From Natrinema marinum (GTDB lineage: Archaea > Halobacteriota > Halobacteria > Halobacteriales > Natrialbaceae), in assembly GCF_024296685.1 (NCBI RefSeq), contig NZ_CP100763.1, forward strand, positions 2,604,001-2,668,000: DNA of 64,000 nt. The letters run 5' to 3'. Below are positions 1-64,000 of the stretch, one piece after another (positions within the stretch are counted from its first letter, which is position 1; the number at the start of each line of letters is the position of its first letter). A program made the position numbers and the translations under genes. Below the pieces are notes generated by a model that was not told the DNA's origin, searched no databases, and worked only from the letters and a program-made list of their open reading frames with translations.

Positions 1-579
1 CTCGTCGCCGTCGTCCGCGATGGCGGTGTCAGTGTCGGTGTCGGACTCGTCGTCGGGCCAGGCGGCCGGTTCGGACTCCGCGCCGACCGGCGGTCCGACA
101 TCGTCCGAGTCGGGCCACTCGCCGTGGTCACGGTCTCGGTTGGGTTCGGGCCCGTCGTCCTCGAGGATCTCGCCGTCGTCGGTGACGGGGTCGCCGTTTT
201 CGTCGGTCGGGAGTTCGATATCGTCGGCAGCGTCGGCCGTCGAGTCCGCGGACGCGTCCGCCTCGAGGGCGTCGGCAGCGGGGGCTGCGTCGGCGTCGAT
301 GAACTCGGCGTCCGTGCCCGATTCGGCGGCGTCGGCGTCTGACTCGGATGGCTGTTCTGTCGGTTCACCAGCAGGCTCGTCGGAGAGCGCGTCGGCGTCC
401 GTCTCGGCGGAGAGGCTCGTGACTTCGGTGTTCTCGCTGATGACGTTGCGCTCGCCACAGCGGGAACACTCCTCGTACTCTTGGACGGTAACGACGACTT
501 CACTGCCCCGTTCTTCGCGCTCGCGTTCGACTTCGGACTCGCCGAAATCGTGCCCGAGCAGCGAACATCGCAGGACCAT
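1..579 (-). CDS. Acidic protein with N-terminal Cys pair (DUF7093-like), 3' end cut by window
   Basis: This minus-strand gene enters the window at its 5' end; 193 codons are visible and the frame stays open at base 1. The first ~45 residues carry a CSRC pair (CxxC) in a VQEYEECSRCGER context, suggesting half of a zinc ribbon. The rest is very rich in Asp, Glu, Ala and Ser and is probably disordered. I chose the ATG at 579 (MVLRCSLLGHDFGE) because that opening resembles haloarchaeal DUF7093 proteins as I recall them; an in-frame ATG at 600 would add seven residues. The function is unknown. The upstream 210 nt separate it from a divergent gene. Confidence 0.7.
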   Translation of the reverse strand, partial: MVLRCSLLGHDFGESEVEREREERGSEVVVTVQEYEECSRCGERNVISENTEVTSLSAETDADALSDEPAGEPTEQPSESDADAAESGTDAEFIDADAAPAADALEADASADSTADAADDIELPTDENGDPVTDDGEILEDDGPEPNRDRDHGEWPDSDDVGPPVGAESEPAAWPDDESDTDTDTAIADDGDE

Positions 580-789
580 TGTCCCACCGTACCGAGCCAT
601 CCCATAAAAAACGTGCTGCCTGTTTGTCCCAGTTCCGTGACAGTCTTTCGCGACGATCGGTCGGAGCGGGTCGACCGCGAGACCGACCTCGAGTTCGGGT
701 ATCGCGTGCCACCGGTCACTCGGAAGGGCGGCAGCCGACACCGTCGGAACGACAAACGTCAAATCCCAGGTTGTCGAATGACTATACGG

Positions 790-1086
790 ATGAGAGCAAA
801 GCGGGAGTACCGAAACCGGGAGGGGACCGAGGTGGCGGTGCTCGACGAACTGGTCGACCGCGCCGACGACGGGATGAGCGTTTTCGAGCTCCGCGCGGCC
901 GTCGAAGTCGACATCGACGAACTCGAGGACGCCCTGGCGACGCTCAAAGAGGACGATCTGATCGTCGTCGAATCGGGAGGTGAGACGGTCATCAAGCCCG
1001 CCGAGCGCGTCGTGCCCGACGAACCGGCCGACGAGGACGACGAACAGTCGCTGGGAGAGTGGCTGCGCGAGCGGATTCCCTTTTGA
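790..1086 (+). CDS. Small winged-helix-like protein (DUF6432 family)
   Basis: This 98-residue protein starts MRAKREYRNREGTEVAVLDEL. It appears to form a compact helical winged-helix-like unit (about residues 10-65), followed by an acidic linker and the C-terminal motif LGEWLRERIPF. It resembles the haloarchaeal DUF6432 family as I recall it, which is thought to be DNA-binding-like; no partner is known. An in-frame ATG lies at 778, four codons upstream, but the start at 790 matches the family opening. It lies 40 nt before the YgfZ/GcvT gene on the same strand, so co-transcription is possible. The role is unassigned. Confidence 0.75.
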   Translation: MRAKREYRNREGTEVAVLDELVDRADDGMSVFELRAAVEVDIDELEDALATLKEDDLIVVESGGETVIKPAERVVPDEPADEDDEQSLGEWLRERIPF

Positions 1087-1125
1087 ATCGAAACGCCTGA
1101 GGGCTTCAGGCCCCAGAAGGTACGC

Positions 1126-2217
1126 ATGACCGTCATCGAGTCCATCCACGAGGATCACGGGGCCACGTTCGGTGAGCGCGGCGGCCGGACGATCGTCGAC
1201 CACTTCGGGCGACCCGAGCGGACCCACCGCGCGGTCCGCAACGGCGTCGGCCTGCTCGAGCCGGCCTACGGCGTGATCGTCGTCGAAGGCGAGGACCGCC
1301 TCGAGTACGTCGATAACGTCGTCTCGAATCGGGTCCCCACCGAGGACGGACAGGGCTGTTACGCGCTCGTCCTCGACCCACAGGGCGGGATCGAGGTGGA
1401 GCTCTACGTCTACAACGCGGGCGAGCGCCTGCTGCTCTTTACCCAACCCGAAACGGCCGAGCCGCTGGCCGAAGAGTGGTCCGAGAAGGTGTTCATTCAG
1501 GACGTCGAGATCCGCGTCGCGACCGACGACTACGCCGTCTTCGGCATCCACGGCCCGCAAGCGACCGAAAAGATCGCGAGCGTCCTCAACGGGGCAGCCT
1601 CACCCGACGAGCGCTACTCGTTCGTCCGCGGCACGATGGGTGACGAGGGCGTCACCGTCATCCGCACCGACGCCCTCACTGGCGAGGAGAGCTACGAGGT
1701 CGTCTGCGCGGCCGACGACGCCGAAGCCGTCTACGACACGCTGCTCAATCAGGGGCTCAACGCCGCTCCGTTCGGCTATCGAACGTTCGAGAGCCTCGCA
1801 CTCGAGGCCGGCTCGCCGCTCTTTCAGACCGAACTCGAGGGGACGCTGCCGAACGTGCTGGGCCTGCGAAACGCGCTCGACTTCGAGAAGGGCTGTTACG
1901 TCGGTCAGGAGGTCGTCTCCCGGGTCGAGAACCGCGGCCAGCCGAGCCGACAGCTCGTCGGGCTGGCGCTCGAGGGCGAGAACGTTCCCGATTCGGGCGC
2001 GGCCGTCTTCGACGGCGACGCGTCGGTCGGCGAGGTGACCCGCGCCGGCGAGAGCCCGATCCGCGAGGAGGTCATCGCGCTCGCGCTCGTCGACTACGGC
2101 CTCGCAAGCGACGACCTGACGGTTCGAATCGGCGGCGAGGAGGTCCCCGCGGCCGTGACGGACCTCCCGTTCGTCGCGGGCTCGGATCGGTCGGATCGGC
2201 TTCCCGACTACGAGTAG
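1126..2217 (+). CDS. Folate-binding YgfZ/GcvT-family protein
   Basis: This 363-residue protein has the aminomethyltransferase (GcvT) fold. The motif KGCYVGQEVVSR at residues 255-266 is the YgfZ signature, whose Cys and folate-binding fold are linked to iron-sulfur cluster maintenance in bacteria. An N-terminal stretch (DHFGRPERTHRAVRNGVGLL, ~25-44) and a C-terminal beta-barrel domain follow GcvT order. I favour a YgfZ-like role over glycine cleavage: the signature is YgfZ-type, and no gcvH or gcvP neighbour is visible. Haloarchaeal members are often annotated as aminomethyltransferase. The start is the first ATG after the upstream stop. Confidence 0.85.
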   Translation: MTVIESIHEDHGATFGERGGRTIVDHFGRPERTHRAVRNGVGLLEPAYGVIVVEGEDRLEYVDNVVSNRVPTEDGQGCYALVLDPQGGIEVELYVYNAGERLLLFTQPETAEPLAEEWSEKVFIQDVEIRVATDDYAVFGIHGPQATEKIASVLNGAASPDERYSFVRGTMGDEGVTVIRTDALTGEESYEVVCAADDAEAVYDTLLNQGLNAAPFGYRTFESLALEAGSPLFQTELEGTLPNVLGLRNALDFEKGCYVGQEVVSRVENRGQPSRQLVGLALEGENVPDSGAAVFDGDASVGEVTRAGESPIREEVIALALVDYGLASDDLTVRIGGEEVPAAVTDLPFVAGSDRSDRLPDYE

Positions 2218-2287
2218 GCGGCTCGTGGGGCTGAATCGGCCCGCTTTCGGAGCCATCGTTATGTATCGCGGACGCGAGGGTAGATCC

Positions 2288-3415
2288 ATGTCAGGAGACG
2301 TCCGTCAGGTCGACCTCCTCGAGCGGGAGCCGGACGACCGGATTCGGGTACTCGACCCGGACGGGACCGTCGTCGCTCCCGACCTCGAGCCGGATCTTGC
2401 GGCGGAGACCCTGCGGTCGATGTACCGGGATATGCGGTTTTCCCGGCGGTTCGACGAGCGGATGATCAGCCTCCAGCGGCAGGGTCGGCTGGGGACCTAC
2501 GCCTCGCTGGCCGGACAGGAAGGGTCCCAGATCGGCTCGACGTACGCGCTGGCCGACGACGACATGCTCTCCTTTCAGTACCGCGAACACGGCGCGGTCG
2601 CCGCGCGGGGGATGCCGTGGGAGTACCTGCTGTACTGGATGGGCCACGAGGACGGCAACGCCGCGCTGGCTGAGGTCGAGGTCTTCCCGCTGAACATCTC
2701 GATCGGCGGCCACCTCCCCCACGCGGTCGGCTGGGCGTGGGCGGCGAAACTCAAGGGCGACGAGCGCGCGAGCGTCGTCCACTTCGGCGACGGCGCGACC
2801 TCCGAGGGGGACTTCCACGAGGCGATGAACGTTGCGGGCGTCTTCGAGACGCCGACGATCTTCTTTTGCAACAACAACCAGTGGGCGATTTCGATCCCGC
2901 GCGAGCGCCAGACCGCGAGCGCCACCATCGCTGAGAAGGCCCACGCCTACGGCTTCGAGGGCGTGCAGGTCGACGGCATGGACCCGCTCGCGACCTACGT
3001 CGTCACGCGAGCGGCGCGCGAGCAGGCCGTCGCGGGAGACGGCAACCGAGCCCGGCCGACGCTGATCGAGGCGATCCAGTACCGCTACGGCGCGCACACG
3101 ACCGCGGACGATCCCTCGGCCTACCGGGACGACGCGGAGGTCGAGCGCTGGCGCGAGCGTGACCCGATCGACCGGTTCGAGACCTACCTGCGGAACGAGG
3201 GCGTCCTCGACGACGACCGGATCGAGACGGTCGAAGCCGAGATCGAAGAGACGATCGCGACCCTGGTCGAGCGCGCCGAAGCCGTCGAAGGCGACCCCGC
3301 CGAGATGTTCGAATACACCTACGCGGAGCCGACACCGCGCCTCGAGGAACAACGCGCGGACCTCGAGCGGCTTCGCGAGACCCACGGCGACGATGCGTTA
3401 CTCGAGGACGAGTAA
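2288..3415 (+). CDS. 2-oxoacid (pyruvate-type) dehydrogenase E1 component, alpha subunit
   Basis: This 375-residue thiamine-diphosphate enzyme subunit decarboxylates a 2-oxoacid and passes the acyl group to an E2 lipoyl domain. The ThDP/Mg motif starts GDGATSEGDFHEAMNVAG and ends in the NNNQWAIS element; FRRFDERM-like and ...QYREHG motifs are also typical of PdhA/BkdA alpha subunits. Length is normal for the family. ATG 2288 gives MSGDVRQVDLLEREPDDR, and the TATA-like stretch about 25-30 nt upstream fits a leaderless start. No E1 beta, E2 or E3 gene is adjacent, so it is either an orphan alpha copy or its partner is elsewhere. The substrate (pyruvate or branched-chain) cannot be told from this sequence. 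Confidence 0.88.
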   Translation: MSGDVRQVDLLEREPDDRIRVLDPDGTVVAPDLEPDLAAETLRSMYRDMRFSRRFDERMISLQRQGRLGTYASLAGQEGSQIGSTYALADDDMLSFQYREHGAVAARGMPWEYLLYWMGHEDGNAALAEVEVFPLNISIGGHLPHAVGWAWAAKLKGDERASVVHFGDGATSEGDFHEAMNVAGVFETPTIFFCNNNQWAISIPRERQTASATIAEKAHAYGFEGVQVDGMDPLATYVVTRAAREQAVAGDGNRARPTLIEAIQYRYGAHTTADDPSAYRDDAEVERWRERDPIDRFETYLRNEGVLDDDRIETVEAEIEETIATLVERAEAVEGDPAEMFEYTYAEPTPRLEEQRADLERLRETHGDDALLEDE

Positions 3416-3493
3416 GTCCCACCGAGAGCGAGATAAAGACGCCACTGGGACAGGCGAGGGGCTATCGGGACGACGTGCAGAGAGGGGACCGAT

Positions 3494-3982
3494 ATGCAAC
3501 TCGAGCAGCCGAGCCGGGCGTCGACCTGGAACGGCACGGTGCCGAACGCGGTCGATACGCGAGTCCTCGGACTGGTCGTCGTAACGGCCGCGCTCGCGGC
3601 GTCGATAAACCTCCCGTACGGCGGATTGCCGACGGCGGCTGTCGCGTTCGCGTTGCTCTCCGCGGGCGGCGTCTCGCTTCACCTACTCGGCGAGCGGAAA
3701 CTGCGTCGGATCACCGACGGGCTCGTCGAGCGATGGGTCGCGGCCGGCGGACGGGTCGACGATGTCACCCGTTCCTCGAGCGGAACGCGGACCGAATGGC
3801 GGGTTCACACCCCCGACGGCGAGGTCGTCATCGGCGGGGTCGCGCTGCTCCCGATCGCCCGACTCTCGGTCGAGTGGCGCGGTATCGGCGACACGATGGC
3901 CGCTAGCGAGGCCGAGTCGGATCTCGATCGGCTCGCGGCGGGCCTCTATCGCGAAATCTTCGAGTTCGGCGCGAATCGGTAG
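3494..3982 (+). CDS. Hypothetical membrane protein, two N-terminal TM segments
   Basis: The 162-residue product has two adjacent hydrophobic helices (about residues 24-43 and 45-65), then a soluble ~95-residue domain with WRVHTPDGEVVIGG and LSVEWRGIGD. The C-terminal part is probably cytoplasmic, as Arg/Lys follow the second helix. I do not recognise the family. It sits 78 nt after the E1 alpha gene on the same strand and converges with the gamma carbonic anhydrase gene, whose end is only 17 nt away. The start ATG at 3494 is the first in frame with a plausible length. Confidence 0.65.
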   Translation: MQLEQPSRASTWNGTVPNAVDTRVLGLVVVTAALAASINLPYGGLPTAAVAFALLSAGGVSLHLLGERKLRRITDGLVERWVAAGGRVDDVTRSSSGTRTEWRVHTPDGEVVIGGVALLPIARLSVEWRGIGDTMAASEAESDLDRLAAGLYREIFEFGANR

Positions 3983-3999
3983 CTCGAGTTCGCCCGTCT

Positions 4000-4518
4000 T
4001 CACTCAAACAGTTCCCCGTGACGCGTCGCCAGATCCGTGTACTCACCGGAGGAGTACTCCTCGAAGATTTCCCCGGCGTCGATCCCCGTCTCGGAGAGCG
4101 GGGAGACCTCGGCGGGGACGCCGCGAACGAACGATTCGGGCGGAATCTCGTAGCCGTCGGGGACGACGGTCCCCGCGGCGACGATGCTGCCGCTTCCGAT
4201 CGTCACGTCGGTGTTGATCGTCGCGTTGAACCCGATCAGCGACTGCGCCTCGACGGTCGCCTCGTTGAGGACGGCCCCGTGACCGACCATCACCGACTCG
4301 GCGAGTCGCGCGGCGTGCAGCGTCGCGTTGTCCCCGACGTGGGTCTCCCGCCCGATTCGGACGGCGCCGATATCGCCCCGGCAGACGACGCCGGGCCAGA
4401 CGCTCGCGTCCGCCTCGATGGTGACGTCGCCGACGAGGGTCGCCTCGCGGCTCACCCGGGCCGCGTCGTCGATCGTCGGTCGCTGCCCCTCGAACTCGTA
4501 GGCCCTCCTGTCGACCAT
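4000..4518 (-). CDS. Gamma-carbonic anhydrase family left-handed beta-helix protein
   Basis: This 172-residue protein folds as a left-handed beta-helix: hexapeptide repeats run from about residue 15 to 135 (for example SREATLVGDVTIEADASVWP and GHGAVLNEATVEAQSLIGFN). His residues in ETHVGDNATLHAA and MVGHGAVL match the positions of the zinc ligands of gamma carbonic anhydrases. Members hydrate CO2 or act as uncharacterised transferase-like proteins; which applies here is not shown. I chose ATG 4518 over ATG 4545 because a TATA-like GTATTATG lies about 25 nt upstream of it, consistent with a leaderless transcript. Confidence 0.85.
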   Translation of the reverse strand: MVDRRAYEFEGQRPTIDDAARVSREATLVGDVTIEADASVWPGVVCRGDIGAVRIGRETHVGDNATLHAARLAESVMVGHGAVLNEATVEAQSLIGFNATINTDVTIGSGSIVAAGTVVPDGYEIPPESFVRGVPAEVSPLSETGIDAGEIFEEYSSGEYTDLATRHGELFE

Positions 4519-4659
4519 GCGTGAACGTACTACGGTCGCGGTCATAATACCGGATCCCGACGATCGTGACCGTCACCGCTAGCTGACGATCGCGAAATTC
4601 GATTCGAAGCAGACGGCTCTCGGGGAGCCGTTCGATCGACAGCAGCGGGGGACCGGCGT

Positions 4660-4929
4660 TCACGATTCGATCTTCTCGACGATCTCCTCTGCTTCCTTCT
4701 TCGCTTTGTCCTCGCCGACGTGTTTGTCGATCAGGACGCTCGTGACCTCCCAATCGTCTTCACCCTCGAGCTTGCCGGTCCTGACCTCGCTCCCCTCCGA
4801 AATCGATTCGGCGGGCTGCTCCACCCAGTCGGGGGTCCGGATCTCCTCGTACTCGTCCGGATCGCGGAACCGAACGTGGACGTAGTCGTCGTCCGCCTCG
4901 ACCGCGTTGACGTCCGGGGTACCGGTCAT
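4660..4929 (-). CDS. Small acidic hypothetical protein (89 aa)
   Basis: The product starts MTGTPDVNAVEADDDYVHVR and ends EAEEIVEKIES. It is acidic with a mixed alpha/beta character and no membrane segment or cysteine. A beta-rich centre (VRFRDPDEYEEIRTPDWV) is followed by a Lys/Glu-rich helix (DKHVGEDKAKKEAEEIVEKI). I do not recognise a characterised family. It is divergent from the phosphoesterase gene at 5078, with about 150 nt between them that could hold both promoters. Codon use and acidic bias match neighbouring genes, so I take it as real. Confidence 0.65.
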   Translation of the reverse strand: MTGTPDVNAVEADDDYVHVRFRDPDEYEEIRTPDWVEQPAESISEGSEVRTGKLEGEDDWEVTSVLIDKHVGEDKAKKEAEEIVEKIES

Positions 4930-5077
4930 ACGCGAGCGTCCGCCGTCGGCGCGTCTCAATCCGGTCTTGAACGTGCACCGTCCGGCGAAGTCAGCTAGCG
5001 GTCGGCGGCACGCTCGAGTCTCCGCCGCCAGCAACCTTCGGCACCGGCACTATCCGGCTCGCGCCCGTAGCACAGCC

Positions 5078-5725
5078 ATGCTCGTCCTCGGCGACGCCCA
5101 TGCTTCCGAGCCGGACCGACAGCAAACGTTGCTCGAGCTCTATCGCACCCTCGAGCCCGACAGCGTCCTTCAGGTCGGCGACTTAGAGCGGTACGACCTT
5201 CCAGCGCCGACGTGGTTCGTCGCGGGCAACAACGAGGACTTCGACGTGATCGACGCGCTCCGGGCGGGCGAGAAGCCGCCGGAGACGGGAAACGTCCACC
5301 TGCTGGCGAGTACGGCGGCGACGGTCGACGGGCTCTGCGTCGCCGGCCTCTCGGGCAATTTCGCGCCGACGAAGTACGACCTCCCGCGGGACGAACTCGA
5401 GGGCGACCGTCGCCGCCACTTCACGCACGAAGACGTAGAGCGGGCCGCCGCGCTCGAGGATATCGACATCTTCCTCACCCACGAGGCCCCGACCGACCTG
5501 CTGTCCTACGGCTACGACCCCGGCTGCAAGCACGTCGACGACCTGCTCGCGGCGCTCGAGCCCGAACTCTGTCTGGTCGGTCACCACCACCGCCACCGCG
5601 AGAGCGTGGTCGGAGACACCAGGGTCGTGAGCCTCGCCCCCGCGTGGGAGCGGTACTACACGCTCGACCCCGAGACGCTGGCGCTCGAGGGCCACGACCA
5701 CGAACTGTCCGCAGGCGAGGAGTGA
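5078..5725 (+). CDS. Metallophosphoesterase family protein
   Basis: This 215-residue protein carries the calcineurin-like phosphoesterase motif set in order: GDAH (D-x-H, residues ~5-8), GDLE (~38-41), GNNED (GNHE-like, ~51-55), LTHEAPTD (~137-144) and GHHHRHRE (~171-178). These residues bind two metal ions and hydrolyse phosphomonoesters or diesters. The GNxED form and small size fit the archaeal DNA repair-exonuclease-like or MJ0936-like phosphodiesterases; the substrate is not predictable. The ATG at 5078 precedes MLVLGDAH directly, which is where this fold begins in relatives, so longer in-frame starts were rejected. Confidence 0.82.
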   Translation: MLVLGDAHASEPDRQQTLLELYRTLEPDSVLQVGDLERYDLPAPTWFVAGNNEDFDVIDALRAGEKPPETGNVHLLASTAATVDGLCVAGLSGNFAPTKYDLPRDELEGDRRRHFTHEDVERAAALEDIDIFLTHEAPTDLLSYGYDPGCKHVDDLLAALEPELCLVGHHHRHRESVVGDTRVVSLAPAWERYYTLDPETLALEGHDHELSAGEE

Positions 5726-5800
5726 CGAACGCGGCAACTGTCGAATCGAACTACGAAAAACGAAACGGAACTTCGAAGCCGAGCTACAGCACTGCGCGAT

Positions 5801-7153
5801 TCAGAACGTCTCGAGGTAGCGGTCGAGCTCCCACTGGGAGACGTCGACGAGGTAGTCTTCGAACTCCTGTTCTTTGGCCTCGACGAACTTGGGGGCGACG
5901 TGGTCGCCGAGCGTATCGTAGACGACCTCGTCCTCCTCGAGGGCTTCGACGGCCTCGCCGAGGTTGGTCGGGAGCGTGTCGATGCCGTACTCTTCGCGTT
6001 TCTCCTCGTCGAACTCGTAGATGTTCTCGCGGACCGGGTCCGGGCACTCGAGGTCGTTCTCGATGCCGTCGAGACCCGCGTTGATGAGCGCGGCGAGCGC
6101 GAGATACGGGTTGCAGGACGGGTCGGGGAAGCGCGCTTCGATGCGCGAGGCGGCCGGCGTTCGGGCAGCCGGTTTGCGGATCAGCGCCGAGCGGTTGCGG
6201 TCCGACCACGCCACGTAGACGGGCGCCTCGTAGCCGGGCACGAGGCGCTTGTAGCTGTTGACCGTCGGGTTCGAGACCGCCGTGATCGCCGGCGCGTGCT
6301 CGAGGATACCGGCGATAAAGGAGTGGGCCTCCTCGCTCAGGTTGAATTCGTCGTCGTCGTCGTGGAAGGCGTTCTCGCCGTTCTCGAACAGCGAGATGTG
6401 GGTGTGCATTCCCGAGCCGTTGATTCGCGGGATCGGCTTGGGCATGAACGTCGCGTGCAGATCGTGCTGGGCGGCGATCGCGCGAACGACAGTGCGGAAG
6501 GTGCCGACGTTGTCGGCCGTCGTCAGGGCGTCGTCGTAGGTGAAGTTGATCTCGTGTTGACCCTCGGCGACTTCGTGGTGGCTCGCCTCGACATCGAAGC
6601 CCATGTCCTCGAGGCCGTAGATGATGTCGCGGCGCACGTCGCTGGCGAGGTCTTTCGGCGCGAGGTCGAAGTAACCGCCGGCGTCGTTGGTCTTGGTCGT
6701 CGCACGGCCGTCCTCGTCCTCCTCGAAGAGGAAGAACTCCGGCTCGGGCGCGGCGTTGACCATATAGCCCATCTCGTCGGCGCGGTCGAGGGCGTTCTTG
6801 AGGACGCGACGCGGGTCGCCCTCGAACGGTTCGCCCGTCGAGGTGTCGTAGACGTCACAGATCATTCGGGCGGCCGCGCTCTCCTCTTTCTGGCGCCACG
6901 GGAGGATCGCGAACGTCTCGGGGTCGGGTTTGAGACGCATGTCCGACTCCTGAATGCGAACGAAGCCTTCGATGGAAGATCCATCAAAATAGATACCCTC
7001 GGTAAACGCCTTCTCGGCCTGACGGGCCGGCACGGAGACGTTCTTGACCGTCCCCAGAATGTCCGTAAACTGCAGTCGCAGGAAGTCCACGTCCTGTTCT
7101 TCGATCTCGTCGAGCACCGCCTGTTCGGTCTCAGAGAGGTTTCCGCTTGTCAT
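5801..7153 (-). CDS. glnA: Glutamine synthetase, type I
   Basis: This 450-residue enzyme makes glutamine from glutamate, ammonia and ATP. Typical GSI motifs are present: [10 protein letters not shown] near residue 55, [12 protein letters not shown] near 245, the ATP-binding [12 protein letters not shown] near 300 and the [14 protein letters not shown] stretch near 340. The adenylylation loop of GSI-beta (NLY) is not present; the aligned area reads [20 protein letters not shown]. With the 450-aa length this points to the GSI-alpha class, usually controlled by feedback or protein partners. It is transcribed away from an Lrp-type regulator at 7277, a pairing known in haloarchaea, where Lrp has been linked to glnA control. 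Confidence 0.95.
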
Positions 7154-7276
7154 CTTTCTCGTCGTATCCTCGTAACCAGTATACTAAAACACTACTGTTC
7201 CGTGCAAATCTTCGCTCACTATCGGGAAACTGCATATTCGTAAAGTTCTAAAGGCCCCAATGAGTGGGTAGATGTG
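7154..7276. promoter_or_regulatory. Divergent glnA/lrp promoter region
   Basis: This 123-nt AT-richer spacer lies between the divergent glnA and lrp starts. On the minus strand a TATA-like GTTTTAGTATACT lies about 30 nt before the glnA ATG. On the plus strand TTCTAAA at 7246-7252 lies 25-31 nt before the lrp ATG, consistent with leaderless lrp mRNA. Shared control by Lrp is inferred from the layout; no operator was identified. Confidence 0.55.
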
Positions 7277-7741
7277 ATGACGTACGAAAATCTTGATGCA
7301 AAACTAGTGAATGCACTTCTCGGCGACGGCCGGGCGAGCCTCCGTAGCCTCGCCGAGGAGCTCGACGTTTCCGTCACTACCGTCTCGAATCACCTCTCCG
7401 ATCTCGAGGACGAGGGCGTGATCGAAGGCTACACGCCGAAGGTCGACTACGACGCCGTCGGCTACGACGTGACCGCGGTCATCCAGCTGCAAGTCGAAGG
7501 GAACGCCCTGCCCGATATCACCGACACGCTGCGCGACCACCGCCAGATGACCAGTGTCTACGAGGTGACCGGCGACTACGACGTGATCGCTATCGGCAAG
7601 TTCAGAAACACCGACGGCATGAACGACCAGATCAAACAGCTTCTGACCGACCCGGATATCAAGGCTTCGAACACCAGCGTCGTCCTGAACGCCGTGAGCG
7701 AGAACGAACAGTTCGAGCTTGAGGTCGAGCAGAGCGCCTGA
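7277..7741 (+). CDS. lrp: Lrp/AsnC family transcriptional regulator
   Basis: The 154-residue protein has an N-terminal winged helix (about residues 5-60, with [20 protein letters not shown] as recognition unit) and a C-terminal RAM/ACT-like sensor domain (about 65-140, ending in the [13 protein letters not shown] stretch). Such proteins form octamers or dimers of dimers that sense amino acids. ATG 7277 is preferred to the overlapping GTG at 7274. It is divergent from glnA, so nitrogen or glutamine sensing is the likely role. The next gene on the plus strand is far away, so it is probably monocistronic. Confidence 0.92.
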
Positions 7742-7859
7742 ACGGCCGGTCCTTTTCGACGGCTCCGCGATCGAGAGTGGTGACGCTGGTGTCTCTCGAG
7801 AGAGCCGCTAGTCCACCGTCCGACGACTGCAGCCACGCTGTGCGAAGCGGGCCGAGCCG

Positions 7860-9332
7860 TCACTCCTCGGCTTTGATGTTGTGCACCGGAACGAGAGTGT
7901 CCTCGATCGTCGCGGTTTCGCCGATCCGCTCTCTGATCACGTCGCGGTCCTTGTAGGCCATCGGCGCCTCGTCGATCGTTTCCTCGGTGACGCTCGTCGA
8001 GAAGACGTCCGCCATCTCGGCGCTGAACTCCGCCAGAGTGAACTCCTCGAACGCCCAGGTGCGCGAGCCGCGCCGCCCGGCACCGTGCGGTGCGGACCGG
8101 TTCCACCGGTCGTTTCCGGTGCCACGGACGACGATCGAGCCGTCGCGCATATTGAACGGAATAACGCCGCGTTCGCCGTCGTGAACGCGTGTCGCACCCT
8201 TGCGGATGACTAGATCCTCGAAGTCGATGTAGTTATGCGTCGAGACGATCGTCTCCTCGATATCGGCGTCGAGCACGTCCGCGACGGCTCGAGTCATCAG
8301 CCGACGGCTCTCGGCGGCGTAGGTCTGCGCGAAGATCATATCTCGAAGGTAGCCGTGGCGAGCGCTCCCCTCGAGGTAGTCCAACTCGTCGCCGCCGCCG
8401 TTCTCGCTGGCGTAGCGGGCGATCTCGTTCAGCCGGGTTTTCGTCTCGTCGATCCGGTCCGGTTCGGTCTCACGGTAGTCCGCGACGACCGCGTCCATCA
8501 CCTTCCAGTCCTCGCCCATCCCGCCCTGGACCCAGTCGAGAAGCTCGCGGTCGCTGACCGACTCGAGGTCGAACGTGTAGTAGCGGTCGTCGATCGGGGC
8601 GAGGCGGTCGCGGATCTCGTCGGCGCGGTCGTCACAGTGCTCGGTCGCCCGTTCCTGCCAGTACCGTGCGATCGAGAGGCCGATCCCCCGCGAGCCGGAG
8701 TGGACGATGACCCAGTAGGCGCCGGTCCGTTCGGAGCGGGCGATCTCGACGAAGTGGTTCCCGCCGCCGAGGGTCCCGAGCGAGTCGATGGCCCGCTTCG
8801 GCGAGTACTCGAGTCGGTCGCAGAGAGCCAGGAAGTACTCCTTGCCGTACGGTGGCGAGGCGATCGGCTCACCGTTCCAGTGTTCGTTTAGCGACTCGCG
8901 TTTCGCCTCGCAGCGGTCCCACGGGAAGTCATCGACCAGATGGTACGTCTGGGGCGGGTGGTCGGCATCGCCGAACGTCGATCGCCCCATCGGAATCGCC
9001 TGTCGAACGTCCTCGTCGAGGTCGTGCATCCGCGCTTCGTCTCCGCGGCTGTCGGTCAGCCACCGACCGGTGTCGTCGTCGAGCCGGATCGCAGTCATGC
9101 CACAGCCGATGTCGACGCCGACCGTGTTCGGACAGATGCGGTCGCCGAGTGCCATCGTGAAGCCGACCACGCTCCCCGCGCCGGGGTGGCCGTCGGGCAT
9201 GATCCGAACCGGATTCCGGAACGCCTCGTGGTCGACCACCTCCTGAACCTGTTCGACGAAACTCTCGTCGAACGCCGTTCTCGGTCCCAGTACGACTGCT
9301 GTCGTCTGCTCGCCATCGATTTCGAATGTCAT
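7860..9332 (-). CDS. RtcB-family RNA ligase (bacterial-like motif type)
   Basis: This 490-residue protein carries the full RtcB ligase motif set: PDGHPGAGS (46-54), VDIGCGM with metal ligands D74 and C77 (73-79), LGGGNHFVE (188-196), HSGSRG (211-216), THNY (365-368), RKGA (377-380) and PHGAGR, whose H416 matches the guanylated nucleophile. RtcB joins 2',3'-cyclic phosphate and 5'-OH RNA ends using GTP and Mn2+. The DIGCGM form is that of bacterial RtcB, whereas canonical archaeal tRNA-splicing RtcB as I recall it has DINCGVR, so this is likely a second, divergent copy. It follows a 97-aa gene (45-nt gap) and a tRNA-Glu on the same strand. No archease gene is adjacent. Confidence 0.9.
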   Translation of the reverse strand: MTFEIDGEQTTAVVLGPRTAFDESFVEQVQEVVDHEAFRNPVRIMPDGHPGAGSVVGFTMALGDRICPNTVGVDIGCGMTAIRLDDDTGRWLTDSRGDEARMHDLDEDVRQAIPMGRSTFGDADHPPQTYHLVDDFPWDRCEAKRESLNEHWNGEPIASPPYGKEYFLALCDRLEYSPKRAIDSLGTLGGGNHFVEIARSERTGAYWVIVHSGSRGIGLSIARYWQERATEHCDDRADEIRDRLAPIDDRYYTFDLESVSDRELLDWVQGGMGEDWKVMDAVVADYRETEPDRIDETKTRLNEIARYASENGGGDELDYLEGSARHGYLRDMIFAQTYAAESRRLMTRAVADVLDADIEETIVSTHNYIDFEDLVIRKGATRVHDGERGVIPFNMRDGSIVVRGTGNDRWNRSAPHGAGRRGSRTWAFEEFTLAEFSAEMADVFSTSVTEETIDEAPMAYKDRDVIRERIGETATIEDTLVPVHNIKAEE

Positions 9333-9377
9333 GGGTGATGTCTGTTGCAGTGTTCATTCGTGTATCTTTACTGATTC

Positions 9378-9671
9378 CTACGAGACGGCTGTGACATCTT
9401 CGACGCACGGGGCGTCGAGGAGCCGCTCGCGCAGGTTCGCCTCGGCCGTCTCGTCGCTCGTCTCGAGCGTGACGGCGACGGTGACGGTCGTCGCCGAGAG
9501 GGCGGGTTCAAGCCCGCGCAGTTCGTCGACAGTTGCAGCAACGACGCCGTCGATCCGCGCGAGACGGCGCTCCGCCTCGGTCTCGAGGTCGCCCGTCGCT
9601 CTGTTCGGAATGCGGGTCGTGACGAGACGGGTCGTCCGCTGTCGGGTATCGGTAGTACTGGTGAGGGGCAT
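9378..9671 (-). CDS. Uncharacterised 97-aa protein between tRNA-Glu and rtcB-like gene
   Basis: The product starts MPLTSTTDTRQRTTRLVTTR and ends DAPCVEDVTAVS. By eye it alternates strand-helix-strand-strand-helix-strand: TRLVTTRIP, an ETEAERRLARI helix, GVVAATV, ATTVTVAVTLE, an AEANLRERLLDA helix and CVEDVTAV. This would be a ferredoxin-like fold of the kind used by many small RNA- or ligand-binding domains. That is inference; no family is recognised. It starts 22 nt after the tRNA 3' end and stops 45 nt before the RtcB start, so tRNA, this gene and the ligase are probably one transcript. Confidence 0.65.
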   Translation of the reverse strand: MPLTSTTDTRQRTTRLVTTRIPNRATGDLETEAERRLARIDGVVAATVDELRGLEPALSATTVTVAVTLETSDETAEANLRERLLDAPCVEDVTAVS

Positions 9672-9692
9672 CGTATCACATTGGTAGCTGGA

Positions 9693-9765
9693 TGCTCCAG
9701 CCCGGATTCGAACCGGGGGATCGGCCTCGAAAGGGCCGCGAGTTTGGCCGCTACTCCACTGGAGC
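9693..9765 (-). tRNA. tRNA-Glu (anticodon UUC), complete cloverleaf
   Basis: On the minus strand all four arms pair without mismatch. The acceptor is GCTCCAG/CTGGAGC; the D stem is GAGT/ACTC with loop AGCGGCCAA; the anticodon stem is CGGCC/GGCCG with loop CTTTCGA (U33, anticodon TTC at 9731-9729); and the T stem is CCCGG/CCGGG with loop TTCGAAT. The variable loop is 4 nt (ATCC), the discriminator is A at 9693, and no CCA is encoded. The TGGxGTAG...CGGCCAA core resembles haloarchaeal tRNA-Glu, but the D loop looks shorter than I remember, so this may be a divergent second copy. A protein gene starts 22 nt downstream in the same direction. Confidence 0.88.
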
Positions 9766-9786
9766 AATGGATCCGTCGCGACGACG

Positions 9787-9817
9787 GCGGGAGGGTGCAT
9801 CGAACACCCGTTCCCGC
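9787..9817. repeat. Acceptor/T-arm-like minihelix hairpin
   Basis: On the minus strand the stem GCGGGA/TCCCGC continues, after a 2-nt AC bulge, into GGGTG/CACCC capped by the 7-nt loop TTCGATG. That loop fits the tRNA T-loop consensus TTCRANY, so the whole looks like an acceptor plus T-arm minihelix lacking D and anticodon arms. It ends 22 nt upstream of the tRNA-Glu 5' end. It could instead be an ordinary processing or terminator hairpin. Confidence 0.5.
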
Positions 9818-10260
9818 ACTGCTGGCCGCCGCGTCCTCGACTCGAGAGGTGGTTGTCCGTCTGTGCGTCTGCGTGGGGCGAGCTTCGGCCGCGTTGGCGG
9901 CCGGGACTGCTACATCGGCTCGTGCAGGTTCCAGCCCCTTCCGGGGCCGACACCGCCCGGTGCGCTCGGCTCGAGCGCGCCAGTCGAGTGTGCCTGCCTC
10001 GATGAGCATCCCCGCGTTCGGTATCCGGGTTCGACGACCGATGCCGGGAGCGCCCGGCGTCGGCACGCAGCCGTTGCTGGTCGTGGACATGGAACGGGTC
10101 GTGGCTACTCGAGCCACGATCCGCAGCGCTATCCGACGCAAACGATGGTCGAAGCGCCGCAGGTCACACCAGCGTCGATCCCAACGTCGGGATCGAACCG
10201 TTGCTATGGGAGTGAACGCGGCGAGCCCGTGTTCCCCGACCCCGGGCGGGTAGTCCGCAC
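9787..10260 (-). ncRNA. Candidate structured non-coding RNA upstream of tRNA-Glu/rtcB
   Basis: No frame on either strand looks coding here, yet perfect short-loop hairpins are dense. They are: 9787-9817 (6+5 bp with a 2-nt bulge), 9886-9903 (7 bp), 9934-9947 (5 bp, GGAA tetraloop on the minus strand, enclosed by CCGGG/CCCGG at 9956-9960 and 9901-9905), 9962-9978 (7 bp), 10038-10063 (6 bp plus 4 bp), 10099-10119 (8 bp) and 10176-10195 (7 bp). The minus strand is proposed because the tRNA-Glu, 97-aa gene and ligase follow on it. Signature motifs of RNase P RNA and SRP RNA were looked for and not found. The boundaries are guesses. Confidence 0.4.
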
Positions 10261-10270
10261 GTGGGGTCGA

Positions 10271-10277
10271 GTTATAC
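10271..10277 (-). promoter_or_regulatory. Candidate TATA box for the ncRNA/tRNA-Glu/rtcB transcript
   Basis: GTATAAC on the minus strand is the nearest TATA-like element upstream of the hairpin-rich stretch. A start about 25 nt downstream would fall near 10245-10250, just before the first hairpins, giving a roughly 480-nt leader before the tRNA. This is inference from position only. Confidence 0.25.
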
Positions 10278-10717
10278 GGGCGAAGAAAGCCGGCCTTCGC
10301 CGGACGTGGCCCCCTCGAGATAATCGATGGGACCGATCGTCCAGTGACCGACGGCCGGTTCCACACGTTGATCGCCCACTGGCCCGGTGGCCAGCCCACC
10401 CGCGACTAGCGACGAGCGAACGGGTCGTCGGGTGGTGTGTGCGATCGTCATGTGGAGTCACCGAAGATGATCGTGGTGTGAACGCTTCAGTTACTCATCA
10501 CGGCGCGATTGTATTAATTCTACCCAGGGTATGGGACACATAGCCACGGCCACACAGCAGCGCTAGCGTCTCTGACCGGTCTCAAAATAGCTGAAACGAT
10601 GCCGGTCGGTCACTACGCGGCGACTGTCGGCGAGCGAGCGGTTCGAAGAACCCGAGCGACGACGTTCCCCGCTCGCTTTCAGCGGTTCTCACTCACTGCG
10701 TTCGTTCCGAACCGCTC
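10278..10717. other. Non-coding spacer between ncRNA locus and thermosome gene
   Basis: This ~440-nt stretch has no convincing gene. Open frames through it have Arg/Ser/Pro-rich translations typical of antisense or non-coding haloarchaeal DNA. It holds an AT-rich patch near 10508-10520 that could be a promoter in either direction and an inverted repeat (7-bp arms) at 10681-10716 next to the thermosome stop codon. Nothing else was recognised. Confidence 0.5.
10681..10716. terminator. Inverted repeat after thermosome gene
   Basis: Arms AGCGGTT (10681-10687) and AACCGCT (10710-10716) flank a 22-nt loop directly after the thermosome stop codon. Its place suggests a 3'-end or processing hairpin. 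No T-run follows at once on the minus strand, so a terminator role is tentative. Confidence 0.35.
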
Positions 10718-12385
10718 CTACATCATGCCGCCCATACCGCCGCCCATGCCGCCCATGCCGCCGGCACCGCCGGGCGCGCCTTCCTCGTCGTCGCCCTTGT
10801 CGGTCGACAGGTCGCCGGCGGAGATGATGTCGTCGATTTTGAGCACGAGGTTCGCGGCCTCGGCGGCGGAGGTGACGGCCTGTTCCTTCGCGTGGGCCGG
10901 TTCGACGACGCCAGCCTCGAAGGTGTCCTCGACATCGCCCGTGAAGACGTTCAGACCGGCCGTGACGTCGCCGTCGTCGTGGGCCGCACGCAGGTCGACC
11001 AGCGTGTCGATCGAATCGAGGCCGGCGTTCTCGGCGAGCACGCGCGGGACGAGCTCGAGCGAGTCGGCGAAGGCCTCGACGGCCAGCTGCTCGCGACCGG
11101 AGACGGAGTCGGCGTAGTCGCGCAGGCGCGAGGCGAGTTCGACCTCGATCGCGCCGCCGCCGGCCAGCACGCGGCCGTCGGAGACGGTCTGGGCGACGAC
11201 GTCCAGCGCGTCGTTGACGCCGCGCTCGAGTTCGTCGACGACGTGGTCGGTCGAGCCGCGCAGCAGGAGGGTGACGCCGTGGGCGTCCTCGCCCTCGACG
11301 TAGAACAGTTCGTCTTCCTCGTCGCGGGTGATGTCACCGAAACCGAGGTCCTCGGCGGTCGCGCTCTCGAGATCGGAGACGATCGACGCGCCGACGACCT
11401 CCTGGAGGAACTCGAGGTCGGACTTCTTGGCACGGCGGACCGCGAGGATGCCCTCTTTGGCGAGGTAGTGCTGGGCGAGGTCGTCGATGCCCTTCTGGCA
11501 GAAGACGACGTCGGCGCCGAGGTCGACGATGTGGTCGACCTTCTCGCGGAGCTGTTTCTCCTCGCGGTCGAGGAATTTCTGGAGCTGGTCGGGGTCAGTG
11601 ACCGAAACCTCGGTGTCGACATCGGTCTCCTCGACCTCGATGGCCTCGTCGAGCAGCAGGATGTCGGCGTCCGTCGCCTCGGTGGGCATGTTGTCGTGGA
11701 CGGGGTCCTTGTCGACGATGCCGCCCTCGAGGAGGTCGGATTCGCCGGCGCTGCGGCCGGTCTGGGTCTCGATGTTGAGGAACTCGAGGTCGACGACGTT
11801 GTCGCCGTTCTCGTCCTCGACGGTGACCTGGCGGATGGCCTCGACGATGAGCTCGGCGAGATACTCCTTGTTGACCTCGGTGCCCTTGCCGGTCATCGAG
11901 GTCTCGGCGGTCTTTCGGAGGAGTTCCTCATCGTCGGTGTCGATGTCGGTCGCGATGTCGTCGATCTCCTCACGGGCCTGCTCGCTGGCGAGGTGGAAGC
12001 CCTTGATGATCGCCGTCGGGTGGATGTCCTGCTCCAGAAGGTCCTCGGCGTTCTTGAGGAGTTCACCGGCGATCGCGACGGCTGTCGTAGTGCCGTCGCC
12101 GGCCTCGTCTTCCTGCGTTTCGGCGACCTCGATGATCATCTCGGCCGTAGGGTTGTCGATATCCATCTCCTTGAGGATGGTGACGCCGTCGTTGGTGATC
12201 GTCACCGATCCCATCGAGTCGACGAGCATCTTGTCCATCCCCTTCGGACCGAGCGTCGAGCGAACGGCTTCAGCGACCGCACGGGCGGCGCTGATGTTGT
12301 AATCCTGCGCGTCCTTGTCCTTGACGCGCTGGGAGTCCTCGCTCATTACGATCATCGGCTGACCCTGCTGCATTCGCTGACTCAT
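10718..12385 (-). CDS. ths: Thermosome (group II chaperonin) subunit
   Basis: The 555-residue group II chaperonin subunit folds proteins in a double-ring complex using ATP. ATP-site motifs are clear: [13 protein letters not shown] (~43-55), [20 protein letters not shown] and [16 protein letters not shown] near residue 90-105. The extreme C terminus is a Gly-Met repeat tail ([14 protein letters not shown]), which in group II chaperonins projects into the cavity. The chosen start ([18 protein letters not shown]) lies 28 nt downstream of a TATA box and so fits leaderless transcription. Haloarchaea usually carry two or three thermosome genes; which paralog this is cannot be told without a tree. 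Confidence 0.95.
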
Positions 12386-12412
12386 AGTCGAGCGGATGAT
12401 TGATTGTGATTC

Positions 12413-12420
12413 TATATAAA
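12413..12420 (-). promoter_or_regulatory. TATA box of the thermosome gene
   Basis: TTTATATA on the minus strand lies 28 nt before the thermosome ATG at 12385. This strong consensus haloarchaeal TATA element fits the high and heat-inducible expression known for chaperonin genes. Confidence 0.7.
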
Positions 12421-12855
12421 TCTTGCCCAATCCCGCTGGACTTCGTCCTCGGACGTTCTCAGCGTCGACCGAGAAAAACCAGGGTAGTGCGGGACGACAG
12501 CCGTCGATTCAGGCGGCGAAATCGGATCGTCAATCGTTCCCAGACGGCGGGCGACAAGGGGTTTTTATATCGGATAGTGAGTGGCCGCGTCGCCCCCGCT
12601 CGAGCGCCGGGACACCGCGAGAGCGAGGGTTCCGACGACCGGCGGAACCGTCGATCCGCGGATCGAATCGGCCAAAGGTCCACAGTCACCGCCCCGACGT
12701 TCGCGCCGAGCGGACCGCTTCGCCGTTCAATCACAGCTTTCCATCGACGAAACGGTGTCCATCCCGGTGTCGATCGACCGGTAGAAATACTGACTCGAGT
12801 CCGAGTCAACGGGACGGAAGGGTTATGCCGGTAGTCCCGTATTACCACTCGAGCA
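12421..12855. other. Intergenic region with an orphan TATA-like box
   Basis: No convincing gene is seen in this ~435-nt stretch between the divergent thermosome and TraB-like genes. A strong TATA-like GTTTTTATAT at 12561-12570 points to the plus strand but lies almost 300 nt before the next gene; short frames after it are Arg/Pro-rich and unconvincing. A second weaker element (GGGTTATG, near 12822-12829) lies about 30 nt before the TraB-like ATG and probably drives it. Confidence 0.45.
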
Positions 12856-13605
12856 ATGGACGAGTCCCCGTCCGTCACCGAATCGTTCGACGACCCGCGA
12901 GTCACTCCGCAGTTCTGCCGTCGCCTCCCCGAGACGACCGGCGACCTCGTACTCGTCGGCGTCGTCCACGACCACCCCGCGAGCGTCGCCCGAGTGGAAC
13001 GCGTCATAGAGCGTGTCGGTCCCGACACGCTCGCACTCGAACTTCCCCCGGCGGCCCTGCCGTTGTACAGGATCTACGCCCGCGGCGACGCGGACGATCC
13101 GACCCCGCCGCGCTTTGGCGGCGAGATGAGCGCGGCGATCCGCGCCGCTCCCGACGCCGACGCCGTCGGAATCGACGCCCCCAACTGGTCGTTCGTCCGC
13201 GAGCTCGTCACGCGACTCGTTGCCGACCGCGTCTCGCCCGCGACGGCCCGGCGCGTTCTCTCGGGTCTCGGCGGCGCGACCCGCGAGGCGATGGCCTGCC
13301 GGATCGCAGCGACGCTGACTCACGCGACCTCGATGACCGTCGCACCCGATGATCGGATCGAGTACGACTGCGATCGAACCGATCCGCCCGAGCGCCAGGC
13401 CGACCACGAACGCTCCCACGTCGCCGGCGTGCAGGCGCTGCTGGGCAGCATCGACACCGACGGCAGCGCGCTCGCGTATCGAGACGAGACGCGCGAACGC
13501 TGTATGGTCGATCGACTCGAGACGATTCGCTCGGAGCCGGGCACCGTCGTCGCCGTCGTTGGCGTCGACCACTTAGCGCGACTCGCAGCGGAGCTCTCGG
13601 CGTAG
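12856..13605 (+). CDS. TraB/PrgY-like domain protein
   Basis: The 249-residue protein shows the TraB/TIKI-superfamily pattern. An N-terminal beta-strand motif GVVHDHPASVARVERVIERV (about 35-54) replaces the usual GTxHxS, followed by PDTLALELPP. Near the C terminus RDETRERCMVDRLETI and VVAVVGVDHLARLA match the R..M...L and VVGxxH elements. Family members include peptide-pheromone shutdown proteins and a metalloprotease-like group; no catalytic activity is proven for archaeal ones. No transmembrane helices follow, unlike longer archaeal TraB proteins, so this is the soluble domain alone. ATG 12856 follows a TATA-like element by about 30 nt. Confidence 0.7.
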   Translation: MDESPSVTESFDDPRVTPQFCRRLPETTGDLVLVGVVHDHPASVARVERVIERVGPDTLALELPPAALPLYRIYARGDADDPTPPRFGGEMSAAIRAAPDADAVGIDAPNWSFVRELVTRLVADRVSPATARRVLSGLGGATREAMACRIAATLTHATSMTVAPDDRIEYDCDRTDPPERQADHERSHVAGVQALLGSIDTDGSALAYRDETRERCMVDRLETIRSEPGTVVAVVGVDHLARLAAELSA

Positions 13606-13640
13606 GGGCGGGGTTTCGACGGAAAGAGAGAACCGATGTG

Positions 13641-13955
13641 CTAGCGGTGTGCGGGCGGTTCGATCAGAATCTCGCCGTCGCCGCTGACTCGAACGCGGTG
13701 GCCATTGACGACGAACGAGAGAGTGCCGCCGGCCCGTGGCGTCCCGTCGTAACGGGGCCGAAAGAGGTCGTCGAGGGCGTCGGGATCGACGGTATCGTAC
13801 AGCGAGACGCGGCTATCGGTCACGTCGACACCCATACAGTCGGCGAGGGCGTGAATCACGGTCGTACTCAGCGCGGCCGGTCCATTGGGGTCGTGCGAGG
13901 CGCGATACAAGGATGGAGAGCGAGACTGCGACGGTGGAGGTGCGTATCCGTTCAT
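13641..13955 (-). CDS. HalOD1 output domain protein
   Basis: The 104-residue product matches the haloarchaeal HalOD1 pattern: a helix with ALSTTVIHALADCMGVDV, then SLYDTVDPDALDDLF, then a beta-hairpin GGTLSFVVNGHRVRVSGDGE. HalOD1 is predicted as an output module of haloarchaeal two-component systems, and here, as often, it stands alone. The start MNGYAPPPSQSRSPSLYRAS at 13955 is preferred to one 18 codons upstream, because a TATA-like TTTTAG lies between them. No kinase or receiver is adjacent. Confidence 0.8.
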   Translation of the reverse strand: MNGYAPPPSQSRSPSLYRASHDPNGPAALSTTVIHALADCMGVDVTDSRVSLYDTVDPDALDDLFRPRYDGTPRAGGTLSFVVNGHRVRVSGDGEILIEPPAHR

Positions 13956-14189
13956 GGCGGTTCGTCTCCTACCACTCTCTGTTTGAAGACTAAAAGCGTA
14001 ATCGTTCATTACCAGCCCGATTCGTCAGATCGAACAGACGTTAGCAATCACTTCCGGTGAAATTCACTGCAGAGTGACCGAACTGGGTTCCGACTGTCGT
14101 CTCGAGCGAAACGACTGAGTCGCCCCCCTCGAGAGCGGTTCGACGGGCGACGTTCTCTCGGCCGACAGCGGTCGGTCCGCGAGTACCGA

Positions 14190-14525
14190 TCACTGCCGGA
14201 TAGCGGAGGCGCAGTTCCAGCAGTACGTAAACGTCTGGTCGGCCTCGTTGGGCGCGCCACAGTGTGGACAACGGACCGTCTCCCCGTCGGGATCGGATTC
14301 GGGAGCGTCCATCGGGAAGTCGGTGTCGCCGAACTCGTCCGAGGCGCGGGGATACCGATCCGGACCGGGCGACGAGTGGATGCTCGCGCGGTTCGGATCG
14401 GCCAGCGACGGCGTGCGCTCGCTCTCGTCGTCGTCGCGGCGGGCGTACAGATAGTACAGTAACAGGTGGAGCAGGGCGAACAACGCGATATAGCCGATGA
14501 GCCAGCCCCAGAGCTCCATCGGCAT
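14190..14525 (-). CDS. Membrane-anchored zinc-ribbon protein (DUF7577-like)
   Basis: The 111-residue protein has one N-terminal membrane helix (WGWLIGYIALFALLHLLLYY, residues ~5-24), a polar linker rich in Asp, Ser and Pro, and a C-terminal zinc ribbon with cysteine pairs CPHC and CWNC (about residues 85-105). The ribbon probably faces the cytoplasm. It resembles haloarchaeal DUF7577-type proteins as I recall them; the function is unknown. The start at 14525 (MPMELWGW) places the helix directly at the N terminus and is favoured over a longer polar extension. Confidence 0.75.
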   Translation of the reverse strand: MPMELWGWLIGYIALFALLHLLLYYLYARRDDDESERTPSLADPNRASIHSSPGPDRYPRASDEFGDTDFPMDAPESDPDGETVRCPHCGAPNEADQTFTYCWNCASAIRQ

Positions 14526-14617
14526 GTGATACGTTCTCGAGGCACTTGGATATTCCCCGCATTTCGATTCGTGAAAGTCGGGGCACGAAGAGTATCGACG
14601 GCGGGCCGCCACGAGGG

Positions 14618-15505
14618 CTAGAGGTCGCGCTGAAACTCGTCGAAGACCTCGAGGTCGTCGGGGAGGTCGTACGGGAGATGGCGTTCTTCCTGCCGGTTGA
14701 CGCCGGCCTCCTCGACCGGCGTGGCGACATCCTCCCAGCCGGGTTTGATCTTGACGCTCTGGGCGGGCATCCCGACGGCGATGTGGTGGGCGGGGATATC
14801 GTGTTGAACGACGCCGCGGGCGCCGACGATGGCGTTTTCGCCAACCTTGTTGCCCGCGCGGACCATCGAGTCGTAGGTCAGACGGACGTCGTCCTCGACG
14901 ATGGTGTGGTAGTTGCGGACCTCAGTCTGGTCGACGACATCGTGGTCGTGGCTGTAGATGTGAACGCCGTCGGAGATCGAGACGCGGTCGCCGATGGTCA
15001 GTTTCCCTCGGTCGTCGAGGTGGACATCGTCGTGGACGACGGCGTTGTCGCCGATCGTGATGTTGTGGCCGTAGGTAAAGGAGATCCCCTTGAAGAAGCG
15101 ACAGCCGTCGCCACACTCCTCGAAGAGGTGATCGGCGAGCATCCGCCGGAAGCGCAGCGCGAACTCCACGTTGTCCGCGATCGGCAGGCTGTCGAACTGC
15201 CGCCAGAGCCACTGGAGGTGCTTGGAGGTGCGGAACTGCTCCTCGTCTTTCTCGGCGTAGTACTCGCTCTCGAGGGTCGTGTTACAGGGATCGTAGCTCT
15301 GCAGGCGGACGCGCTCGGCCGGCGAAACGGACTCGCCGCTCTGCCAGCGCTCGTAGGCCTCGCGGTCACCCGAGAGGTCGATCAGGACATCCTCGACGAC
15401 CGAGCAGGTGTCCTCGTCGCTCGAGAGCCGTCGATCGACCTCGTCGATGAACTCGCGCATCCCCGCTTCGGCCTCGTCGGGGAGCGACACGTACCGCTTT
15501 GTCAT
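14618..15505 (-). CDS. Acyltransferase with left-handed beta-helix domain
   Basis: This 295-residue protein has an N-terminal helical region (~1-140) and a LbH hexapeptide domain (~145-245) with GHNITIGDNAVVHDDVHLDD, ISDGVHIYSHDHDV and VGENAIVGARGVVQHDIPAH. The HIYSHDHD segment supplies the His residues typical of the maltose/galactoside O-acetyltransferase group. It probably moves an acyl group from a CoA thioester to a sugar or related acceptor. Two Cys residues in EECGDGCRFFKG near residue 140 could bind metal. The acceptor is unknown, and no glycan gene is adjacent. Confidence 0.85.
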   Translation of the reverse strand: MTKRYVSLPDEAEAGMREFIDEVDRRLSSDEDTCSVVEDVLIDLSGDREAYERWQSGESVSPAERVRLQSYDPCNTTLESEYYAEKDEEQFRTSKHLQWLWRQFDSLPIADNVEFALRFRRMLADHLFEECGDGCRFFKGISFTYGHNITIGDNAVVHDDVHLDDRGKLTIGDRVSISDGVHIYSHDHDVVDQTEVRNYHTIVEDDVRLTYDSMVRAGNKVGENAIVGARGVVQHDIPAHHIAVGMPAQSVKIKPGWEDVATPVEEAGVNRQEERHLPYDLPDDLEVFDEFQRDL

Positions 15506-15596
15506 ACTCCGAAGTATTGCCCGCCGAGTTGATAGTGGTTCGGTTGTACAGCGGGGGTTGCCGGACCCGCTTGCACGCGGGTTACCGGGAACGGAT

Positions 15597-15803
15597 TCAC
15601 TCGCCGCTGGAGCGCCAACCGGCGAGAATCAGCGCGGGTAACGCGAGCGCACCGACGAGCAGCGACGCGCCGACGATCAGCGCACCGACCGTGACGCGGT
15701 CGCGCGGAAACTCGAGCGACAGCGCGGCGACGGCGACGACTACTGCGACAGCGACGAGGACCAGCAAGAGGCGTCGAACGGGCCGCGAACGGGGAGCCGT
15801 CAT
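15597..15803 (-). CDS. Small two-TM membrane protein (68 aa)
   Basis: The product has a basic N terminus (MTAPRSRPVRR), a first hydrophobic helix (LLLVLVAVAVVVAVAAL), a short charged loop with SLEFPRDR and a second helix (VTVGALIVGASLLVGALALP), ending in WRSSGE. The positive-inside pattern puts the N terminus in the cytoplasm. No known family is recognised. It lies 91 nt from the acyltransferase start on the same strand, upstream in the transcription direction, so the two may be co-transcribed. Confidence 0.6.
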   Translation of the reverse strand: MTAPRSRPVRRLLLVLVAVAVVVAVAALSLEFPRDRVTVGALIVGASLLVGALALPALILAGWRSSGE

Positions 15804-15948
15804 CGTTGCGGATACGTATGAGCGAGTGACCAAGAGCGGTTCGACTCGTCGGGCCGCCGAGCGCGAGCGCGGCGCTCGCCGAACGGGTTCGGATCGGGTG
15901 CTCAAGCGTTCCGGTCACCCTAAGTTCCCCCGCTCCGAACGGGCGCGT

Positions 15949-17004
15949 ATGCGATATACCGAACTGGGCGACTCGGGCGTCGAGGTCAGCGAGGTGGGCT
16001 TTGGCGCGTGGGTCGTCGGCACCGACTGGTGGGGCGACCGCTCGGAGGACGACGCCCTCGAAATGATTCAGTACGCCGTCGATCAGGGGATCACCTACTT
16101 CGACACGGGTGACGTCTACGGGCACGGCCGCAGCGAGGAACTGCTCGGAAAGGCCCTGTCCGAGGTCCGCGACGAGGTCACCGTCGCCACCAAGGTCGGC
16201 TACGACTTCTACAACAATCCGCAGGCCGGCCACGGCGAACTCCCGAAAGAGATGGAGCCGGAGTACCTGCGTGAGGCCGTCGAACAGAGCCTCGAGCGCC
16301 TCGGCGTGGATTCGGTCGACGTGCTTCAGCTTCACAACGCGAACGTCGAAGAGATCACGCCAGACGTGCTCGAACTCCTCGACGAACTCGAGGAGGAAGG
16401 ACTGATCGACGCGACCGGGCTCGCGCTCGGCCCCTCGATCGGCTGGCTCGCCGAGGGCGACCTCGCGATCGAAAAGGAGTTCGACTCCGTCCAACTCGTC
16501 TGGAACGTCTTAGAGCAGGAAGTCGGCAACCACTTCCTCGAGACGATCGGGCGAACGGATTCGTCGACCAGCCTGATCCCGCGAGTCCCCCACTCCTCGG
16601 GCATCCTCAACGAGCAGGTCACGCCCGACACCGAACTCGGCGAGGGCGACCACCGCGGCTTCCGCCCCGACGAGTGGTACGAGACCGGCTGGGAGAAACT
16701 CGAGCAACTCCGATTCCTCGAGCGCGACGGCGAGCGAACGATGGGGCAGGCCGCGATCATCTGGCTGCTCTCGCACGACCCCGTGGCGACCGTGACGCCG
16801 ACGTTCCGCACCACGGACGATATCGACGAGTGGGCGGCCGCCAGCGACCTGCAGCGGCTCACCAACGAGGAGATGGCTCGCATCGACGACCTCTACGCGA
16901 ACGGCTTCGACATCGACCGCGACGACGGGATGGACGCGCTGCGCTCGTCGGTCGGCGGCGAGGACATCGAATCGGCCGGCCTGGACAAACTCGCGGCTGA
17001 TTGA
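15949..17004 (+). CDS. Aldo/keto reductase family oxidoreductase
   Basis: The 351-residue NAD(P)H-dependent reductase has the AKR signature: GFGAWVVG (about 18-25), FDTGDVYGHGRSEELLGKAL with catalytic Asp and Tyr (~55-74), the Lys of VATKVGYDF (~85) and QLHN (His of the tetrad, ~125). It is a TIM-barrel enzyme reducing carbonyls. Closest by eye are archaeal/bacterial AKR members of the general stress protein 69 type. The substrate is unknown. The start ATG 15949 (MRYTELGDSGVEVS) is the usual start of this family. Confidence 0.88.
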   Translation: MRYTELGDSGVEVSEVGFGAWVVGTDWWGDRSEDDALEMIQYAVDQGITYFDTGDVYGHGRSEELLGKALSEVRDEVTVATKVGYDFYNNPQAGHGELPKEMEPEYLREAVEQSLERLGVDSVDVLQLHNANVEEITPDVLELLDELEEEGLIDATGLALGPSIGWLAEGDLAIEKEFDSVQLVWNVLEQEVGNHFLETIGRTDSSTSLIPRVPHSSGILNEQVTPDTELGEGDHRGFRPDEWYETGWEKLEQLRFLERDGERTMGQAAIIWLLSHDPVATVTPTFRTTDDIDEWAAASDLQRLTNEEMARIDDLYANGFDIDRDDGMDALRSSVGGEDIESAGLDKLAAD

Positions 17005-17096
17005 ATCGGCTCGCGGCGGGTGAGTCGATTCGACCGACGGCTCGAGCCGGGGTCGGCGGCGGGCTCACGAGGACGGCCACCGGGCGTTCGATCCGC

Positions 17097-17366
17097 TCAG
17101 TCGCCCTCCGAGTTCACGAGTCGAAACTCGAACTCCAGTTTCCCGTCCGTCTTCACGTTCACGCCGCCGAGTGCCTCCGAGAGCTGCTCTCGCGCCCGTG
17201 AGCTCGGCTCGACGGTGACGGAGACGCTGTTGCTGTTTGCGTTGTACGTGATGTTGCCGACGGCGACGTCGAACTCGAAGAACTCCGGGACCTCCTCCCT
17301 GAGCTGTGCTCGCACGCCGTCGACATCCGACCGTACGTCGGCCATCTCTTCGTTTAACGTGCCCAT
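17097..17366 (-). CDS. Small hypothetical protein (89 aa)
   Basis: The product starts MGTLNEEMADVRSDVDGVRA and ends LEFEFRLVNSEGD. Residues 1-35 look helical. The rest looks like beta strands (VAVGNITYNANSNSVSVTVE, KLEFEFRLV), with a helix REQLSEALGGV between. No cysteines or membrane segments occur. I do not recognise a family. Acidic composition and codon bias match other genes here. It is followed 66 nt upstream by a small membrane protein gene on the same strand. Confidence 0.6.
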   Translation of the reverse strand: MGTLNEEMADVRSDVDGVRAQLREEVPEFFEFDVAVGNITYNANSNSVSVTVEPSSRAREQLSEALGGVNVKTDGKLEFEFRLVNSEGD

Positions 17367-17431
17367 CGACGATGGTTGATGGTAACACACCTTAACCGTT
17401 GAGCCTGAACTGTACGGAGGCTCATACCGGG

Positions 17432-17611
17432 CTACGCCGGCATCCGAAGCGCGTACAGGATCGCGACCAGTCCCGTCACCTGACTGCACTGACCGAGGAT
17501 CGCCGCGACCGGTTCCGAGACGAACGGGAGCGCGACGTAGGCCAACAGCAACAGGAACGGGACGGCGAGCGCCAGCGCGCGCCACTGCAGTCGCGCGCGC
17601 CGGTCTTTCAT
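17432..17611 (-). CDS. Small two-TM hypothetical protein (59 aa)
   Basis: The predicted product opens MKDRRARLQWR and has two hydrophobic segments (ALALAVPFLLLLAYVALPFV and a C-terminal TGLVAILYALRMPA). A basic N terminus before the first helix supports an N-in topology. No homologs are recalled. The small size makes this call less certain, but the charge pattern and start are good. Confidence 0.45.
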   Translation of the reverse strand: MKDRRARLQWRALALAVPFLLLLAYVALPFVSEPVAAILGQCSQVTGLVAILYALRMPA

Positions 17612-17664
17612 CCCGTGTCCCGTCGGTCGACACGTGATGCCATCGACACGTCCATCGAACGCGC

Positions 17665-17924
17665 TTGAACTGGAGCGTCGGCACCTACTACGGCCCCGAA
17701 CACGCGCCGGCACCCCTCGCGCTGGCCACGTTCCCCGTGCTCGTGGCGCTAACGGACGCTCGGACTACGGACGCTCGGACGAGGACTCGAGCGCGCCGCC
17801 GACGGCGAGTTCGATCGCGTCCGCGGGCTCTATGTGCGTGCTCGCGACCCTGACGACGCTCGTGGCCTCGCAGGTCGCGTTCGTCGCGGCGATGTGGGGA
17901 TGGGCAGCGCTCGCGGGACCGTGG
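17665..17924 (+). pseudogene. Degraded membrane-protein gene in three frames
   Basis: Three coherent fragments lie in order but in different frames. The first is WSVGTYYGPEHAPAPLALAT plus FPVLVALT (from 17665). The second is ERAADGEFDRVRGLY (about 17790-17833). The third is CVLATLTTLVASQVAFVAAM from about 17832. Together they read like one protein with membrane helices and a charged loop. A 15-nt imperfect tandem repeat (17752-17780) lies at the first break, and a frame change near 17831 joins the second and third. The 3' end abuts the convergent NAD(P)-binding gene. No original family can be named. Confidence 0.45.
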
Positions 17925-18701
17925 TCAGTCGAACCGCTCCGCGAGCCACTCGTCCCACGTCACCGTCCCGACGGCCCGGTCCGGACAGGTTGCCCCACCC
18001 GCTCTGAAACCGGCGGCGGTCTTTCCGGGGATCGGGAGACGGACAATCGGCCGCCGCAGGCCGCGGGCGTCGCGGTAGGTCCGTGCGAGATCACCGACCG
18101 TTCGCACCGCCGGGCCGCCGATATCGGGCACACGGCCGGCCGGTTCGGGCGTGGCGCGGCCGACGACTGCGTCCGCCGCTTCTCCGACGTCGATCGGCTG
18201 TAAGCGAATTCCGGTCGGGAGCGGCCAAACGGGCAGCCGCGAGACCGTGCCGAGCAACTCGGCGACGAACTCGTGAAACATCGTGATACGGATGATCGTC
18301 GATCGAACCGCACTCGCCTCGACCGCCCGCTCGGCCGCCAGCTTGTGTTCGTAGTACGAATACGGAACGTCGTCGATACCGACGATGGAGACGTACACGA
18401 AATTCGAGACGCCCGCGTCGGCGGCCGCCTCGAGCAGCCGTTCGGTGCCGCGCACGTCGATCGCCTCGCTGTCGCCGCGGGGCGCGCTGGCCGCGTGGAC
18501 GACGACATCGGCGTCCGCGACGGCGTCTCGAAGGCCCGTCCCGTCGGCCAGATCCATCGCGACCCACTCGAGGTCGTCGTCGCCGTGGTCCGGCGGCGAA
18601 CGACTCGCGGCCAGCACGTCGTGGCCCGCCTCGAGCAGTCGCGGTCGCAACGCCGTTCCGAGCGTGCCGGTGGCACCCGTCAGAAGCGTTCGGCAGGTCA
18701 T
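17925..18701 (-). CDS. NAD(P)-binding SDR/NmrA-like protein
   Basis: The 258-residue protein is an atypical extended SDR. The N-terminal dinucleotide motif is LLTGATGTLGTALRPRLLEA (residues ~5-24), then DLEWVAMDLADGTGLRDAV and VVVHAASAPRGD. SYYEHKLAAERAV near residue 120 supplies the Y..xK pattern (YEHK). It resembles NmrA/complex-I-assembly-like proteins that bind NAD(P) and act as sensors or reductases. The start at 18701 (MTCRTLLTGATG) places the Rossmann motif at the N terminus as expected. It is divergent from the HTH-10 regulator at 18786. Confidence 0.82.
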   Translation of the reverse strand: MTCRTLLTGATGTLGTALRPRLLEAGHDVLAASRSPPDHGDDDLEWVAMDLADGTGLRDAVADADVVVHAASAPRGDSEAIDVRGTERLLEAAADAGVSNFVYVSIVGIDDVPYSYYEHKLAAERAVEASAVRSTIIRITMFHEFVAELLGTVSRLPVWPLPTGIRLQPIDVGEAADAVVGRATPEPAGRVPDIGGPAVRTVGDLARTYRDARGLRRPIVRLPIPGKTAAGFRAGGATCPDRAVGTVTWDEWLAERFD

Positions 18702-18785
18702 AGCGACGCGTTCGTCCCGGACGGTCGAATCGTGACTGCCGGATCCGTCTGTGGGATTTAAGTCAGTGACGATGACAGCTATCCC

Positions 18786-19445
18786 ATGAAACACGTTCGG
18801 GTGACGCTCGACGCGGCCGGCCGCGAGGACGAGATCCACCCGATGTACGACGTTTTGACGAACGCACCGTACGTCGACCGGGCGACCGCGCTACAGTGGA
18901 ACGCCGCCGGCGACGAACTCGGTGCGTTGCACTACGTCGTCGGCGACCGCGAACCGTTCGTCTCGGCGATGGACGAAATCTCCGAAGTACTGGCCTACGA
19001 GGTCGCGCCGGCCGGTTCGGACGCGTTCTACGTGTATACCAGAGACGCGACCACCGAGTCGGCACGAGACCTGTTCGAAACGATTACGCGAACGCCGGTC
19101 GTCGTGGTCCCGCCGATCGAGTACGCCGCCGACGGAACGGTGTCGTACTCGGCGTTCGGCCCGGCCGACGCGATTCAGACGGCCATCGAGAGGATTCCGG
19201 AGCCGATCACCGCCACGATCGGCGGAATCGGCGGGCTGGCGGCAGCGCCGGGCGTCCTCGCGTCGCTGCTGAGCGAGCGCCAGCGGGAGGCGATCGATGC
19301 CGCATACGAGTTGGGGTACTACGAAATACCGCGCGAAGCCGACCACCGGGCGATTGCAGACGCGATCGACTGCGCGCCGAGTACGGCCGCCGAACACCTG
19401 CGAAAGGCCGAAGCGAAGCTCCTCGAATCGGTCCTCGAGGGGTGA
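18786..19445 (+). CDS. HTH-10 (bacterio-opsin activator-like) transcriptional regulator
   Basis: The 219-residue protein ends in a C-terminal HTH-10 domain (about residues 155-215): LLSERQREAIDAAYELGYYE, then an IPREADHRAIADAIDCAPST turn and AAEHLRKAEAKLLESVL. This is the common haloarchaeal regulator module first named from Bat. The N-terminal 150 residues form a regulatory domain with beta strands (HVRVTLD, ALHYVVGD) of unknown ligand. The gene is divergent from the NAD(P)-binding protein gene at 18701, with an 84-nt shared spacer holding a TTTAA element, so it may control that neighbour. Confidence 0.87.
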   Translation: MKHVRVTLDAAGREDEIHPMYDVLTNAPYVDRATALQWNAAGDELGALHYVVGDREPFVSAMDEISEVLAYEVAPAGSDAFYVYTRDATTESARDLFETITRTPVVVVPPIEYAADGTVSYSAFGPADAIQTAIERIPEPITATIGGIGGLAAAPGVLASLLSERQREAIDAAYELGYYEIPREADHRAIADAIDCAPSTAAEHLRKAEAKLLESVLEG

Positions 19446-19628
19446 GCCAGCGCTGCGACGAACCCGCGGCGAAGCGACACAGCTACGCCGGTGGACTCGA
19501 TCCCGCCGATCGGGCGGCGGCCGACGGCGCTCGAGCGAGAGTCCATATATATGTCCCTCTATATCTGGGCTCACCCCCTACCCGGGACGAGAACGATGTT
19601 CTAGGCGGAGCACGCACCATCCAAATCC

Positions 19629-19763
19629 ATGAAACCGTACGAATTTACCTGCCCAGACTGCGGTCGAGAGATCCCCGTGACGGGCCCGATGCGGGAGGCG
19701 ACGCTGGCGAACGGCTGTCCCGTCTGCGGGCGGTCAGTAAGCGCAGACCATTTCGCCACGTGA
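19629..19763 (+). CDS. Zinc-ribbon mini-protein, 44 aa (DUF7560-like)
   Basis: This very short gene encodes MKPYEFTCPDCGREIPVTGP and ends SVSADHFAT. Two CxxC pairs (CPDC at residues 8-11 and CPVC at 30-33) make a complete zinc ribbon. A doubled TATA-like ATATATAT/CTCTATATC stretch lies at 19543-19565, too far for a leaderless start but a good promoter. It is of the same type as the many haloarchaeal zinc-finger micro-proteins; I recall DUF7560 as the likely family. The role is unknown. Confidence 0.7.
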   Translation: MKPYEFTCPDCGREIPVTGPMREATLANGCPVCGRSVSADHFAT

Positions 19764-19907
19764 CCGCGATCGAGAACCCACGCAGGCTCGAGTACCGTCT
19801 CCGCCCTCCCGATTACGGTACTTCAAGAACAGCATACAACACCCTTAGTCTCATTTAATCTCCCCCATGATACGCTTTTACACCCGAACGGTGTGGTAGC
19901 TAGCATC

Positions 19908-20360
19908 ATGACCGAAGTTACGTACGTCGGGAAGGCGTGTGCGTACATCACTCGCGGGACGGGCGAGCTGTTGGTCTTCGACGGTCCGGGACACGCGGGA
20001 CTTCAGATTCCGAAAGGGACGCTCGAGCCCGGCGAATCGCCGCGAGAAGCGCTGTTCAGAGAGGTCCGCGAGGAGAGCGGACTCGGAGCGCTGAGCGACA
20101 CGCGACATCTGACGACCGACATCTGGACGCGACGCGAAGGCAGGCGGTACGTACGCCACTTCTTCCACTCGACGGTGTACGAACCCCGCGATCAGTGGAC
20201 CCACACCGTCAGCGACGGCGGCGACGAAGACGGTGCCGAGTTCGCGTTCCGCTGGGTCCGCCCGACGACCGCCCGAGAGTTCGCGCTCGATCTCGACGAG
20301 TACGTCGGCCTCCTCCCGACCGCCTCCGTTTCCAGCGACGCCGTGAGCGCGTCTGACTGA
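19908..20360 (+). CDS. NUDIX hydrolase
   Basis: The 150-residue protein contains the complete Nudix box, starting GTLEPGESPREALFREVREE and ending SGLG (about residues 39-62), which binds Mg2+ and hydrolyses a nucleoside diphosphate linked to another group. Strands before it (TRGTGELLVFDGPG) and after it (RYVRHFFHSTVYE) fit the fold. Substrate specificity is not evident. ATG 19908 lies about 30 nt after a TTTTACA element and is preferred to one five codons upstream. Confidence 0.88.
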   Translation: MTEVTYVGKACAYITRGTGELLVFDGPGHAGLQIPKGTLEPGESPREALFREVREESGLGALSDTRHLTTDIWTRREGRRYVRHFFHSTVYEPRDQWTHTVSDGGDEDGAEFAFRWVRPTTAREFALDLDEYVGLLPTASVSSDAVSASD

Positions 20361-20417
20361 CGCTTCCTCGCCCCTTCCCGACGAGGAGGAGCCGCTCCGG
20401 CGCGCCACAAGAGCTAG

Positions 20418-20602
20418 ATTTGCCGGCGTTTCCGGGGATGGGCTTCCACCGACGGTATCGTCACCGTCGTCGGCGACGACTGCGACGGCCGCTTCACGCG
20501 CGGTCAGATCGATCGCCTGTTCGCCGACGGCCGCCTGAGGGCGTGCTCGACGACGAGAGCCACCTGTCGGACGACCGGGTGGATCGGCCCCTCCTATTTT
20601 GA
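20418..20602 (+). pseudogene. Frameshifted gene remnant, unknown family
   Basis: One frame gives STDGIVTVVGDDCDGRFTRG followed by QIDRLFADGR. At about 20535 a one-base shift continues as PEGVLDDESHLSDDRVDRPL up to a stop at 20600-20602. Both parts have normal haloarchaeal composition and join sensibly. There is no start codon upstream (a TAG precedes), so the 5' part is missing too. Its end overlaps the convergent FAU-1 stop region by 9 nt. The original family is unknown. Confidence 0.35.
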
Positions 20603-22027
20603 AAGCGCGCGCTCGACGGCCTCGGCCACGTTCGTCGCCTTCTCGGCCAGGTCGTCGGACACCAGCCCGTCGTCGACGGCTGCCTCGAGTTCGTCTGCGT
20701 CCACGATGTCGACCGTCCCGTCACTCTGCCGGATCACGTCGACGTGGAGGTCGACGTAGCGCACGCAGTCGGGGAACAGTTCGACCGGCGTGCAGACGTT
20801 GACGTAGGTCCCCTTCGAGGCGCCGTCGGCGGCCTTGTACGTCGTCGGATACCACCAGCGTCCCTCGCGGAACTTCGTGACGGCCACGTCGCCTTCCTCT
20901 TTGGGTGCGCCGAGCGCGTCGTAGCTGCCGCCGCCGCTCATGGACCGCTCGAGGGTGACCTTCCCCTCGGGCGCCCAGTCGGTGACCTCGCCTCGCCCCA
21001 GCGAGATGCGTCGGCCGTCGGGTTTGCCGTGGCCGATCTCGAGACGGTCGCCTCGTTCGGGGCCGAACTGGCGCGCGACCGCGGCGAACGGGAACTCGCC
21101 GTCGCCGACGCTGTCGCTGAGCGAGCCACAGATCGCCTCGGCGAAGTCGACCGCCGCGCTCGCGGCTCGATCGGCCGCCTTCGTCCGGTGGTGGCCCGGC
21201 ATCGTCGTCTCGACGCGCCGCCGAACGTCGTCCAGGGCGAATCTGGACTCGCGGCCGAACCAACACCACTCGGTCCGTCGGGGCGCGGCGAGCAGCCCCG
21301 GCTCGCCGGGCTCGGCCGGCGCGTCGGCGACGGCGTCCTCGAGTTGCCGCGCGCGCTTCGCGGCGTCTTCGAGGGCGTCCCCCATCGCCTCGAGGTCCGC
21401 GTCGGCGGCCGCATGCTGCCAGCGGATCCCCCAGCCGTCGGGCACTTCGACGGAGAGCAGGTCGGTCATGCCGACGAGTTCCTCGGCGCGCTCGCCCCGC
21501 AGCGCCGCCGAGACGCCGCTTCGATCGCGCGAGAGGGTACAGAGCCCACCCTGTACCTCGAGCGTCGGCGCGACGAGCGGTCGGTCGTCGTCCCACGGCG
21601 GCGCGGGCTCGCGGACCTGGACCCGGTAGCGGTTGCCGTCGTCGACGTAGCCGTCGACGCCGTCGTATTTGAGAAAGCCGCGGCGGCCGTCACCCAGATC
21701 GACGACGGCGCCGCTGCCGCCGCCGGCCTCGAGCACTTCGGCGTCGAAGACGGCTCCCCGGGGTGCGTCGGCCGCCCAGCGGAACGCGTCGATCGCGAGG
21801 GCCTCGAGTTCGTCCGCGACCGTCTCGACCGCGTCGGGCTCGCCCGAGACGCCGACCCCCTGGCGGTCGCGAGTCGTCTCGACGGCGGCGGCCGCTGGCG
21901 CGGCGTCGAAGGATCGGTCGAAGCGCTCGCGAATCGGCTCGGAGGCCTGGACGACCTCGCAGCCGGCTTCGGCCAGCAGCCGGGTGACGGCCGTGGTGTA
22001 GATGCCGCGGACGCGGGCCGTCGTCAT
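20594..22027 (-). CDS. FAU-1-like RNA-binding protein (RNase E/G-like)
   Basis: The 477-residue protein matches archaeal FAU-1: an N-terminal RNase E/G-like region with an S1-like stretch (DLGDGRRGFLKYDGVDGYVD, ~115-134) and a C-terminal DUF402-type domain (about 340-450) with the KFREGRWWYPTTYKA motif and YVDLHVDVI. FAU-1 of Pyrococcus binds AU-rich RNA, and homologs are linked to RNA degradation or rRNA processing. The length is normal. The start MTTARVRGIYTTAVTRLLAE is typical. The next gene on the strand is a small DUF7532-like protein, 106 nt upstream. Confidence 0.85.
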   Translation of the reverse strand: MTTARVRGIYTTAVTRLLAEAGCEVVQASEPIRERFDRSFDAAPAAAAVETTRDRQGVGVSGEPDAVETVADELEALAIDAFRWAADAPRGAVFDAEVLEAGGGSGAVVDLGDGRRGFLKYDGVDGYVDDGNRYRVQVREPAPPWDDDRPLVAPTLEVQGGLCTLSRDRSGVSAALRGERAEELVGMTDLLSVEVPDGWGIRWQHAAADADLEAMGDALEDAAKRARQLEDAVADAPAEPGEPGLLAAPRRTEWCWFGRESRFALDDVRRRVETTMPGHHRTKAADRAASAAVDFAEAICGSLSDSVGDGEFPFAAVARQFGPERGDRLEIGHGKPDGRRISLGRGEVTDWAPEGKVTLERSMSGGGSYDALGAPKEEGDVAVTKFREGRWWYPTTYKAADGASKGTYVNVCTPVELFPDCVRYVDLHVDVIRQSDGTVDIVDADELEAAVDDGLVSDDLAEKATNVAEAVERALSK

Positions 22028-22133
22028 CGCCCGTCCCCCGTGACCGCTCGACGGCCCGCCGTCGGCCGTCGCTCTCCGAGCCGCCGTCGTCCCGCGCTCG
22101 AGTGCGATCGAACCGCGTCCTCGAACACGGCGA

Positions 22134-22511
22134 TCACCGCAGCGTCTCGCGGTCGGCGGCGAACCGCACCCGATCGTTGATCGTCGGTCCGAGGGTGAGT
22201 TCGACCGAGCCGTCGTCTAGAATCCGGCCGTCCTCGACGTAGACACCCCACGTGTCGAACCGGAGCCAACCGCGCATCTCGCCGCCGTGGGTTGTGATGT
22301 CCGCGTAGTCGACGGCGTGTTCCGGATAGTCCGAACGCGAGTGGGCCATGTCCATGTCGGAGTAGACGGTATCGTGGTCGTCAAAAAAGTCCTCGAGCGC
22401 CGTCGCGTCCCGCCGGACGGCCTCGACGACCGCCACGGAGGCGGCCCGGAGATCGTCGGTCTCGAGGCCGGCGTCGCGAAGCGCGCGCTGTGTTCGCTGG
22501 TCGAAGTGCAT
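22134..22511 (-). CDS. Haloarchaeal conserved hypothetical protein (DUF7532-like)
   Basis: The 125-residue product opens MHFDQRTQRALRDAGLETDD and contains an acidic centre DFFDDHDTVYSDMDMAHSRS and a beta-rich C-terminal half (GWLRFDTWGVYVEDGRILDD). No cysteines or membrane helices are present. I recall it as the DUF7532 type; no function is known. It is divergent from the MEDS kinase at 22659 and upstream of FAU-1 on the same strand, so an RNA-related role alongside FAU-1 is possible but unproven. Confidence 0.65.
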   Translation of the reverse strand: MHFDQRTQRALRDAGLETDDLRAASVAVVEAVRRDATALEDFFDDHDTVYSDMDMAHSRSDYPEHAVDYADITTHGGEMRGWLRFDTWGVYVEDGRILDDGSVELTLGPTINDRVRFAADRETLR

Positions 22512-22658
22512 ACGCGTCGGTTGGGGCGGCGGGCCTTTGTGGATTCCGAGTCCGATCGGCCGTCACGGGGCCGCGCTGCCCGTCGGACCCCTCCGGGGAT
22601 CGGAGCGTCCGGAAAACCCGGCAAAGCATACTTACCGACGGGCGACCACCAGTGGCTA

Positions 22659-24140
22659 ATGAGTCAGGAGGCAGAATCCAACGCCCCGGGGAAGACGTCG
22701 GGGGGACCTGAGACCCGCTCCGAACCCCTGAGCGTAGAAACCGGCCTGGAAGCCCTCCGCTCGAGTTCGGAGTTTCGGGGGCCGGTCGAGCCCCTCGATG
22801 GCGCGGACGCGAACGAACACATCGCGCTGTTCTATGACTCCCCCGACGAGCGGATCGCGGCCACGGTTCCGTTCGTCAGACAGGGGATAGAGCGCGGCGA
22901 ACGGGTGATGTACGTCATCGACGAGCAGTCCGAAGCGGACGTGCTCACGGCACTGCGCGACGGCGGGGTCGATGTCGACGCCGCCACCGATTCCGGGGCG
23001 CTCACGTTCCACTCGGTCGAGGAGACCTACCTCCGGAACGGCGCGTTCGATCCCGACGAGATGCTCGAGTTCTACGCCGAAACGATCGAGGCGACGGCGG
23101 GGGCGTACGAGGGGCTTCGGATCACCGCGGAGACGAACTGGCTCCTCGACGACGGGACGTCGATCGAGGACTTCATGGCCTACGAGAGCCGCGTGAACGA
23201 CCTCTTCGAAGGCGAGGACTGCATCGCGCTCTGCCAGTACGACCGCCCGGCGATGCCGCCGGGAATACTCGCGGACATCGTTCGGACCCACCCCCATCTC
23301 GTCTACGACGGTGCGCTCTGTCACAACTTCTACTACACGCCGCCGCAGGCGTACTTCGGCCCCGACGAGCCCGCTCGCGATGTCGACCGGATGCTGGGAA
23401 CGCTCGTCGACAGGACCGAAGCGAAAGCGGAGCTCGGCGACACCATCGACGAGCTGGCGGAATCGAACGAGCGCCTCAAACGGTTCGCGTACGTCGCCTC
23501 CCACGACCTCCAGGAACCCCTGCGGATGATCTCGAGCTTCCTGCAGTTGCTCGAGAGCCGATACGGGGACGAACTCGACGAGGAGGCGGCGGAGTACATC
23601 GACTTCGCCGTCAACGGAGCCAACCGAATGCAGGAGATGGTCGACGGACTGCTCTCGTACTCGCGGATCGATACGCAGGACGCCGAGTTCCGGCCGGTCG
23701 ACTGTAACGACATCCTCGGGGCCGTGCTTGACGACCTCCGACTGCAGATCGAGGAGACCGACGCCGGGGTCGTCGTCGGCGATCTCCCGACGGTCGTCGG
23801 CGATCCGACCCAGCTCGAGCAGGTGTTTCACAACCTCGTCGCGAACGCGATCAAGTACACCGACGACGGACCGCCCCACGTCGAAATCGACGCGCAGCGA
23901 CGGAGCGATCGCTACGTGTTCTCGGTAGCCGACGAGGGAATCGGTATCGATCCGGCGTACGCGGACCAGATCTTCGAGGTCTTCAATCGCCTCCACTCGA
24001 CCGAGGAGTACCAGGGGACCGGGATCGGGCTGGCGCTGTGTCGAAAGATCGTCGATATCCACGACGGCGACATCTGGGTCGACGCCGAACCCGACGAGGG
24101 GGCGACGTTTTACTTCACGCTCGTCGGAGCCGATCGATGA
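22659..24140 (+). CDS. MEDS-domain sensor histidine kinase
   Basis: The 493-residue protein has an N-terminal MEDS (DcmR-type sensory) domain, about residues 45-225, starting NEHIALFYDSPDERIAATVP, a coiled linker (~235-265), a HisKA domain with phospho-acceptor in YVASHDLQEPLRMISSFLQL and a HATPase_c domain with the N box (NLVANAIKYT), G1 (DEGIGI) and G2 (GTGIGLAL). There is no membrane segment, so it senses a cytoplasmic cue. The 493-aa length and the start at 22659 fit a TATA-like ACTTACC about 30 nt upstream. A receiver gene follows 22 nt later, its probable partner. Confidence 0.9.
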   Translation: MSQEAESNAPGKTSGGPETRSEPLSVETGLEALRSSSEFRGPVEPLDGADANEHIALFYDSPDERIAATVPFVRQGIERGERVMYVIDEQSEADVLTALRDGGVDVDAATDSGALTFHSVEETYLRNGAFDPDEMLEFYAETIEATAGAYEGLRITAETNWLLDDGTSIEDFMAYESRVNDLFEGEDCIALCQYDRPAMPPGILADIVRTHPHLVYDGALCHNFYYTPPQAYFGPDEPARDVDRMLGTLVDRTEAKAELGDTIDELAESNERLKRFAYVASHDLQEPLRMISSFLQLLESRYGDELDEEAAEYIDFAVNGANRMQEMVDGLLSYSRIDTQDAEFRPVDCNDILGAVLDDLRLQIEETDAGVVVGDLPTVVGDPTQLEQVFHNLVANAIKYTDDGPPHVEIDAQRRSDRYVFSVADEGIGIDPAYADQIFEVFNRLHSTEEYQGTGIGLALCRKIVDIHDGDIWVDAEPDEGATFYFTLVGADR

Positions 24141-24162
24141 CGCGTTCGAACGAGAGCAGCCG

Positions 24163-24630
24163 ATGACTCGCGACCACGGCATCGATCCGGCCGACATCTT
24201 GCTGATCGAGGACAACCCCGGCGATATCCACTTGATCAGGGAGGCCCTCGAGAAGGGCAGCACCGACGGTTCGGTGCCCGTCATCACCGACGGGGCGGAG
24301 GCCCTCGACTACGTGGACCGGTGGGACGACGCCGGCTCGGCCCCGGCCGTCGTCGTTCTCGATCTGAACCTGCCGAAGGTAGACGGGAAAACGATCCTCG
24401 AAGCGATCAGGGCCGATCCGGCGCTGCGATCCGTTCCGGTGGTCGTCTTCTCGAGTTCGGAGTCGGCGGAGGATATCCGCGAAACGAACCATCGAGGAGC
24501 GGACGGCTATCACGTCAAGCCGGTCGACCCGAACGAATACATCGCGCTCGTGCGGGCGATCGCGGCGTCGGTCTCCGATACCGGACGACCGCCGCCGGGA
24601 GCGTATTCGACGACTGATCCGATCGAGTAG
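24163..24630 (+). CDS. Stand-alone response-regulator receiver protein
   Basis: The 155-residue receiver has the acidic pair in LLIEDNPGD (~14-22), phosphoacceptor Asp in VVVLDLNLPKVDG (~62), Thr/Ser in VVVFSSSES (~93) and Lys in YHVKPVDP (~114). This is the Rcp1-like type common beside phytochrome-like and MEDS kinases; no output domain is attached, so it would act by protein contact or as a phosphotransfer sink. It follows the MEDS kinase with a 22-nt gap on the same strand, suggesting one operon. Confidence 0.9.
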   Translation: MTRDHGIDPADILLIEDNPGDIHLIREALEKGSTDGSVPVITDGAEALDYVDRWDDAGSAPAVVVLDLNLPKVDGKTILEAIRADPALRSVPVVVFSSSESAEDIRETNHRGADGYHVKPVDPNEYIALVRAIAASVSDTGRPPPGAYSTTDPIE

Positions 24631-24687
24631 CCCCGCGCCATCACCGCTTGCCGAACCTATACCGGTCAGGCGTCCGTACGAACGCCC

Positions 24688-25707
24688 ATGCAGCGCAGGC
24701 GCGATCCGATCGAGCGAGCCGAGGAGCGAAACGGCGACGGATCGACGGATCTCTACGATATCTCGACGTGGGAGGCGCGATCAGCCGTCGATCTGCTCGC
24801 GTACACGCTCTACAACGCCGTCAGCTACGGGTTTCGAGCGCTCGTCTTGCTGATCGCGCTCGCGATCACGCTCGTGTTGCTCGTCTCGCCGGCCGCGGTC
24901 GTCCTCGAGGACCCGTTCGTCGCCTTCTTCTTCGGGCTCTCGGTCGTGCCCGCGGCGTTGCTCGCGGGGTATATCTGGTACGCCGATATCACCACGAGCG
25001 AGCCGCTCTCGCTGCTCGTCGTGACGTTCCTGCTCTCGGTACTGTTCGCGACGTTCGCGGCGGTCGTCAACTCGGTCAGTTCGGCACTGCTCGGCATCGG
25101 CGGCACCGCGCTCTTCTTCTACCTGATCGTCGGCCCCGTCGAGGAGACGGTGAAACTGCTCGCCGTCTACGTCTTCGCCTACCAGAAGGACAGTTTCGAC
25201 GCCGTCATCGACGGCGCGGTCTACGGGGCCGTCGCGGGACTGGGCTTCGCGGCCATCGAGAACGCGCTTTACATCAGTCGCGTCATCGGCGAGGCGAGCC
25301 CCACGGCCAACATCCTCGTCACCGCGAGCGGGATCACGACCGTTCGGGCGCTGGCCGGCCCCGGTCACGTCATCTACTCGGCGATCGCGGGCTACTACCT
25401 CGGGCTGGCGAAGTTCAACCCCGACGACGCCGGCCCGATCGTCCTCAAAGGACTACTCGTCGCGGCGTTCGTCCACGGCACGTACAACGTCACGGTCGGT
25501 ATCGTCCCGAGCGCCGTCGCGAACGCCGTCCCCGTGATCGGCTACGGCGTCGCGTTCGTCGGCTACGTGATCGTCTACGACGCCGCGATCGGCTACTACC
25601 TCTACCGGAAGCTCTCGCGGTACCGACGGACGTACCGCGCGGTCAGGGGCAACACCGAAAGCGTCTCGCGACCGGAGCTGACGGAGTTCGACCCGCCACA
25701 GCGCTAG
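24688..25707 (+). CDS. PrsW-like intramembrane metalloprotease family protein
   Basis: The 339-residue polytopic protein has about eight hydrophobic segments between residues 35 and 310. PrsW/CPBP-like motifs are present: EETVKLLAVYVFAYQ (the EExxK element, E152/E153), FAAIENALYI (~190), HVIYSAIAGYY (~230) and FVHGTYN (~270). Bacterial PrsW cleaves an anti-sigma factor; archaeal substrates are unknown. The polar N-terminal 30 residues and the basic C-terminal tail (RKLSRYRRTYRAV) are cytoplasmic by charge. It converges with riboflavin synthase, two nt after its stop. Confidence 0.85.
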   Translation: MQRRRDPIERAEERNGDGSTDLYDISTWEARSAVDLLAYTLYNAVSYGFRALVLLIALAITLVLLVSPAAVVLEDPFVAFFFGLSVVPAALLAGYIWYADITTSEPLSLLVVTFLLSVLFATFAAVVNSVSSALLGIGGTALFFYLIVGPVEETVKLLAVYVFAYQKDSFDAVIDGAVYGAVAGLGFAAIENALYISRVIGEASPTANILVTASGITTVRALAGPGHVIYSAIAGYYLGLAKFNPDDAGPIVLKGLLVAAFVHGTYNVTVGIVPSAVANAVPVIGYGVAFVGYVIVYDAAIGYYLYRKLSRYRRTYRAVRGNTESVSRPELTEFDPPQR

Positions 25708-25709
25708 AC

Positions 25710-26318
25710 TCAGTCCTCGAAGCGCGCCTCGAGCAGCCGTTCGACGTACTTCGCGAGCACGTCGACCTCGAGGTGGACCGGGTCGCCGGGCTCTTTTTCC
25801 GAGAGCGTGGTCAGCCGGTAGGTCGTCGGGATGATCGCGACGGTCACCCGGCCGCGCTCGGTATCCAGCTCGGCGACGGTCAGGCTGATGCCGTCGAGCG
25901 TGATCGAGCCCTTCTCGACGACGTAGCGGCCATACCCCTCGGGGAGTTCGAACTCGAAGAACCAGTCTTCGTCCACGGCCTCGATGTCCGTGACGGTCGC
26001 GACCGCGTCGACGTGGCCCTGCACGACGTGGCCGTCGAAGCGGCCGTCGGCCGGCATCGCCCGCTCGACGTTGACCGCGTCGCCCGTCTCGAGGTCGCCC
26101 AGATAAGTCCGGTCGACGGTCTCACTCGCCAGGAAGACCTCGAACCACTCGCCTTCCGCGTACCGCTCGACGGTGAGACACGCACCGCTGACGCTGATGC
26201 TCTGGCCGTGTTCGAGCCCCGTCGCGACCTCGTCGGCGCCGATCCGCAGCCGGAGGCCGTCGTCGGTCCGCTCTCGAGCGACGATCTCGCCGATCTCCTC
26301 GACGATCCCCGTGAACAT
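25710..26318 (-). CDS. ribE: Riboflavin synthase (alpha-subunit type)
   Basis: This 202-residue enzyme dismutates two 6,7-dimethyl-8-ribityllumazine molecules to riboflavin. It shows two lumazine-binding barrel repeats: MFTGIVEEIGEI with SISVSGACLTV (residues 1-95) and FDGHVVQGHVDAVATV with SITLDGISLTV (96-190). The GACLTV/GISLTV pair is diagnostic of the bacterial-type trimeric enzyme, which haloarchaea use rather than the methanogen RibC type. The gene stands alone here, convergent with the PrsW-like gene; other rib genes are not in view. Confidence 0.92.
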   Translation of the reverse strand: MFTGIVEEIGEIVARERTDDGLRLRIGADEVATGLEHGQSISVSGACLTVERYAEGEWFEVFLASETVDRTYLGDLETGDAVNVERAMPADGRFDGHVVQGHVDAVATVTDIEAVDEDWFFEFELPEGYGRYVVEKGSITLDGISLTVAELDTERGRVTVAIIPTTYRLTTLSEKEPGDPVHLEVDVLAKYVERLLEARFED

Positions 26319-26363
26319 ACCTACAGGTGGCGGGCGACGGGGGAAAGCCGTTCCGGGTCGAGT

Positions 26364-28271
26364 CTAGGTGTCGACCGCGAACGACTCGTCGTAGGCCGCG
26401 GTGTGAACTCCGGTGAATTCGAAGCGCGCGCCGCCGCTCTCGCTCTCGCCCACGTCGACCTCCCATCCGTGGGCCTGTGCGATCTCGAGGACGATGTTCA
26501 GCCCCAGTCCCGTCCCGGTTTCGTCAGTCGTCCACCCCGGCTCGAGCACGTGATCGCGTTCGCCGGGCGGAATGCCGGGGCCGTCGTCGGCGACGTAGAA
26601 GCCGTCCTCGGTGACGCCGAGAGAGACGGTCACCGTCTCTCCGCCGTGTTCGACGGCGTCCCGACGAGCCTGCGAGTCAGGGCTCGTCGAACCGTGTTCG
26701 ACGGCGTTGCGAAACAGGTTCTCGAACAGGTTTCGAATCCGCGTCGAGTCGGCATAGAAGAGGCCGGCGGAGTCGACGCGGAGCGACGCGCCCGCGGTCG
26801 CGACGTTGGCCCAGCACTCCTCGACGACGGCGTCGAACTCGAGAGCCTCGACCGCGTCGACCTCGTATCCGCTCCGAACCATCGTCAGCACGTCGTCGAT
26901 GATCCCCGCCATCCGATCGAGCGTGTGCTCGAGTTCGTCGGCCGGTTCGGCGTCGCTCCCCTCGAGTAAGGCGTAGGCCACGTTGAGCGGGTTCCGAAGG
27001 TCGTGTGCCAGAATGCTCGCGAACTCGTCCAGTCGTTCGTTCTGGCGCTCGAGTTCGCGTTCGTGGGCGAGCCGGTTGAGCGCGATTTCGGCGTTCAGCG
27101 ACAGGATCGAGGCGAGTTCGTCGTCCGACCGATCGAACGCGCCGACCGCCGGATCGACGATGCTGATGACGCCGTGGTCGCCCATCGGAAGGTAGAGCGC
27201 AGAGCGCGCGTCCCCGCGGTCGTGACCGTCGTCGAGCTCGCGAACGTCGTCGTACCGGAGGAGGTCGCCGCTCTCGTAGGCGCGACTCACCGGGCTCTCG
27301 CCGTCGATCCGGTACTCCGGTCGGCCGCCCATCGTCGCCTGGGCCCGCTCGGTGACGGCGACGGGGCACAGCCGCGGTTCGTCGTCGACGAGTCGAACGA
27401 CGTTGCTCCGGTAGTCGAGAATCGTGTTGGCCGCGTCGGCGACGAGCCCTGCGATCTCCTCGCGGTCGTCCGCTCGCATCAACCGGCGCGTCGCCTCGTG
27501 GAGCGCCCGAAGCTGGCGCTCGTACTCCTTTCGGGCTGTCACGTCACGGAAGACGCCCGCGATCAGCCGTCGGTCCTGTCGGTCGAACACCTGGGCGTTG
27601 ATTTCGACCGGGACCCGATCGCCGCCGCTGGTTTCGACGTAGATATCCGCCCCGTCAGGGAACTGGCTCAGAATCGCCTGATCGGTCGCGATGTGTGTCT
27701 CAAAGAGCCCCCGATAGCGGTCTCCCTCTCCCGACGGATGGAGCATCGACTGGCGCTTCCCGACGAGTTCGTCCGGATCGTAGCCCAACAGGTCCGTGAC
27801 GTGTTCGTTCGCCTCGACAATCTCGCCGGTCGTCGCGTCCGCGACGACGACCGCGTCCGGAACCGCCTCGAGGATCGTCTGGTACTTCGTCCGCAGCGCC
27901 TGCTGCTCGCTGATGTCCCGAACCGCCGCCATGAACTCGAGCCCGCACTCGCTTTGGATCGGACTCAGACTGATGTCGATGGGGACGAGCGAGCCGTCCT
28001 TGCAGCGCCCCGAGAGATCGAGGTTCGCGCCCATCGGCCGCGTCTCGGGATCCTCGATGTACGCGTCTCGCTGGGCGACGTGGGCGCTCCGAGACGGTTT
28101 CGGGATGAGGATCTCGATCGGCTCGCCGACGAGTTCGTCCGGGCGGTAACCGAACAGATCCGTGACGCGCGCGTTCGCGTAGGTGATTCGGCCGTCGCCA
28201 TCGACGAGGACGATCGCGTCGGGCGACGCTTCGCAGATCGCTTCGTATCGGTGTCGGCGTTGATCAGGCAT
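26364..28271 (-). CDS. PAS-PAS-GAF sensor histidine kinase
   Basis: The 635-residue cytoplasmic kinase has two PAS domains (about 5-120 with SPDAIVLVDGDGRITYANAR, and 125-250 with VPDAVVVADATTGEIVEANE), a GAF-like domain (~265-415), HisKA with the His in ILAHDLRNPLNVAYALL and HATPase_c with DDGPGIPPGE and GTGLGLNIV. No membrane segment or receiver is present. I chose the ATG at 28271 (MPDQRRHRYEAICEA) over one 16 codons upstream because the PAS begins at once. The N-box region carries a 16-residue insertion listed separately. No partner regulator is adjacent. Confidence 0.88.
   Translation of the reverse strand: MPDQRRHRYEAICEASPDAIVLVDGDGRITYANARVTDLFGYRPDELVGEPIEILIPKPSRSAHVAQRDAYIEDPETRPMGANLDLSGRCKDGSLVPIDISLSPIQSECGLEFMAAVRDISEQQALRTKYQTILEAVPDAVVVADATTGEIVEANEHVTDLLGYDPDELVGKRQSMLHPSGEGDRYRGLFETHIATDQAILSQFPDGADIYVETSGGDRVPVEINAQVFDRQDRRLIAGVFRDVTARKEYERQLRALHEATRRLMRADDREEIAGLVADAANTILDYRSNVVRLVDDEPRLCPVAVTERAQATMGGRPEYRIDGESPVSRAYESGDLLRYDDVRELDDGHDRGDARSALYLPMGDHGVISIVDPAVGAFDRSDDELASILSLNAEIALNRLAHERELERQNERLDEFASILAHDLRNPLNVAYALLEGSDAEPADELEHTLDRMAGIIDDVLTMVRSGYEVDAVEALEFDAVVEECWANVATAGASLRVDSAGLFYADSTRIRNLFENLFRNAVEHGSTSPDSQARRDAVEHGGETVTVSLGVTEDGFYVADDGPGIPPGERDHVLEPGWTTDETGTGLGLNIVLEIAQAHGWEVDVGESESGGARFEFTGVHTAAYDESFAVDT
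26644..26707. repeat. 48-nt in-frame palindromic insertion with 16-bp direct repeats
   Basis: A perfect 16-bp direct repeat (CCGTGTTCGACGGCGT) lies at 26644-26659 and 26692-26707, offset exactly 48 nt. Between them CGACGAGCC (26662-26670) and GGCTCGTCG (26681-26689) form a 9-bp inverted repeat with a 10-nt loop. The unit adds 16 codons to the kinase, making EHG-STSPDSQARRDAVEHG-G where the two other long kinases in the window read straight through (NAVDHGG, NAIEHGG). It behaves like a small mobile palindrome tolerated in coding sequence. Confidence 0.75.
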
Positions 28272-28537
28272 GTGGTCCGGGCAGTTCGATACCGAACCAC
28301 GGTGCGCAACGGGTTTCAAGCTTTGAGTAATGGATCCGTAACGTCCGTCAGAAATGAATCGGTCGCGACCGTTTCGCCGAGAAATCGGCGGTCCGCCATG
28401 GAATACAACATGATCATAGATTGATGAGATCGGCGAAGCGGGAGATCGACTCGAAGGCCTCGTCCGAGGCGGGGTCGAGACCGCCGCATCGGTCGGTCCC
28501 GTCGTCCTTTTGTCGGTACCCGCCCTATCCCAGCCCG

Positions 28538-28792
28538 ATGGCCGGTATCATCGACACGATCAAGCTCGCGGGAACCCTCGTCCTCGCGCTCCCCGCCGGA
28601 CTCGCCGGGCTCGACTTCCTGCTCCTTCGCGGGCAGACGGCCGTCGGCGTGGCACTGCTCGCGCTCGCGGTTGGGCTCGTCGCCATCCAACACTGGCTCA
28701 CGCTTCCGACGGACATCCCCGAACTGTTGGCCAAACGGGTCGTCGGGACGGTCGCGAAAGAGTCCGAGACCGACCCGGACGACGACCGGTAA
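28538..28792 (+). CDS. Small two-TM membrane protein (DUF7533-like)
   Basis: The 84-residue product starts MAGIIDTIKLAGTLVLALPA and has two hydrophobic helices (~8-26 and ~31-48), then a soluble tail with HWLTLPTDIPELLAKRVVGT and an acidic end. It matches the haloarchaeal DUF7533 pattern as I recall it; the role is unknown. The start at 28538 sits just before the first helix and is favoured over a longer, Arg/Ser/Pro-rich extension. It lies divergent from the PAS-GAF kinase. Confidence 0.72.
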   Translation: MAGIIDTIKLAGTLVLALPAGLAGLDFLLLRGQTAVGVALLALAVGLVAIQHWLTLPTDIPELLAKRVVGTVAKESETDPDDDR

Positions 28793-28863
28793 CCAGGGCC
28801 GGCACTCGAGCCGAAGATCCGGCAGTGCCGTCGGTTCGAGTCGAACCGAAATCGAAAAGCGCG

Positions 28864-30051
28864 CTACTCCTCGAGCAGCGCCGCCGGCTCGAGAGACTGC
28901 GACGGGGCCGCGAGCCACTCGGGGCGTTCGCCCTCGTCGTTGACCGCGACGATGTCGGCGATCCGGAGCCAGCGATCGTCGTCGACGCGCGCGGCCACGT
29001 CGAAGCGCGCCACGGTTCCAGCCGCTACCGTGGCGCCGCCGTCGATCGGTCGCTCGCTCGGCTCGAGGCCGACGCCGGCGACCCGCGTCTCGATCGCGTC
29101 GCCGTCGCCGAAGCCGAACGAGCGAACTTCGGCCTCGAGGTCGGCCGCGACGGCGGTCACCGACTCCGGGCCGGCTGTCAGCATCGACCGCGCGGAGCGA
29201 AACGACTGGGTGACCGCGACGTGCACCCGGCGCTCCCGTCCGCCGTCGCTGTCGACCACGAGCGTCCGGACGAGACCGCCGTAGTACCCCGCCGGCTCTC
29301 GCGGTGTCACCTCGAGAACGATCGGCTCGCCGGGCCGGAGCGGAGTATCGTCGGGTTCGACGCTAGAGCGTGGGTTGACGGACGTGTTGCCGTCGGGGAA
29401 CGCGCCCGCGGCGACGACGGCCGCGTCGATTTCGGTGCGCAGTTGGGCCGGCGTCAGGGGCTCGAGATCGGCGTCGCTGGCTGCTCCGCCGTCACCGGGA
29501 ATCGCGAGCCGTCCGTCGACGACCGCCGCGTCGGCCAGCAACGATGCGGCCCGCCGGATGCCGGCGCTGGCGGCCCGCTGGGCGGCCGCGATGCGTTCGC
29601 GCTCGCCGCCCGTCGTCGTCGCTCGCGCCCGCTCGACGGCGTCCGTCGAGGCGAGATCGAATCCTGCGTTCTCGAGGTACAGCGCCGCGTCGTGTGGAAT
29701 CCGTGCCGGCGCGAGGACGGTCCCCTCGCGGCCGCGGTCCGCGAGGGCGGCGGCGAGACGGTCGGCGGGGTGGCCATCCGACTCGTCGGCCGCCGAACGC
29801 ACGAGCCACTCCCGGTCGACGCCGTCGTAGGCGATGGCGGTGGGCCCAGCCGAGGGCGTCGGCCCGTTCGCGAGCGTCGAACCGCAGTACCGAATCGCCG
29901 GATCGCGGTCGGTGCCGACGTGAACGAACGCGGTGGCTTCGTTGTCCTCGAGGGCGGCCGAGAGAACGCCAGCCGCGCGGTCGCGGCGCTCGCGGACGAG
30001 ATCGCCGTCGGTATCGACGGCCCCGCTCTCGCGATCGGACCGACCGGTCAC
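28864..30051 (-). CDS. M24-peptidase-fold protein, probable pseudoenzyme
   Basis: The 395-residue protein starts at a GTG (30051) that overlaps the helicase stop as GTGA, implying translational coupling. The C-terminal part (about 200-395) resembles the creatinase/M24 pita-bread fold: a helix ERERIAAAQRAASAGIRRAA, then LRPGEPIVLEVTPREPAGYY and GGLVRTLVVDSDGGRERR. The two metal-binding Asp positions of M24 (VxxDxG and YxxDxxRT) read VLEVTP and YGGLVRT, so metal is unlikely to bind. An Xaa-Pro dipeptidase call would be unsafe. Its tie to the helicase suggests a partner or regulatory role. Confidence 0.7.
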   Translation of the reverse strand: MTGRSDRESGAVDTDGDLVRERRDRAAGVLSAALEDNEATAFVHVGTDRDPAIRYCGSTLANGPTPSAGPTAIAYDGVDREWLVRSAADESDGHPADRLAAALADRGREGTVLAPARIPHDAALYLENAGFDLASTDAVERARATTTGGERERIAAAQRAASAGIRRAASLLADAAVVDGRLAIPGDGGAASDADLEPLTPAQLRTEIDAAVVAAGAFPDGNTSVNPRSSVEPDDTPLRPGEPIVLEVTPREPAGYYGGLVRTLVVDSDGGRERRVHVAVTQSFRSARSMLTAGPESVTAVAADLEAEVRSFGFGDGDAIETRVAGVGLEPSERPIDGGATVAAGTVARFDVAARVDDDRWLRIADIVAVNDEGERPEWLAAPSQSLEPAALLEE

Positions 30052-31922
30052 GGCGCTTCGGCTTCCGCCTCGACTCCGTCGGCGTCCGGTTCGGCGGGTT
30101 CCTGGGCCTCCTCGATCAGTTCCTCGAGCGTCGAGTCGGTCAGGTGGTTCTTGAGCAGGACGTCGATCGGCAGCGTCGGCGCGCCGTCGACGAGGTTCTC
30201 GAGCAGGAAGAGCCGCTCGCGGGCCCGCGACATGCCGACGTAGAAGACGCGGCGCTCGTTGTCGGTCAGGACGGGAACGGGCGAGGTGGTCTTGGTGAAC
30301 TCCTCGCAGCCGGGAACGTCCTCGGGGTCGTCGACGGTGGCGACCATCTGCTCGACGACCTTCTCGGTGAGGTCGGTCCCGACGAAGACGTGGTCGGCCT
30401 CGCGACCCTTCGCGGAGTGGATGGTGCCGACGCGAACGCGGTCGGTGTCCATTCCCTGGTACTCGCCGATCGCGAAGTAGGATCGGACGCTCTTCTTTTG
30501 GAAGTTGGTGACCTTCCGGAGCATGTCCGATGCCGACGCGGGGCCGGGCATGAAGGGGGCGTGCTCCTCGATGACCGAAGCGGGGATCATGAGCTCCGCT
30601 AAGTCGTCGATGCCGGCTTCCTCCTGACCTTCGTCGATCTCGTCGAAGAGCGCGTCGCGCTCGTTGGTCCCGAACGCCGAGTCCTGAAGCATATCCGCGA
30701 GCCGACGGGCCTGCAAGCCGGTCACGTCCTCGCCGGCGTCGATCGCCTCGACCGCGCGGACGTACTGGGTGAGCCGGTCGGTCCACATCCGCTGGTCGGT
30801 CAGCGAGGTGAAGGGGACGCCCTCGGTGATGAACTCGTCGATGAACTGGAACATCTGGTAGCGGGCCCGGAACAACACCATAATGGTGCCGTCGCCCTCG
30901 ACGAGCGTGCGCCGGACCATCCGGACCACGTCGAGCATCGAGGCGTTGGTTCGCGCTTCGACGGCACCGCCTTCCTTGCGCGGTTTGAGGTCCTTGTCCT
31001 GACGCTGGTCGATGTGACGGATCTCCTTGTTGACCGCGTTGAGAACGTTCGAGGGCAGGCGATAGGAATTCGGCAGAATGATGTCCTCGTCGACCTCCTC
31101 CTCGAGCAAGAGCGCGGGATCGGCCCCCTGCCAGGAGTAGACGACCTGATCGTCGTCGCCGGCGATCAGGACCTGCTTCATGTGCGGTTTCCACTCCTCG
31201 TAGACGTCGTACTGGAGGGTGGTGATGTCCTGAAACTCGTCGATCACCAGATAGTCGACGTTCGGCAGCAGCGAGCGCTGTTTGACGCGCTCTAACATGT
31301 CGGCGAAGCCAATCTTGCCCTGTTCGCCCTTGTAGGTGCGCCAGGCGCGGATCGCTTCCGGAACGTCGATCCGGTCGTCGTCGCTGGGCCAGGTCGGCGT
31401 GTACTTGTTGCCCTCTTGGGCGTTAGGGTCGATTTCGGGCGGGAGCCGGACCTCTTCTTCGTCCCACTGGAAGGGGACATCGTACCAGTCGGAGACGTCG
31501 CGGCTGGTCCGCTGGAGCCACTGGCTGGTCGCGATGGTCTTGTTGCCGATGGTCGTCGACCGGGCGGTCCGGCGGCCGGCACCCGAGTACTCGTCTTCGT
31601 ACTCGAGGCCGTACTCCTCGCAGAACTCCTCCTTGTCGGATTCGCCGATGACATCGCTTCGAGAGAGATCGAGCAGTTCGTACGCCTTGGCGTGCATCGT
31701 ACAGACGTTTCCTTGCAGTGCACGCGGGCTCTCGTCGAGGCGGTCAGCGAGCCGTTCCCGAACCTCCTGTGCTGCCGCTCGCGTGTACGAGACGACGAGA
31801 ATGTCCCGGAAGGTGACGCCGTCCTGCTCGAGGATATCCTCAACGTGGTCGAGAAGGGCCGTCGTCTTGCCGCTTCCCGGGCCACCGAACAGGCGGGTGA
31901 CCTTCGTGTCCGTCGTAGCCAT
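30048..31922 (-). CDS. UvrD/Rep-family DNA helicase
   Basis: The 624-residue superfamily-1 helicase has motif I LFGGPGSGKTTALLDHVEDI (~11-30), a Q-like VVSYTRAAAQEVRERL, Walker B DYLVIDEFQDIT (~215), GDDDQVVYSWQGAD (motif III, ~250), IILPNSYRLPSNVL (motif IV) and VGTIHSAKGREADHVFVG with VFYVGMSRARERLFLLEN (motifs V-VI). It moves 3' to 5' on DNA in repair or replication restart. The chosen start MATTDTKVTRLFGGPGSGKT at 31922 is where the family begins. The downstream M24-like gene overlaps its stop by four bases. Confidence 0.92.
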   Translation of the reverse strand: MATTDTKVTRLFGGPGSGKTTALLDHVEDILEQDGVTFRDILVVSYTRAAAQEVRERLADRLDESPRALQGNVCTMHAKAYELLDLSRSDVIGESDKEEFCEEYGLEYEDEYSGAGRRTARSTTIGNKTIATSQWLQRTSRDVSDWYDVPFQWDEEEVRLPPEIDPNAQEGNKYTPTWPSDDDRIDVPEAIRAWRTYKGEQGKIGFADMLERVKQRSLLPNVDYLVIDEFQDITTLQYDVYEEWKPHMKQVLIAGDDDQVVYSWQGADPALLLEEEVDEDIILPNSYRLPSNVLNAVNKEIRHIDQRQDKDLKPRKEGGAVEARTNASMLDVVRMVRRTLVEGDGTIMVLFRARYQMFQFIDEFITEGVPFTSLTDQRMWTDRLTQYVRAVEAIDAGEDVTGLQARRLADMLQDSAFGTNERDALFDEIDEGQEEAGIDDLAELMIPASVIEEHAPFMPGPASASDMLRKVTNFQKKSVRSYFAIGEYQGMDTDRVRVGTIHSAKGREADHVFVGTDLTEKVVEQMVATVDDPEDVPGCEEFTKTTSPVPVLTDNERRVFYVGMSRARERLFLLENLVDGAPTLPIDVLLKNHLTDSTLEELIEEAQEPAEPDADGVEAEAEAP

Positions 31923-31986
31923 TGTAGCTGTACAGGAGCGCGACGCCCATAAGTGACGTGGGTTTTCGTCGACAGAAACCGAGGGA

Positions 31987-32145
31987 CTACGGATCGCGGG
32001 GAGAACGAGCTTCGCGGACGTCAGCACCGTCGCGGATCTTGTCCTGACAGTCCGGGCAGACCCGCGGGTTGTCGACACCTCGAGGCGTAAATACTCGGGC
32101 GTACGCATCGGTGACGAATCCGCCACAGTTCTGGCATTTCGGCAT
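31987..32145 (-). CDS. Zinc-ribbon mini-protein, 52 aa (DUF7563 family)
   Basis: The short product starts MPKCQNCGGFVTDAYARVFT and ends VREARSPRDP. It has cysteine pairs CxxC at residues 4-7 (CQNC) and 29-32 (CPDC), a full zinc ribbon, and the PRGVDNPRVCPDC context of the haloarchaeal DUF7563 family. An AT-rich stretch (ATTATAATGTATTATC, 32172-32187) about 30 nt upstream gives a good promoter. The helicase gene starts 65 nt downstream on the same strand. The function is unknown. Confidence 0.75.
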   Translation of the reverse strand: MPKCQNCGGFVTDAYARVFTPRGVDNPRVCPDCQDKIRDGADVREARSPRDP

Positions 32146-32291
32146 ATGTTTTCTCAGTAAGGGATATTTGATAATACATTATAATCGTGTCGGATTGGCA
32201 CTGATAAAAACGGCGGTGCGCGAGCGGTTTCGCGTGGTCGAGACGACTACTGGTTCACGAGGAAATACCGTTCCTCGCAGAGAACTGGGCG

Positions 32292-32477
32292 CTACGACGC
32301 CGGCTCCCACCCGCAGACGGTACAGGAACTGGCGGACGTATCGTGAAGCCCGCCGCAGTCGGGGCACTGCTTCTTGTTATACTCCTGTTCCCACCCTACT
32401 CGTTCGACCGAGTGACCGCGATCGGACAGAAATTGATCCATGACGTCGTCACCGGCATCCGTGGGTGAGGTTGCCAT
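32292..32477 (-). CDS. HVO_0416-family zinc-finger protein (61 aa)
   Basis: The product starts MATSPTDAGDDVMDQFLSDR and ends CTVCGWEPAS, with CPDC and CTVC pairs at about residues 38-41 and 52-55. The DDVMDQFLSDRGH...WEQEYNKKQCPDCGGLHD pattern fits the HVO_0416 zinc-finger family of haloarchaea, as I recall it. A TTTAATAC box at 32504-32511 lies 27 nt before the ATG, a clear leaderless arrangement. It is divergent from ubaA. Confidence 0.8.
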   Translation of the reverse strand: MATSPTDAGDDVMDQFLSDRGHSVERVGWEQEYNKKQCPDCGGLHDTSASSCTVCGWEPAS

Positions 32478-32613
32478 AGGCGTGTGAATGTGTGCCACAG
32501 TATTAAATCGTTGGGTCGATGAAGATACTGCCTCCACGTCGGACCGGGGCGGCGGTTCGCCGACGGCACCCCCGACCCGCGGACTTTTGCCGGTCTCACC
32601 CCAACGATCGCGT

Positions 32614-33450
32614 ATGAGCGATCTTCGCCTCGACGCGACCCAACTCGACCGCTACTCGAGACACGTCATCATGGACGAGATCGGCCCGGAGGGCCAGGGG
32701 CGGCTGCTCGACGGGTCGGTGCTGATCGTCGGCGCGGGCGGGCTGGGATCGCCGGCGATCCAGTATCTGGCCGCCGCGGGCGTCGGCCGACTCGGAATCG
32801 CCGACGACGACGTCGTCGAGCGCTCGAACCTGCAGCGCCAGATCGTCCACGGGGACGCGGATGTCGGCCGGCCGAAAGTCGAGAGCGCGGCAGACTACGT
32901 CGAGCGGCTAAACCCCGACATCGACGTCGAGACCCACCAGACTCGCGTTACCGCGGACACCGTCGCGGAGCTCGTCTCGGACTACGACGCCGTCCTCGAC
33001 GCCAGCGACAACTTCGCCACCCGGTACCTGCTCAACGACCACTGCGTGCTCACCGAGACGCCGCTCTCTCACGGCGCGATCTACCGCTTCGAGGGGCAGG
33101 TGACGACGTTCACGAACGAGCGCGGCGGAGAGGAGTCGCCGCCGTGTTACCGCTGTATTTTCCCCGAAGCGCCCGAGCCCGGCACCGTCCCAGACTGCGC
33201 CACGACGGGCGTCCTCGGGGTCCTCCCCGGCACCGTCGGCTGCATCCAAGCCACCGAGATTGTCAAATACCTGCTCGAGAAAGGCGAGTTGCTCGAGGGC
33301 CGCCTGCTGATGTACGACGCGATGGACATGAGCTTCGAGGAGGTGCCGATGCAGTCGAATCCGGCGTGTCCGGTCTGCGGGGACGATCCCGAGATCGAGT
33401 CCGTCAGAGACGTGGCCTACGAGGGGACCTGCGAGATCTCGGCGGACTGA
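32614..33450 (+). CDS. ubaA: E1-like SAMP-activating enzyme UbaA (ThiF/MoeB family)
   Basis: The 278-residue protein adenylates C termini of small archaeal modifier proteins (SAMPs) for sampylation, molybdopterin synthesis and tRNA thiolation. The ATP site VLIVGAGGLGSPAIQYLAAA (~36-55), the NLQRQIVHGDADVGRPKVES segment and YDAVLDASDNFATRYLLND are typical ThiF/MoeB. Zinc-binding pairs are CYRC (~174-177) and CPVC (~250-253), and the active-site Cys is probably that in PDCATTGVLG (~190). No SAMP gene is adjacent. The start MSDLRLDATQLDRYSRHVIM is standard. Confidence 0.93.
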   Translation: MSDLRLDATQLDRYSRHVIMDEIGPEGQGRLLDGSVLIVGAGGLGSPAIQYLAAAGVGRLGIADDDVVERSNLQRQIVHGDADVGRPKVESAADYVERLNPDIDVETHQTRVTADTVAELVSDYDAVLDASDNFATRYLLNDHCVLTETPLSHGAIYRFEGQVTTFTNERGGEESPPCYRCIFPEAPEPGTVPDCATTGVLGVLPGTVGCIQATEIVKYLLEKGELLEGRLLMYDAMDMSFEEVPMQSNPACPVCGDDPEIESVRDVAYEGTCEISAD

Positions 33451-33525
33451 GCGCAGCGGGATGCAAACTGCGCATCGCGCCGTGCGCAGACGGTCACCGA
33501 AGGAAACCAGAGCGACGGCAGTCGG

Positions 33526-34425
33526 CTACGGCGTACCGACGTATCGGTGTCGCCCACTCAGATAAACGAGCGCCGAGAACCAGAGAGCGATGATGAATCC
33601 GTACATCCCGTCTCCCGACGGGTTTACCGACTCCGTGAGCGTCGCCACCAGATAGACGAGCGCGTAGACGCCAAGCGGCGCGCCGACGTACGCCCAGTAG
33701 TTGGGCGTCCACTCTGGTCCTATTTCTCCGAGGGTAACCGCATCCTCGAAGAGCGCGACGGCGGCGATGACGGCGAGCGGAACCAACACGAACAGTGCCA
33801 ATATGGCGAGGAGGAGTCTGGCACCGCTGTCGGGCCGGAGGCCGAAGACGTAGAGCAACACCGCCGGGGCGAGGACGCAGTACGCGGCGACCCATCGCCA
33901 CCAGCCGGAAGGGTCGTCTGAATCTGCGTTCGCCCGCGAACGGACTCGGTCTCGAGCTCGATCGCTCCGGGTCACCACCCAGTCGCCGACGTAGGCACCG
34001 ATCGCCCCCGACAGCGCGAACACCCCGACGCCGATCGCGACGATGACCGGAAGCAAGAGGAGGACGATCGCGGCCCCCCACGCGGACAGCGACCCTGCGA
34101 GGGCGAGCACGTCGGTAATCGCCCACAGTACCGCGGGGGCGGACCCGGCGACGCCGGCGACGACCCCTGCCCTGTGGCTCGCGGCCGGGCGCTTGCCGTA
34201 GCGATACGCCTCGAGCGGACCCACGTCGCCGTTCTCGGCCGACCGGTCGCCGTATCGAAAGCCGACGAGCAGTCCGGCGACGAGCACGGCCGTCCCCGAC
34301 ACCGAGCCGGGAGCGGACCGCCACGAGAGGGCGACGGTGAACGGGATCGACGCGAGTCCGAGGATGACCGCCGCTCGAAACCGCTCGTCGGTCAGGTCCG
34401 CGATGGCGTTGCGAAGCGGAGGCAT
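33526..34425 (-). CDS. Multi-pass membrane protein (DUF5518-like N-terminal part)
   Basis: The 299-residue protein has an N-terminal half (~10-155) with four hydrophobic helices and the pattern SVSGTAVLVAGLLVGFRYGD, reminiscent of DUF5518-type haloarchaeal membrane proteins, then a polar loop (TRSDRARDRVRSRANADSDD, ~150-170) and four more helices to the C terminus (AYCVLAPAVLLYVFG, LAVIAAVALFEDAV, GVYALVYLVATL, GFIIALWFSALVYL). The loop is Arg-rich, so it is cytoplasmic. No function is known. It lies 75 nt upstream of another multi-pass gene's end on the same strand. Confidence 0.65.
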   Translation of the reverse strand: MPPLRNAIADLTDERFRAAVILGLASIPFTVALSWRSAPGSVSGTAVLVAGLLVGFRYGDRSAENGDVGPLEAYRYGKRPAASHRAGVVAGVAGSAPAVLWAITDVLALAGSLSAWGAAIVLLLLPVIVAIGVGVFALSGAIGAYVGDWVVTRSDRARDRVRSRANADSDDPSGWWRWVAAYCVLAPAVLLYVFGLRPDSGARLLLAILALFVLVPLAVIAAVALFEDAVTLGEIGPEWTPNYWAYVGAPLGVYALVYLVATLTESVNPSGDGMYGFIIALWFSALVYLSGRHRYVGTP

Positions 34426-34500
34426 CGTGTTCGTTCGCTCGCTACTATTCGCCGAGTATTGAAACTGTTTTCGATCCAACCATTCCGCATCGGGTGTCCG

Positions 34501-35481
34501 TTACCGGACGAAATCGACGCGACGAACGCTCGAGCGGACGACGGCTCGCAACTCCAGTGCGCCGGCGACGGCGAGACAGGAGGCAAACGCCGTCGTGCCG
34601 AGTTTCCCGCCCGCGCCGGCCAGCGCGGGGGTGACCGCCAGAAAGACGAGGCCACAGAGGAAGCCGGCACCGGCGATCTGTGCCGCGGACTCGAGGCGCT
34701 CGGCGCTCGACATCCCGACGAACGAGGCACAGAAGGCGACGAGGGCCAGCGTCGACCCCAGCGCCGGTAGGACGAGGGGGAAGACGACGCCGGCGACGAC
34801 ACCGACCGCCGCAGAGGCGACGACCGAACTCGCGCCAGCGCGGGTGCGAAGGCCGACCGTCGCGACCGCGGCAACGATCGCCGTCGGGACGATCGCGGAA
34901 GCGAGGCGCCACTCGAGTGCGCTCCCGGCGGCGTAGTCGGCACCCGTCAGCGCCACGGCGACGAGACAGCCACAGAGGGCGATCGTGCCGTATTTCCCGC
35001 CGACGCCGCCGAACGACTCCGCCGTCGCGACGAACGCGAGTCCCGCGATCAGTCCCGCCAGCGCGACGACCTCGAGCGACGAAACGACCGTCGGCGAAAC
35101 CATCCCGACGAACGAGCCGCAGTAGACGGGGCCGTCGACCCGCGGCACGGCAAGTCCGACGGTCAGTCCGACGAGCGCGGAGGCGAGGACCGGACCGAGC
35201 CCGGCGTCGACGCTCAGCACGTACGTGCCGACGGCACCGGCCGCGACGGCCAAGGCGTCGACGGCGTCCGTTCGATCGAACCCGGATGCGTCGAACGGCG
35301 AGAGCCGGCGGCGCTCCGTCGTCGCTGCGACGGTTCCGGCGAGGACGATTCCGAGCGGAACGCTGCCCGTCCCGAACAGCGGGTTCGCCGGCGCGACAAC
35401 GGCGTCGAAGAGCAACGCGGCCGGCGTCAGCAACAACGCGACGTATCCAGCGAACTGCATCCGACCGTACACGTAGCCCAC
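34501..35481 (-). CDS. Polytopic membrane protein with internal duplication
   Basis: The 326-residue product is almost entirely hydrophobic, with about ten helices. Two halves repeat: residues ~119-176 (CGSFVGMVSP, GLIAGLAFVATAESFGGVGG, KYGTIALCGCLVAVAL) and ~249-310 (CASFVGMSSA, GFLCGLVFLAVTPALAGAGG, KLGTTAFASCLAVAGAL), at a spacing of 130 residues. Such inverted or direct repeats are common in transporters, but no transporter family is recognised. Either ATG 35481 or the one seven codons later (35460) may start it. It is followed 75 nt later by the other membrane gene on the same strand. Confidence 0.7.
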   Translation of the reverse strand: MGYVYGRMQFAGYVALLLTPAALLFDAVVAPANPLFGTGSVPLGIVLAGTVAATTERRRLSPFDASGFDRTDAVDALAVAAGAVGTYVLSVDAGLGPVLASALVGLTVGLAVPRVDGPVYCGSFVGMVSPTVVSSLEVVALAGLIAGLAFVATAESFGGVGGKYGTIALCGCLVAVALTGADYAAGSALEWRLASAIVPTAIVAAVATVGLRTRAGASSVVASAAVGVVAGVVFPLVLPALGSTLALVAFCASFVGMSSAERLESAAQIAGAGFLCGLVFLAVTPALAGAGGKLGTTAFASCLAVAGALELRAVVRSSVRRVDFVR

Positions 35482-35520
35482 TCGCCGAAGGGGACCCGAG
35501 AGGGTTACGGTTCGAACGCG

Positions 35521-36306
35521 TCAGCTCCGCATGAGGCCGCCGTCGATCGGCACCTCGACGCCGTTGACGAAACTCGAGCGCGGACTCGAGAGGAACGCCA
35601 CCACGTCGCCGAGTTCGCGGGGTTCGCCGATGCGTTCCATCGGGATGTCGCTGGCCATCGCTTCCAGTCCGGCTTCATAATCGTCGTACGTGCCGCGCTC
35701 GACGCCAGCCTCGACGAGTTCCTCGATTCGGGCCGTCTCGATCGTCCCCGGGAGGACGGCGTTAGCCCGGATCTCGGGTGCGAACTCCCGCGAGACCGTC
35801 TTGACGAGCCCGATCACGCCCCGGCGCACCGAGTTCGACAGCAAGAGGCCGTCGACGACCTCGCGGACGGTCCGCGAGGTGATGCAGGTGATCGTCCCGT
35901 ACTCGGAGTCGAGCAGGTGCTCGTAGCTCTCCTCGATCGTCCAGACGACGCTCATCACCAGCAGGTCGTAGGCCTGGTACCAGTCCTGCTCGTCAGTCTC
36001 GAGGAAGGTCGTACTCGGCGGGCCGCCCGCGGAGGTGACGACGTGATCGAGCCCACCGAAGGCGTCGACCGTCTCGCGGACGAGCTGCGAGACGTCGTCG
36101 GGATCGGTCAAATCCGCCTGCACGGCGAGGACGTCCCCCGTGCCAGCCTCGGCGAGTTCCTCGCGGGCCGACTCGAGTCGGTCTCCGTCGCGGCCACAGA
36201 TCGCGACGTTCGCGCCTTCCGCTGCGAGCGCCTGCGCGCTCGCGAAGCCGAGGCCGCTCGAGGCGGCGGTCACCAGTGCCGAATTATCGACGAGATCGAA
36301 GTCCAT
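35521..36306 (-). CDS. SDR-family protein lacking the usual YxxxK motif
   Basis: The 261-residue protein has the SDR Rossmann motif LVTAASSGLGFASAQALAAE (about 10-29), the NNAG-equivalent VTSAGGPP (~87-94), the catalytic Ser context in ITCITSRTVRE and a C-terminal GGLMRS end. In place of the YxxxK catalytic motif it reads LLLSNSVRRGVIGLVKTVSR, so Tyr is Ser and Lys is Arg. This N-S-x-R variant subfamily exists among 3-oxoacyl-reductase-like proteins; activity is uncertain. MDFDLVDNSALVTAASSGLG at 36306 is the chosen start. Confidence 0.82.
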   Translation of the reverse strand: MDFDLVDNSALVTAASSGLGFASAQALAAEGANVAICGRDGDRLESAREELAEAGTGDVLAVQADLTDPDDVSQLVRETVDAFGGLDHVVTSAGGPPSTTFLETDEQDWYQAYDLLVMSVVWTIEESYEHLLDSEYGTITCITSRTVREVVDGLLLSNSVRRGVIGLVKTVSREFAPEIRANAVLPGTIETARIEELVEAGVERGTYDDYEAGLEAMASDIPMERIGEPRELGDVVAFLSSPRSSFVNGVEVPIDGGLMRS

Positions 36307-36447
36307 ACGGGAGCCGACGCCGTGAACGTACAAATCTCTCGGGGAGTCGGCAGCCGGTCCCGGTTACCGTGATGTCACGTGCTGGGCGACCGCGGCCGTC
36401 CGATCCGCTGTGTCCCGAACGTTGATGGGCGGGAGGCGGGTATCCAG

Positions 36448-36660
36448 ATGGACGTGAGCATCTCAAACGACTCGCGCCGATCGAGGGCGATCGGCGCTGG
36501 AATCGGCATCGGCGTCGCGCTCGGTGCCGGGTGGGGGATCGTCATGGCCGCTCTCATGGGTGGCGACATCGGAACGGGACTTTCAGTCGGTGCGGGCGCG
36601 GGACTGGTGATCGCACTCGTCTCGGGGAGCGCGGTCTATCACACGGCGACGGCCGACTGA
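36448..36660 (+). CDS. Small glycine-rich membrane protein (70 aa)
   Basis: The product starts MDVSISNDSRRSRAIGAGIG and consists mainly of two Gly/Ala-rich hydrophobic helices (AIGAGIGIGVALGAGWGIVM, and TGLSVGAGAGLVIALVSGSA), joined by MGGDIGTG. The GxxxG-like patterns suggest tight helix packing (glycine zipper). No family is recognised. It converges with the Tfx gene, 41 nt from its stop. Confidence 0.6.
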   Translation: MDVSISNDSRRSRAIGAGIGIGVALGAGWGIVMAALMGGDIGTGLSVGAGAGLVIALVSGSAVYHTATAD

Positions 36661-36700
36661 GCGCCACGGGCGGCTGACGGGGCAGACGCGTAGCTACCCC

Positions 36701-37159
36701 TCAGTCCTGATGACGAACGCGAACCATCCCCTCCGAGGTCACGCCGACGATCAGCGGCGTCGACACCTGTCGCCCCGAGACCGCGGCCCCAGCAGCGTCG
36801 CTGACGACCTTCATCAGATCCGGCGCGGTGTGGTCGACTTTGACGCCGGCCTCGTCGCAGGCGTCGTAGACCATTCCCGGCACGTCGTAGAGGTCGGTCC
36901 CGGCCGGGACGCGGACCCGAACCGGCGCGCGAAGCGCCTCCGCGAACGCGACCGTCTCGCGGGCTTTGGCGACGTTCTCACGGGCGCTGGACTCGATCGA
37001 CGAGACGTTCGCCCGAGAGGTGCCCAGTTCCTGGGCGATGTCGGCCTGCGAGACGCCGCGTTCGCGCAACGCGAGGACTTGCGCCTGCCGGTAGGTCAAC
37101 ACGCTGGTCTCGGCCTCGAACCCGATCTCCTCGAGAAGTTCCTCGACATCGTCGATCAC
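36701..37159 (-). CDS. Tfx family DNA-binding protein
   Basis: The 152-residue protein starts at a GTG (37159) and opens MIDDVEELLEEIGFEAETSV. Its N-terminal half has a HTH: LTYRQAQVLALRERGVSQAD, IAQELGTSRANVSSIESSAR and ENVAKARETV (~22-75), the Tfx signature known from Methanothermobacter, where Tfx binds the fmdE promoter. The C-terminal half (PVRVRVPAGTDLYDVPGMVY...KVDHTAPDLMKVVSD) is a second conserved domain. No target gene is apparent here. Confidence 0.88.
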   Translation of the reverse strand: MIDDVEELLEEIGFEAETSVLTYRQAQVLALRERGVSQADIAQELGTSRANVSSIESSARENVAKARETVAFAEALRAPVRVRVPAGTDLYDVPGMVYDACDEAGVKVDHTAPDLMKVVSDAAGAAVSGRQVSTPLIVGVTSEGMVRVRHQD

Positions 37160-37364
37160 GGCACCCCCACCCCGACACCGCGGACTCGCACGCGCATAGT
37201 AACAGCTAGAGGTGGCGGGATCAAAGCTTCCACGGTCCCGGCACCGGTCGAGCCGGGGACGAGACCGTGGCGGGGTGTGAGAGACGTGTCGGTTAGTCGG
37301 CCGCTCAGTCGGGCCGGAGTCGGACGCGGCACCGGTCGGCGTCTCGAGGACGACGGCGCGGGCG

Positions 37365-38357
37365 TCAGTACTCGAGGTCCCAGCGCTCCTCGTCGGTCGC
37401 GGCGAGGTCGTCGGCGACGCCATCGGCCAGACGATACTCGCTCCCGTCGCGGACGACGGTCCCCTCGCGCTCGAGATGCTCGAGGTGGGCGTAGGACTCG
37501 CCAGGGCCGTGGAGGATGTGGATGCCCTCGAGGTCGCCGAACAGGTCGGCGCTGACCGTCCAGGTGTCACAGGGCCCTTTGCGATCGAGGGCATCGAGGA
37601 CCCGCCAGGAACGCTCCTCGTGGTGGTCGATGATGTGCTGGGCGCGGTCGGCGGGGTCGTCGATCGGATCGCGGTGGCCGGGCCACGCGCGGTCGTAGTC
37701 GGCCTCGACGATCCCCCGCAGCGCGCGGAGGTACTTCTCGAGGGGGCGGTCGACGCGCACGTCAGCACCGCCGACGTTGGGCGTGTAGACCGGCAACAGC
37801 GTATCGCCGGAGAAGACCACCCGCTCGCCGTCGACGGTCGCCTCGTACATCGTGAGGCCGGCCGCGTGGCCGGGCGTGTGGACGACCTCGAGTTCGGCGT
37901 CGCCGACCGGGAACGTCGCGCCGTCTTCGAAGGCGGTGACCGTCGGCGTCTCGACGGTCGTCTCGCCGTCTGTCATCCGCTCGAGCAGGACCTCCTGTCG
38001 CTCTTCGGGCATCCCCCACTCGTCGAAGTAGCGCTTCTGTCGGTCGTGCATGGCGTCCCAGGCGTCCTCGTCGCCCTCGATCAGCGCTGCGTCGGCGGCG
38101 TGAGCGTACACCGCGGCTCCGCTCTCGGCCTGAATCTCGCCGGCCAGTCCGCAGTGATCGTGGTGCCAGTGGGTGAGAAAGATGCGGTCGATATCGTCGA
38201 ACGCGAGGCCGCGATCGGAAAGCGCCGCCTCGAGTTGCTCGCGAGTCGTCTCCATCCAGTCGCCGGTATCGATCAGTACCGTCTCCGAGCCGTCCGCGAA
38301 CAGGTAGGCGTTGTTATCGCCCTCGAACGCCGAGTTCGACAACGAGATGCGTTCCAT
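37365..38357 (-). CDS. Metallo-beta-lactamase fold protein with C-terminal winged helix
   Basis: The 330-residue protein has the MBL motif THWHHDHCG (HxHxDH, residues ~63-71), a His in VVHTPGHAAGLTMYE (~170), Asp in VFSGDTLLP (~190) and His in AWPGHRDP (~235). The C terminus (~260-330) looks like a winged helix (LFGDLEGIHILHGPGESYAH, LEHLEREGTV). The HIIDHHEERSWRVLDAL segment links them, as in the glyoxalase II-like LACTB2 group. It probably hydrolyses a thioester or RNA-like substrate; which one is unknown. The start is MERISLSNSAFEGDNNAYLF. Confidence 0.85.
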   Translation of the reverse strand: MERISLSNSAFEGDNNAYLFADGSETVLIDTGDWMETTREQLEAALSDRGLAFDDIDRIFLTHWHHDHCGLAGEIQAESGAAVYAHAADAALIEGDEDAWDAMHDRQKRYFDEWGMPEERQEVLLERMTDGETTVETPTVTAFEDGATFPVGDAELEVVHTPGHAAGLTMYEATVDGERVVFSGDTLLPVYTPNVGGADVRVDRPLEKYLRALRGIVEADYDRAWPGHRDPIDDPADRAQHIIDHHEERSWRVLDALDRKGPCDTWTVSADLFGDLEGIHILHGPGESYAHLEHLEREGTVVRDGSEYRLADGVADDLAATDEERWDLEY

Positions 38358-38531
38358 GGCCCCACATCTCATGGGAAGCGAGAAAACGTTGTCTGAAGCG
38401 GAAGGTCACGACGGGCGCAAGCCGGGCGCACTGAGACGACGCGACGATCGGGCGAAACGCGGCCGAAAAACGCGGTGGCGGGGCGAACTCGAGCGCGATC
38501 GCTCCGCCGACTGTCCACTGCGAGTGCCGAC

Positions 38532-39005
38532 TCAGGAGCCCCAGAAGTTCTCGCGGCTGCCGAGGCGCTCGCGTTCCGGGCTGCCGTCGTCGTCCGACTC
38601 GGCGTCGACCTCGGGACCGCTTTCGGCGCCCGTCTCGGCGTCGGACTCCTCGCTCTCGTCCTCGTCGGGGTCCATCGGCAGGAGCTCCAGTTCCTCTGCT
38701 CGCGCGTGATTGCTGTGAACCCGCGTGATCTTGACTCGAGCGCGAGCGTCCGGCAGGATGCCGTCGACCATCACGATGAACCCATCCTCAGTCCGGCCGA
38801 CGCCGGCACCGCTTTCGTGCATGTCGACGACATCGATGACGACTTCCTCGCCGGGCTTGACCGGTTGCGTCTTGAGGTCCTCGATCGGCTGGCTGTAGTG
38901 GTTACACCACTCCTTGCCACCCCGATCGCCGTAGTGTTGACACCCCATCCCCGAGATCCGTTCGGAGAAGCTCGGACAGTCGTCAGCGAGTGGACAGTCT
39001 GCCAT
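38532..39005 (-). CDS. TRAM-domain protein with N-terminal Cys-rich region
   Basis: The 157-residue protein opens MADCPLADDCPSFSERISGM, with Cys at about 4, 10, 22 and 34, a likely metal-binding module. A TRAM domain follows (~45-110): VKPGEEVVIDVVDMHESGAG, VGRTEDGFIVMVDGILPDAR and ARVKITRVHSNHARAEELEL. TRAM domains bind RNA and occur in archaeal cold-responsive chaperones and RNA-modifying enzymes. The end is an acidic, probably disordered tail (ESEESDAETGAESGPEVDAE). It is divergent from the ETF genes, with a 205-nt spacer. Confidence 0.85.
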   Translation of the reverse strand: MADCPLADDCPSFSERISGMGCQHYGDRGGKEWCNHYSQPIEDLKTQPVKPGEEVVIDVVDMHESGAGVGRTEDGFIVMVDGILPDARARVKITRVHSNHARAEELELLPMDPDEDESEESDAETGAESGPEVDAESDDDGSPERERLGSRENFWGS

Positions 39006-39210
39006 GCTCCGTACTACTAGCGGTGGCGTTAAACCGTTTCCGTCTTCCGTATTCCGACGCACTCGAGGGAAACGCTGGTAGCGAATGTCGGTCGAATCGA
39101 CACCAGCCGTAACGCCGGTAAAATAATGGCCAAAATATGGTAACTGAACGACTTCTGTGGGACGCGGCGTTTCGAAAAGGTTTACGGTATGGACGTTGCA
39201 GTGAGACCTG

Positions 39211-39999
39211 ATGAAAATTCTCGTTACGGTCAAAGAGGTAGCGACCGTCGAAGACGAGTTCGAAATCCAGGGTACGGAGATCGCAGACCAGTACCTCGGT
39301 GCCGATCTCAACGAATGGGACGACTACGCGATCGAAGAAGCCGTCCAACTGCAGGAAGACGGCATCGCCGACGAGGTCGTCACCGTCACGATCGGTCCCG
39401 AAGAGTGCGAACAGACCATCCGGCAGGCTCTCGCGAAAGGTGCCGACCGCGCCGTTCGCGTCTGGGACGACTCCCTTGAGGACACCAACGTGTTGGACGT
39501 CGGCGCGAAAACCGAGATCCTGAGCGCCGTCGTCGAAGCCGAGGACCCCGACCTCGTGCTCAGCGGCGTGCAGGCCGGCGACGACAGCTTCGCCGCGACC
39601 GGTGTCTCCGTCGCCGAAAACGTCGGCTACCAGTGGGGCGCCGTCGTCAACCACCTCGAGCACGACCTCGGCGACGTCGCTTCCGTCCGCCGCGAACTCG
39701 AAGGCGGCGTCGAGGAGCTGACCGAGATCGAACTGCCCGCGGTGCTGACGATCCAGACGGGGATCAACGAGCCCCGCTACGCCAGCCTCCGGGGCATCCG
39801 ACAGGCCCAGCGCAAGGAACTCGATGTCCAGAGCCTCGCCGACATCGGCGTCGACGAGAGCGCTATCGAGGCCGACCTCGAGCTGACCGACATGTACGAG
39901 CCCGAAAGCGAGAGCGACGTCACCGTCTGGGAGGGCAGCGCCGAGGACACCGCATCGGAGCTCGGTGACCTGCTTCGCGACAAGGGGGTGGCACAATGA
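39211..39999 (+). CDS. etfB: Electron transfer flavoprotein, beta subunit
   Basis: The 262-residue protein forms with the alpha subunit a heterodimer carrying FAD and AMP (or a second FAD), taking electrons from acyl-CoA dehydrogenases. Signature parts: MKILVTVKEVATVEDEFEIQ at the N terminus, DLNEWDDYAIEEAVQL (~31-46), GVQAGDDSFAATGVSVAENV (~111-130) and LPAVLTIQTGINEPRYASLR near residue 180. A TATA-like GTTTACG lies about 28 nt upstream of the ATG. The alpha gene follows with an ATGA overlap. Confidence 0.93.
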   Translation: MKILVTVKEVATVEDEFEIQGTEIADQYLGADLNEWDDYAIEEAVQLQEDGIADEVVTVTIGPEECEQTIRQALAKGADRAVRVWDDSLEDTNVLDVGAKTEILSAVVEAEDPDLVLSGVQAGDDSFAATGVSVAENVGYQWGAVVNHLEHDLGDVASVRRELEGGVEELTEIELPAVLTIQTGINEPRYASLRGIRQAQRKELDVQSLADIGVDESAIEADLELTDMYEPESESDVTVWEGSAEDTASELGDLLRDKGVAQ

Positions 40000-40949
40000 G
40001 CGACATCCTCGCAGTCGCAGACCACCGCCGCGGCGACCTGCGCGACGTGAGCTACGAGCTCGTCACCGCCGGCCGCGAGCTGGCCGACGAGACCGGCGGC
40101 GACCTCCACGTCGCGGTCATCAGCGGCACCGTCGACGAGTTCGCCGAGAAGCTCAACCGAGAGGGCGTCGACGCTATCCACACCGTTTCCCACGGCGAGG
40201 AGTTCAACCACGACGTCTACTCGCAGGCTGTCACGCAGCTCTACGACGAGCTCGCCCCGCAGTACGTGGTGACCCCCAACAGCGTCAACGGCCTCGACTA
40301 CGCCCCTGCCATCGCCAACGAACTCGACCTCCCGATCGTCACCGACACGATCGGCCTCGAAGCCGACGGCGACACGCTCGTCGCCACCCGCGAGATGTAC
40401 GGCGGCAAAGTCGAGACCACGAACGAACTCGAGGGTGACGCGGTCGTCACGATCCGCGGTGCCGAGTGGCCCGCCGCCGAAGGCACTGGCGATGCCGCCA
40501 TCGAGGCCTTCGACGCCGACATCGACGAGGACGCCATCGGCTCGACCGTGACCGGCTTCGAGGAAGTCGGCGGCGGCGACGTCGACATCAGCGAGGCGGA
40601 CCTGCTGGTCTCGATCGGCCGCGGGATCGAAGAAGAGGAGAACCTCGACCTCATCCGTGATCTCGCCGACGCGCTCGACGCGACGCTGTCCTCGTCGCGC
40701 CCGATCGTCGACAACGGCTGGCTCCCCAAGAACCGGCAGGTCGGTCAGTCCGGGAAGGTCGTCACGCCCGACGTCTACATCGCAATCGGTATCTCCGGTG
40801 CTGTCCAGCACGTCGCCGGCATGAAGGGCTCCGATACGATCGTCGCGATCAACACGGACCCCAACGCGCCGATCATGGACATCGCCGACTACGCGATCCA
40901 CGACGACCTCTTCGATGTCGTCCCCGAACTCATCGAAGAGTTCCAGTAA
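39996..40949 (+). CDS. etfA: Electron transfer flavoprotein, alpha subunit
   Basis: The 317-residue subunit overlaps the etfB stop as ATGA, indicating coupled translation. The C-terminal FAD-binding region is clear: [80 protein letters not shown] and the [20 protein letters not shown] end. The N-terminal half carries the alpha/beta domain with [20 protein letters not shown]. It partners EtfB; the matching acyl-CoA dehydrogenases are not in the window. A T-run follows 34 nt downstream. Confidence 0.93.
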
Positions 40950-40982
40950 CCACACCGCGACCGAGCGACGCGAGCGAGCGGC

Positions 40983-40988
40983 TTTTTT
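40983..40988 (+). terminator. T-run terminator after etfBA
   Basis: A GCGAGCGAGCGGC stretch is followed by six T residues (40983-40988) and then, after a short gap, a second T-run (CTTTTTG at 40998-41004). T-rich runs terminate transcription in archaea without needing a hairpin, and this GAGCG-rich, T-run layout recurs after haloarchaeal genes. Confidence 0.6.
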
Positions 40989-41096
40989 CATCTGGAACTT
41001 TTTGCGCGGGTGGTGACGTGTCGGACAGGTCACCCGAGCGGAGAAGGTCGTTCTTGATCCGTTAGCTACTTTTCTACCCCATCCTAAGCGCGGGTG

Positions 41097-41939
41097 ATGG
41101 AACTGCTGGAGCGCCGACGGGCGCTGATCGAAGAGCGTCTCGTCGAGGTGGTCGAGGGGGTCGAACCCGAGACGCTCTCCGAGGAGGTTCGCCACGTCGC
41201 GCTCTCCGGAGGGAAGCGCGTCCGGCCGATGGTGACGCTGCTGGCCTGCGAGACGGTCGGCGGCCGGGCCGAGGACGCGGTCGAGTTCGGCGTCGGGATC
41301 GAACTCGTCCACACCGCGTCGCTGGTCGTCGACGACATCATCGACCGCTCCGAACTGCGACGTGGGACGACCAGCGCCTGGACCGAGTTCGGCTACGGGC
41401 CGGCGATCATCACCAGCGACGGGCTGCTGGGCGAGGCGTTCGCACTCTTTTCGGCCGACCCGGACGCGACCCGCGTCGTCGCCGACGCGATGGTCGAACT
41501 CGGCGTCGGCGAAGCGACCGAGCTCTCGGCCGAGCCCGCAAACGAGGAGGAATACATGACGCTCGCCCGGCGCAAGACCGGCGCGCTGTTTCGCGCCGCG
41601 GCCGAACTCGGCGCGATTGCCGCCGACTCCGACCCCGTGACCGTCGACGCGCTGGGCGAGTACGCCGAACGCGTCGGCATCGCCTTCCAAATCAGAGACG
41701 ATGTATTAGACGCCGTCGCCGACCCAGAGGAACTCGGCAAACCGACCGGCCACGACGCCGCCTTAGAGCGCCCGTCAGTCGTCCAGGTGACCGATCTCAC
41801 GCCCGAAGAGGCAAACGCCACCGCCCGATCGGAGGCCGACCGGGCGATCGACGCCTTAGAGCGGGTCGAGGTCGCCGACGCCGAGGCCCGACGCTACCTG
41901 CTCGAGTTGGCTGAGTTCGTCGTCGAGCGCGAGCGGTAG
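41097..41939 (+). CDS. Polyprenyl synthetase family protein (short form)
   Basis: This 280-residue prenyltransferase condenses isopentenyl units into a prenyl diphosphate. Both aspartate motifs are present: DDIID (~81-85) after LVHTASLVV, and DD in FQIRDDVLDAV (~200). Arg/Lys residues in LSGGKRVRPMVTLLACETVG (~37-56) bind diphosphate. It is shorter than the ~340-aa GGPP/FGPP synthases usual for archaeal lipid synthesis, so it may make a quinone side chain or be a divergent paralog. The ATG at 41097 is preferred to an overlapping GTG at 41094. Confidence 0.87.
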   Translation: MELLERRRALIEERLVEVVEGVEPETLSEEVRHVALSGGKRVRPMVTLLACETVGGRAEDAVEFGVGIELVHTASLVVDDIIDRSELRRGTTSAWTEFGYGPAIITSDGLLGEAFALFSADPDATRVVADAMVELGVGEATELSAEPANEEEYMTLARRKTGALFRAAAELGAIAADSDPVTVDALGEYAERVGIAFQIRDDVLDAVADPEELGKPTGHDAALERPSVVQVTDLTPEEANATARSEADRAIDALERVEVADAEARRYLLELAEFVVERER

Positions 41940-41945
41940 GCCGTT

Positions 41946-43061
41946 TCAGACGCGCTCGGCCCCTCGCGTTCCGTCTTCTCGCTCTCCGTCGGAGAACCTG
42001 GATTCCGCGACGGCGAAGGTGAGCGTGCTAACGATACCCAGCAGCGTCCCCGCCGTCAGCGCCGCCGCGAGGTAGGTGATGCCGACTTCGTCTAAGAAAA
42101 AGGCGCTCACCGCGTGGAGAACGACCGCGATCGAGAGCACGTAGAACGGCGCATTGAGGTAGCGCCACTCGAGCGAGCCGGCGATGTACTCGTCGGTGAT
42201 CTGACCGAGGCTGGTCGTGAGGCCGGCGGCGGCGAACCAGTGGATCGAGCCGTAGACCAGGGCGGCGAGCATGACCGGAACCTCGACGTCGCCGACGGTC
42301 GATCGCTGGACTGCCTCGAGGTAGTCGAAGCCGCTGACGCCACCGAGGACGAACAGAGTGGCGGCAACGACGTACGCGAGCAGGGTCGTCCGCCCGGCGT
42401 ACAACGAGCGACGACCGCGTTCGACGGCCGCGTCCAGCCGGTCGCCGAGGCCGAGTCCGCGCGAGATGAGATAGAAGCCGAGCAACGCCGATGTCGTCCC
42501 GAGGACGAGTCCCGGCATGTTCAACACGGTACCGATCAGGGCGAGCGGATAGATCAACAGGAGGATCCCAAGCGGAATGAGCACCGTGCCGCGCGTTTCG
42601 GGGTCGTCCAGCACCTGCTTGATCGTGTAGTACATCGACTCCAGGTTCTGGGCCTGTCGGACGACGACCCGCCGAACGCCGTCGATCGGGACCCGCGACC
42701 GGATGATCGGAATGACCGACTCGTCCTGTGCGCCGTCGGTGACGACCAGTGCGGTAACGTCCTCCGCGGTCGAGAGGCTCGCGAGGACGGTGTCGACTTC
42801 GTCGCCGACCTCGCGGTTGGCGCTGACGTCACCCTCGTCGTTGCCGGTGACGACGGCGACCTCGACGCTTTCCTCGCGGTCGGCGAGGTCGTCGTAGATG
42901 TGCAGTCCTTGAAAAATGACGTTCAGATCCGAGTCCTCCGGGTCCGCGGTCGCGAGGGCGACGGCCGCCTCCTCGACGGGGGCGCGACCGATGACCGGCG
43001 TGGAGAAGCCGGTCTTCCGGCCGAGGTCGTCGTCGAGGTCGACACAGAGGACCAGCAGCAT
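41946..43061 (-). CDS. DUF373 family membrane protein
   Basis: The 371-residue archaeal protein belongs to DUF373. It has an N-terminal soluble domain (~1-160) starting MLLVLCVDLDDDLGRKTGFS with an Asp-rich motif (VDLDDD), followed by five or six membrane helices (~170-350). The soluble domain contains VVTGNDEGDVSANREVGDEV and ALVVTDGAQDESVIPIIRSR. The acidic motif hints at metal or nucleotide binding but no function is established. It converges with the prenyl synthase gene at a 6-nt distance. Confidence 0.85.
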   Translation of the reverse strand: MLLVLCVDLDDDLGRKTGFSTPVIGRAPVEEAAVALATADPEDSDLNVIFQGLHIYDDLADREESVEVAVVTGNDEGDVSANREVGDEVDTVLASLSTAEDVTALVVTDGAQDESVIPIIRSRVPIDGVRRVVVRQAQNLESMYYTIKQVLDDPETRGTVLIPLGILLLIYPLALIGTVLNMPGLVLGTTSALLGFYLISRGLGLGDRLDAAVERGRRSLYAGRTTLLAYVVAATLFVLGGVSGFDYLEAVQRSTVGDVEVPVMLAALVYGSIHWFAAAGLTTSLGQITDEYIAGSLEWRYLNAPFYVLSIAVVLHAVSAFFLDEVGITYLAAALTAGTLLGIVSTLTFAVAESRFSDGEREDGTRGAERV

Positions 43062-43190
43062 CGGTCGAACGTTCGACCGCAGGGTATTTCCATCTTCTGG
43101 GGGAGAACAACGCCGCCAACGCCCTCGAGAGCGCCGAGGAAGAACGTCTGCCGGAGACGGATCGAGTCGGATCGAATCGATGAGGCGTCG

Positions 43191-45104
43191 TTAGCCGGCC
43201 GGTTGCTCCTCCTCGAGGATGGTGACGCCCCGGATCTCGAAGCGCGCGCCGCCGTCCTGGCCGTCACAGGCAGTGACCTGCCAGCCGTGTGCTTCGGCGA
43301 TCTCGGTGACGATGCCCAGCCCGAGCCCGGTGCCGTCGTCGGCCGTCGTACGTCCGAACTCGAAGATATCGTCGGTATCCGGCAGCCCCGAGCCGTCGTC
43401 CTCGACGAAGAAGCCACTAGGGTCGGTGTCGCTCTCTAACTGGCCGACCGTGACGGTGACGTCATCGCCGCCGTGATCGACGGCGTTTCGGAAGAGGTTC
43501 TCAAGGAGTTCCCGGACGCGTCCCTTGTGAGCGGTGATCGACCCTTCGAGATCCGCCACCAAGGTCGCGTCGGCGGTGTCGACTCCGGCCCAGGCTACCT
43601 CGGCGAGATCGGCGAGTTCGATACGCTCGCGGTCGGCGACCGTCCGGCCGTAGCGGGCCAGCGCGAGCAGATCGTCGATGAGTTCTTCCATGCGGTTGAT
43701 CGCCCACCGCGTCTCGCCGATCGACTCGCTCTCGCACTCCGTCTCGAGCAGGTCGAGATGACCCTGTGCGACGTTTAACGGATTGCGGAGGTCGTGACTG
43801 ACGAGACTGGCGAACTTCTCGAGGCGCTCGTTCTGGCGCTCGAGTTCCTCACGATACGTGACGCGTTCGGTTATGTTCCGAAACGCGTGGACGGTGCCGG
43901 CGAACTCGCCGTCCTCGAGCGGGAGCAGTCCCATGCTGAACTCGGTAACACCGCGTTCGCCGTTCGCGTCAACCCACTCCCCCTCGTAGGTGATCCGGTC
44001 GTCGTCGTTTTCCGAGGAAAGGAGCCGGCGAACGCGCTCGAGGTGGTTCTCGAGGACCTCTTCGGAGATGTATCCCTCGTCGACCAATTTCGTGAAGTGA
44101 GTGCCGACGATCTCCCGTTCGATACCGATATCGGCCGTGAACTCCTCGTTGTGCCAGCGGAGGTAGCCGTCCTCGTCAACCACGAACAGTCCGACCGGGG
44201 CAGTCTCGACGATCGCCCCGTACTGGCCGAGTTCCCGAATGTGCTCCTTCCGCTTGGTGATGTCTCGGAGTACACCGATTGAACCAGCGAAATCGCCTCC
44301 GTCGGCCGTGATTACCGAGACGTGCGCTTCGGCTATCCGCGTGCTCCCATCGGCCCCCCGAATCGTAACTTCGAACGAATCACGAACGCGATCAGTTCGA
44401 TCGTAGAGTTGCTCGATGGTCTCCGTCGCGGTCTCGTAGTCCGAATCGGCGATAATCTCGTCGACCTGTCGCCCTTCGATCCAGTCCCGGTCGTAGCCGG
44501 TGTACTCGAGGAGTGCATCGTTGACGAGGAGACAGCGTCCCCGATCGTCGAGGACGTACGTCGGATCGGCGATCCGATCGGCGAACGACTGAAAGCGGTC
44601 GAGGTCAGTGAGGGGATCGAAGGTCTCGGCGAGCGACGCCGGTCGCGTCGCGGCTGGCGCGTCGCCGTCGGTTCGATCGTCCGTCGCGTCAGTCGGGTCG
44701 CGGTCGCGTCGCGTCTCGGCTCCGTCGCGGCCGACTGCGAGTTCGATGCGACTCGCCAGCAGCTCGCCCCCGTCGCGGTTGCTCGAGAGCGTGTGAAAGT
44801 CCGTCGCACCGGCCGCGAGCGCCGCCTCGGCTCGCGCTCCGGACTCGTCGATGCAGACGATCACGGGCAGCGACGGCGCGCGCTCGCGGACGGTTCGGCA
44901 AAACTCGACGCCGTCGGTCTCGGCCGCGCCGGTCGTGTCGGTCCCGATGACGACGCAATCGGCATCCTCTCGCTCGAGGCGGGAAATCGCAGCAGCCGGC
45001 GTCGGGAGAGCCGTTACGGTGAACGCATCAGGGCGCCGGTCGAGTGCCTGCACGGTCGGCTCCTGATCGTCACCGACCCAGAGGACATGGAAAGCGTTTC
45101 CCAT
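43191..45104 (-). CDS. Hybrid-type sensor histidine kinase with degenerate receiver
   Basis: The 637-residue protein has a receiver-like N-terminal domain (~1-125), two PAS domains (~170-290 and ~295-425), HisKA with the His in LVSHDLRNPLNVAQGHLDLL (~450) and HATPase_c with DDGSGLPDTDDIFEFGRTTA and GTGLGLGIV. The receiver keeps the acidic pair (VGDDQEP), but the phosphoacceptor site reads DCVVIGTDTTG, with Gly in place of Asp. It lies 102 nt downstream of a paralogous kinase on the same strand; the PAS-HisKA-HATPase parts are close in sequence, so the pair looks like a tandem duplication. Confidence 0.88.
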   Translation of the reverse strand: MGNAFHVLWVGDDQEPTVQALDRRPDAFTVTALPTPAAAISRLEREDADCVVIGTDTTGAAETDGVEFCRTVRERAPSLPVIVCIDESGARAEAALAAGATDFHTLSSNRDGGELLASRIELAVGRDGAETRRDRDPTDATDDRTDGDAPAATRPASLAETFDPLTDLDRFQSFADRIADPTYVLDDRGRCLLVNDALLEYTGYDRDWIEGRQVDEIIADSDYETATETIEQLYDRTDRVRDSFEVTIRGADGSTRIAEAHVSVITADGGDFAGSIGVLRDITKRKEHIRELGQYGAIVETAPVGLFVVDEDGYLRWHNEEFTADIGIEREIVGTHFTKLVDEGYISEEVLENHLERVRRLLSSENDDDRITYEGEWVDANGERGVTEFSMGLLPLEDGEFAGTVHAFRNITERVTYREELERQNERLEKFASLVSHDLRNPLNVAQGHLDLLETECESESIGETRWAINRMEELIDDLLALARYGRTVADRERIELADLAEVAWAGVDTADATLVADLEGSITAHKGRVRELLENLFRNAVDHGGDDVTVTVGQLESDTDPSGFFVEDDGSGLPDTDDIFEFGRTTADDGTGLGLGIVTEIAEAHGWQVTACDGQDGGARFEIRGVTILEEEQPAG

Positions 45105-45206
45105 CGATACAAGAGCTAGGTGGGAATCGGATCAATTAAGTCTATAGGCCAACGGTGAGTGGTTTCGTATCGGCGCCGACTGTCTCGTTCGGCCCGAGCG
45201 ATGCCG

Positions 45207-46739
45207 CTACGTGGAGTTTCGGGGTCTGGACCCGTCCCTCGGTACGGTGACGCCGCGAATCTCGAAACGGGTACCGTCCCCGTCGCTGTCCGCAGTGACG
45301 GTCCAACCGTGTGCCTCGGCGATCCCCTCGACGATCGCCAGGCCGAACCCGGTGCCGTCCGCCGTCGTCGTCAGCCCGAACTCGAATATGTCGTCGGCGT
45401 CGGCCTCGAGCCCCGGACCGTCGTCGGCGACGTAAAAACCCGTCTGCGACGGGTGGTCTGCGACGCCGCCCTCGAGCGGCCCGACGGTAACGGTTACGTC
45501 CGGGCCACCGTGTTCGATCGCGTTTCGGAAGAGGTTCTCGAACAGCGCCTTCGCGCGGCCCTCGTCGGCACTGATCGGTCCCTCGACCGTACACTCGAGG
45601 GTCGCGTCGGCCGTATCGACGACCTCCCAGGCCTCGCGGACGAGCGACGGGAGGTCGACCGGTTCCGGGTCGTCGACGGACCGACCGTGACGGGCGAGCG
45701 AGAGGAGGTCCTCGATCAGTTCGTCCATTCGATCGAGCGCGCGCCGAAGCGGTCCGACGGACGCTCGAAGCGCGTCCTCGGCGTCGCCGTCGTCTCCCTC
45801 CACATCGCCGTCGGTGCGGAATTTCTCGAGGCGCTCGAGGTGGCCCTGCGCGACGTTCAAGGGATTTCGCAGGTCGTGGGACACGACGGTCGCGAACCGT
45901 TCGAGGCGCTCGTTCTGGCGCTCGAGCTCGCGCCGGTAGCGACGCCGTCGGGTGATATCGCGGACGGCGTGGATAGTACCGGTGAACTCGCCGTCGTCGA
46001 GGGGCAGGAGTTCCGTGTGAACGTCGTGAATCCGTTCCTCACCGTCGGGCGACCGGAACCGAACCTGATACTTCGCGCGGTCACAGTCGATCCGCGAGGA
46101 GAGCAGCGTCCGAACTTCGTCGGCGTACTTGGTCGTCACACGCTCGTGATAGTAGCCGCGTTCGACGAGCTCGGGAAACGGCATCCCGAGGAGTTCAGCG
46201 CGGTCCTCGGTGAACACGTCGGCGTACTCGTCGTTACACCAGACGATCGTCGCGTCGGCGTCGAGGATGAACAGCGCCGTCGGTGCGAGACCGACGATCT
46301 GTTCGAAGCGCTCGAGTTCGCGCTCGGACGTGTACAGTGCGTGCTCCGTGCGGCGCTGTTCGACGGCGCGTTCGACCCGGTGGGCGATCAGTTCGTACTG
46401 GGTGGTGCCACCTTTCCGACAGTAGTCAGTGACGCCGGCCGCGAGTGCCTCGCTCGCGATCGCAGCGGGCTCCCGCCCGGTTACCAGGAGAAAGGGAATC
46501 TCGGGATCGCGCTCTCGAGCCGCGTCGAGAAACTCGATCCCGTCCATGCCGGGCATCTCGTAGTCGCTGACGATACAGTCGACCGCCGCGGGATCGTCGT
46601 CGAGCACCGCGAGCCCCTCGGCGGCGCTGCCCGCCGTCGACGCGTCGATGTCGTCGCTCGTCCGCTCGAGGACGGTCGCCAACAGGTCACAGGCGTCCGG
46701 GTCGTCGTCGACGCACAGAACGTGGATCCCGGGGGGCAT
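45207..46739 (-). CDS. Hybrid-type sensor histidine kinase with intact receiver
   Basis: The 510-residue protein has an N-terminal receiver (~5-125) with acidic pair LCVDDDPDA, phosphoacceptor Asp in DCIVSDYEMPGMDGIEFLDA and Lys in DYCRKGGT, then a single PAS (~145-270), HisKA with the His in VVSHDLRNPLNVAQGHLERL and HATPase_c with DDGPGLEADADDIFEFGLTT and GTGFGLAIV. No membrane helices occur. It is the likely parent-type copy of the downstream paralog at 43191-45104, which has an extra PAS and a degenerate receiver. Target and signal are unknown. Confidence 0.9.
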   Translation of the reverse strand: MPPGIHVLCVDDDPDACDLLATVLERTSDDIDASTAGSAAEGLAVLDDDPAAVDCIVSDYEMPGMDGIEFLDAARERDPEIPFLLVTGREPAAIASEALAAGVTDYCRKGGTTQYELIAHRVERAVEQRRTEHALYTSERELERFEQIVGLAPTALFILDADATIVWCNDEYADVFTEDRAELLGMPFPELVERGYYHERVTTKYADEVRTLLSSRIDCDRAKYQVRFRSPDGEERIHDVHTELLPLDDGEFTGTIHAVRDITRRRRYRRELERQNERLERFATVVSHDLRNPLNVAQGHLERLEKFRTDGDVEGDDGDAEDALRASVGPLRRALDRMDELIEDLLSLARHGRSVDDPEPVDLPSLVREAWEVVDTADATLECTVEGPISADEGRAKALFENLFRNAIEHGGPDVTVTVGPLEGGVADHPSQTGFYVADDGPGLEADADDIFEFGLTTTADGTGFGLAIVEGIAEAHGWTVTADSDGDGTRFEIRGVTVPRDGSRPRNST

Positions 46740-46864
46740 TTACTGAGCGACTGTTGGGTACCACGACATAATAAGAGTGCGGCTGCGCCGCGTGACCGTC
46801 GGGCACACCGCGGTCCGCTCGTTTTCGCACGGCTTTTGAGTCTCGGACGGGTAGGCTCTCTCGA

Positions 46865-47860
46865 ATGATCTCGAGGGGCTGTGAGCAGTGTGCGAAAGGC
46901 GGCAAGATGGTCCTGTTCGTCTACGGCTACTGCGACCAGCGCGACTGCTTTTACTGCCCGCTCGGCGAGAACCGCAAGAACGTCACCGACGTCTACGCCA
47001 ACGAACGGCTCGTCGAGAGCGACGAGGACGTGCTCACCGAAGCCAAACGGATGGACGCGCTGGGCACCTCGATCACGGGCGGCGAACCCCAGGAGGCCCT
47101 CGACCGGACCTGTCACTACCTCGAGCTCCTGAAAGACGAATTCGGCGCGGACCACCACACCCATCTCTACACCGGCATCACCGGCGGCCGCGAGAACATG
47201 CGTCGCCTCAGCGAGGCCGGGCTGGACGAGATTCGGTTCCACCCGCCGTACGAACAGTGGGGCGACCTCCACGGCACCGAGTGGGAAGAGATCCTCTATA
47301 CCGCCCGCGAAGAGGGACTTACACCCGCGTTCGAGATCCCCGGCATCCGGGCCGAAGAGGAGTTCCTCGACTTCTTAGACGAGGGCGCGGCGGACTTTTG
47401 CAACGTCAACGAGTTCGAGATGTCCCAGGGGAACTACCGCCGAATGCAGGAACAGGGCTTCGAGCTCAAAGAGGACCACATGAGCGCCGTCGAGGGCTCC
47501 CGCGAGGACATCCTCGACGTGATGGGCGACCACGAGCGAGTCTACTTCTGCACCTCCGTGTTCAAGGACGCGGCCCAGCACCGGCGTCGGCTCAAACGCA
47601 TGGCCCGCAACGTCCGCCGCGAGTTCGACGACATCACCGACGACGGCACGCTGGTCTACGGCAAAACGTACGCCGACCCCGAGCGCTTCGAAGCGCTCGG
47701 CGTCCCCGAGGAGTTCTACACCGTCAAAACCGACCACGTCGAGGTCGCCTGGTGGCTCTTAGAGGAGATGATCGACGAGGGCGACCTCGAGGACGGTGAA
47801 ATCGTCGAGCAGTATCCGACCTACGACGGGCAGGTCGTCGAGCGGACGCCGTTAGCGTAA
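46865..47860 (+). CDS. Radical SAM protein (COG2108-like) with CX4CX2C motif
   Basis: The 331-residue protein is a radical-SAM enzyme related to pyruvate-formate-lyase activating proteins. The cluster motif reads GYCDQRDCFYCPLGENRKN, so C23, C28 and C31 form CX4CX2C instead of the usual CX3CX2C. The SAM-binding GGEPQEAL (GGEP, ~77) and a HTHLYTGITG strand follow. A second Cys pair (GCEQCAKGGK, C6 and C9) lies at the N terminus and may bind a metal. Typical archaeal homologs have CX3CX2C as I recall. Substrate and pathway are unknown. Confidence 0.85.
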   Translation: MISRGCEQCAKGGKMVLFVYGYCDQRDCFYCPLGENRKNVTDVYANERLVESDEDVLTEAKRMDALGTSITGGEPQEALDRTCHYLELLKDEFGADHHTHLYTGITGGRENMRRLSEAGLDEIRFHPPYEQWGDLHGTEWEEILYTAREEGLTPAFEIPGIRAEEEFLDFLDEGAADFCNVNEFEMSQGNYRRMQEQGFELKEDHMSAVEGSREDILDVMGDHERVYFCTSVFKDAAQHRRRLKRMARNVRREFDDITDDGTLVYGKTYADPERFEALGVPEEFYTVKTDHVEVAWWLLEEMIDEGDLEDGEIVEQYPTYDGQVVERTPLA

Positions 47861-48076
47861 GTCGTTGAACCGCGACAGAGCACCACGAGTGGGCGCGACA
47901 TTTTTGACGGATATTTTCTACTCGGGCTCGCTTTTGCGCGTCTTCGCGATCGTTCCACAGCGTGAAAGGGGATAAAACGGCAGATATAGCGCCTCTCGGG
48001 TGCGTTCATCGCCGAACGGGTACGAACCGCTTATCCGGGCTGTAATAATGGCTCCCCTTCCGGAAGAAGGGCTACG

Positions 48077-48772
48077 ATGCAATTTCGAAACGCCGCTATC
48101 GTCGCGGTCGCACTGCTCGTGGTCCTGTCGGGGTGTAGCGCCTTCGGAGGATCACAGACGAATGCGTCGCCGAACGAAACGGACGATGAGGAAACTGAGC
48201 CCCTGAGTGACGGGGAGACGAACGAGACGACGGATGACACCGACCCCACAGACGAGACGGAGACGAGCGCGGGTGACGAGGACGAGGGGACAGACGGCGG
48301 GGACGACACGGCGAACGCGGCCTGGTACCCGCCCGAGGAGCCGAACCGGCCCCTCGAGCACAAACATCAGGATCGAATCGAGAGCGTCCGGTTCGTCGAC
48401 AAAACGCCCGTAAACGGTACCGGCGGTTATTCGAACTTCAACCTCGAGGTCGTCGCCAATACCAGCATGGAGCGGGTGGACCCGGCGAGCCACGGGGATG
48501 TCGTGGGCGAACCGTACTTTTTCGTCAAGATCAACGAGGGACCGGGTAACCGGAAAATCATCGAACGCACGGGGGAGGTTCGGATGACGGACAACGGAAC
48601 GTTCCAGATCGACGTGCGACCGGCCGGCATCGAGGAGTTCGGCTCGGGGCCGCTGACAGTCGAGGTCTTCCTGATGGACGAGGACAAAGACTGGGACGAC
48701 ATCTACGACGCCGTGGGCAAAGAGATCCGATACGAGCCGAACGCGGGGTCCGCGAACGCTACTGCACAGTGA
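48077..48772 (+). CDS. Secreted lipoprotein, acidic
   Basis: The 231-residue protein has a lipoprotein signal: MQFRNAAIVAVALLVVLSGC, with the lipobox LSGC at residues 17-20, so Cys20 is the likely lipidated residue after the signal is removed. A Thr/Asp/Glu-rich linker (~25-80, such as TDETETSAGDEDEGTDGGDD) tethers a folded C-terminal domain (~85-220) with FNLEVVANTSMERVDP and TVEVFLMDEDKDWDDI. Composition of the linker is typical of cell-surface proteins of haloarchaea. The ligand is unknown. It converges with the membrane regulator gene. Confidence 0.82.
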   Translation: MQFRNAAIVAVALLVVLSGCSAFGGSQTNASPNETDDEETEPLSDGETNETTDDTDPTDETETSAGDEDEGTDGGDDTANAAWYPPEEPNRPLEHKHQDRIESVRFVDKTPVNGTGGYSNFNLEVVANTSMERVDPASHGDVVGEPYFFVKINEGPGNRKIIERTGEVRMTDNGTFQIDVRPAGIEEFGSGPLTVEVFLMDEDKDWDDIYDAVGKEIRYEPNAGSANATAQ

Positions 48773-48781
48773 CGGAGTCGA

Positions 48782-50113
48782 TCAGTCGACCGCGGTCGGA
48801 TCGACCCCGGGCAAGGTAATGAGGTTCTCCCGCCCGATCCGAAGCTTCTCGATCTCGTCGTCGTCGTCCATTTTCGAGAGCAACTGCGAGACTTTGGCGT
48901 TCGACCACCCGGTCTCGGAGACGATCGACGCCTGCTTCATCCGCCCGCCGTTTTGCTTGAGAAGGCGAAGGACGCGTTCCTCGTCGCTCAACAGCTCCGG
49001 ATCGATGCCGTCGTCGGTGGGTTCCTCGAACTCGAGTTCCGTCCCCGTCACGGATCGTTCCGGAGGCGGTGATTCGGCCGTCGCGCTCGGAACCGTCGGC
49101 GACCCGCCGTCGCCCTCGGCCGTGGGGCGCCGCCGCTCCTCGCCGGCGTTCGCGCGGTTTCCGAGGCGTTCCGACAGCCCGAGTGTCTCGAGCAGCCCGA
49201 TCGACGGAAGGCGGTCGGTCGGAAGCGATCGATCGACCGCGACTCCCCGACGGGCGAGCAGATAACTGGAAGCGCCGACGAGAACCGTAAGCACGAGGAA
49301 GCCGCCGATCAGCAGGCTCCAACCCGAAAACGGCTGCGGACCGGCGCCGCGAAGGATCGTGATCTCGAGACTGTCCGCTTCGAATCGGTGCGGGCCGTTC
49401 CAGACGAGCGCACCGTCTTCCGTCCCCGTCGGGGCATCGACGAAGCCGTAGTTGTTCGGCGGTCTGATGACGAGACGCTGGCCATCGCTTAACGTCCGAA
49501 TCAGCGGCCCGTCGGCCGTGGTGAGGGCCTCACCAGCGTGAATACGATCGCCGTCGACGGTCGCGAAATTCGTCCAGGTAAACGAGTAGGAGAGGATACC
49601 GACCCGGACCTCGTCGCCGGTCCCCGATCCCTCGGCCTCGGCTTCAGCTTCGATCCGTTCGATCCGGGGCTCGTCCCAGTCGGCGTTTTCGATCGTCATC
49701 TCGCGGCCGGTCGATTCGGCCGCGCGAGCCACGTGTTCTGCGAACAGTTGTCGATCGTACGGTGCCGGTCGCTGACCGGAGATGACCGCTGCAGCGTATT
49801 CGTCGAACGTCTCCTCGTCAATGTCGTTGCTGATGAGAAACCGGCTTTCGACCGTCCACTTCGCGTCCCCGTCGTCGGTGACCTGCACTTCGATCACCTG
49901 CCAAGTGGCGGGACGCTCGAGCGGCGGCGGGGTGGTCGAAACGGGCGAGACGGCATCCGATCGCTCGAGGGCTGGGGAGAGAGAGGGCGACGCCGATGGG
50001 GACCGCTCGACCGTCGGTGACGGCTGAGCCGACGGTGTGGCGGCCACTGCCCCCAGCGTGGTTGTAGCGAGGAGGACCGCGAGGGCGAGTGTGGCGGCAG
50101 TGGTAATCCGCAT
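48782..50113 (-). CDS. Membrane-anchored HTH regulator (DUF7345/DUF7343-like)
   Basis: The 443-residue protein has a signal peptide (MRITTAATLALAVLLATTTL), an extracellular Ser/Pro linker (~27-70), a beta-rich domain (~70-270, WQVIEVQVTDDGDAKWTVES), one TM helix (FSGWSLLIGGFLVLTVLVGA) and a cytoplasmic tail ending in a winged helix (~375-443: LLSDEERVLRLLKQNGGRMK, QASIVSETGWSNAKVSQLLS). That order (outside sensor, one TM, inside DNA-binding domain) suggests a one-component surface sensor. The recalled family names are DUF7345 and DUF7343. ATG 50113 directly starts the signal peptide. Confidence 0.8.
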   Translation of the reverse strand: MRITTAATLALAVLLATTTLGAVAATPSAQPSPTVERSPSASPSLSPALERSDAVSPVSTTPPPLERPATWQVIEVQVTDDGDAKWTVESRFLISNDIDEETFDEYAAAVISGQRPAPYDRQLFAEHVARAAESTGREMTIENADWDEPRIERIEAEAEAEGSGTGDEVRVGILSYSFTWTNFATVDGDRIHAGEALTTADGPLIRTLSDGQRLVIRPPNNYGFVDAPTGTEDGALVWNGPHRFEADSLEITILRGAGPQPFSGWSLLIGGFLVLTVLVGASSYLLARRGVAVDRSLPTDRLPSIGLLETLGLSERLGNRANAGEERRRPTAEGDGGSPTVPSATAESPPPERSVTGTELEFEEPTDDGIDPELLSDEERVLRLLKQNGGRMKQASIVSETGWSNAKVSQLLSKMDDDDEIEKLRIGRENLITLPGVDPTAVD

Positions 50114-50283
50114 GCGTACCAACGGGTGGTTTCCCGGGGGAAAAAACCCTTTCCATCGAAAAATAAAACGTTACCGGCGGCTCTGAACGGTATCAGAAGC
50201 CCTGAACGGTCCTAAAACGAGTGGGTTCACGGTCTCGACGATAGACGACCTGTTTTTGTATCAGGAGTGCGTACGGTGGTGCG

Positions 50284-51525
50284 ATGAACAACGCGACCCC
50301 TGCCCTCCTCGCGTTCCTTCTCGTCCTCTCGGTTCCTCTGGCGACCGTCGCCGCCGGAGAGCCAGCGGGCGGGGCTGACGACGGCTCTCCCGCAGTCGTT
50401 CAGCAGCAAGTTTCCCCACTACTGGTACAAGCCGAGGTTACCAATTCGACGAACCGGCTCCAGCTCACTGGTGACGTCCGAAGCGGGTACACCGAATACC
50501 GCCCCGGTCTCGGAATGGCGCTTGCGAGCGCCGACGACGGGCTCCGAATCGACCATCAGCAGTACGCTATCGTCGGCAAGGAATTCGAAAGCGCATCCGA
50601 CGAGAAACGGGCAGCGATGCTCCAAACAGCGTACGAACAGCTTATGCAACGTGCAAACGAACTCGAGCAACGCGAACGAGCGGCGGTGAGTGCGCATGCG
50701 GCCGGAGAGCTCTCGACGGCCGGACTACTTCAAACGCTGTTACGAAATCACAACGAAGCGGCGGTGCTTTCGGAACGTCTAGACGAACTATACGTCAGAT
50801 CGAATCGGGTATCGGAGTACTCGATTTCGAAACGACAAATACGCGCCGACACGCTCACGTTCGGTTTCCATCAGACCCCACTCCGGGAGACGATCACACA
50901 GGGCACCCAGACGCCGATCGACGGCCATCACGATGTTTCCGTCTCGACGTCACAGAACGGGTATAGCCTGTCGCTGATATCCGGCGATCGGTACGTCGTC
51001 GAGACGGTTCGGTTCGACAATCGCGACCGAACAGCGCCCGACAGGTTTGCAAGTTTAGAAGAAGCACTCGAGCACTCGAGAAGCCTCTATCCCTGGACCG
51101 ATGAGCACAAACAGGGGTTATCCTTCGAGGACAACAGTCAGACGCCGGAGAACTACTACTGGACCGAATTCGGCCACACGCAGGGGCGACTCGAGGTCTA
51201 TCTCGACGGCGGAACCGGGGAGGTGTTCCGCGAAATACAGGTTCTCACGGCGTCGTCGCTTCCGCAGACCGACAGAGCGGTCGGACCGTGGATCGGTGAC
51301 GGGCTCAACATGACGATGAACAAAACGGCGCGGACCGGACCGGTCGAGGTGACCGTGACCGATCAGGAGACGAACGAGCCCGTCGACGCCGCCATCACGT
51401 TCGACGGAGTCGAAGTCGGTCGAACCGGCGACGACGGAACGCTCTGGGTCATCCCGCTGATCGGCTCGCACGAACTCGAGGCGAAAACGGCGAGCGGAAC
51501 CGTCAACGCGACCGTGACGCGATAA
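50284..51525 (+). CDS. Secreted surface protein (DUF7096-like)
   Basis: The 413-residue protein has a cleavable signal (MNNATPALLAFLLVLSVPLA) and an extracellular domain. The first half carries a helical segment with EQRERAAVSAHAAGELSTAG and RNHNEAAVLSERLDELYVRS, the second a beta-rich domain (VEVTVTDQETNEPVDAAITF, DGVEVGRTGDDGTLWVIPLI) like a surface-protein carboxypeptidase-regulatory or Big-type fold. No C-terminal membrane anchor is seen. It resembles DUF7096-type proteins as I recall, often found beside the HTH regulator type at 48782, from which it is divergent. Confidence 0.75.
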   Translation: MNNATPALLAFLLVLSVPLATVAAGEPAGGADDGSPAVVQQQVSPLLVQAEVTNSTNRLQLTGDVRSGYTEYRPGLGMALASADDGLRIDHQQYAIVGKEFESASDEKRAAMLQTAYEQLMQRANELEQRERAAVSAHAAGELSTAGLLQTLLRNHNEAAVLSERLDELYVRSNRVSEYSISKRQIRADTLTFGFHQTPLRETITQGTQTPIDGHHDVSVSTSQNGYSLSLISGDRYVVETVRFDNRDRTAPDRFASLEEALEHSRSLYPWTDEHKQGLSFEDNSQTPENYYWTEFGHTQGRLEVYLDGGTGEVFREIQVLTASSLPQTDRAVGPWIGDGLNMTMNKTARTGPVEVTVTDQETNEPVDAAITFDGVEVGRTGDDGTLWVIPLIGSHELEAKTASGTVNATVTR

Positions 51526-51657
51526 GACGAAGGCGCGAGACACTAATCGTCCGTTCCGTGCGAAGTGCGCCGGGGTTCGCGCGGAGGTTTATACGGGAAG
51601 GAGCGGCCAGAGCGGTGCGTGATCGGAGGGGAACGCGACCGGCCGTCTCGGTCGAGT

Positions 51658-52119
51658 ATGAATCGCGCCGTCAGTCCGATCGTCGGCGTCCTCGTCTTGC
51701 TCGCGCTCACCGTCTGCCTAGCGGTCGTCGTCGCCGTCGGCGTTAGTGGAATGGGCCTCGAGTCCGCCGGACCGACCGGGAGCTTCGATCTGTCGGCCGA
51801 CGGGGACCGCTCAAAGATCGTGATCGACCACGTTGCGGGCGACGCGATCGATGTCGAGGCACTGTCGGTGACGATCGCGGTAAACGGCACGGAACTGGCA
51901 CAACAGCCTCCCGTTCCGTTCGTCGGGGCGAGCGGGTTCGACGGGACACCGGACGGGCCGTTCAACGCGAGAGCCGACCCGGAGTGGTCGCCGGGGGAGC
52001 GAGCCGGACTGTCCGTCGCCGGAACGAATAGTCCGCAGTTCGCGACTGGCGATTCGGTCACCGTCACGCTTGCCGTCGACGGGCGACAGATAGCCAGGCT
52101 CGAGACGACGGCGACGTGA
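51658..52119 (+). CDS. Archaeal type IV pilin-like protein
   Basis: The 153-residue protein begins MNRAVSPIVGVLVLLALTVC, an archaeal class III pilin-type signal: the short basic N terminus, the RA-VSPIVG processing context and the long hydrophobic helix (~8-30). Prepilin peptidase would cut after Ala4. The rest is a beta-rich extracellular domain (TIAVNGTELAQQPP, SVTVTLAVDGRQIARLETTA). Pilins of this type mediate adhesion or form surface filaments. The ATG at 51658 is preferred to one 31 codons upstream because the signal starts here. No pil ATPase genes are adjacent. Confidence 0.83.
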   Translation: MNRAVSPIVGVLVLLALTVCLAVVVAVGVSGMGLESAGPTGSFDLSADGDRSKIVIDHVAGDAIDVEALSVTIAVNGTELAQQPPVPFVGASGFDGTPDGPFNARADPEWSPGERAGLSVAGTNSPQFATGDSVTVTLAVDGRQIARLETTAT

Positions 52120-52144
52120 CCCTGCGGGAGAAACGGATTGTCGG

Positions 52145-52768
52145 TTACTCGGGTGCGCGACCGATCGTCGTGATCGCGACGTCCGGGTCGTAGGACGGGC
52201 CCATGAACGCGTGTTTCACGTCCTCGAAGCCGGCGGTCTTGAACATCCGGTCAGCCTCGTACTCGTCGTAGAAGAGCATGATCGCGTCGGCGAGTCGCTG
52301 CGTGAGCGGGTTGTCGGGGTAGTTCGGTCCGACGACCAACACCTGACCGCCGGGTTTGAGAACCCGACGGAACTCCCGGAGCGCGAGGATTGGGGTGGGC
52401 CAGTACTCGATCGACCCCGAGGACCAGACGATGTCGAACGTATCGGTCGCGAACGGGAGCCGCTCGGCGTCGCCACGGTGGAAATGGACCGGCGGGGCGC
52501 GTTTACCGAACTTCTCGTAGGCCTGTTCGAGTTGGTGTTCGCTCTGGTCGACGGCGTAGACCTCGTCGACGTGCTCGAGCAGTCCCTCGGTCGCGAAGCC
52601 GGTCCCGCAGCCGACGTCGAGGACGGTCATATCATCGTCGAACTCGAGCAAGGAGAGCGCGTCGGCGCGCATCGTCTCGGTCCAGACGAAGGGGTTCACC
52701 CGGTCGTAGACCCGCGAGAGGTACTTGTAAAACAGTCGAGCGCGGGCCTTGTTCTCGAGAACACCCAT
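52145..52768 (-). CDS. SAM-dependent methyltransferase (quinone-methyltransferase-like)
   Basis: The 207-residue class I methyltransferase has motif I VLDVGCGTGFATEGLLEHVD (~48-67), acidic end VYAVDQSEHQLEQA (~69), DAERLPFATDTFDIVWSSGS (~100-119) and LKPGGQVLVVGPNYPD. The N terminus FYKYLSRVYDRVNPFVWTET matches UbiE/MenG and the MPBQ/MSBQ-type quinone methyltransferases. A role in menaquinone methylation is likely but not proven. Its end converges with the pilin gene; its start is divergent from the ATP synthase operon, 157 nt away. Confidence 0.85.
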   Translation of the reverse strand: MGVLENKARARLFYKYLSRVYDRVNPFVWTETMRADALSLLEFDDDMTVLDVGCGTGFATEGLLEHVDEVYAVDQSEHQLEQAYEKFGKRAPPVHFHRGDAERLPFATDTFDIVWSSGSIEYWPTPILALREFRRVLKPGGQVLVVGPNYPDNPLTQRLADAIMLFYDEYEADRMFKTAGFEDVKHAFMGPSYDPDVAITTIGRAPE

Positions 52769-52887
52769 TGTCAGAGAGTTTCGGTCCGAACGGCATATGT
52801 CTGCTGTTCTGCACGCTGGCTGCCGGGAGTAACTCGTACTTACCGGTCGGCCACAGCGCGCTCGCGCTGAGGGACTTTCGCAACTAC

Positions 52888-52896
52888 CATATACGC
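52888..52896 (+). promoter_or_regulatory. Candidate TATA box of the ATP synthase operon
   Basis: CCATATACG on the plus strand lies about 30 nt before the atpH ATG. It is the best TATA-like element in the 157-nt spacer shared with the divergent methyltransferase gene. Confidence 0.5.
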
Positions 52897-52925
52897 GCTC
52901 TGGCAAACGTTCGACTGCTTAGAGT

Positions 52926-53258
52926 ATGCCGAGGCCAGAGGTTCTCGAACGAATTAAGTCGGCGGAGGACGAGGCCGACGAGATCGTCGCACAGGCAACG
53001 AACGACCGCGACGAGCGAATAGCCGAGGCCCGGGAACGTGCCGAGGAGATTCGCACGGAAGCGGAACAGGAGGCGCGAGAGTTGAAGGAGCGCCGCCTGG
53101 AGGAGGCTCGCGAGGAGATCGACGCGGAGTGCGAGCAGGTCCTCGAAGAGGGCGAACGCGAGCGAGAGGCGCTCGCCGAGCGCGCCCGGGATCGGATCGA
53201 CGAAGTGACCGACCACGTCGTCGAACTGTTCCAGGAGGACGTCCATGCTCAGACCTGA
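52926..53258 (+). CDS. atpH: A-type ATP synthase subunit H
   Basis: The 110-residue coiled-coil protein is a peripheral-stalk subunit, pairing with subunit E. After MPRPEVLERIKSAEDEADEI the whole sequence is heptad-like Glu/Arg/Ala-rich helix up to VVELFQEDVHAQT, with no Pro break. It begins the operon; the atpI start overlaps its last codons (atpI ATG at 53245). Archaeal AhaH proteins have this size and composition. Confidence 0.85.
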   Translation: MPRPEVLERIKSAEDEADEIVAQATNDRDERIAEARERAEEIRTEAEQEARELKERRLEEAREEIDAECEQVLEEGEREREALAERARDRIDEVTDHVVELFQEDVHAQT

Positions 53259-55509
53259 GCGGATGAGCAAGGTGTCGGTGGCCGGCTCCAAGGGCGTGAT
53301 GCCCACGGTCATCGAGACGGTTCACGAGCTGAGTCTGGTCGACCTCTCGGACTACGACGGCTCGTGGGAGGCGTTCGACAACGGCAACCCGATCGAAGGG
53401 GCCGAGGAGGCCTCCGAGAAACTGGTGACCGTCCGTGCCCTCGAGAGTACCCTCGATCTGTCGGCCGACGAGGCCGAACCGGGTGCGCTCACGGCCGGCT
53501 GGGAGGAGCGACTCGAGGAGATTCGCACGCGGATCAACGAACTCGACGACCGCCAGACCGAGATCAACGACGAACTGCGCACGGTCAACGAGAAGATCGA
53601 CCGCGTCGAGCCCTTCGCGGAACTGGGCATCGACCTCGACCTGCTGTCGGGGTACGAGACGGTCGACGTGCTCGTCGGCGACGGCTCTCACGAGGACGTC
53701 GAGGCGGCCGTCGCCGACGCTGAGGAGATCCGCGCGTTCGAGACGTTCACCGGCGGCGACATCGTGGCCATCGTGGCCGCGCCCGCCGAGGACGCCGGCG
53801 ACAGTCCGATCGACGACGCGCTGGTCGGCCTCGAGTTCACCCGCTACGAGGTGCCCGAGACCGACAAGAGCCCGGATGACTACGTCTCGGAGCTCGAGAA
53901 TCGAAAGCGCGACCTCGAGTCCCAGCTCGACGAGATCGATGCGGAGCTCGAGGCGGTCAAACGCGAGGAAGCCGGCTTCCTCCTGCGGGTCGAAGAGGAG
54001 CTGACGGTTGAGGTCCAGCAGGCGGAAGCGCCGCTGCAGTTCGCGACGACCGAGCACGCGTTCGTCGCGGAAGGCTGGCTCCCCACCGACGAGTACGACC
54101 GGCTCGTCGCGGCGTTGAACGACGCCGTCGGCGACAGCGTCGAGATCGAAGAACTCGTCCGCGCGGACTACAACGACGAGGGGTATCCGACGCACACGGA
54201 AGAGGTCGACCACGGCGGACCCGGCGGCGAAGACGAGACGACCGACGAAGAAGAGCGGGAGGTCGCGACGCGGGAAGTGGCCGCCGACGGCGGAACGACG
54301 ACCGCGAGCAGCGGCATCGTGACGATGGTCGACGAGCCCCCGGTCGTCCAGGACAACATCGGCCCCGCGAAGCCGTTCGAGTTCCTGCTGCGGCTGATCG
54401 ACCGGCCGAAGTACAGCGAACTCGATCCGACGATCGTCCTGTTGCTGACGTTCCCGGCGTTCTACGGCTTCATGCTGGGTGACCTCGGGTACGGAATGCT
54501 GTACACCAGCGCGGGCTATCTGCTGTACAGCCGCTTCGACGAGGACATTATCCGCAGCCTCGGTGCGATCGGTATCTGGGCCGGCGGATTCACGATGCTG
54601 TTCGGGATCCTGTACGGCGAGTTCTTCGGGATGCACTTCCTCGGAGACATCGTCTTCGGCGGCAGCCCGCCGCTGCACAAGGGACTCCAGCCCGTGTACG
54701 CGAAGTACGGTCAGACGTGGCTGATGCTGAGCGTCATCATCGGGCTCGCCCACCTGACCCTCGGGTACGTCTTCGGCTTCATCAACGATCTCGACCACGG
54801 CGTCGGTGACGCGTTCCTCGAGAACGGCTCGTGGGCGCTGCTCATGATCGGCGTCTGGGTCTGGATCTTCAGCCGCCACGCCGATAGCGTCAAGCCGGAC
54901 TTCCTGTTCACCTCGTTCGGAACCGGGTCCGAGGCGGCCTACGAGCTCGGCTTCACCGGCTTCTCCGCGGAAGTCGGACTCTTCGTCGGGCTCTCGCTTG
55001 CCGTCGTCGGGTTCGTGACGATGGTCTACGGCGAAGTCAAACACTACGGCGTCCTCGGCATCATCATCGGCGGTCTCGAGAGCTTCAACGTCCTCGGTGA
55101 CGTCCTCTCGTATCTCCGGATCGCGGCGGTCATCCTGGCGAAGGCAGGCATGGCGTTCGTCGTCAATATGCTCTTCTTCGGGGTGTACGTCGTCGAGACC
55201 GATTCGGGCGCGGAGTGGCACTTCGGCACCAGCCACGCGCCACAGCACATGCTCGAGCAGGGCACCTACCACGGTCACGAAGTGACCGAGGTCATGTTCG
55301 GCGGCCTGCTTCACGGCGGCATCGTGTTGGCCATCATCGGCGTGTTCATCCTCGTCCTCGGCCACATCGTCGTTCTCCTGCTCGGGGTCACGAGCGCCGG
55401 TCTGCAGGGGATCCGTCTCGAGTACGTCGAGTTCTTCAACAAGTTCTACGAGGGCGGCGGTCGAGCGTTCGAGCCCTTCGGCGGCATTCGATCCGACGAC
55501 GACAACTAA
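53245..55509 (+). CDS. atpI: A-type ATP synthase subunit I (membrane subunit a)
   Basis: The 754-residue protein forms the proton half-channel and stator. The N-terminal cytoplasmic half (~1-360) has alternating alpha/beta and coiled-coil parts (for example RTRINELDDRQTEINDELRT), the C-terminal half (~385-750) has 7-8 membrane helices. The channel helix segment near residue 635-660 (LGDVLSYLRIAAVILAKAGM) contains the essential Arg. The gene overlaps atpH by 14 nt. A 204-nt gap separates it from atpK, unusual within an operon. Confidence 0.93.
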   Translation: MLRPERMSKVSVAGSKGVMPTVIETVHELSLVDLSDYDGSWEAFDNGNPIEGAEEASEKLVTVRALESTLDLSADEAEPGALTAGWEERLEEIRTRINELDDRQTEINDELRTVNEKIDRVEPFAELGIDLDLLSGYETVDVLVGDGSHEDVEAAVADAEEIRAFETFTGGDIVAIVAAPAEDAGDSPIDDALVGLEFTRYEVPETDKSPDDYVSELENRKRDLESQLDEIDAELEAVKREEAGFLLRVEEELTVEVQQAEAPLQFATTEHAFVAEGWLPTDEYDRLVAALNDAVGDSVEIEELVRADYNDEGYPTHTEEVDHGGPGGEDETTDEEEREVATREVAADGGTTTASSGIVTMVDEPPVVQDNIGPAKPFEFLLRLIDRPKYSELDPTIVLLLTFPAFYGFMLGDLGYGMLYTSAGYLLYSRFDEDIIRSLGAIGIWAGGFTMLFGILYGEFFGMHFLGDIVFGGSPPLHKGLQPVYAKYGQTWLMLSVIIGLAHLTLGYVFGFINDLDHGVGDAFLENGSWALLMIGVWVWIFSRHADSVKPDFLFTSFGTGSEAAYELGFTGFSAEVGLFVGLSLAVVGFVTMVYGEVKHYGVLGIIIGGLESFNVLGDVLSYLRIAAVILAKAGMAFVVNMLFFGVYVVETDSGAEWHFGTSHAPQHMLEQGTYHGHEVTEVMFGGLLHGGIVLAIIGVFILVLGHIVVLLLGVTSAGLQGIRLEYVEFFNKFYEGGGRAFEPFGGIRSDDDN

Positions 55510-55713
55510 CGTCGATCGTCGGCGCCACCTCGTTACCGGTTCGTTTGGTAGCCACCCTCGTATTTTGCCACCCATATCGAAAGGATAATACCTCTGGACG
55601 GCGCGTATCAAGGGTTAGGACGCCAGAATCGGCAGTTTAGTTTGGGAAGTTTTAAGAAGACGCTGGGGAGTAGTACCACCTGTCCGGTTGCAAAACCACG
55701 AGGAAACTCAATC
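55510..55713 (+). promoter_or_regulatory. Gap before atpK with candidate promoter
   Basis: This 204-nt spacer within the ATP synthase operon holds AT-rich elements (AGGATAATAC near 55584-55593 and GTTTTAAG near 55651-55658) that could be an internal promoter for atpK, whose proteolipid product is needed in many copies per complex. No reading frame is convincing. Confidence 0.35.
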
Positions 55714-55980
55714 ATGACAATCGAAACTCTACCCCAAGCTGCACTCGCAGTGAACAGTCTCGTTGACACCGCCATCCCGCTCGTGATCCTCGAACAGGGA
55801 CCGGCTGCGGCGATCGGTATCGGTCTGGCGGCCATCGGTGCGGGTTACGCAGAGCGAGGGATCGGGGCGTCGGTCATCGGCGCGCTCGCCGAGGACTCCA
55901 TCTCGCCCGGTATCGGGATTCTGATGACGGTCCTGCCCGAGACGCTCGTGATCTTCGCACTGGTCGCGCTCTTCGTCTAA
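55714..55980 (+). CDS. atpK: A-type ATP synthase subunit K (proteolipid)
   Basis: The 88-residue proteolipid builds the rotor c-ring. Two membrane helices are clear (~25-48: AAAIGIGLAAIGAGYAERGI; ~62-88: GILMTVLPETLVIFALVALF), and Glu in VLPETLVIF is the ion-carrying carboxylate. The size is that of single-hairpin rotor subunits, not a fused dimer. An N-terminal stretch (MTIETLPQAALAVNSLVDTA) may include a leader. The ATG at 55714 is chosen because the upstream in-frame extension is polar and unrelated. Confidence 0.92.
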   Translation: MTIETLPQAALAVNSLVDTAIPLVILEQGPAAAIGIGLAAIGAGYAERGIGASVIGALAEDSISPGIGILMTVLPETLVIFALVALFV

Positions 55981-56004
55981 AGCGCCCTATCGAACTTTCT
56001 TACA

Positions 56005-56586
56005 ATGAGTCTGGACACAGTCGTTGAGGACATTCGAGAAGAGGCTCACGCGCGTGCGGAGAACATCCGCTCTGAGGGCGAAACGCGCGCCGAAGAGATC
56101 GAGTCGGCCGCCCGTGAGGACGCAGATCAGATCGTCGCTGACGCCGAGGCGGAGGCCGACCGCGAGATCGACCAGCTGCGCGAACAGCGACTCTCCAGTG
56201 CGAAGCTGGAGGCGAAACAGAAGCGCCTGGAGGCGCGTCGCGACGTCCTCGGCGAGGTCCGCGAGCGAGTCGAGGAGGAACTCGCCGCCCTCGAGGGAGA
56301 CACCCGCGAGGAGCTCACTCGAGACCTGCTCGAGGCGGCCACCGACGAGTTCGACGAGGGCGACGACGTCAACGTCTACGGTCGGGGCGGCGACGAGGAG
56401 CTGATCGCGTCGATCCTCGCCGACTACGACGGCTACGAGTACGCCGGCGAGTACGACTGTCTCGGCGGCGTCGTCGCCGAGAGCGAACAGTCCCGCGTCC
56501 GTATCAACAACACGTTCGATACGGTGCTCGAGGACGTATGGGAAGACAACCTCCGGGATATCAGCAACCGACTCTTCGAGCAATGA
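56005..56586 (+). CDS. atpE: A-type ATP synthase subunit E
   Basis: The 193-residue peripheral-stalk subunit has an N-terminal coiled coil (~1-100, HARAENIRSEGETRAEEIES and the helix to KQKRLEARRD) and a C-terminal globular domain (~105-193) with DVNVYGRGGDEELIASILAD and YDCLGGVVAESEQSRVRINN. It binds AtpH along the stalk. It follows atpK by 24 nt and its stop overlaps the atpC start (ATGA). Confidence 0.92.
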   Translation: MSLDTVVEDIREEAHARAENIRSEGETRAEEIESAAREDADQIVADAEAEADREIDQLREQRLSSAKLEAKQKRLEARRDVLGEVRERVEEELAALEGDTREELTRDLLEAATDEFDEGDDVNVYGRGGDEELIASILADYDGYEYAGEYDCLGGVVAESEQSRVRINNTFDTVLEDVWEDNLRDISNRLFEQ

Positions 56587-57635
56587 GTACGGGAGCCTCG
56601 AATCCGGAATACGTGAACGCTCGCGTTCGCTCGCGTCAGGCGGCGCTGCTGTCCGACGAGGACTACCGCAAGCTGATCCGGATGGGGCCGAGCGAAATCG
56701 CGCGGTTCATGGAGGAAACGGAGTACGAACGCGAGATCAACCAACTCGGCACGCGGTTCTCGGGCGTCGACCTGATCGAGTACGCGCTGAACCGCAACCT
56801 CGCGAAGCACTTCGACGATCTGCTGGAGTGGGCGAACGGTCGGCTCTACGACCTCATCGCCCGCTACCTCCGGAAGTTCGACGTCTGGAACGTAAAGACG
56901 ATCATCCGCGGGATCTACACGGACTCGGATCCCGACTCGATCCGGACGGACCTCATCCTTGCCGGAGAGCTCGACGATCGGACGATCGACCGGCTGGTCG
57001 AGGCCGGCTCGATCGAAGACGCTGTCGAGTTGCTCGGCGGAACGATCTTCGCCGACCCGCTCGAGAACGCCTACGAGGAGTTCGAAGCCGGCGGGACGCT
57101 CGTCCCGCTCGAGAACGCGCTCGACCGGGCGTTCTACGAGAGCTTACTCGAGGACCTCGGCCGGCCACAGGAGGGGCCGGAGTCCAAGTACGTCGAGTTC
57201 CTGCAGACCGAGATCGACTTCCGGAACGCGCGCAACGCGTTGCGACTCGCGCGAAGTGGTGCCGATCTCGACCCCGCGGCCTACTACATCGACGGCGGCG
57301 TCCTGTTCGACGAGTCGGAACTGAGCCGACTGATCGGCCAGTACGACGAACTCGTCGACCACATCGCCGACAACAAGCGCTACGGCGACCGCCTCTCGGG
57401 GGCGCTCGATCGCCTGCGGGATGCTGACAGCCTTATACAGTTCGAGCACGCACTAGACGCTGCGTTGCTCGAGTACGCGGACACGCTCTCGAGCGTGTAT
57501 CCGACCTCGATCTCCCCGGTTCTCTCGTATATCCTCGCCAAAGAGCGCGAGGTCGAGAACATCCGTGCGATCGCGCGGGGACGCGAGGTCGGCCTCGACG
57601 AGAGCGAGATCGAAGAGGAGTTGGTGATCCTATGA
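56583..57635 (+). CDS. atpC: A-type ATP synthase subunit C
   Basis: The 350-residue subunit forms the funnel that couples central stalk to rotor ring. It is helical throughout, with YEREINQLGTRFSGVDLIEY, ARYLRKFDVWNVKTIIRGIY and the LSYILAKEREVENIRAIARG signature near the C terminus (~318-337). Length is typical. It overlaps atpE by 4 nt at the start and atpF by 4 nt at the end (ATGA), so translation is coupled. Confidence 0.92.
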   Translation: MSTGASNPEYVNARVRSRQAALLSDEDYRKLIRMGPSEIARFMEETEYEREINQLGTRFSGVDLIEYALNRNLAKHFDDLLEWANGRLYDLIARYLRKFDVWNVKTIIRGIYTDSDPDSIRTDLILAGELDDRTIDRLVEAGSIEDAVELLGGTIFADPLENAYEEFEAGGTLVPLENALDRAFYESLLEDLGRPQEGPESKYVEFLQTEIDFRNARNALRLARSGADLDPAAYYIDGGVLFDESELSRLIGQYDELVDHIADNKRYGDRLSGALDRLRDADSLIQFEHALDAALLEYADTLSSVYPTSISPVLSYILAKEREVENIRAIARGREVGLDESEIEEELVIL

Positions 57636-57961
57636 GCCAGGAAATCGCAGTCGTCGGCAGTCCGGAGTTTACGACCGGCTTCCGCCTCGCGGGAGTGCGA
57701 CGGTTCGAGAACGTGCCGGATGACGACAAAGCGGAGGCGCTCGACGACGCCGTCACGACGGCGATCGAAGACGAGGGCGTCGGGATCGTCGTCATGCACG
57801 ACGACGACCTCGAGTACCTGTCGCGCAACGTTCGCCAAGAGGTCGAGACGAGCGTCGAACCGGTCGTCGTCACCATCGGCAGCGGCACGGGCGGCGGCGG
57901 ACTGCGCGACCAGATCAAGCGAGCGATCGGTATCGACCTGATGGACGAAGACAGCGAGTAA
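57632..57961 (+). CDS. atpF: A-type ATP synthase subunit F
   Basis: The 109-residue central-stalk subunit opens [20 protein letters not shown]. It forms a small alpha/beta domain ([27 protein letters not shown]) with a Lys-rich C-terminal helix ([14 protein letters not shown]). It binds AtpA/AtpB hexamer and AtpD. It overlaps atpC by 4 nt and precedes atpA by 4 nt. Confidence 0.92.
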
Positions 57962-57965
57962 CACT

Positions 57966-59729
<1,764 letters not shown>

Positions 59730-59731
59730 CA

Positions 59732-61144
59732 ATGAAAGAGTACCAGACTATCACGGAAATCAGCGGTCCGCTGGTGTTCGCCGAGGTCGACGAACCAGTC
59801 GGCTACGACGAGATCGTCGAGATCGAGACGCCCCAGGGCGACACCCTCCGCGGACAGGTGCTGGAATCGAGCGAAGGCATCGTCTCGATCCAGGTGTTCG
59901 AAGGGACGGGCGGCATCGACCGCAACGCCTCCGTTCGATTCCTGGGCGAGACGATGAAGATGCCCGTCACCGAGGACCTGCTCGGGCGGGTTCTGGACGG
60001 CTCCGGGAACCCGATCGACGGCGGCCCGGAGATCGTCCCCGACGAGCGCCGCGACATCGTCGGCGAAGCGATCAACCCCTACTCTCGAGAGTACCCCGAG
60101 GAGTTCATTCAGACCGGCGTGTCGGCCATCGACGGCATGAACACGCTGGTTCGAGGCCAGAAGCTGCCGATCTTCTCCGGGTCGGGGCTTCCCCACAACG
60201 AACTCGCGCTCCAGATCGCCCGACAGGCGACGGTGCCGGAAGAAGAGGAAGGCGAGGGCGAAGGCTCCGAATTCGCAGTCATCTTCGGCGCGATGGGAAT
60301 CACCGCCGAAGAGGCAAACGAGTTCATGGACGACTTCGAGCGCACCGGCGCGCTCGAGCGCTCGGTCGTCTTCATGAACCTCGCGGACGACCCCGCAGTC
60401 GAGCGGCAGGTCACGCCGCGACTCGCCCTGACGACGGCCGAGTATCTGGCCTTCGAGCAGGACTACCACGTGCTGGTCATCCTGACGGACATGACCAACT
60501 ACTGTGAGGCGCTGCGCGAGATCGGTGCCGCACGCGAGGAGGTTCCGGGCCGCCGTGGCTACCCTGGCTACATGTACACCGACCTGGCCCAGCTCTACGA
60601 GCGCGCCGGTCGAATCGAGGGCAAGGAAGGCTCGGTCACGCAGATCCCGATCCTGACGATGCCCGGCGACGACGACACCCACCCGATTCCGGACCTGACC
60701 GGCTACATCACCGAGGGCCAGATCATGATGGATCGGGACCTCAACAGTCAGGGGATCGAGCCGCCGGTCAACGTCCTGCCCAGCCTCTCCCGGCTGATGG
60801 ACGACGGGATCGGCGAGGGCCTGACCCGCGAGGACCACGGCGACGTCTCCGACCAGATGTACGCCGCGTACGCAGAGGGTGAGGACCTGCGCGACCTCGT
60901 GAACATCGTCGGCCGCGAAGCGCTCTCCGAACGGGACAACAAGTTCCTCGACTTCGCCGACCGCTTCGAGGAAGAGTTCGTCCAGCAGGGGTACGACACC
61001 AACCGCTCGATCGACGAGACCCTCGAGATCGGCTGGGACCTGCTCTCGAACCTGCCGAAAACGGAGCTCAACCGTATCGACGAAGAGCTCATCGAGGAGC
61101 ACTACCGCGAAGACGAGACGGCCGAAGCCGTGCAGGCCGACTAA
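59732..61144 (+). CDS. atpB: A-type ATP synthase regulatory subunit B
   Basis: The 470-residue non-catalytic nucleotide-binding subunit alternates with AtpA in the hexamer. The P-loop position reads [20 protein letters not shown] (no GKT), as expected for subunit B, and [20 protein letters not shown] follows. The C terminus ends [17 protein letters not shown] and a polar tail. In contrast to the tight operon upstream, 2.18 kb separates its stop from atpD, and a diverged copy of its 3' end recurs 299 nt downstream. Confidence 0.95.
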
Positions 61145-61359
61145 TCGCCGCGGATCGCTCGCATCAGTTTTTGCTGTTTCGATCGTCCGGTTGTGACATA
61201 GCGATGGCTTAAGCGCCCGCCAACGCGCAACGGTGAACAGAGAAATGAATGAGAAAAAGGATGCGAAAACGGTTTCGCTCCCACAAAGAGAGAGAAAATA
61301 ACGGTTGTCGTGGTTGCTATCGGTAGCCGATGGGGACCAGGGTTGCTGGCTTCGGAGTG

Positions 61360-61413
61360 ACAGCGCTCGACCGGATCGACGAGGACCTCATCGCGGAGCA
61401 CTACCGCGAGGGC
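61360..61413 (+). repeat. Diverged duplicate of the atpB 3' end
   Basis: These 54 bases match atpB positions 61061-61114 at 45 of 54 sites by eye and translate to TALDRIDEDLIAEHYREG against [18 protein letters not shown] in atpB. Changes are largely silent or conservative, so this was once coding. The two copies are in direct orientation with a 299-nt offset. It lies just before the 3' end of the convergent PH-like gene and inside the segment that separates atpB from atpD. Confidence 0.75.
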
Positions 61414-61422
61414 CGTTGTCGT

Positions 61423-62310
61423 TCACGCGCAGTCGAGACCCGCTGCCCGATTTCGGCGCTGTTCGATCGCCGCGCGGACTCCCTCGGGGTCGTCGATCAC
61501 CGAGCGATCACACCGGAGATCAAGCCACGATCGCTCGAGGACGAGTCTCTCGTCGGTCAGTGAGACGCTCCCGATGTCGGTCCAGGGAACCAGCCGCGTT
61601 CCGGTCGGTCCCGCGGCGACCAGGCCCGCCTCGTGAATGCGGAGTTCGCGGGCCGTCCGCGCCCCGCCCAGATCTACGTCCAGCCGATCGAGTCGCCCAC
61701 TCACCTCGAGTCCCTGAGCGAGAAAGAGTAGACCGAACAGGAACCACTGCACGGTGAGATAACTGATTTCTCGAGTGACGAAACCGAGCGCGAAGTAGCA
61801 GATAGCGAGCGCGTACAGACACAGCGCCCGGTTGGGCGAGCGCCACTGCCAGGCCGCTACCGGGTCGTCGGGGGTGATCGCCGCCACGTACCGCGTCCGG
61901 GCCATCGTGGCGACGACGGCCGCGCCGAACAGCGCGGCGACTGTCGCCAGACCGCTCGCGAGTGCGATCGCGGTTGGTATCGATGGCAGAAAGACTGCTG
62001 CGAACGCTACCCCCGCAAATGCGACTGCGGGGACGAACCACGCGGCCGTCAGCCGGCCGCTGCAACCCGTTCGCTCGGGTAGTCCGTTGGCCCTCGCCGC
62101 GAGGGCGCTGCCGACCACGAGTCCGATCGAGAGGGTCGTTGGAACGGTGGCGACGAGGATGCCGCTCGAGGCGTTCAGGGCGACGCCGGCGACGAGCGCC
62201 GTGCCGGTCAGAATCGCGGCGAGGTAGACGCCAATCCCGACCCGGAAGCCGGTGTCGGGGGGGTCGAAATCGTCGGGGTGCGAGAGACCGCGGGCAGCCG
62301 TCGGAAACAC
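61423..62310 (-). CDS. Membrane protein with C-terminal PH-like domain
   Basis: The 295-residue protein has about six hydrophobic helices (~25-215) and a short soluble end (~225-295). The end reads RTARELRIHEAGLVAAGPTG, TRLVPWTDIGSVSLTDERLV and LERSWLDLRCDRSVIDDPEG, a PH-like (bPH/YdbT-like) domain signature. Topology places this domain in the cytoplasm. The gene lies antisense inside the atpB-atpD gap, ending 10 nt from the atpB-like repeat. No function is known. Confidence 0.65.
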   Translation of the reverse strand: MFPTAARGLSHPDDFDPPDTGFRVGIGVYLAAILTGTALVAGVALNASSGILVATVPTTLSIGLVVGSALAARANGLPERTGCSGRLTAAWFVPAVAFAGVAFAAVFLPSIPTAIALASGLATVAALFGAAVVATMARTRYVAAITPDDPVAAWQWRSPNRALCLYALAICYFALGFVTREISYLTVQWFLFGLLFLAQGLEVSGRLDRLDVDLGGARTARELRIHEAGLVAAGPTGTRLVPWTDIGSVSLTDERLVLERSWLDLRCDRSVIDDPEGVRAAIEQRRNRAAGLDCA

Positions 62311-62400
62311 GAGCCAGAGTACGGAACGAGAGGTGATAAAATGTCACTGAATTCGGCAGATCGAAACAACCGCATATTCTGTCAATGAAATTTGATATGT

Positions 62401-62612
62401 ATGCACAAACCACTGCTCGTTCCGGGGTTCCTAGACCGGGCACGGACCTACTACGGCGACGACGAGGCGGTCGTCGCCACCACGGGGGACCGGTTTCACG
62501 TACGACGAACTCGGCGAACTACAAGGTCGTCCACCGGGTCGAGTTCGTCGACGAGTTGCGGACCACCGCGACTGGGGAGGTCCAGAAGTACGAACTCCGA
62601 CAGGAGGAGTAG
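62401..62612 (+). pseudogene. Acyl-CoA ligase (AMP-binding) gene reduced to its two ends
   Basis: The first 33 codons (MHKPLLVPGFLDRARTYYGD continuing DEAVVATTGDRF) match the N terminus of haloarchaeal AMP-binding fatty-acid-CoA ligases, and the last 31 (NYKVVHRVEFVDELRTTATG plus EVQKYELRQEE) match their extreme C terminus. An extra T in GACCGGTTTCACG shifts the frame just before TYDELGE, which survives in the next frame. Roughly 450 codons between are missing. It is a dead remnant from an internal deletion plus a frameshift. Confidence 0.72.
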
Positions 62613-62667
62613 GAGGACGAAGAGCGGATGGTCGGGCAGGGGTGATTCGGCGGTCCAGCGAAGATCG

Positions 62668-62955
62668 TCAGAACCCGCGTCGTTCGTCCCCTTCGTCGCC
62701 GTCGTCCCTCTCCTCGGTCGTCAACCGCCGGCCGTTCCAGCCGAACTCCTCGTGCTGATCGCCGCAGTCGGCCCCGTCCGGCGGAGCGGTCGAACGCGAC
62801 GATCCGCGGCCGCCGCGTTCCTTTGCGATCCGTTCCGCCTCGGCACGGTCGACCACGGTCGGCTCCGCCGTCTCCTGGCTGATCGCCGCCCAGAGTACTA
62901 ACGGGATCACCAGCGCCATCGCGAACAGCAGGGCGAAGACGACAGCGGCGGACAT
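62668..62955 (-). CDS. Small single-TM hypothetical protein (95 aa)
   Basis: The product starts MSAAVVFALLFAMALVIPLV, one N-terminal membrane helix, and continues as a charged cytoplasmic tail with ISQETAEPTVVDRAEAERIA, KERGGRGSSRSTAPPD and an Asp/Glu-rich end. One Cys (ADCGDQ) occurs. No family is recognised. It is divergent from the zinc-ribbon gene at 63014 over a 58-nt AT-rich spacer. Confidence 0.55.
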   Translation of the reverse strand: MSAAVVFALLFAMALVIPLVLWAAISQETAEPTVVDRAEAERIAKERGGRGSSRSTAPPDGADCGDQHEEFGWNGRRLTTEERDDGDEGDERRGF

Positions 62956-63013
62956 GACTCGAGGAATACTCGACGGCCCGAGCACAAATGTTTTATGAAT
63001 TGACAATAATAGC

Positions 63014-63223
63014 ATGAATATGAGAGACGACGGGCACGGCTGTCCGAAGTGCGGAGAGACGGAGACGGAGATCGACGAGATTTCGACGACCGGAGGCGGG
63101 CTGTCAAAGATGTTCGACATCCAGAACCGTCGATTCCACGTCGTGAGCTGTACGAACTGCGGCTACTCAGAGCTCTACAAGGGGCAGTCGTCGGGCGACA
63201 TGGTCGACCTGTTCCTCGGCTAG
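63014..63223 (+). CDS. Zinc-ribbon protein (YpzJ/COG3478-like, 69 aa)
   Basis: The product opens MNMRDDGHGCPKCGETETEI and has CPKC (~10-13) and CTNC (~46-49), with the pattern SKMFDIQNRRFHVVSCTNCG, YSELYKG and a DMVDLFLG end, as in the small zinc-ribbon proteins called nucleic-acid-binding (COG3478, YpzJ). An in-frame second ATG sits two codons later. A TTTATG-like element lies about 25 nt upstream. It is the last gene before atpD. Confidence 0.75.
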   Translation: MNMRDDGHGCPKCGETETEIDEISTTGGGLSKMFDIQNRRFHVVSCTNCGYSELYKGQSSGDMVDLFLG

Positions 63224-63305
63224 CGGTTCGCGACCGCAGACCGAGTCAACGCATCGCCTACAGCGGGCGCGGGCGGGCGCGGAAACTGTAAACAGTTATC
63301 CGACT

Positions 63306-63321
63306 GGGGGCGCTAGCCCCC
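63306..63321. repeat. Palindrome just upstream of atpD
   Basis: GGGGGC (63306-63311) and GCCCCC (63316-63321) form a 6-bp stem with a 4-nt loop, ending 6 nt before the atpD ATG. A second small inverted repeat AACTG/CAGTT (63284-63297, loop TAAA) lies just before it and includes a TATA-like TAAACAG. Together they suggest a separate promoter and leader for atpD. Confidence 0.5.
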
Positions 63322-63327
63322 GACAAG

Positions 63328-64000
63328 ATGGCCAACGACGTCAAGCCCACCCGCAAGAACTTGATGGCGATCGAGGATCGCATCGAGCTCTCCGAGCGGG
63401 GACACGGGACGCTCGAGAAGAAACGCGACGGGCTGATCATGGAGTTCATGGACATCCTGGACAAGGCCCAGGACGTCCGCGGAGATCTGGCCGACGACTA
63501 CGAACAGGCCCAGCAGAAGATCAACATGGCCCGGGCGATGGAAGGCGACGTCGCCGTCCGCGGTGCCGCGGCGGCGCTGCAGGAACACCCCGAAATCACC
63601 ACCGAATCGAAAAACATCATGGGCGTCGTCGTCCCGCAGATCGAGTCTTCGCGCGTCTCGAAGAGCCTCGATCAACGCGGTTACGGGATCATGGGAACCT
63701 CCGCCCGCATCGACGAGGCCGCCGAAGCCTACGAGGACCTCTTGGAGAGCATCATCCTCGCCGCCGAGGTCGAGACGGCGATGAAGAAGATGCTCCGCGA
63801 GATCGAGACCACCAAGCGCCGCGTCAACGCGCTGGAGTTCAAGCTCCTCCCCGAACTCTACGAAAACCAGGAGTACATCGAGCAGAAACTCGAGGAACAG
63901 GAACGCGAGGAGACGTTCCGCCTGAAGAAGATCAAGGAGAAGAAGGAAGCCGAGGAGAAAGAAGCCCGCGAGACCGCAGGCGAGACCGAGCCCGAGTCGG
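63328..64000 (+). CDS. atpD: A-type ATP synthase subunit D, 3' end outside window
   Basis: The 224 visible codons start [20 protein letters not shown] and give the long antiparallel coiled coil of the central rotor shaft: [20 protein letters not shown] near the N terminus and [20 protein letters not shown] near residue 170-190, then a charged Lys/Glu tail. The product transmits rotation from the c-ring to the AtpA/AtpB hexamer. The frame is open at the window end. It is cut off from atpB by 2.18 kb and probably uses its own promoter. Confidence 0.93.

Follow-up and report, generated by a model that had tools for sequence, protein, structure and literature searches.

A two-hairpin palindromic DNA unit in a haloarchaeal sensor kinase and, in frame, in unrelated genes

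The 64-kb stretch of DNA analysed here (the window) encodes on its minus strand, at 26,364–28,271, a sensor histidine kinase of ∼635 amino acids with the domain order PAS-PAS-GAF-HisKA-HATPase_c, in which 16 additional residues directly follow the NA of the N box. This locus raises the question of whether the insert is peculiar to one kinase or is a copy of an element found in many genes. A reading of the sequence alone had described an in-frame 48-nt palindromic insertion lacking at the same place in the two other long kinases of the window, and both statements are borne out, since those kinases (at ∼43.2 and ∼45.3 kb, loci L011 and L013) read NAVDHGG and NAIEHGG without the insert. The 16-bp direct repeat with a spacing of 48 on which that reading was based is likewise present, at 26,644–26,659 and 26,692–26,707, and it makes the placement of the unit ambiguous by up to 16 nt.

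Using the boundary rule derived from the empty sites described below, the inserted 48-nt unit (VEHGSTSPDSQARRDA) is assigned to positions 26,655–26,702 on the minus strand, where all of the features that follow also lie. Its left flank is the target-like AACGCC that encodes N-A of the N box (26,703–26,708). Hairpin 1 consists of the 5′ arm GTCGAAC (26,696–26,702, extendable by C26703), the loop ACG (26,693–26,695) and the 3′ arm GTTCGAC (26,686–26,692, extendable by G26685). A GAGC spacer (26,682–26,685), conserved in coding and noncoding copies, forms the foot of hairpin 2, which comprises the 5′ arm CCTGAC (26,676–26,681), the loop TCGCAGGCTC (26,666–26,675) and the 3′ arm GTCGGG (26,660–26,665) with one G-T wobble. 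The right flank ACGCC (26,655–26,659) is the same as the left flank and is followed by the displaced end of the host N box, GTCGAACACGG (26,644–26,654), which encodes VEHG and now lies in a loop.

The same layout recurs throughout the family: ACGC, hairpin 1 (7–8 bp with a 3-nt loop), AGC, hairpin 2 (6 bp with the 10-nt loop TCGCARGCTC) and ACGC. In 155 of 162 copies the unit itself is 44 nt long with a flank of 4 nt, and 48 nt are added per copy; hairpin 1 encodes VEHGST and hairpin 2 then encodes PxSxAxx. GAGC is kept in 143 of 162 copies of the coding subfamily and in 33 of 35 of a related subfamily with an 11-nt loop. The two ends of the unit are separate hairpins of differing sequence, and the terminal inverted repeats that join the ends of a MITE are absent. 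A search of the 64-kb window with a covariance model trained on 58 copies other than the one in the window recovers the latter at 80.5 bits (E=2.5e-18), which excludes chance for this copy. The 9-bp inverted repeat that the sequence-only reading had described as enclosed by the direct repeat does exist (26,662–26,670 and 26,681–26,689) but is not one of the palindromes conserved in the family. The overlapping central stem dominates the single-sequence fold of the unit, yet shows no covariation across relatives, and this repeat was rejected as the key structure.

Pairing within the two hairpins was compared with that of synonymous-codon-shuffled sequences for 197 distinct units. The arms of hairpin 1 pair at 94.4% of positions, compared with 81.5% after shuffling, and those of hairpin 2 at 88.0%, compared with 77.7%. 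The synonymous third positions of V and S, and likewise those of E and G, form the two pairs of hairpin 1 that vary most, and these positions in opposite arms co-vary (V3–S3: GC 99, CG 67; E3–G3: GC 94, AT 87; z∼20 and ∼16 relative to the same shuffle). An alignment of 58 units is 90.7% paired (77.8% shuffled) and has a covariation score of 0.350, compared with 0.03–0.09 when the partners are slid. These statistics count distinct sequences rather than independent insertion events. Because synonymous positions in opposing arms co-vary, the palindrome, as DNA or RNA, is judged from these sequence comparisons to be maintained independently of the protein. The possibility that hairpin 1 is a duplicate of the host N box was ruled out: the left and right AVEHG codons in kinases resemble each other no more than shuffled pairs do, and since codon choice in the two VEHG copies is uncorrelated, hairpin 1 comes with the element.

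Of 194 Halobacteria genomes searched with the core DNA pattern, 47 contain copies, against a background of about nine control matches, and the covariance model (E≤1e-7) finds the unit in 66 of 145 genomes, representing 28 of 58 genera. The window's own genome has five copies, four in kinases and one in the gene for cobalt-precorrin-7 methyltransferase CbiE; the N-box loops of several kinases carry the unit in this genome and in many relatives, frequently as tandem arrays. An exact-pattern scan of 84,980 species yielded 70 loci, every one with a haloarchaeal title. Searches of viral and phage collections for the unit gave no matches, and an Rfam search with six loci gave nothing relevant.

The earlier reading had proposed a search for the unit in other genes and between genes, and held that a peptide confined to orthologs of this one kinase would indicate an ordinary lineage insertion. 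That refutation failed, as the unit is carried by at least nine unrelated gene families in addition to several kinase paralogs; the search finds it in frame in many genes and also finds 11-nt-loop relatives that are mostly noncoding. According to Pfam and NCBIfam identification, the in-frame copies occur in glutamate–tRNA ligase (GltX), CbiE, CbiZ, two sites of an MBL hydrolase (Lactamase_B plus rhodanese), an OCD-family gene, a VLRF1-like release factor, DUF7089, response regulators, the KEOPS protein Cgi121 and a Rieske protein. Copies within CbiE and within an MBL-fold gene are also found in annotated plasmid records. The GltX unit (L192) lies just ahead of the catalytic domain, and the Cgi121 unit occupies positions 741–794 of its locus (L345).

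Clean empty orthologs are available for four of the non-kinase sites, namely GltX, MBL sites 1 and 2, and CbiE. At all four, filled and empty orthologs differ by exactly 48 nt, located after (N)ACGCC. For example, the empty GltX site reads AAC GCC GAG GAG, while in the filled site 48 nt ending in GAC GCC separate AAC GCC from GAG GAG. Within the window's genus, seven genomes carry the unit at the CbiE site, and a tree of 28 genomes that includes six of these seven requires five changes between the filled and empty states, at least three of which are forced by well-supported branches. As far as a sequence tree can indicate, this pattern agrees with recurrent gain or loss at a single exact position, with the direction indistinguishable.

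Coding status was judged by codon-position GC. Of the 154 copies with a 10-nt loop that were scored, 136 have sense frame 0 on both sides and a further 14 on one side only, making 150 in all, and in the loci retrieved this subfamily is almost never intergenic; the genome-wide intergenic count is based on model searches. The encoded peptide of the sense frame is net acidic, and the other five frames are basic and/or contain stops. The frame bias can therefore be explained in part by selection, but selection leaves the scarcity of intergenic 10-nt-loop copies unexplained. The openness of frame 0 is partly by construction, and gathering loci by sequence or peptide patterns introduces some selection bias into the frame counts. 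Units of the 11-nt-loop subfamily (TCGCTNCGCTC) have the same layout; of 34 that were scored, 18 are flanked on both sides by noncoding sequence, and several lie in AT-rich or noncoding surroundings. In a 12-nt-loop subfamily (SEPSVADAPEDA), 16 of 17 copies are coding.

Several further arrangements were seen around these units. In genome G305, several 11-nt-loop units (L323, L324 and L356) are clustered in apparently noncoding DNA. The 12-nt-loop unit, with the loop TCGCTGACGCTC and the peptide given above for that subfamily, adjoins the main unit in kinases as well as in one gene of the OCD family (L095, L110, L136, L145 and L173). Unrelated coding palindromes, GAAAATTCCC-AA-GGGGAATTTTC and AGACGGC-AAA-GCCGTCT, lie next to the unit in a histidine kinase N-box loop (L343, 727–846) and in L169, and are read in frame as RSRDGKAVSRDDENSQGEFSNHS. 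Other types of hairpin 2 are present at the kinase site (L035, L042, L058, L059 and L061), one being TTCAGAACC-TGAC-GGTTCTGAA (STSRSEPDGSED) and another CGGAC/GTCCG (STSNRTESGD). The alternative hairpin TTCAGAACC was considered as a dispersed family in its own right and rejected, with a single weak match among 194 genomes.

In the predicted structure of the kinase domain (mean pLDDT 88.4), the insert forms a low-confidence loop between the N-box helix (118–136) and the next strand (157–163), and Foldseek matches of the predicted domain are ordinary kinases. The insert is thus within the ATP-binding domain, as had been claimed, but it follows the N-box helix rather than lying in the ATP lid, which the earlier reading had proposed to model with and without it. 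The first residues of the element, VEHG, complete the N box, and the VEHG of the host is displaced into the loop.

We consider it probable that this insert belongs to a dispersed family of non-autonomous palindromic elements of haloarchaea, which are copied in at ACGC-like targets. Mobility is deduced from presence and absence patterns in sequenced genomes, no movement having been observed. An element of ∼44 nt, with two hairpins joined by GAGC, would insert beside an (N)ACGCC-like site and add 48 nt. We infer that the element may spread through folded single strands of DNA that are copied in at ACGC-like targets, with either an unidentified trans factor or template switching during replication as the driving agent, and that copies in genes would survive only in the single stop-free acidic frame and in a tolerant surface loop. 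Kinases may be a hot spot because the AACGCC of their N box would supply the target and the VEHG of the element would replace the N-box end displaced by insertion. The fuller proposal, of a mobile coding palindrome that lacks its own transposase, depends on its hairpins for copy-in at ACGC-like targets and rebuilds the displaced kinase motif, is put forward only tentatively. The ACGC flank common to the copies may belong to the element itself or may have arisen by duplication of the target. Against this view, presence and absence could partly reflect loss or gene conversion, and blind insertion would predict intergenic 10-nt-loop copies unless there were strong bias or removal.

The main rival dispenses with an enzyme. 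Microhomology-driven template switching at ACGCC-rich sequence, with palindromes kept perfect by mutation (template switching or quasipalindrome correction), would account for stems that vary freely yet stay complementary and for short flanks in common, and it gains from the results of a search for Y1_Tnp (PF01797) in ten carrier genomes, which found this transposase in three but not in the other seven, including the complete genome of the window. We regard it as rather unlikely, as mutation alone does not explain why the coding and noncoding subfamilies have a conserved loop and foot in common (TCGC...GCTC, GAGC), and boundaries are precise at distant sites. That an IS200/IS605-type Y1 HUH transposase acts on the hairpins, as for REP or PATE elements, seems less probable still: the two hairpins, the conserved foot tetranucleotide GAGC and the short target-like flank would suit it, and Haloquadratum has PATEs as small as 52 bp (PMC3119063), but the transposase was not found in most of the genomes searched. 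Mobilization of the IS200/RAYT type is accordingly disfavoured rather than excluded, since the search covered PF01797 only and does not rule out other enzymes or past activity.

The remaining alternatives place the protein or the gene first. A functional acidic linker, repeatedly recruited and selected as a peptide, is consistent with a single reading frame and a net acidic product, but the covarying positions include purely synonymous ones (V3–S3 and E3–G3), the residues of hairpin 2 are free to vary provided that the DNA pairs, noncoding relatives exist and the structure prediction shows the insert as a low-confidence loop; we think this explanation very improbable. We give hardly any credence to an ordinary lineage-specific insertion of one kinase family, spread by gene duplication and conversion. 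It is true that the N-box loops of kinases hold most of the copies, often arrayed in tandem, but the same DNA unit is present in unrelated families, with empty orthologs at four sites, and the related noncoding copies and those in GltX, CbiE, MBL and Cgi121 contradict such an origin.

Rickettsia and Wolbachia offer the best-known examples of palindromic sequences inserted in frame into many genes. Literature searches, including searches with peptide and DNA strings, found no description of the present family, nor of such a family in archaea. The haloarchaeal family is small and sharply bounded, extends across many haloarchaeal families and enters genes for a tRNA synthetase, KEOPS and sensor kinases. 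Its synonymous covariation is a clean signal that structure rather than peptide is conserved, and the filled and empty sites in close relatives make the mode of spread testable in tractable haloarchaea. REP and BIME sequences are small hairpins, also found outside genes, with a conserved foot tetranucleotide and are associated with RAYT transposases. The haloarchaeal unit conserves GAGC at a hairpin foot, which differs from the bacterial GTAG/GGAG. Copies of its coding subfamily lie almost exclusively within genes and are read in frame, and no RAYT (Y1) gene was found in the window's genome or in six others.

Short, transposase-free palindromic elements (PATEs and SMRs) are known in Haloquadratum walsbyi; in the accessible portion of the published account, PATEs with termini only measure 52 bp and are linked to IS605-type transposons, and no in-frame coding insertions are described (PMC3119063). 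Unlike these, the present unit is read in frame and has hairpins flush with its ends, and Y1_Tnp was not found in most carriers searched. PARCELs are palindromic DNA repeats that encode protein in tandem arrays, but they specify amphipathic domains of 25 residues in other taxa (PMC2996958), whereas the haloarchaeal unit has 16 residues and makes single insertions at defined sites. In the coding palindromes of Nematomorpha mitochondria, the arms of inverted repeats encode conserved host protein (PMC6649704). Secondary structure and protein are both retained in coding DNA there, as here, but the haloarchaeal palindrome is a dispersed, inserted unit. All of these are related ideas, and none combines all of the features of the haloarchaeal unit. 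Rickettsia (RPE) and Wolbachia palindromic elements occur both outside genes and in frame within unrelated, pre-existing ORFs (PMC3767692, PMC10969869). The likeness to Rickettsia elements that the sequence-only reading had suggested holds for behaviour, as the haloarchaeal unit also lies in frame in unrelated genes that have empty orthologs and, by codon-position GC, has relatives outside genes (the 11-nt-loop subfamily). It does not extend to length (44 nt plus a 4-nt flank versus ∼100–150 bp), architecture (two separate hairpins adjoining ACGCC) or taxon, and no sequence comparison was made. By this analogy of behaviour, the haloarchaeal unit looks like an archaeal counterpart of the Rickettsia palindromic elements.
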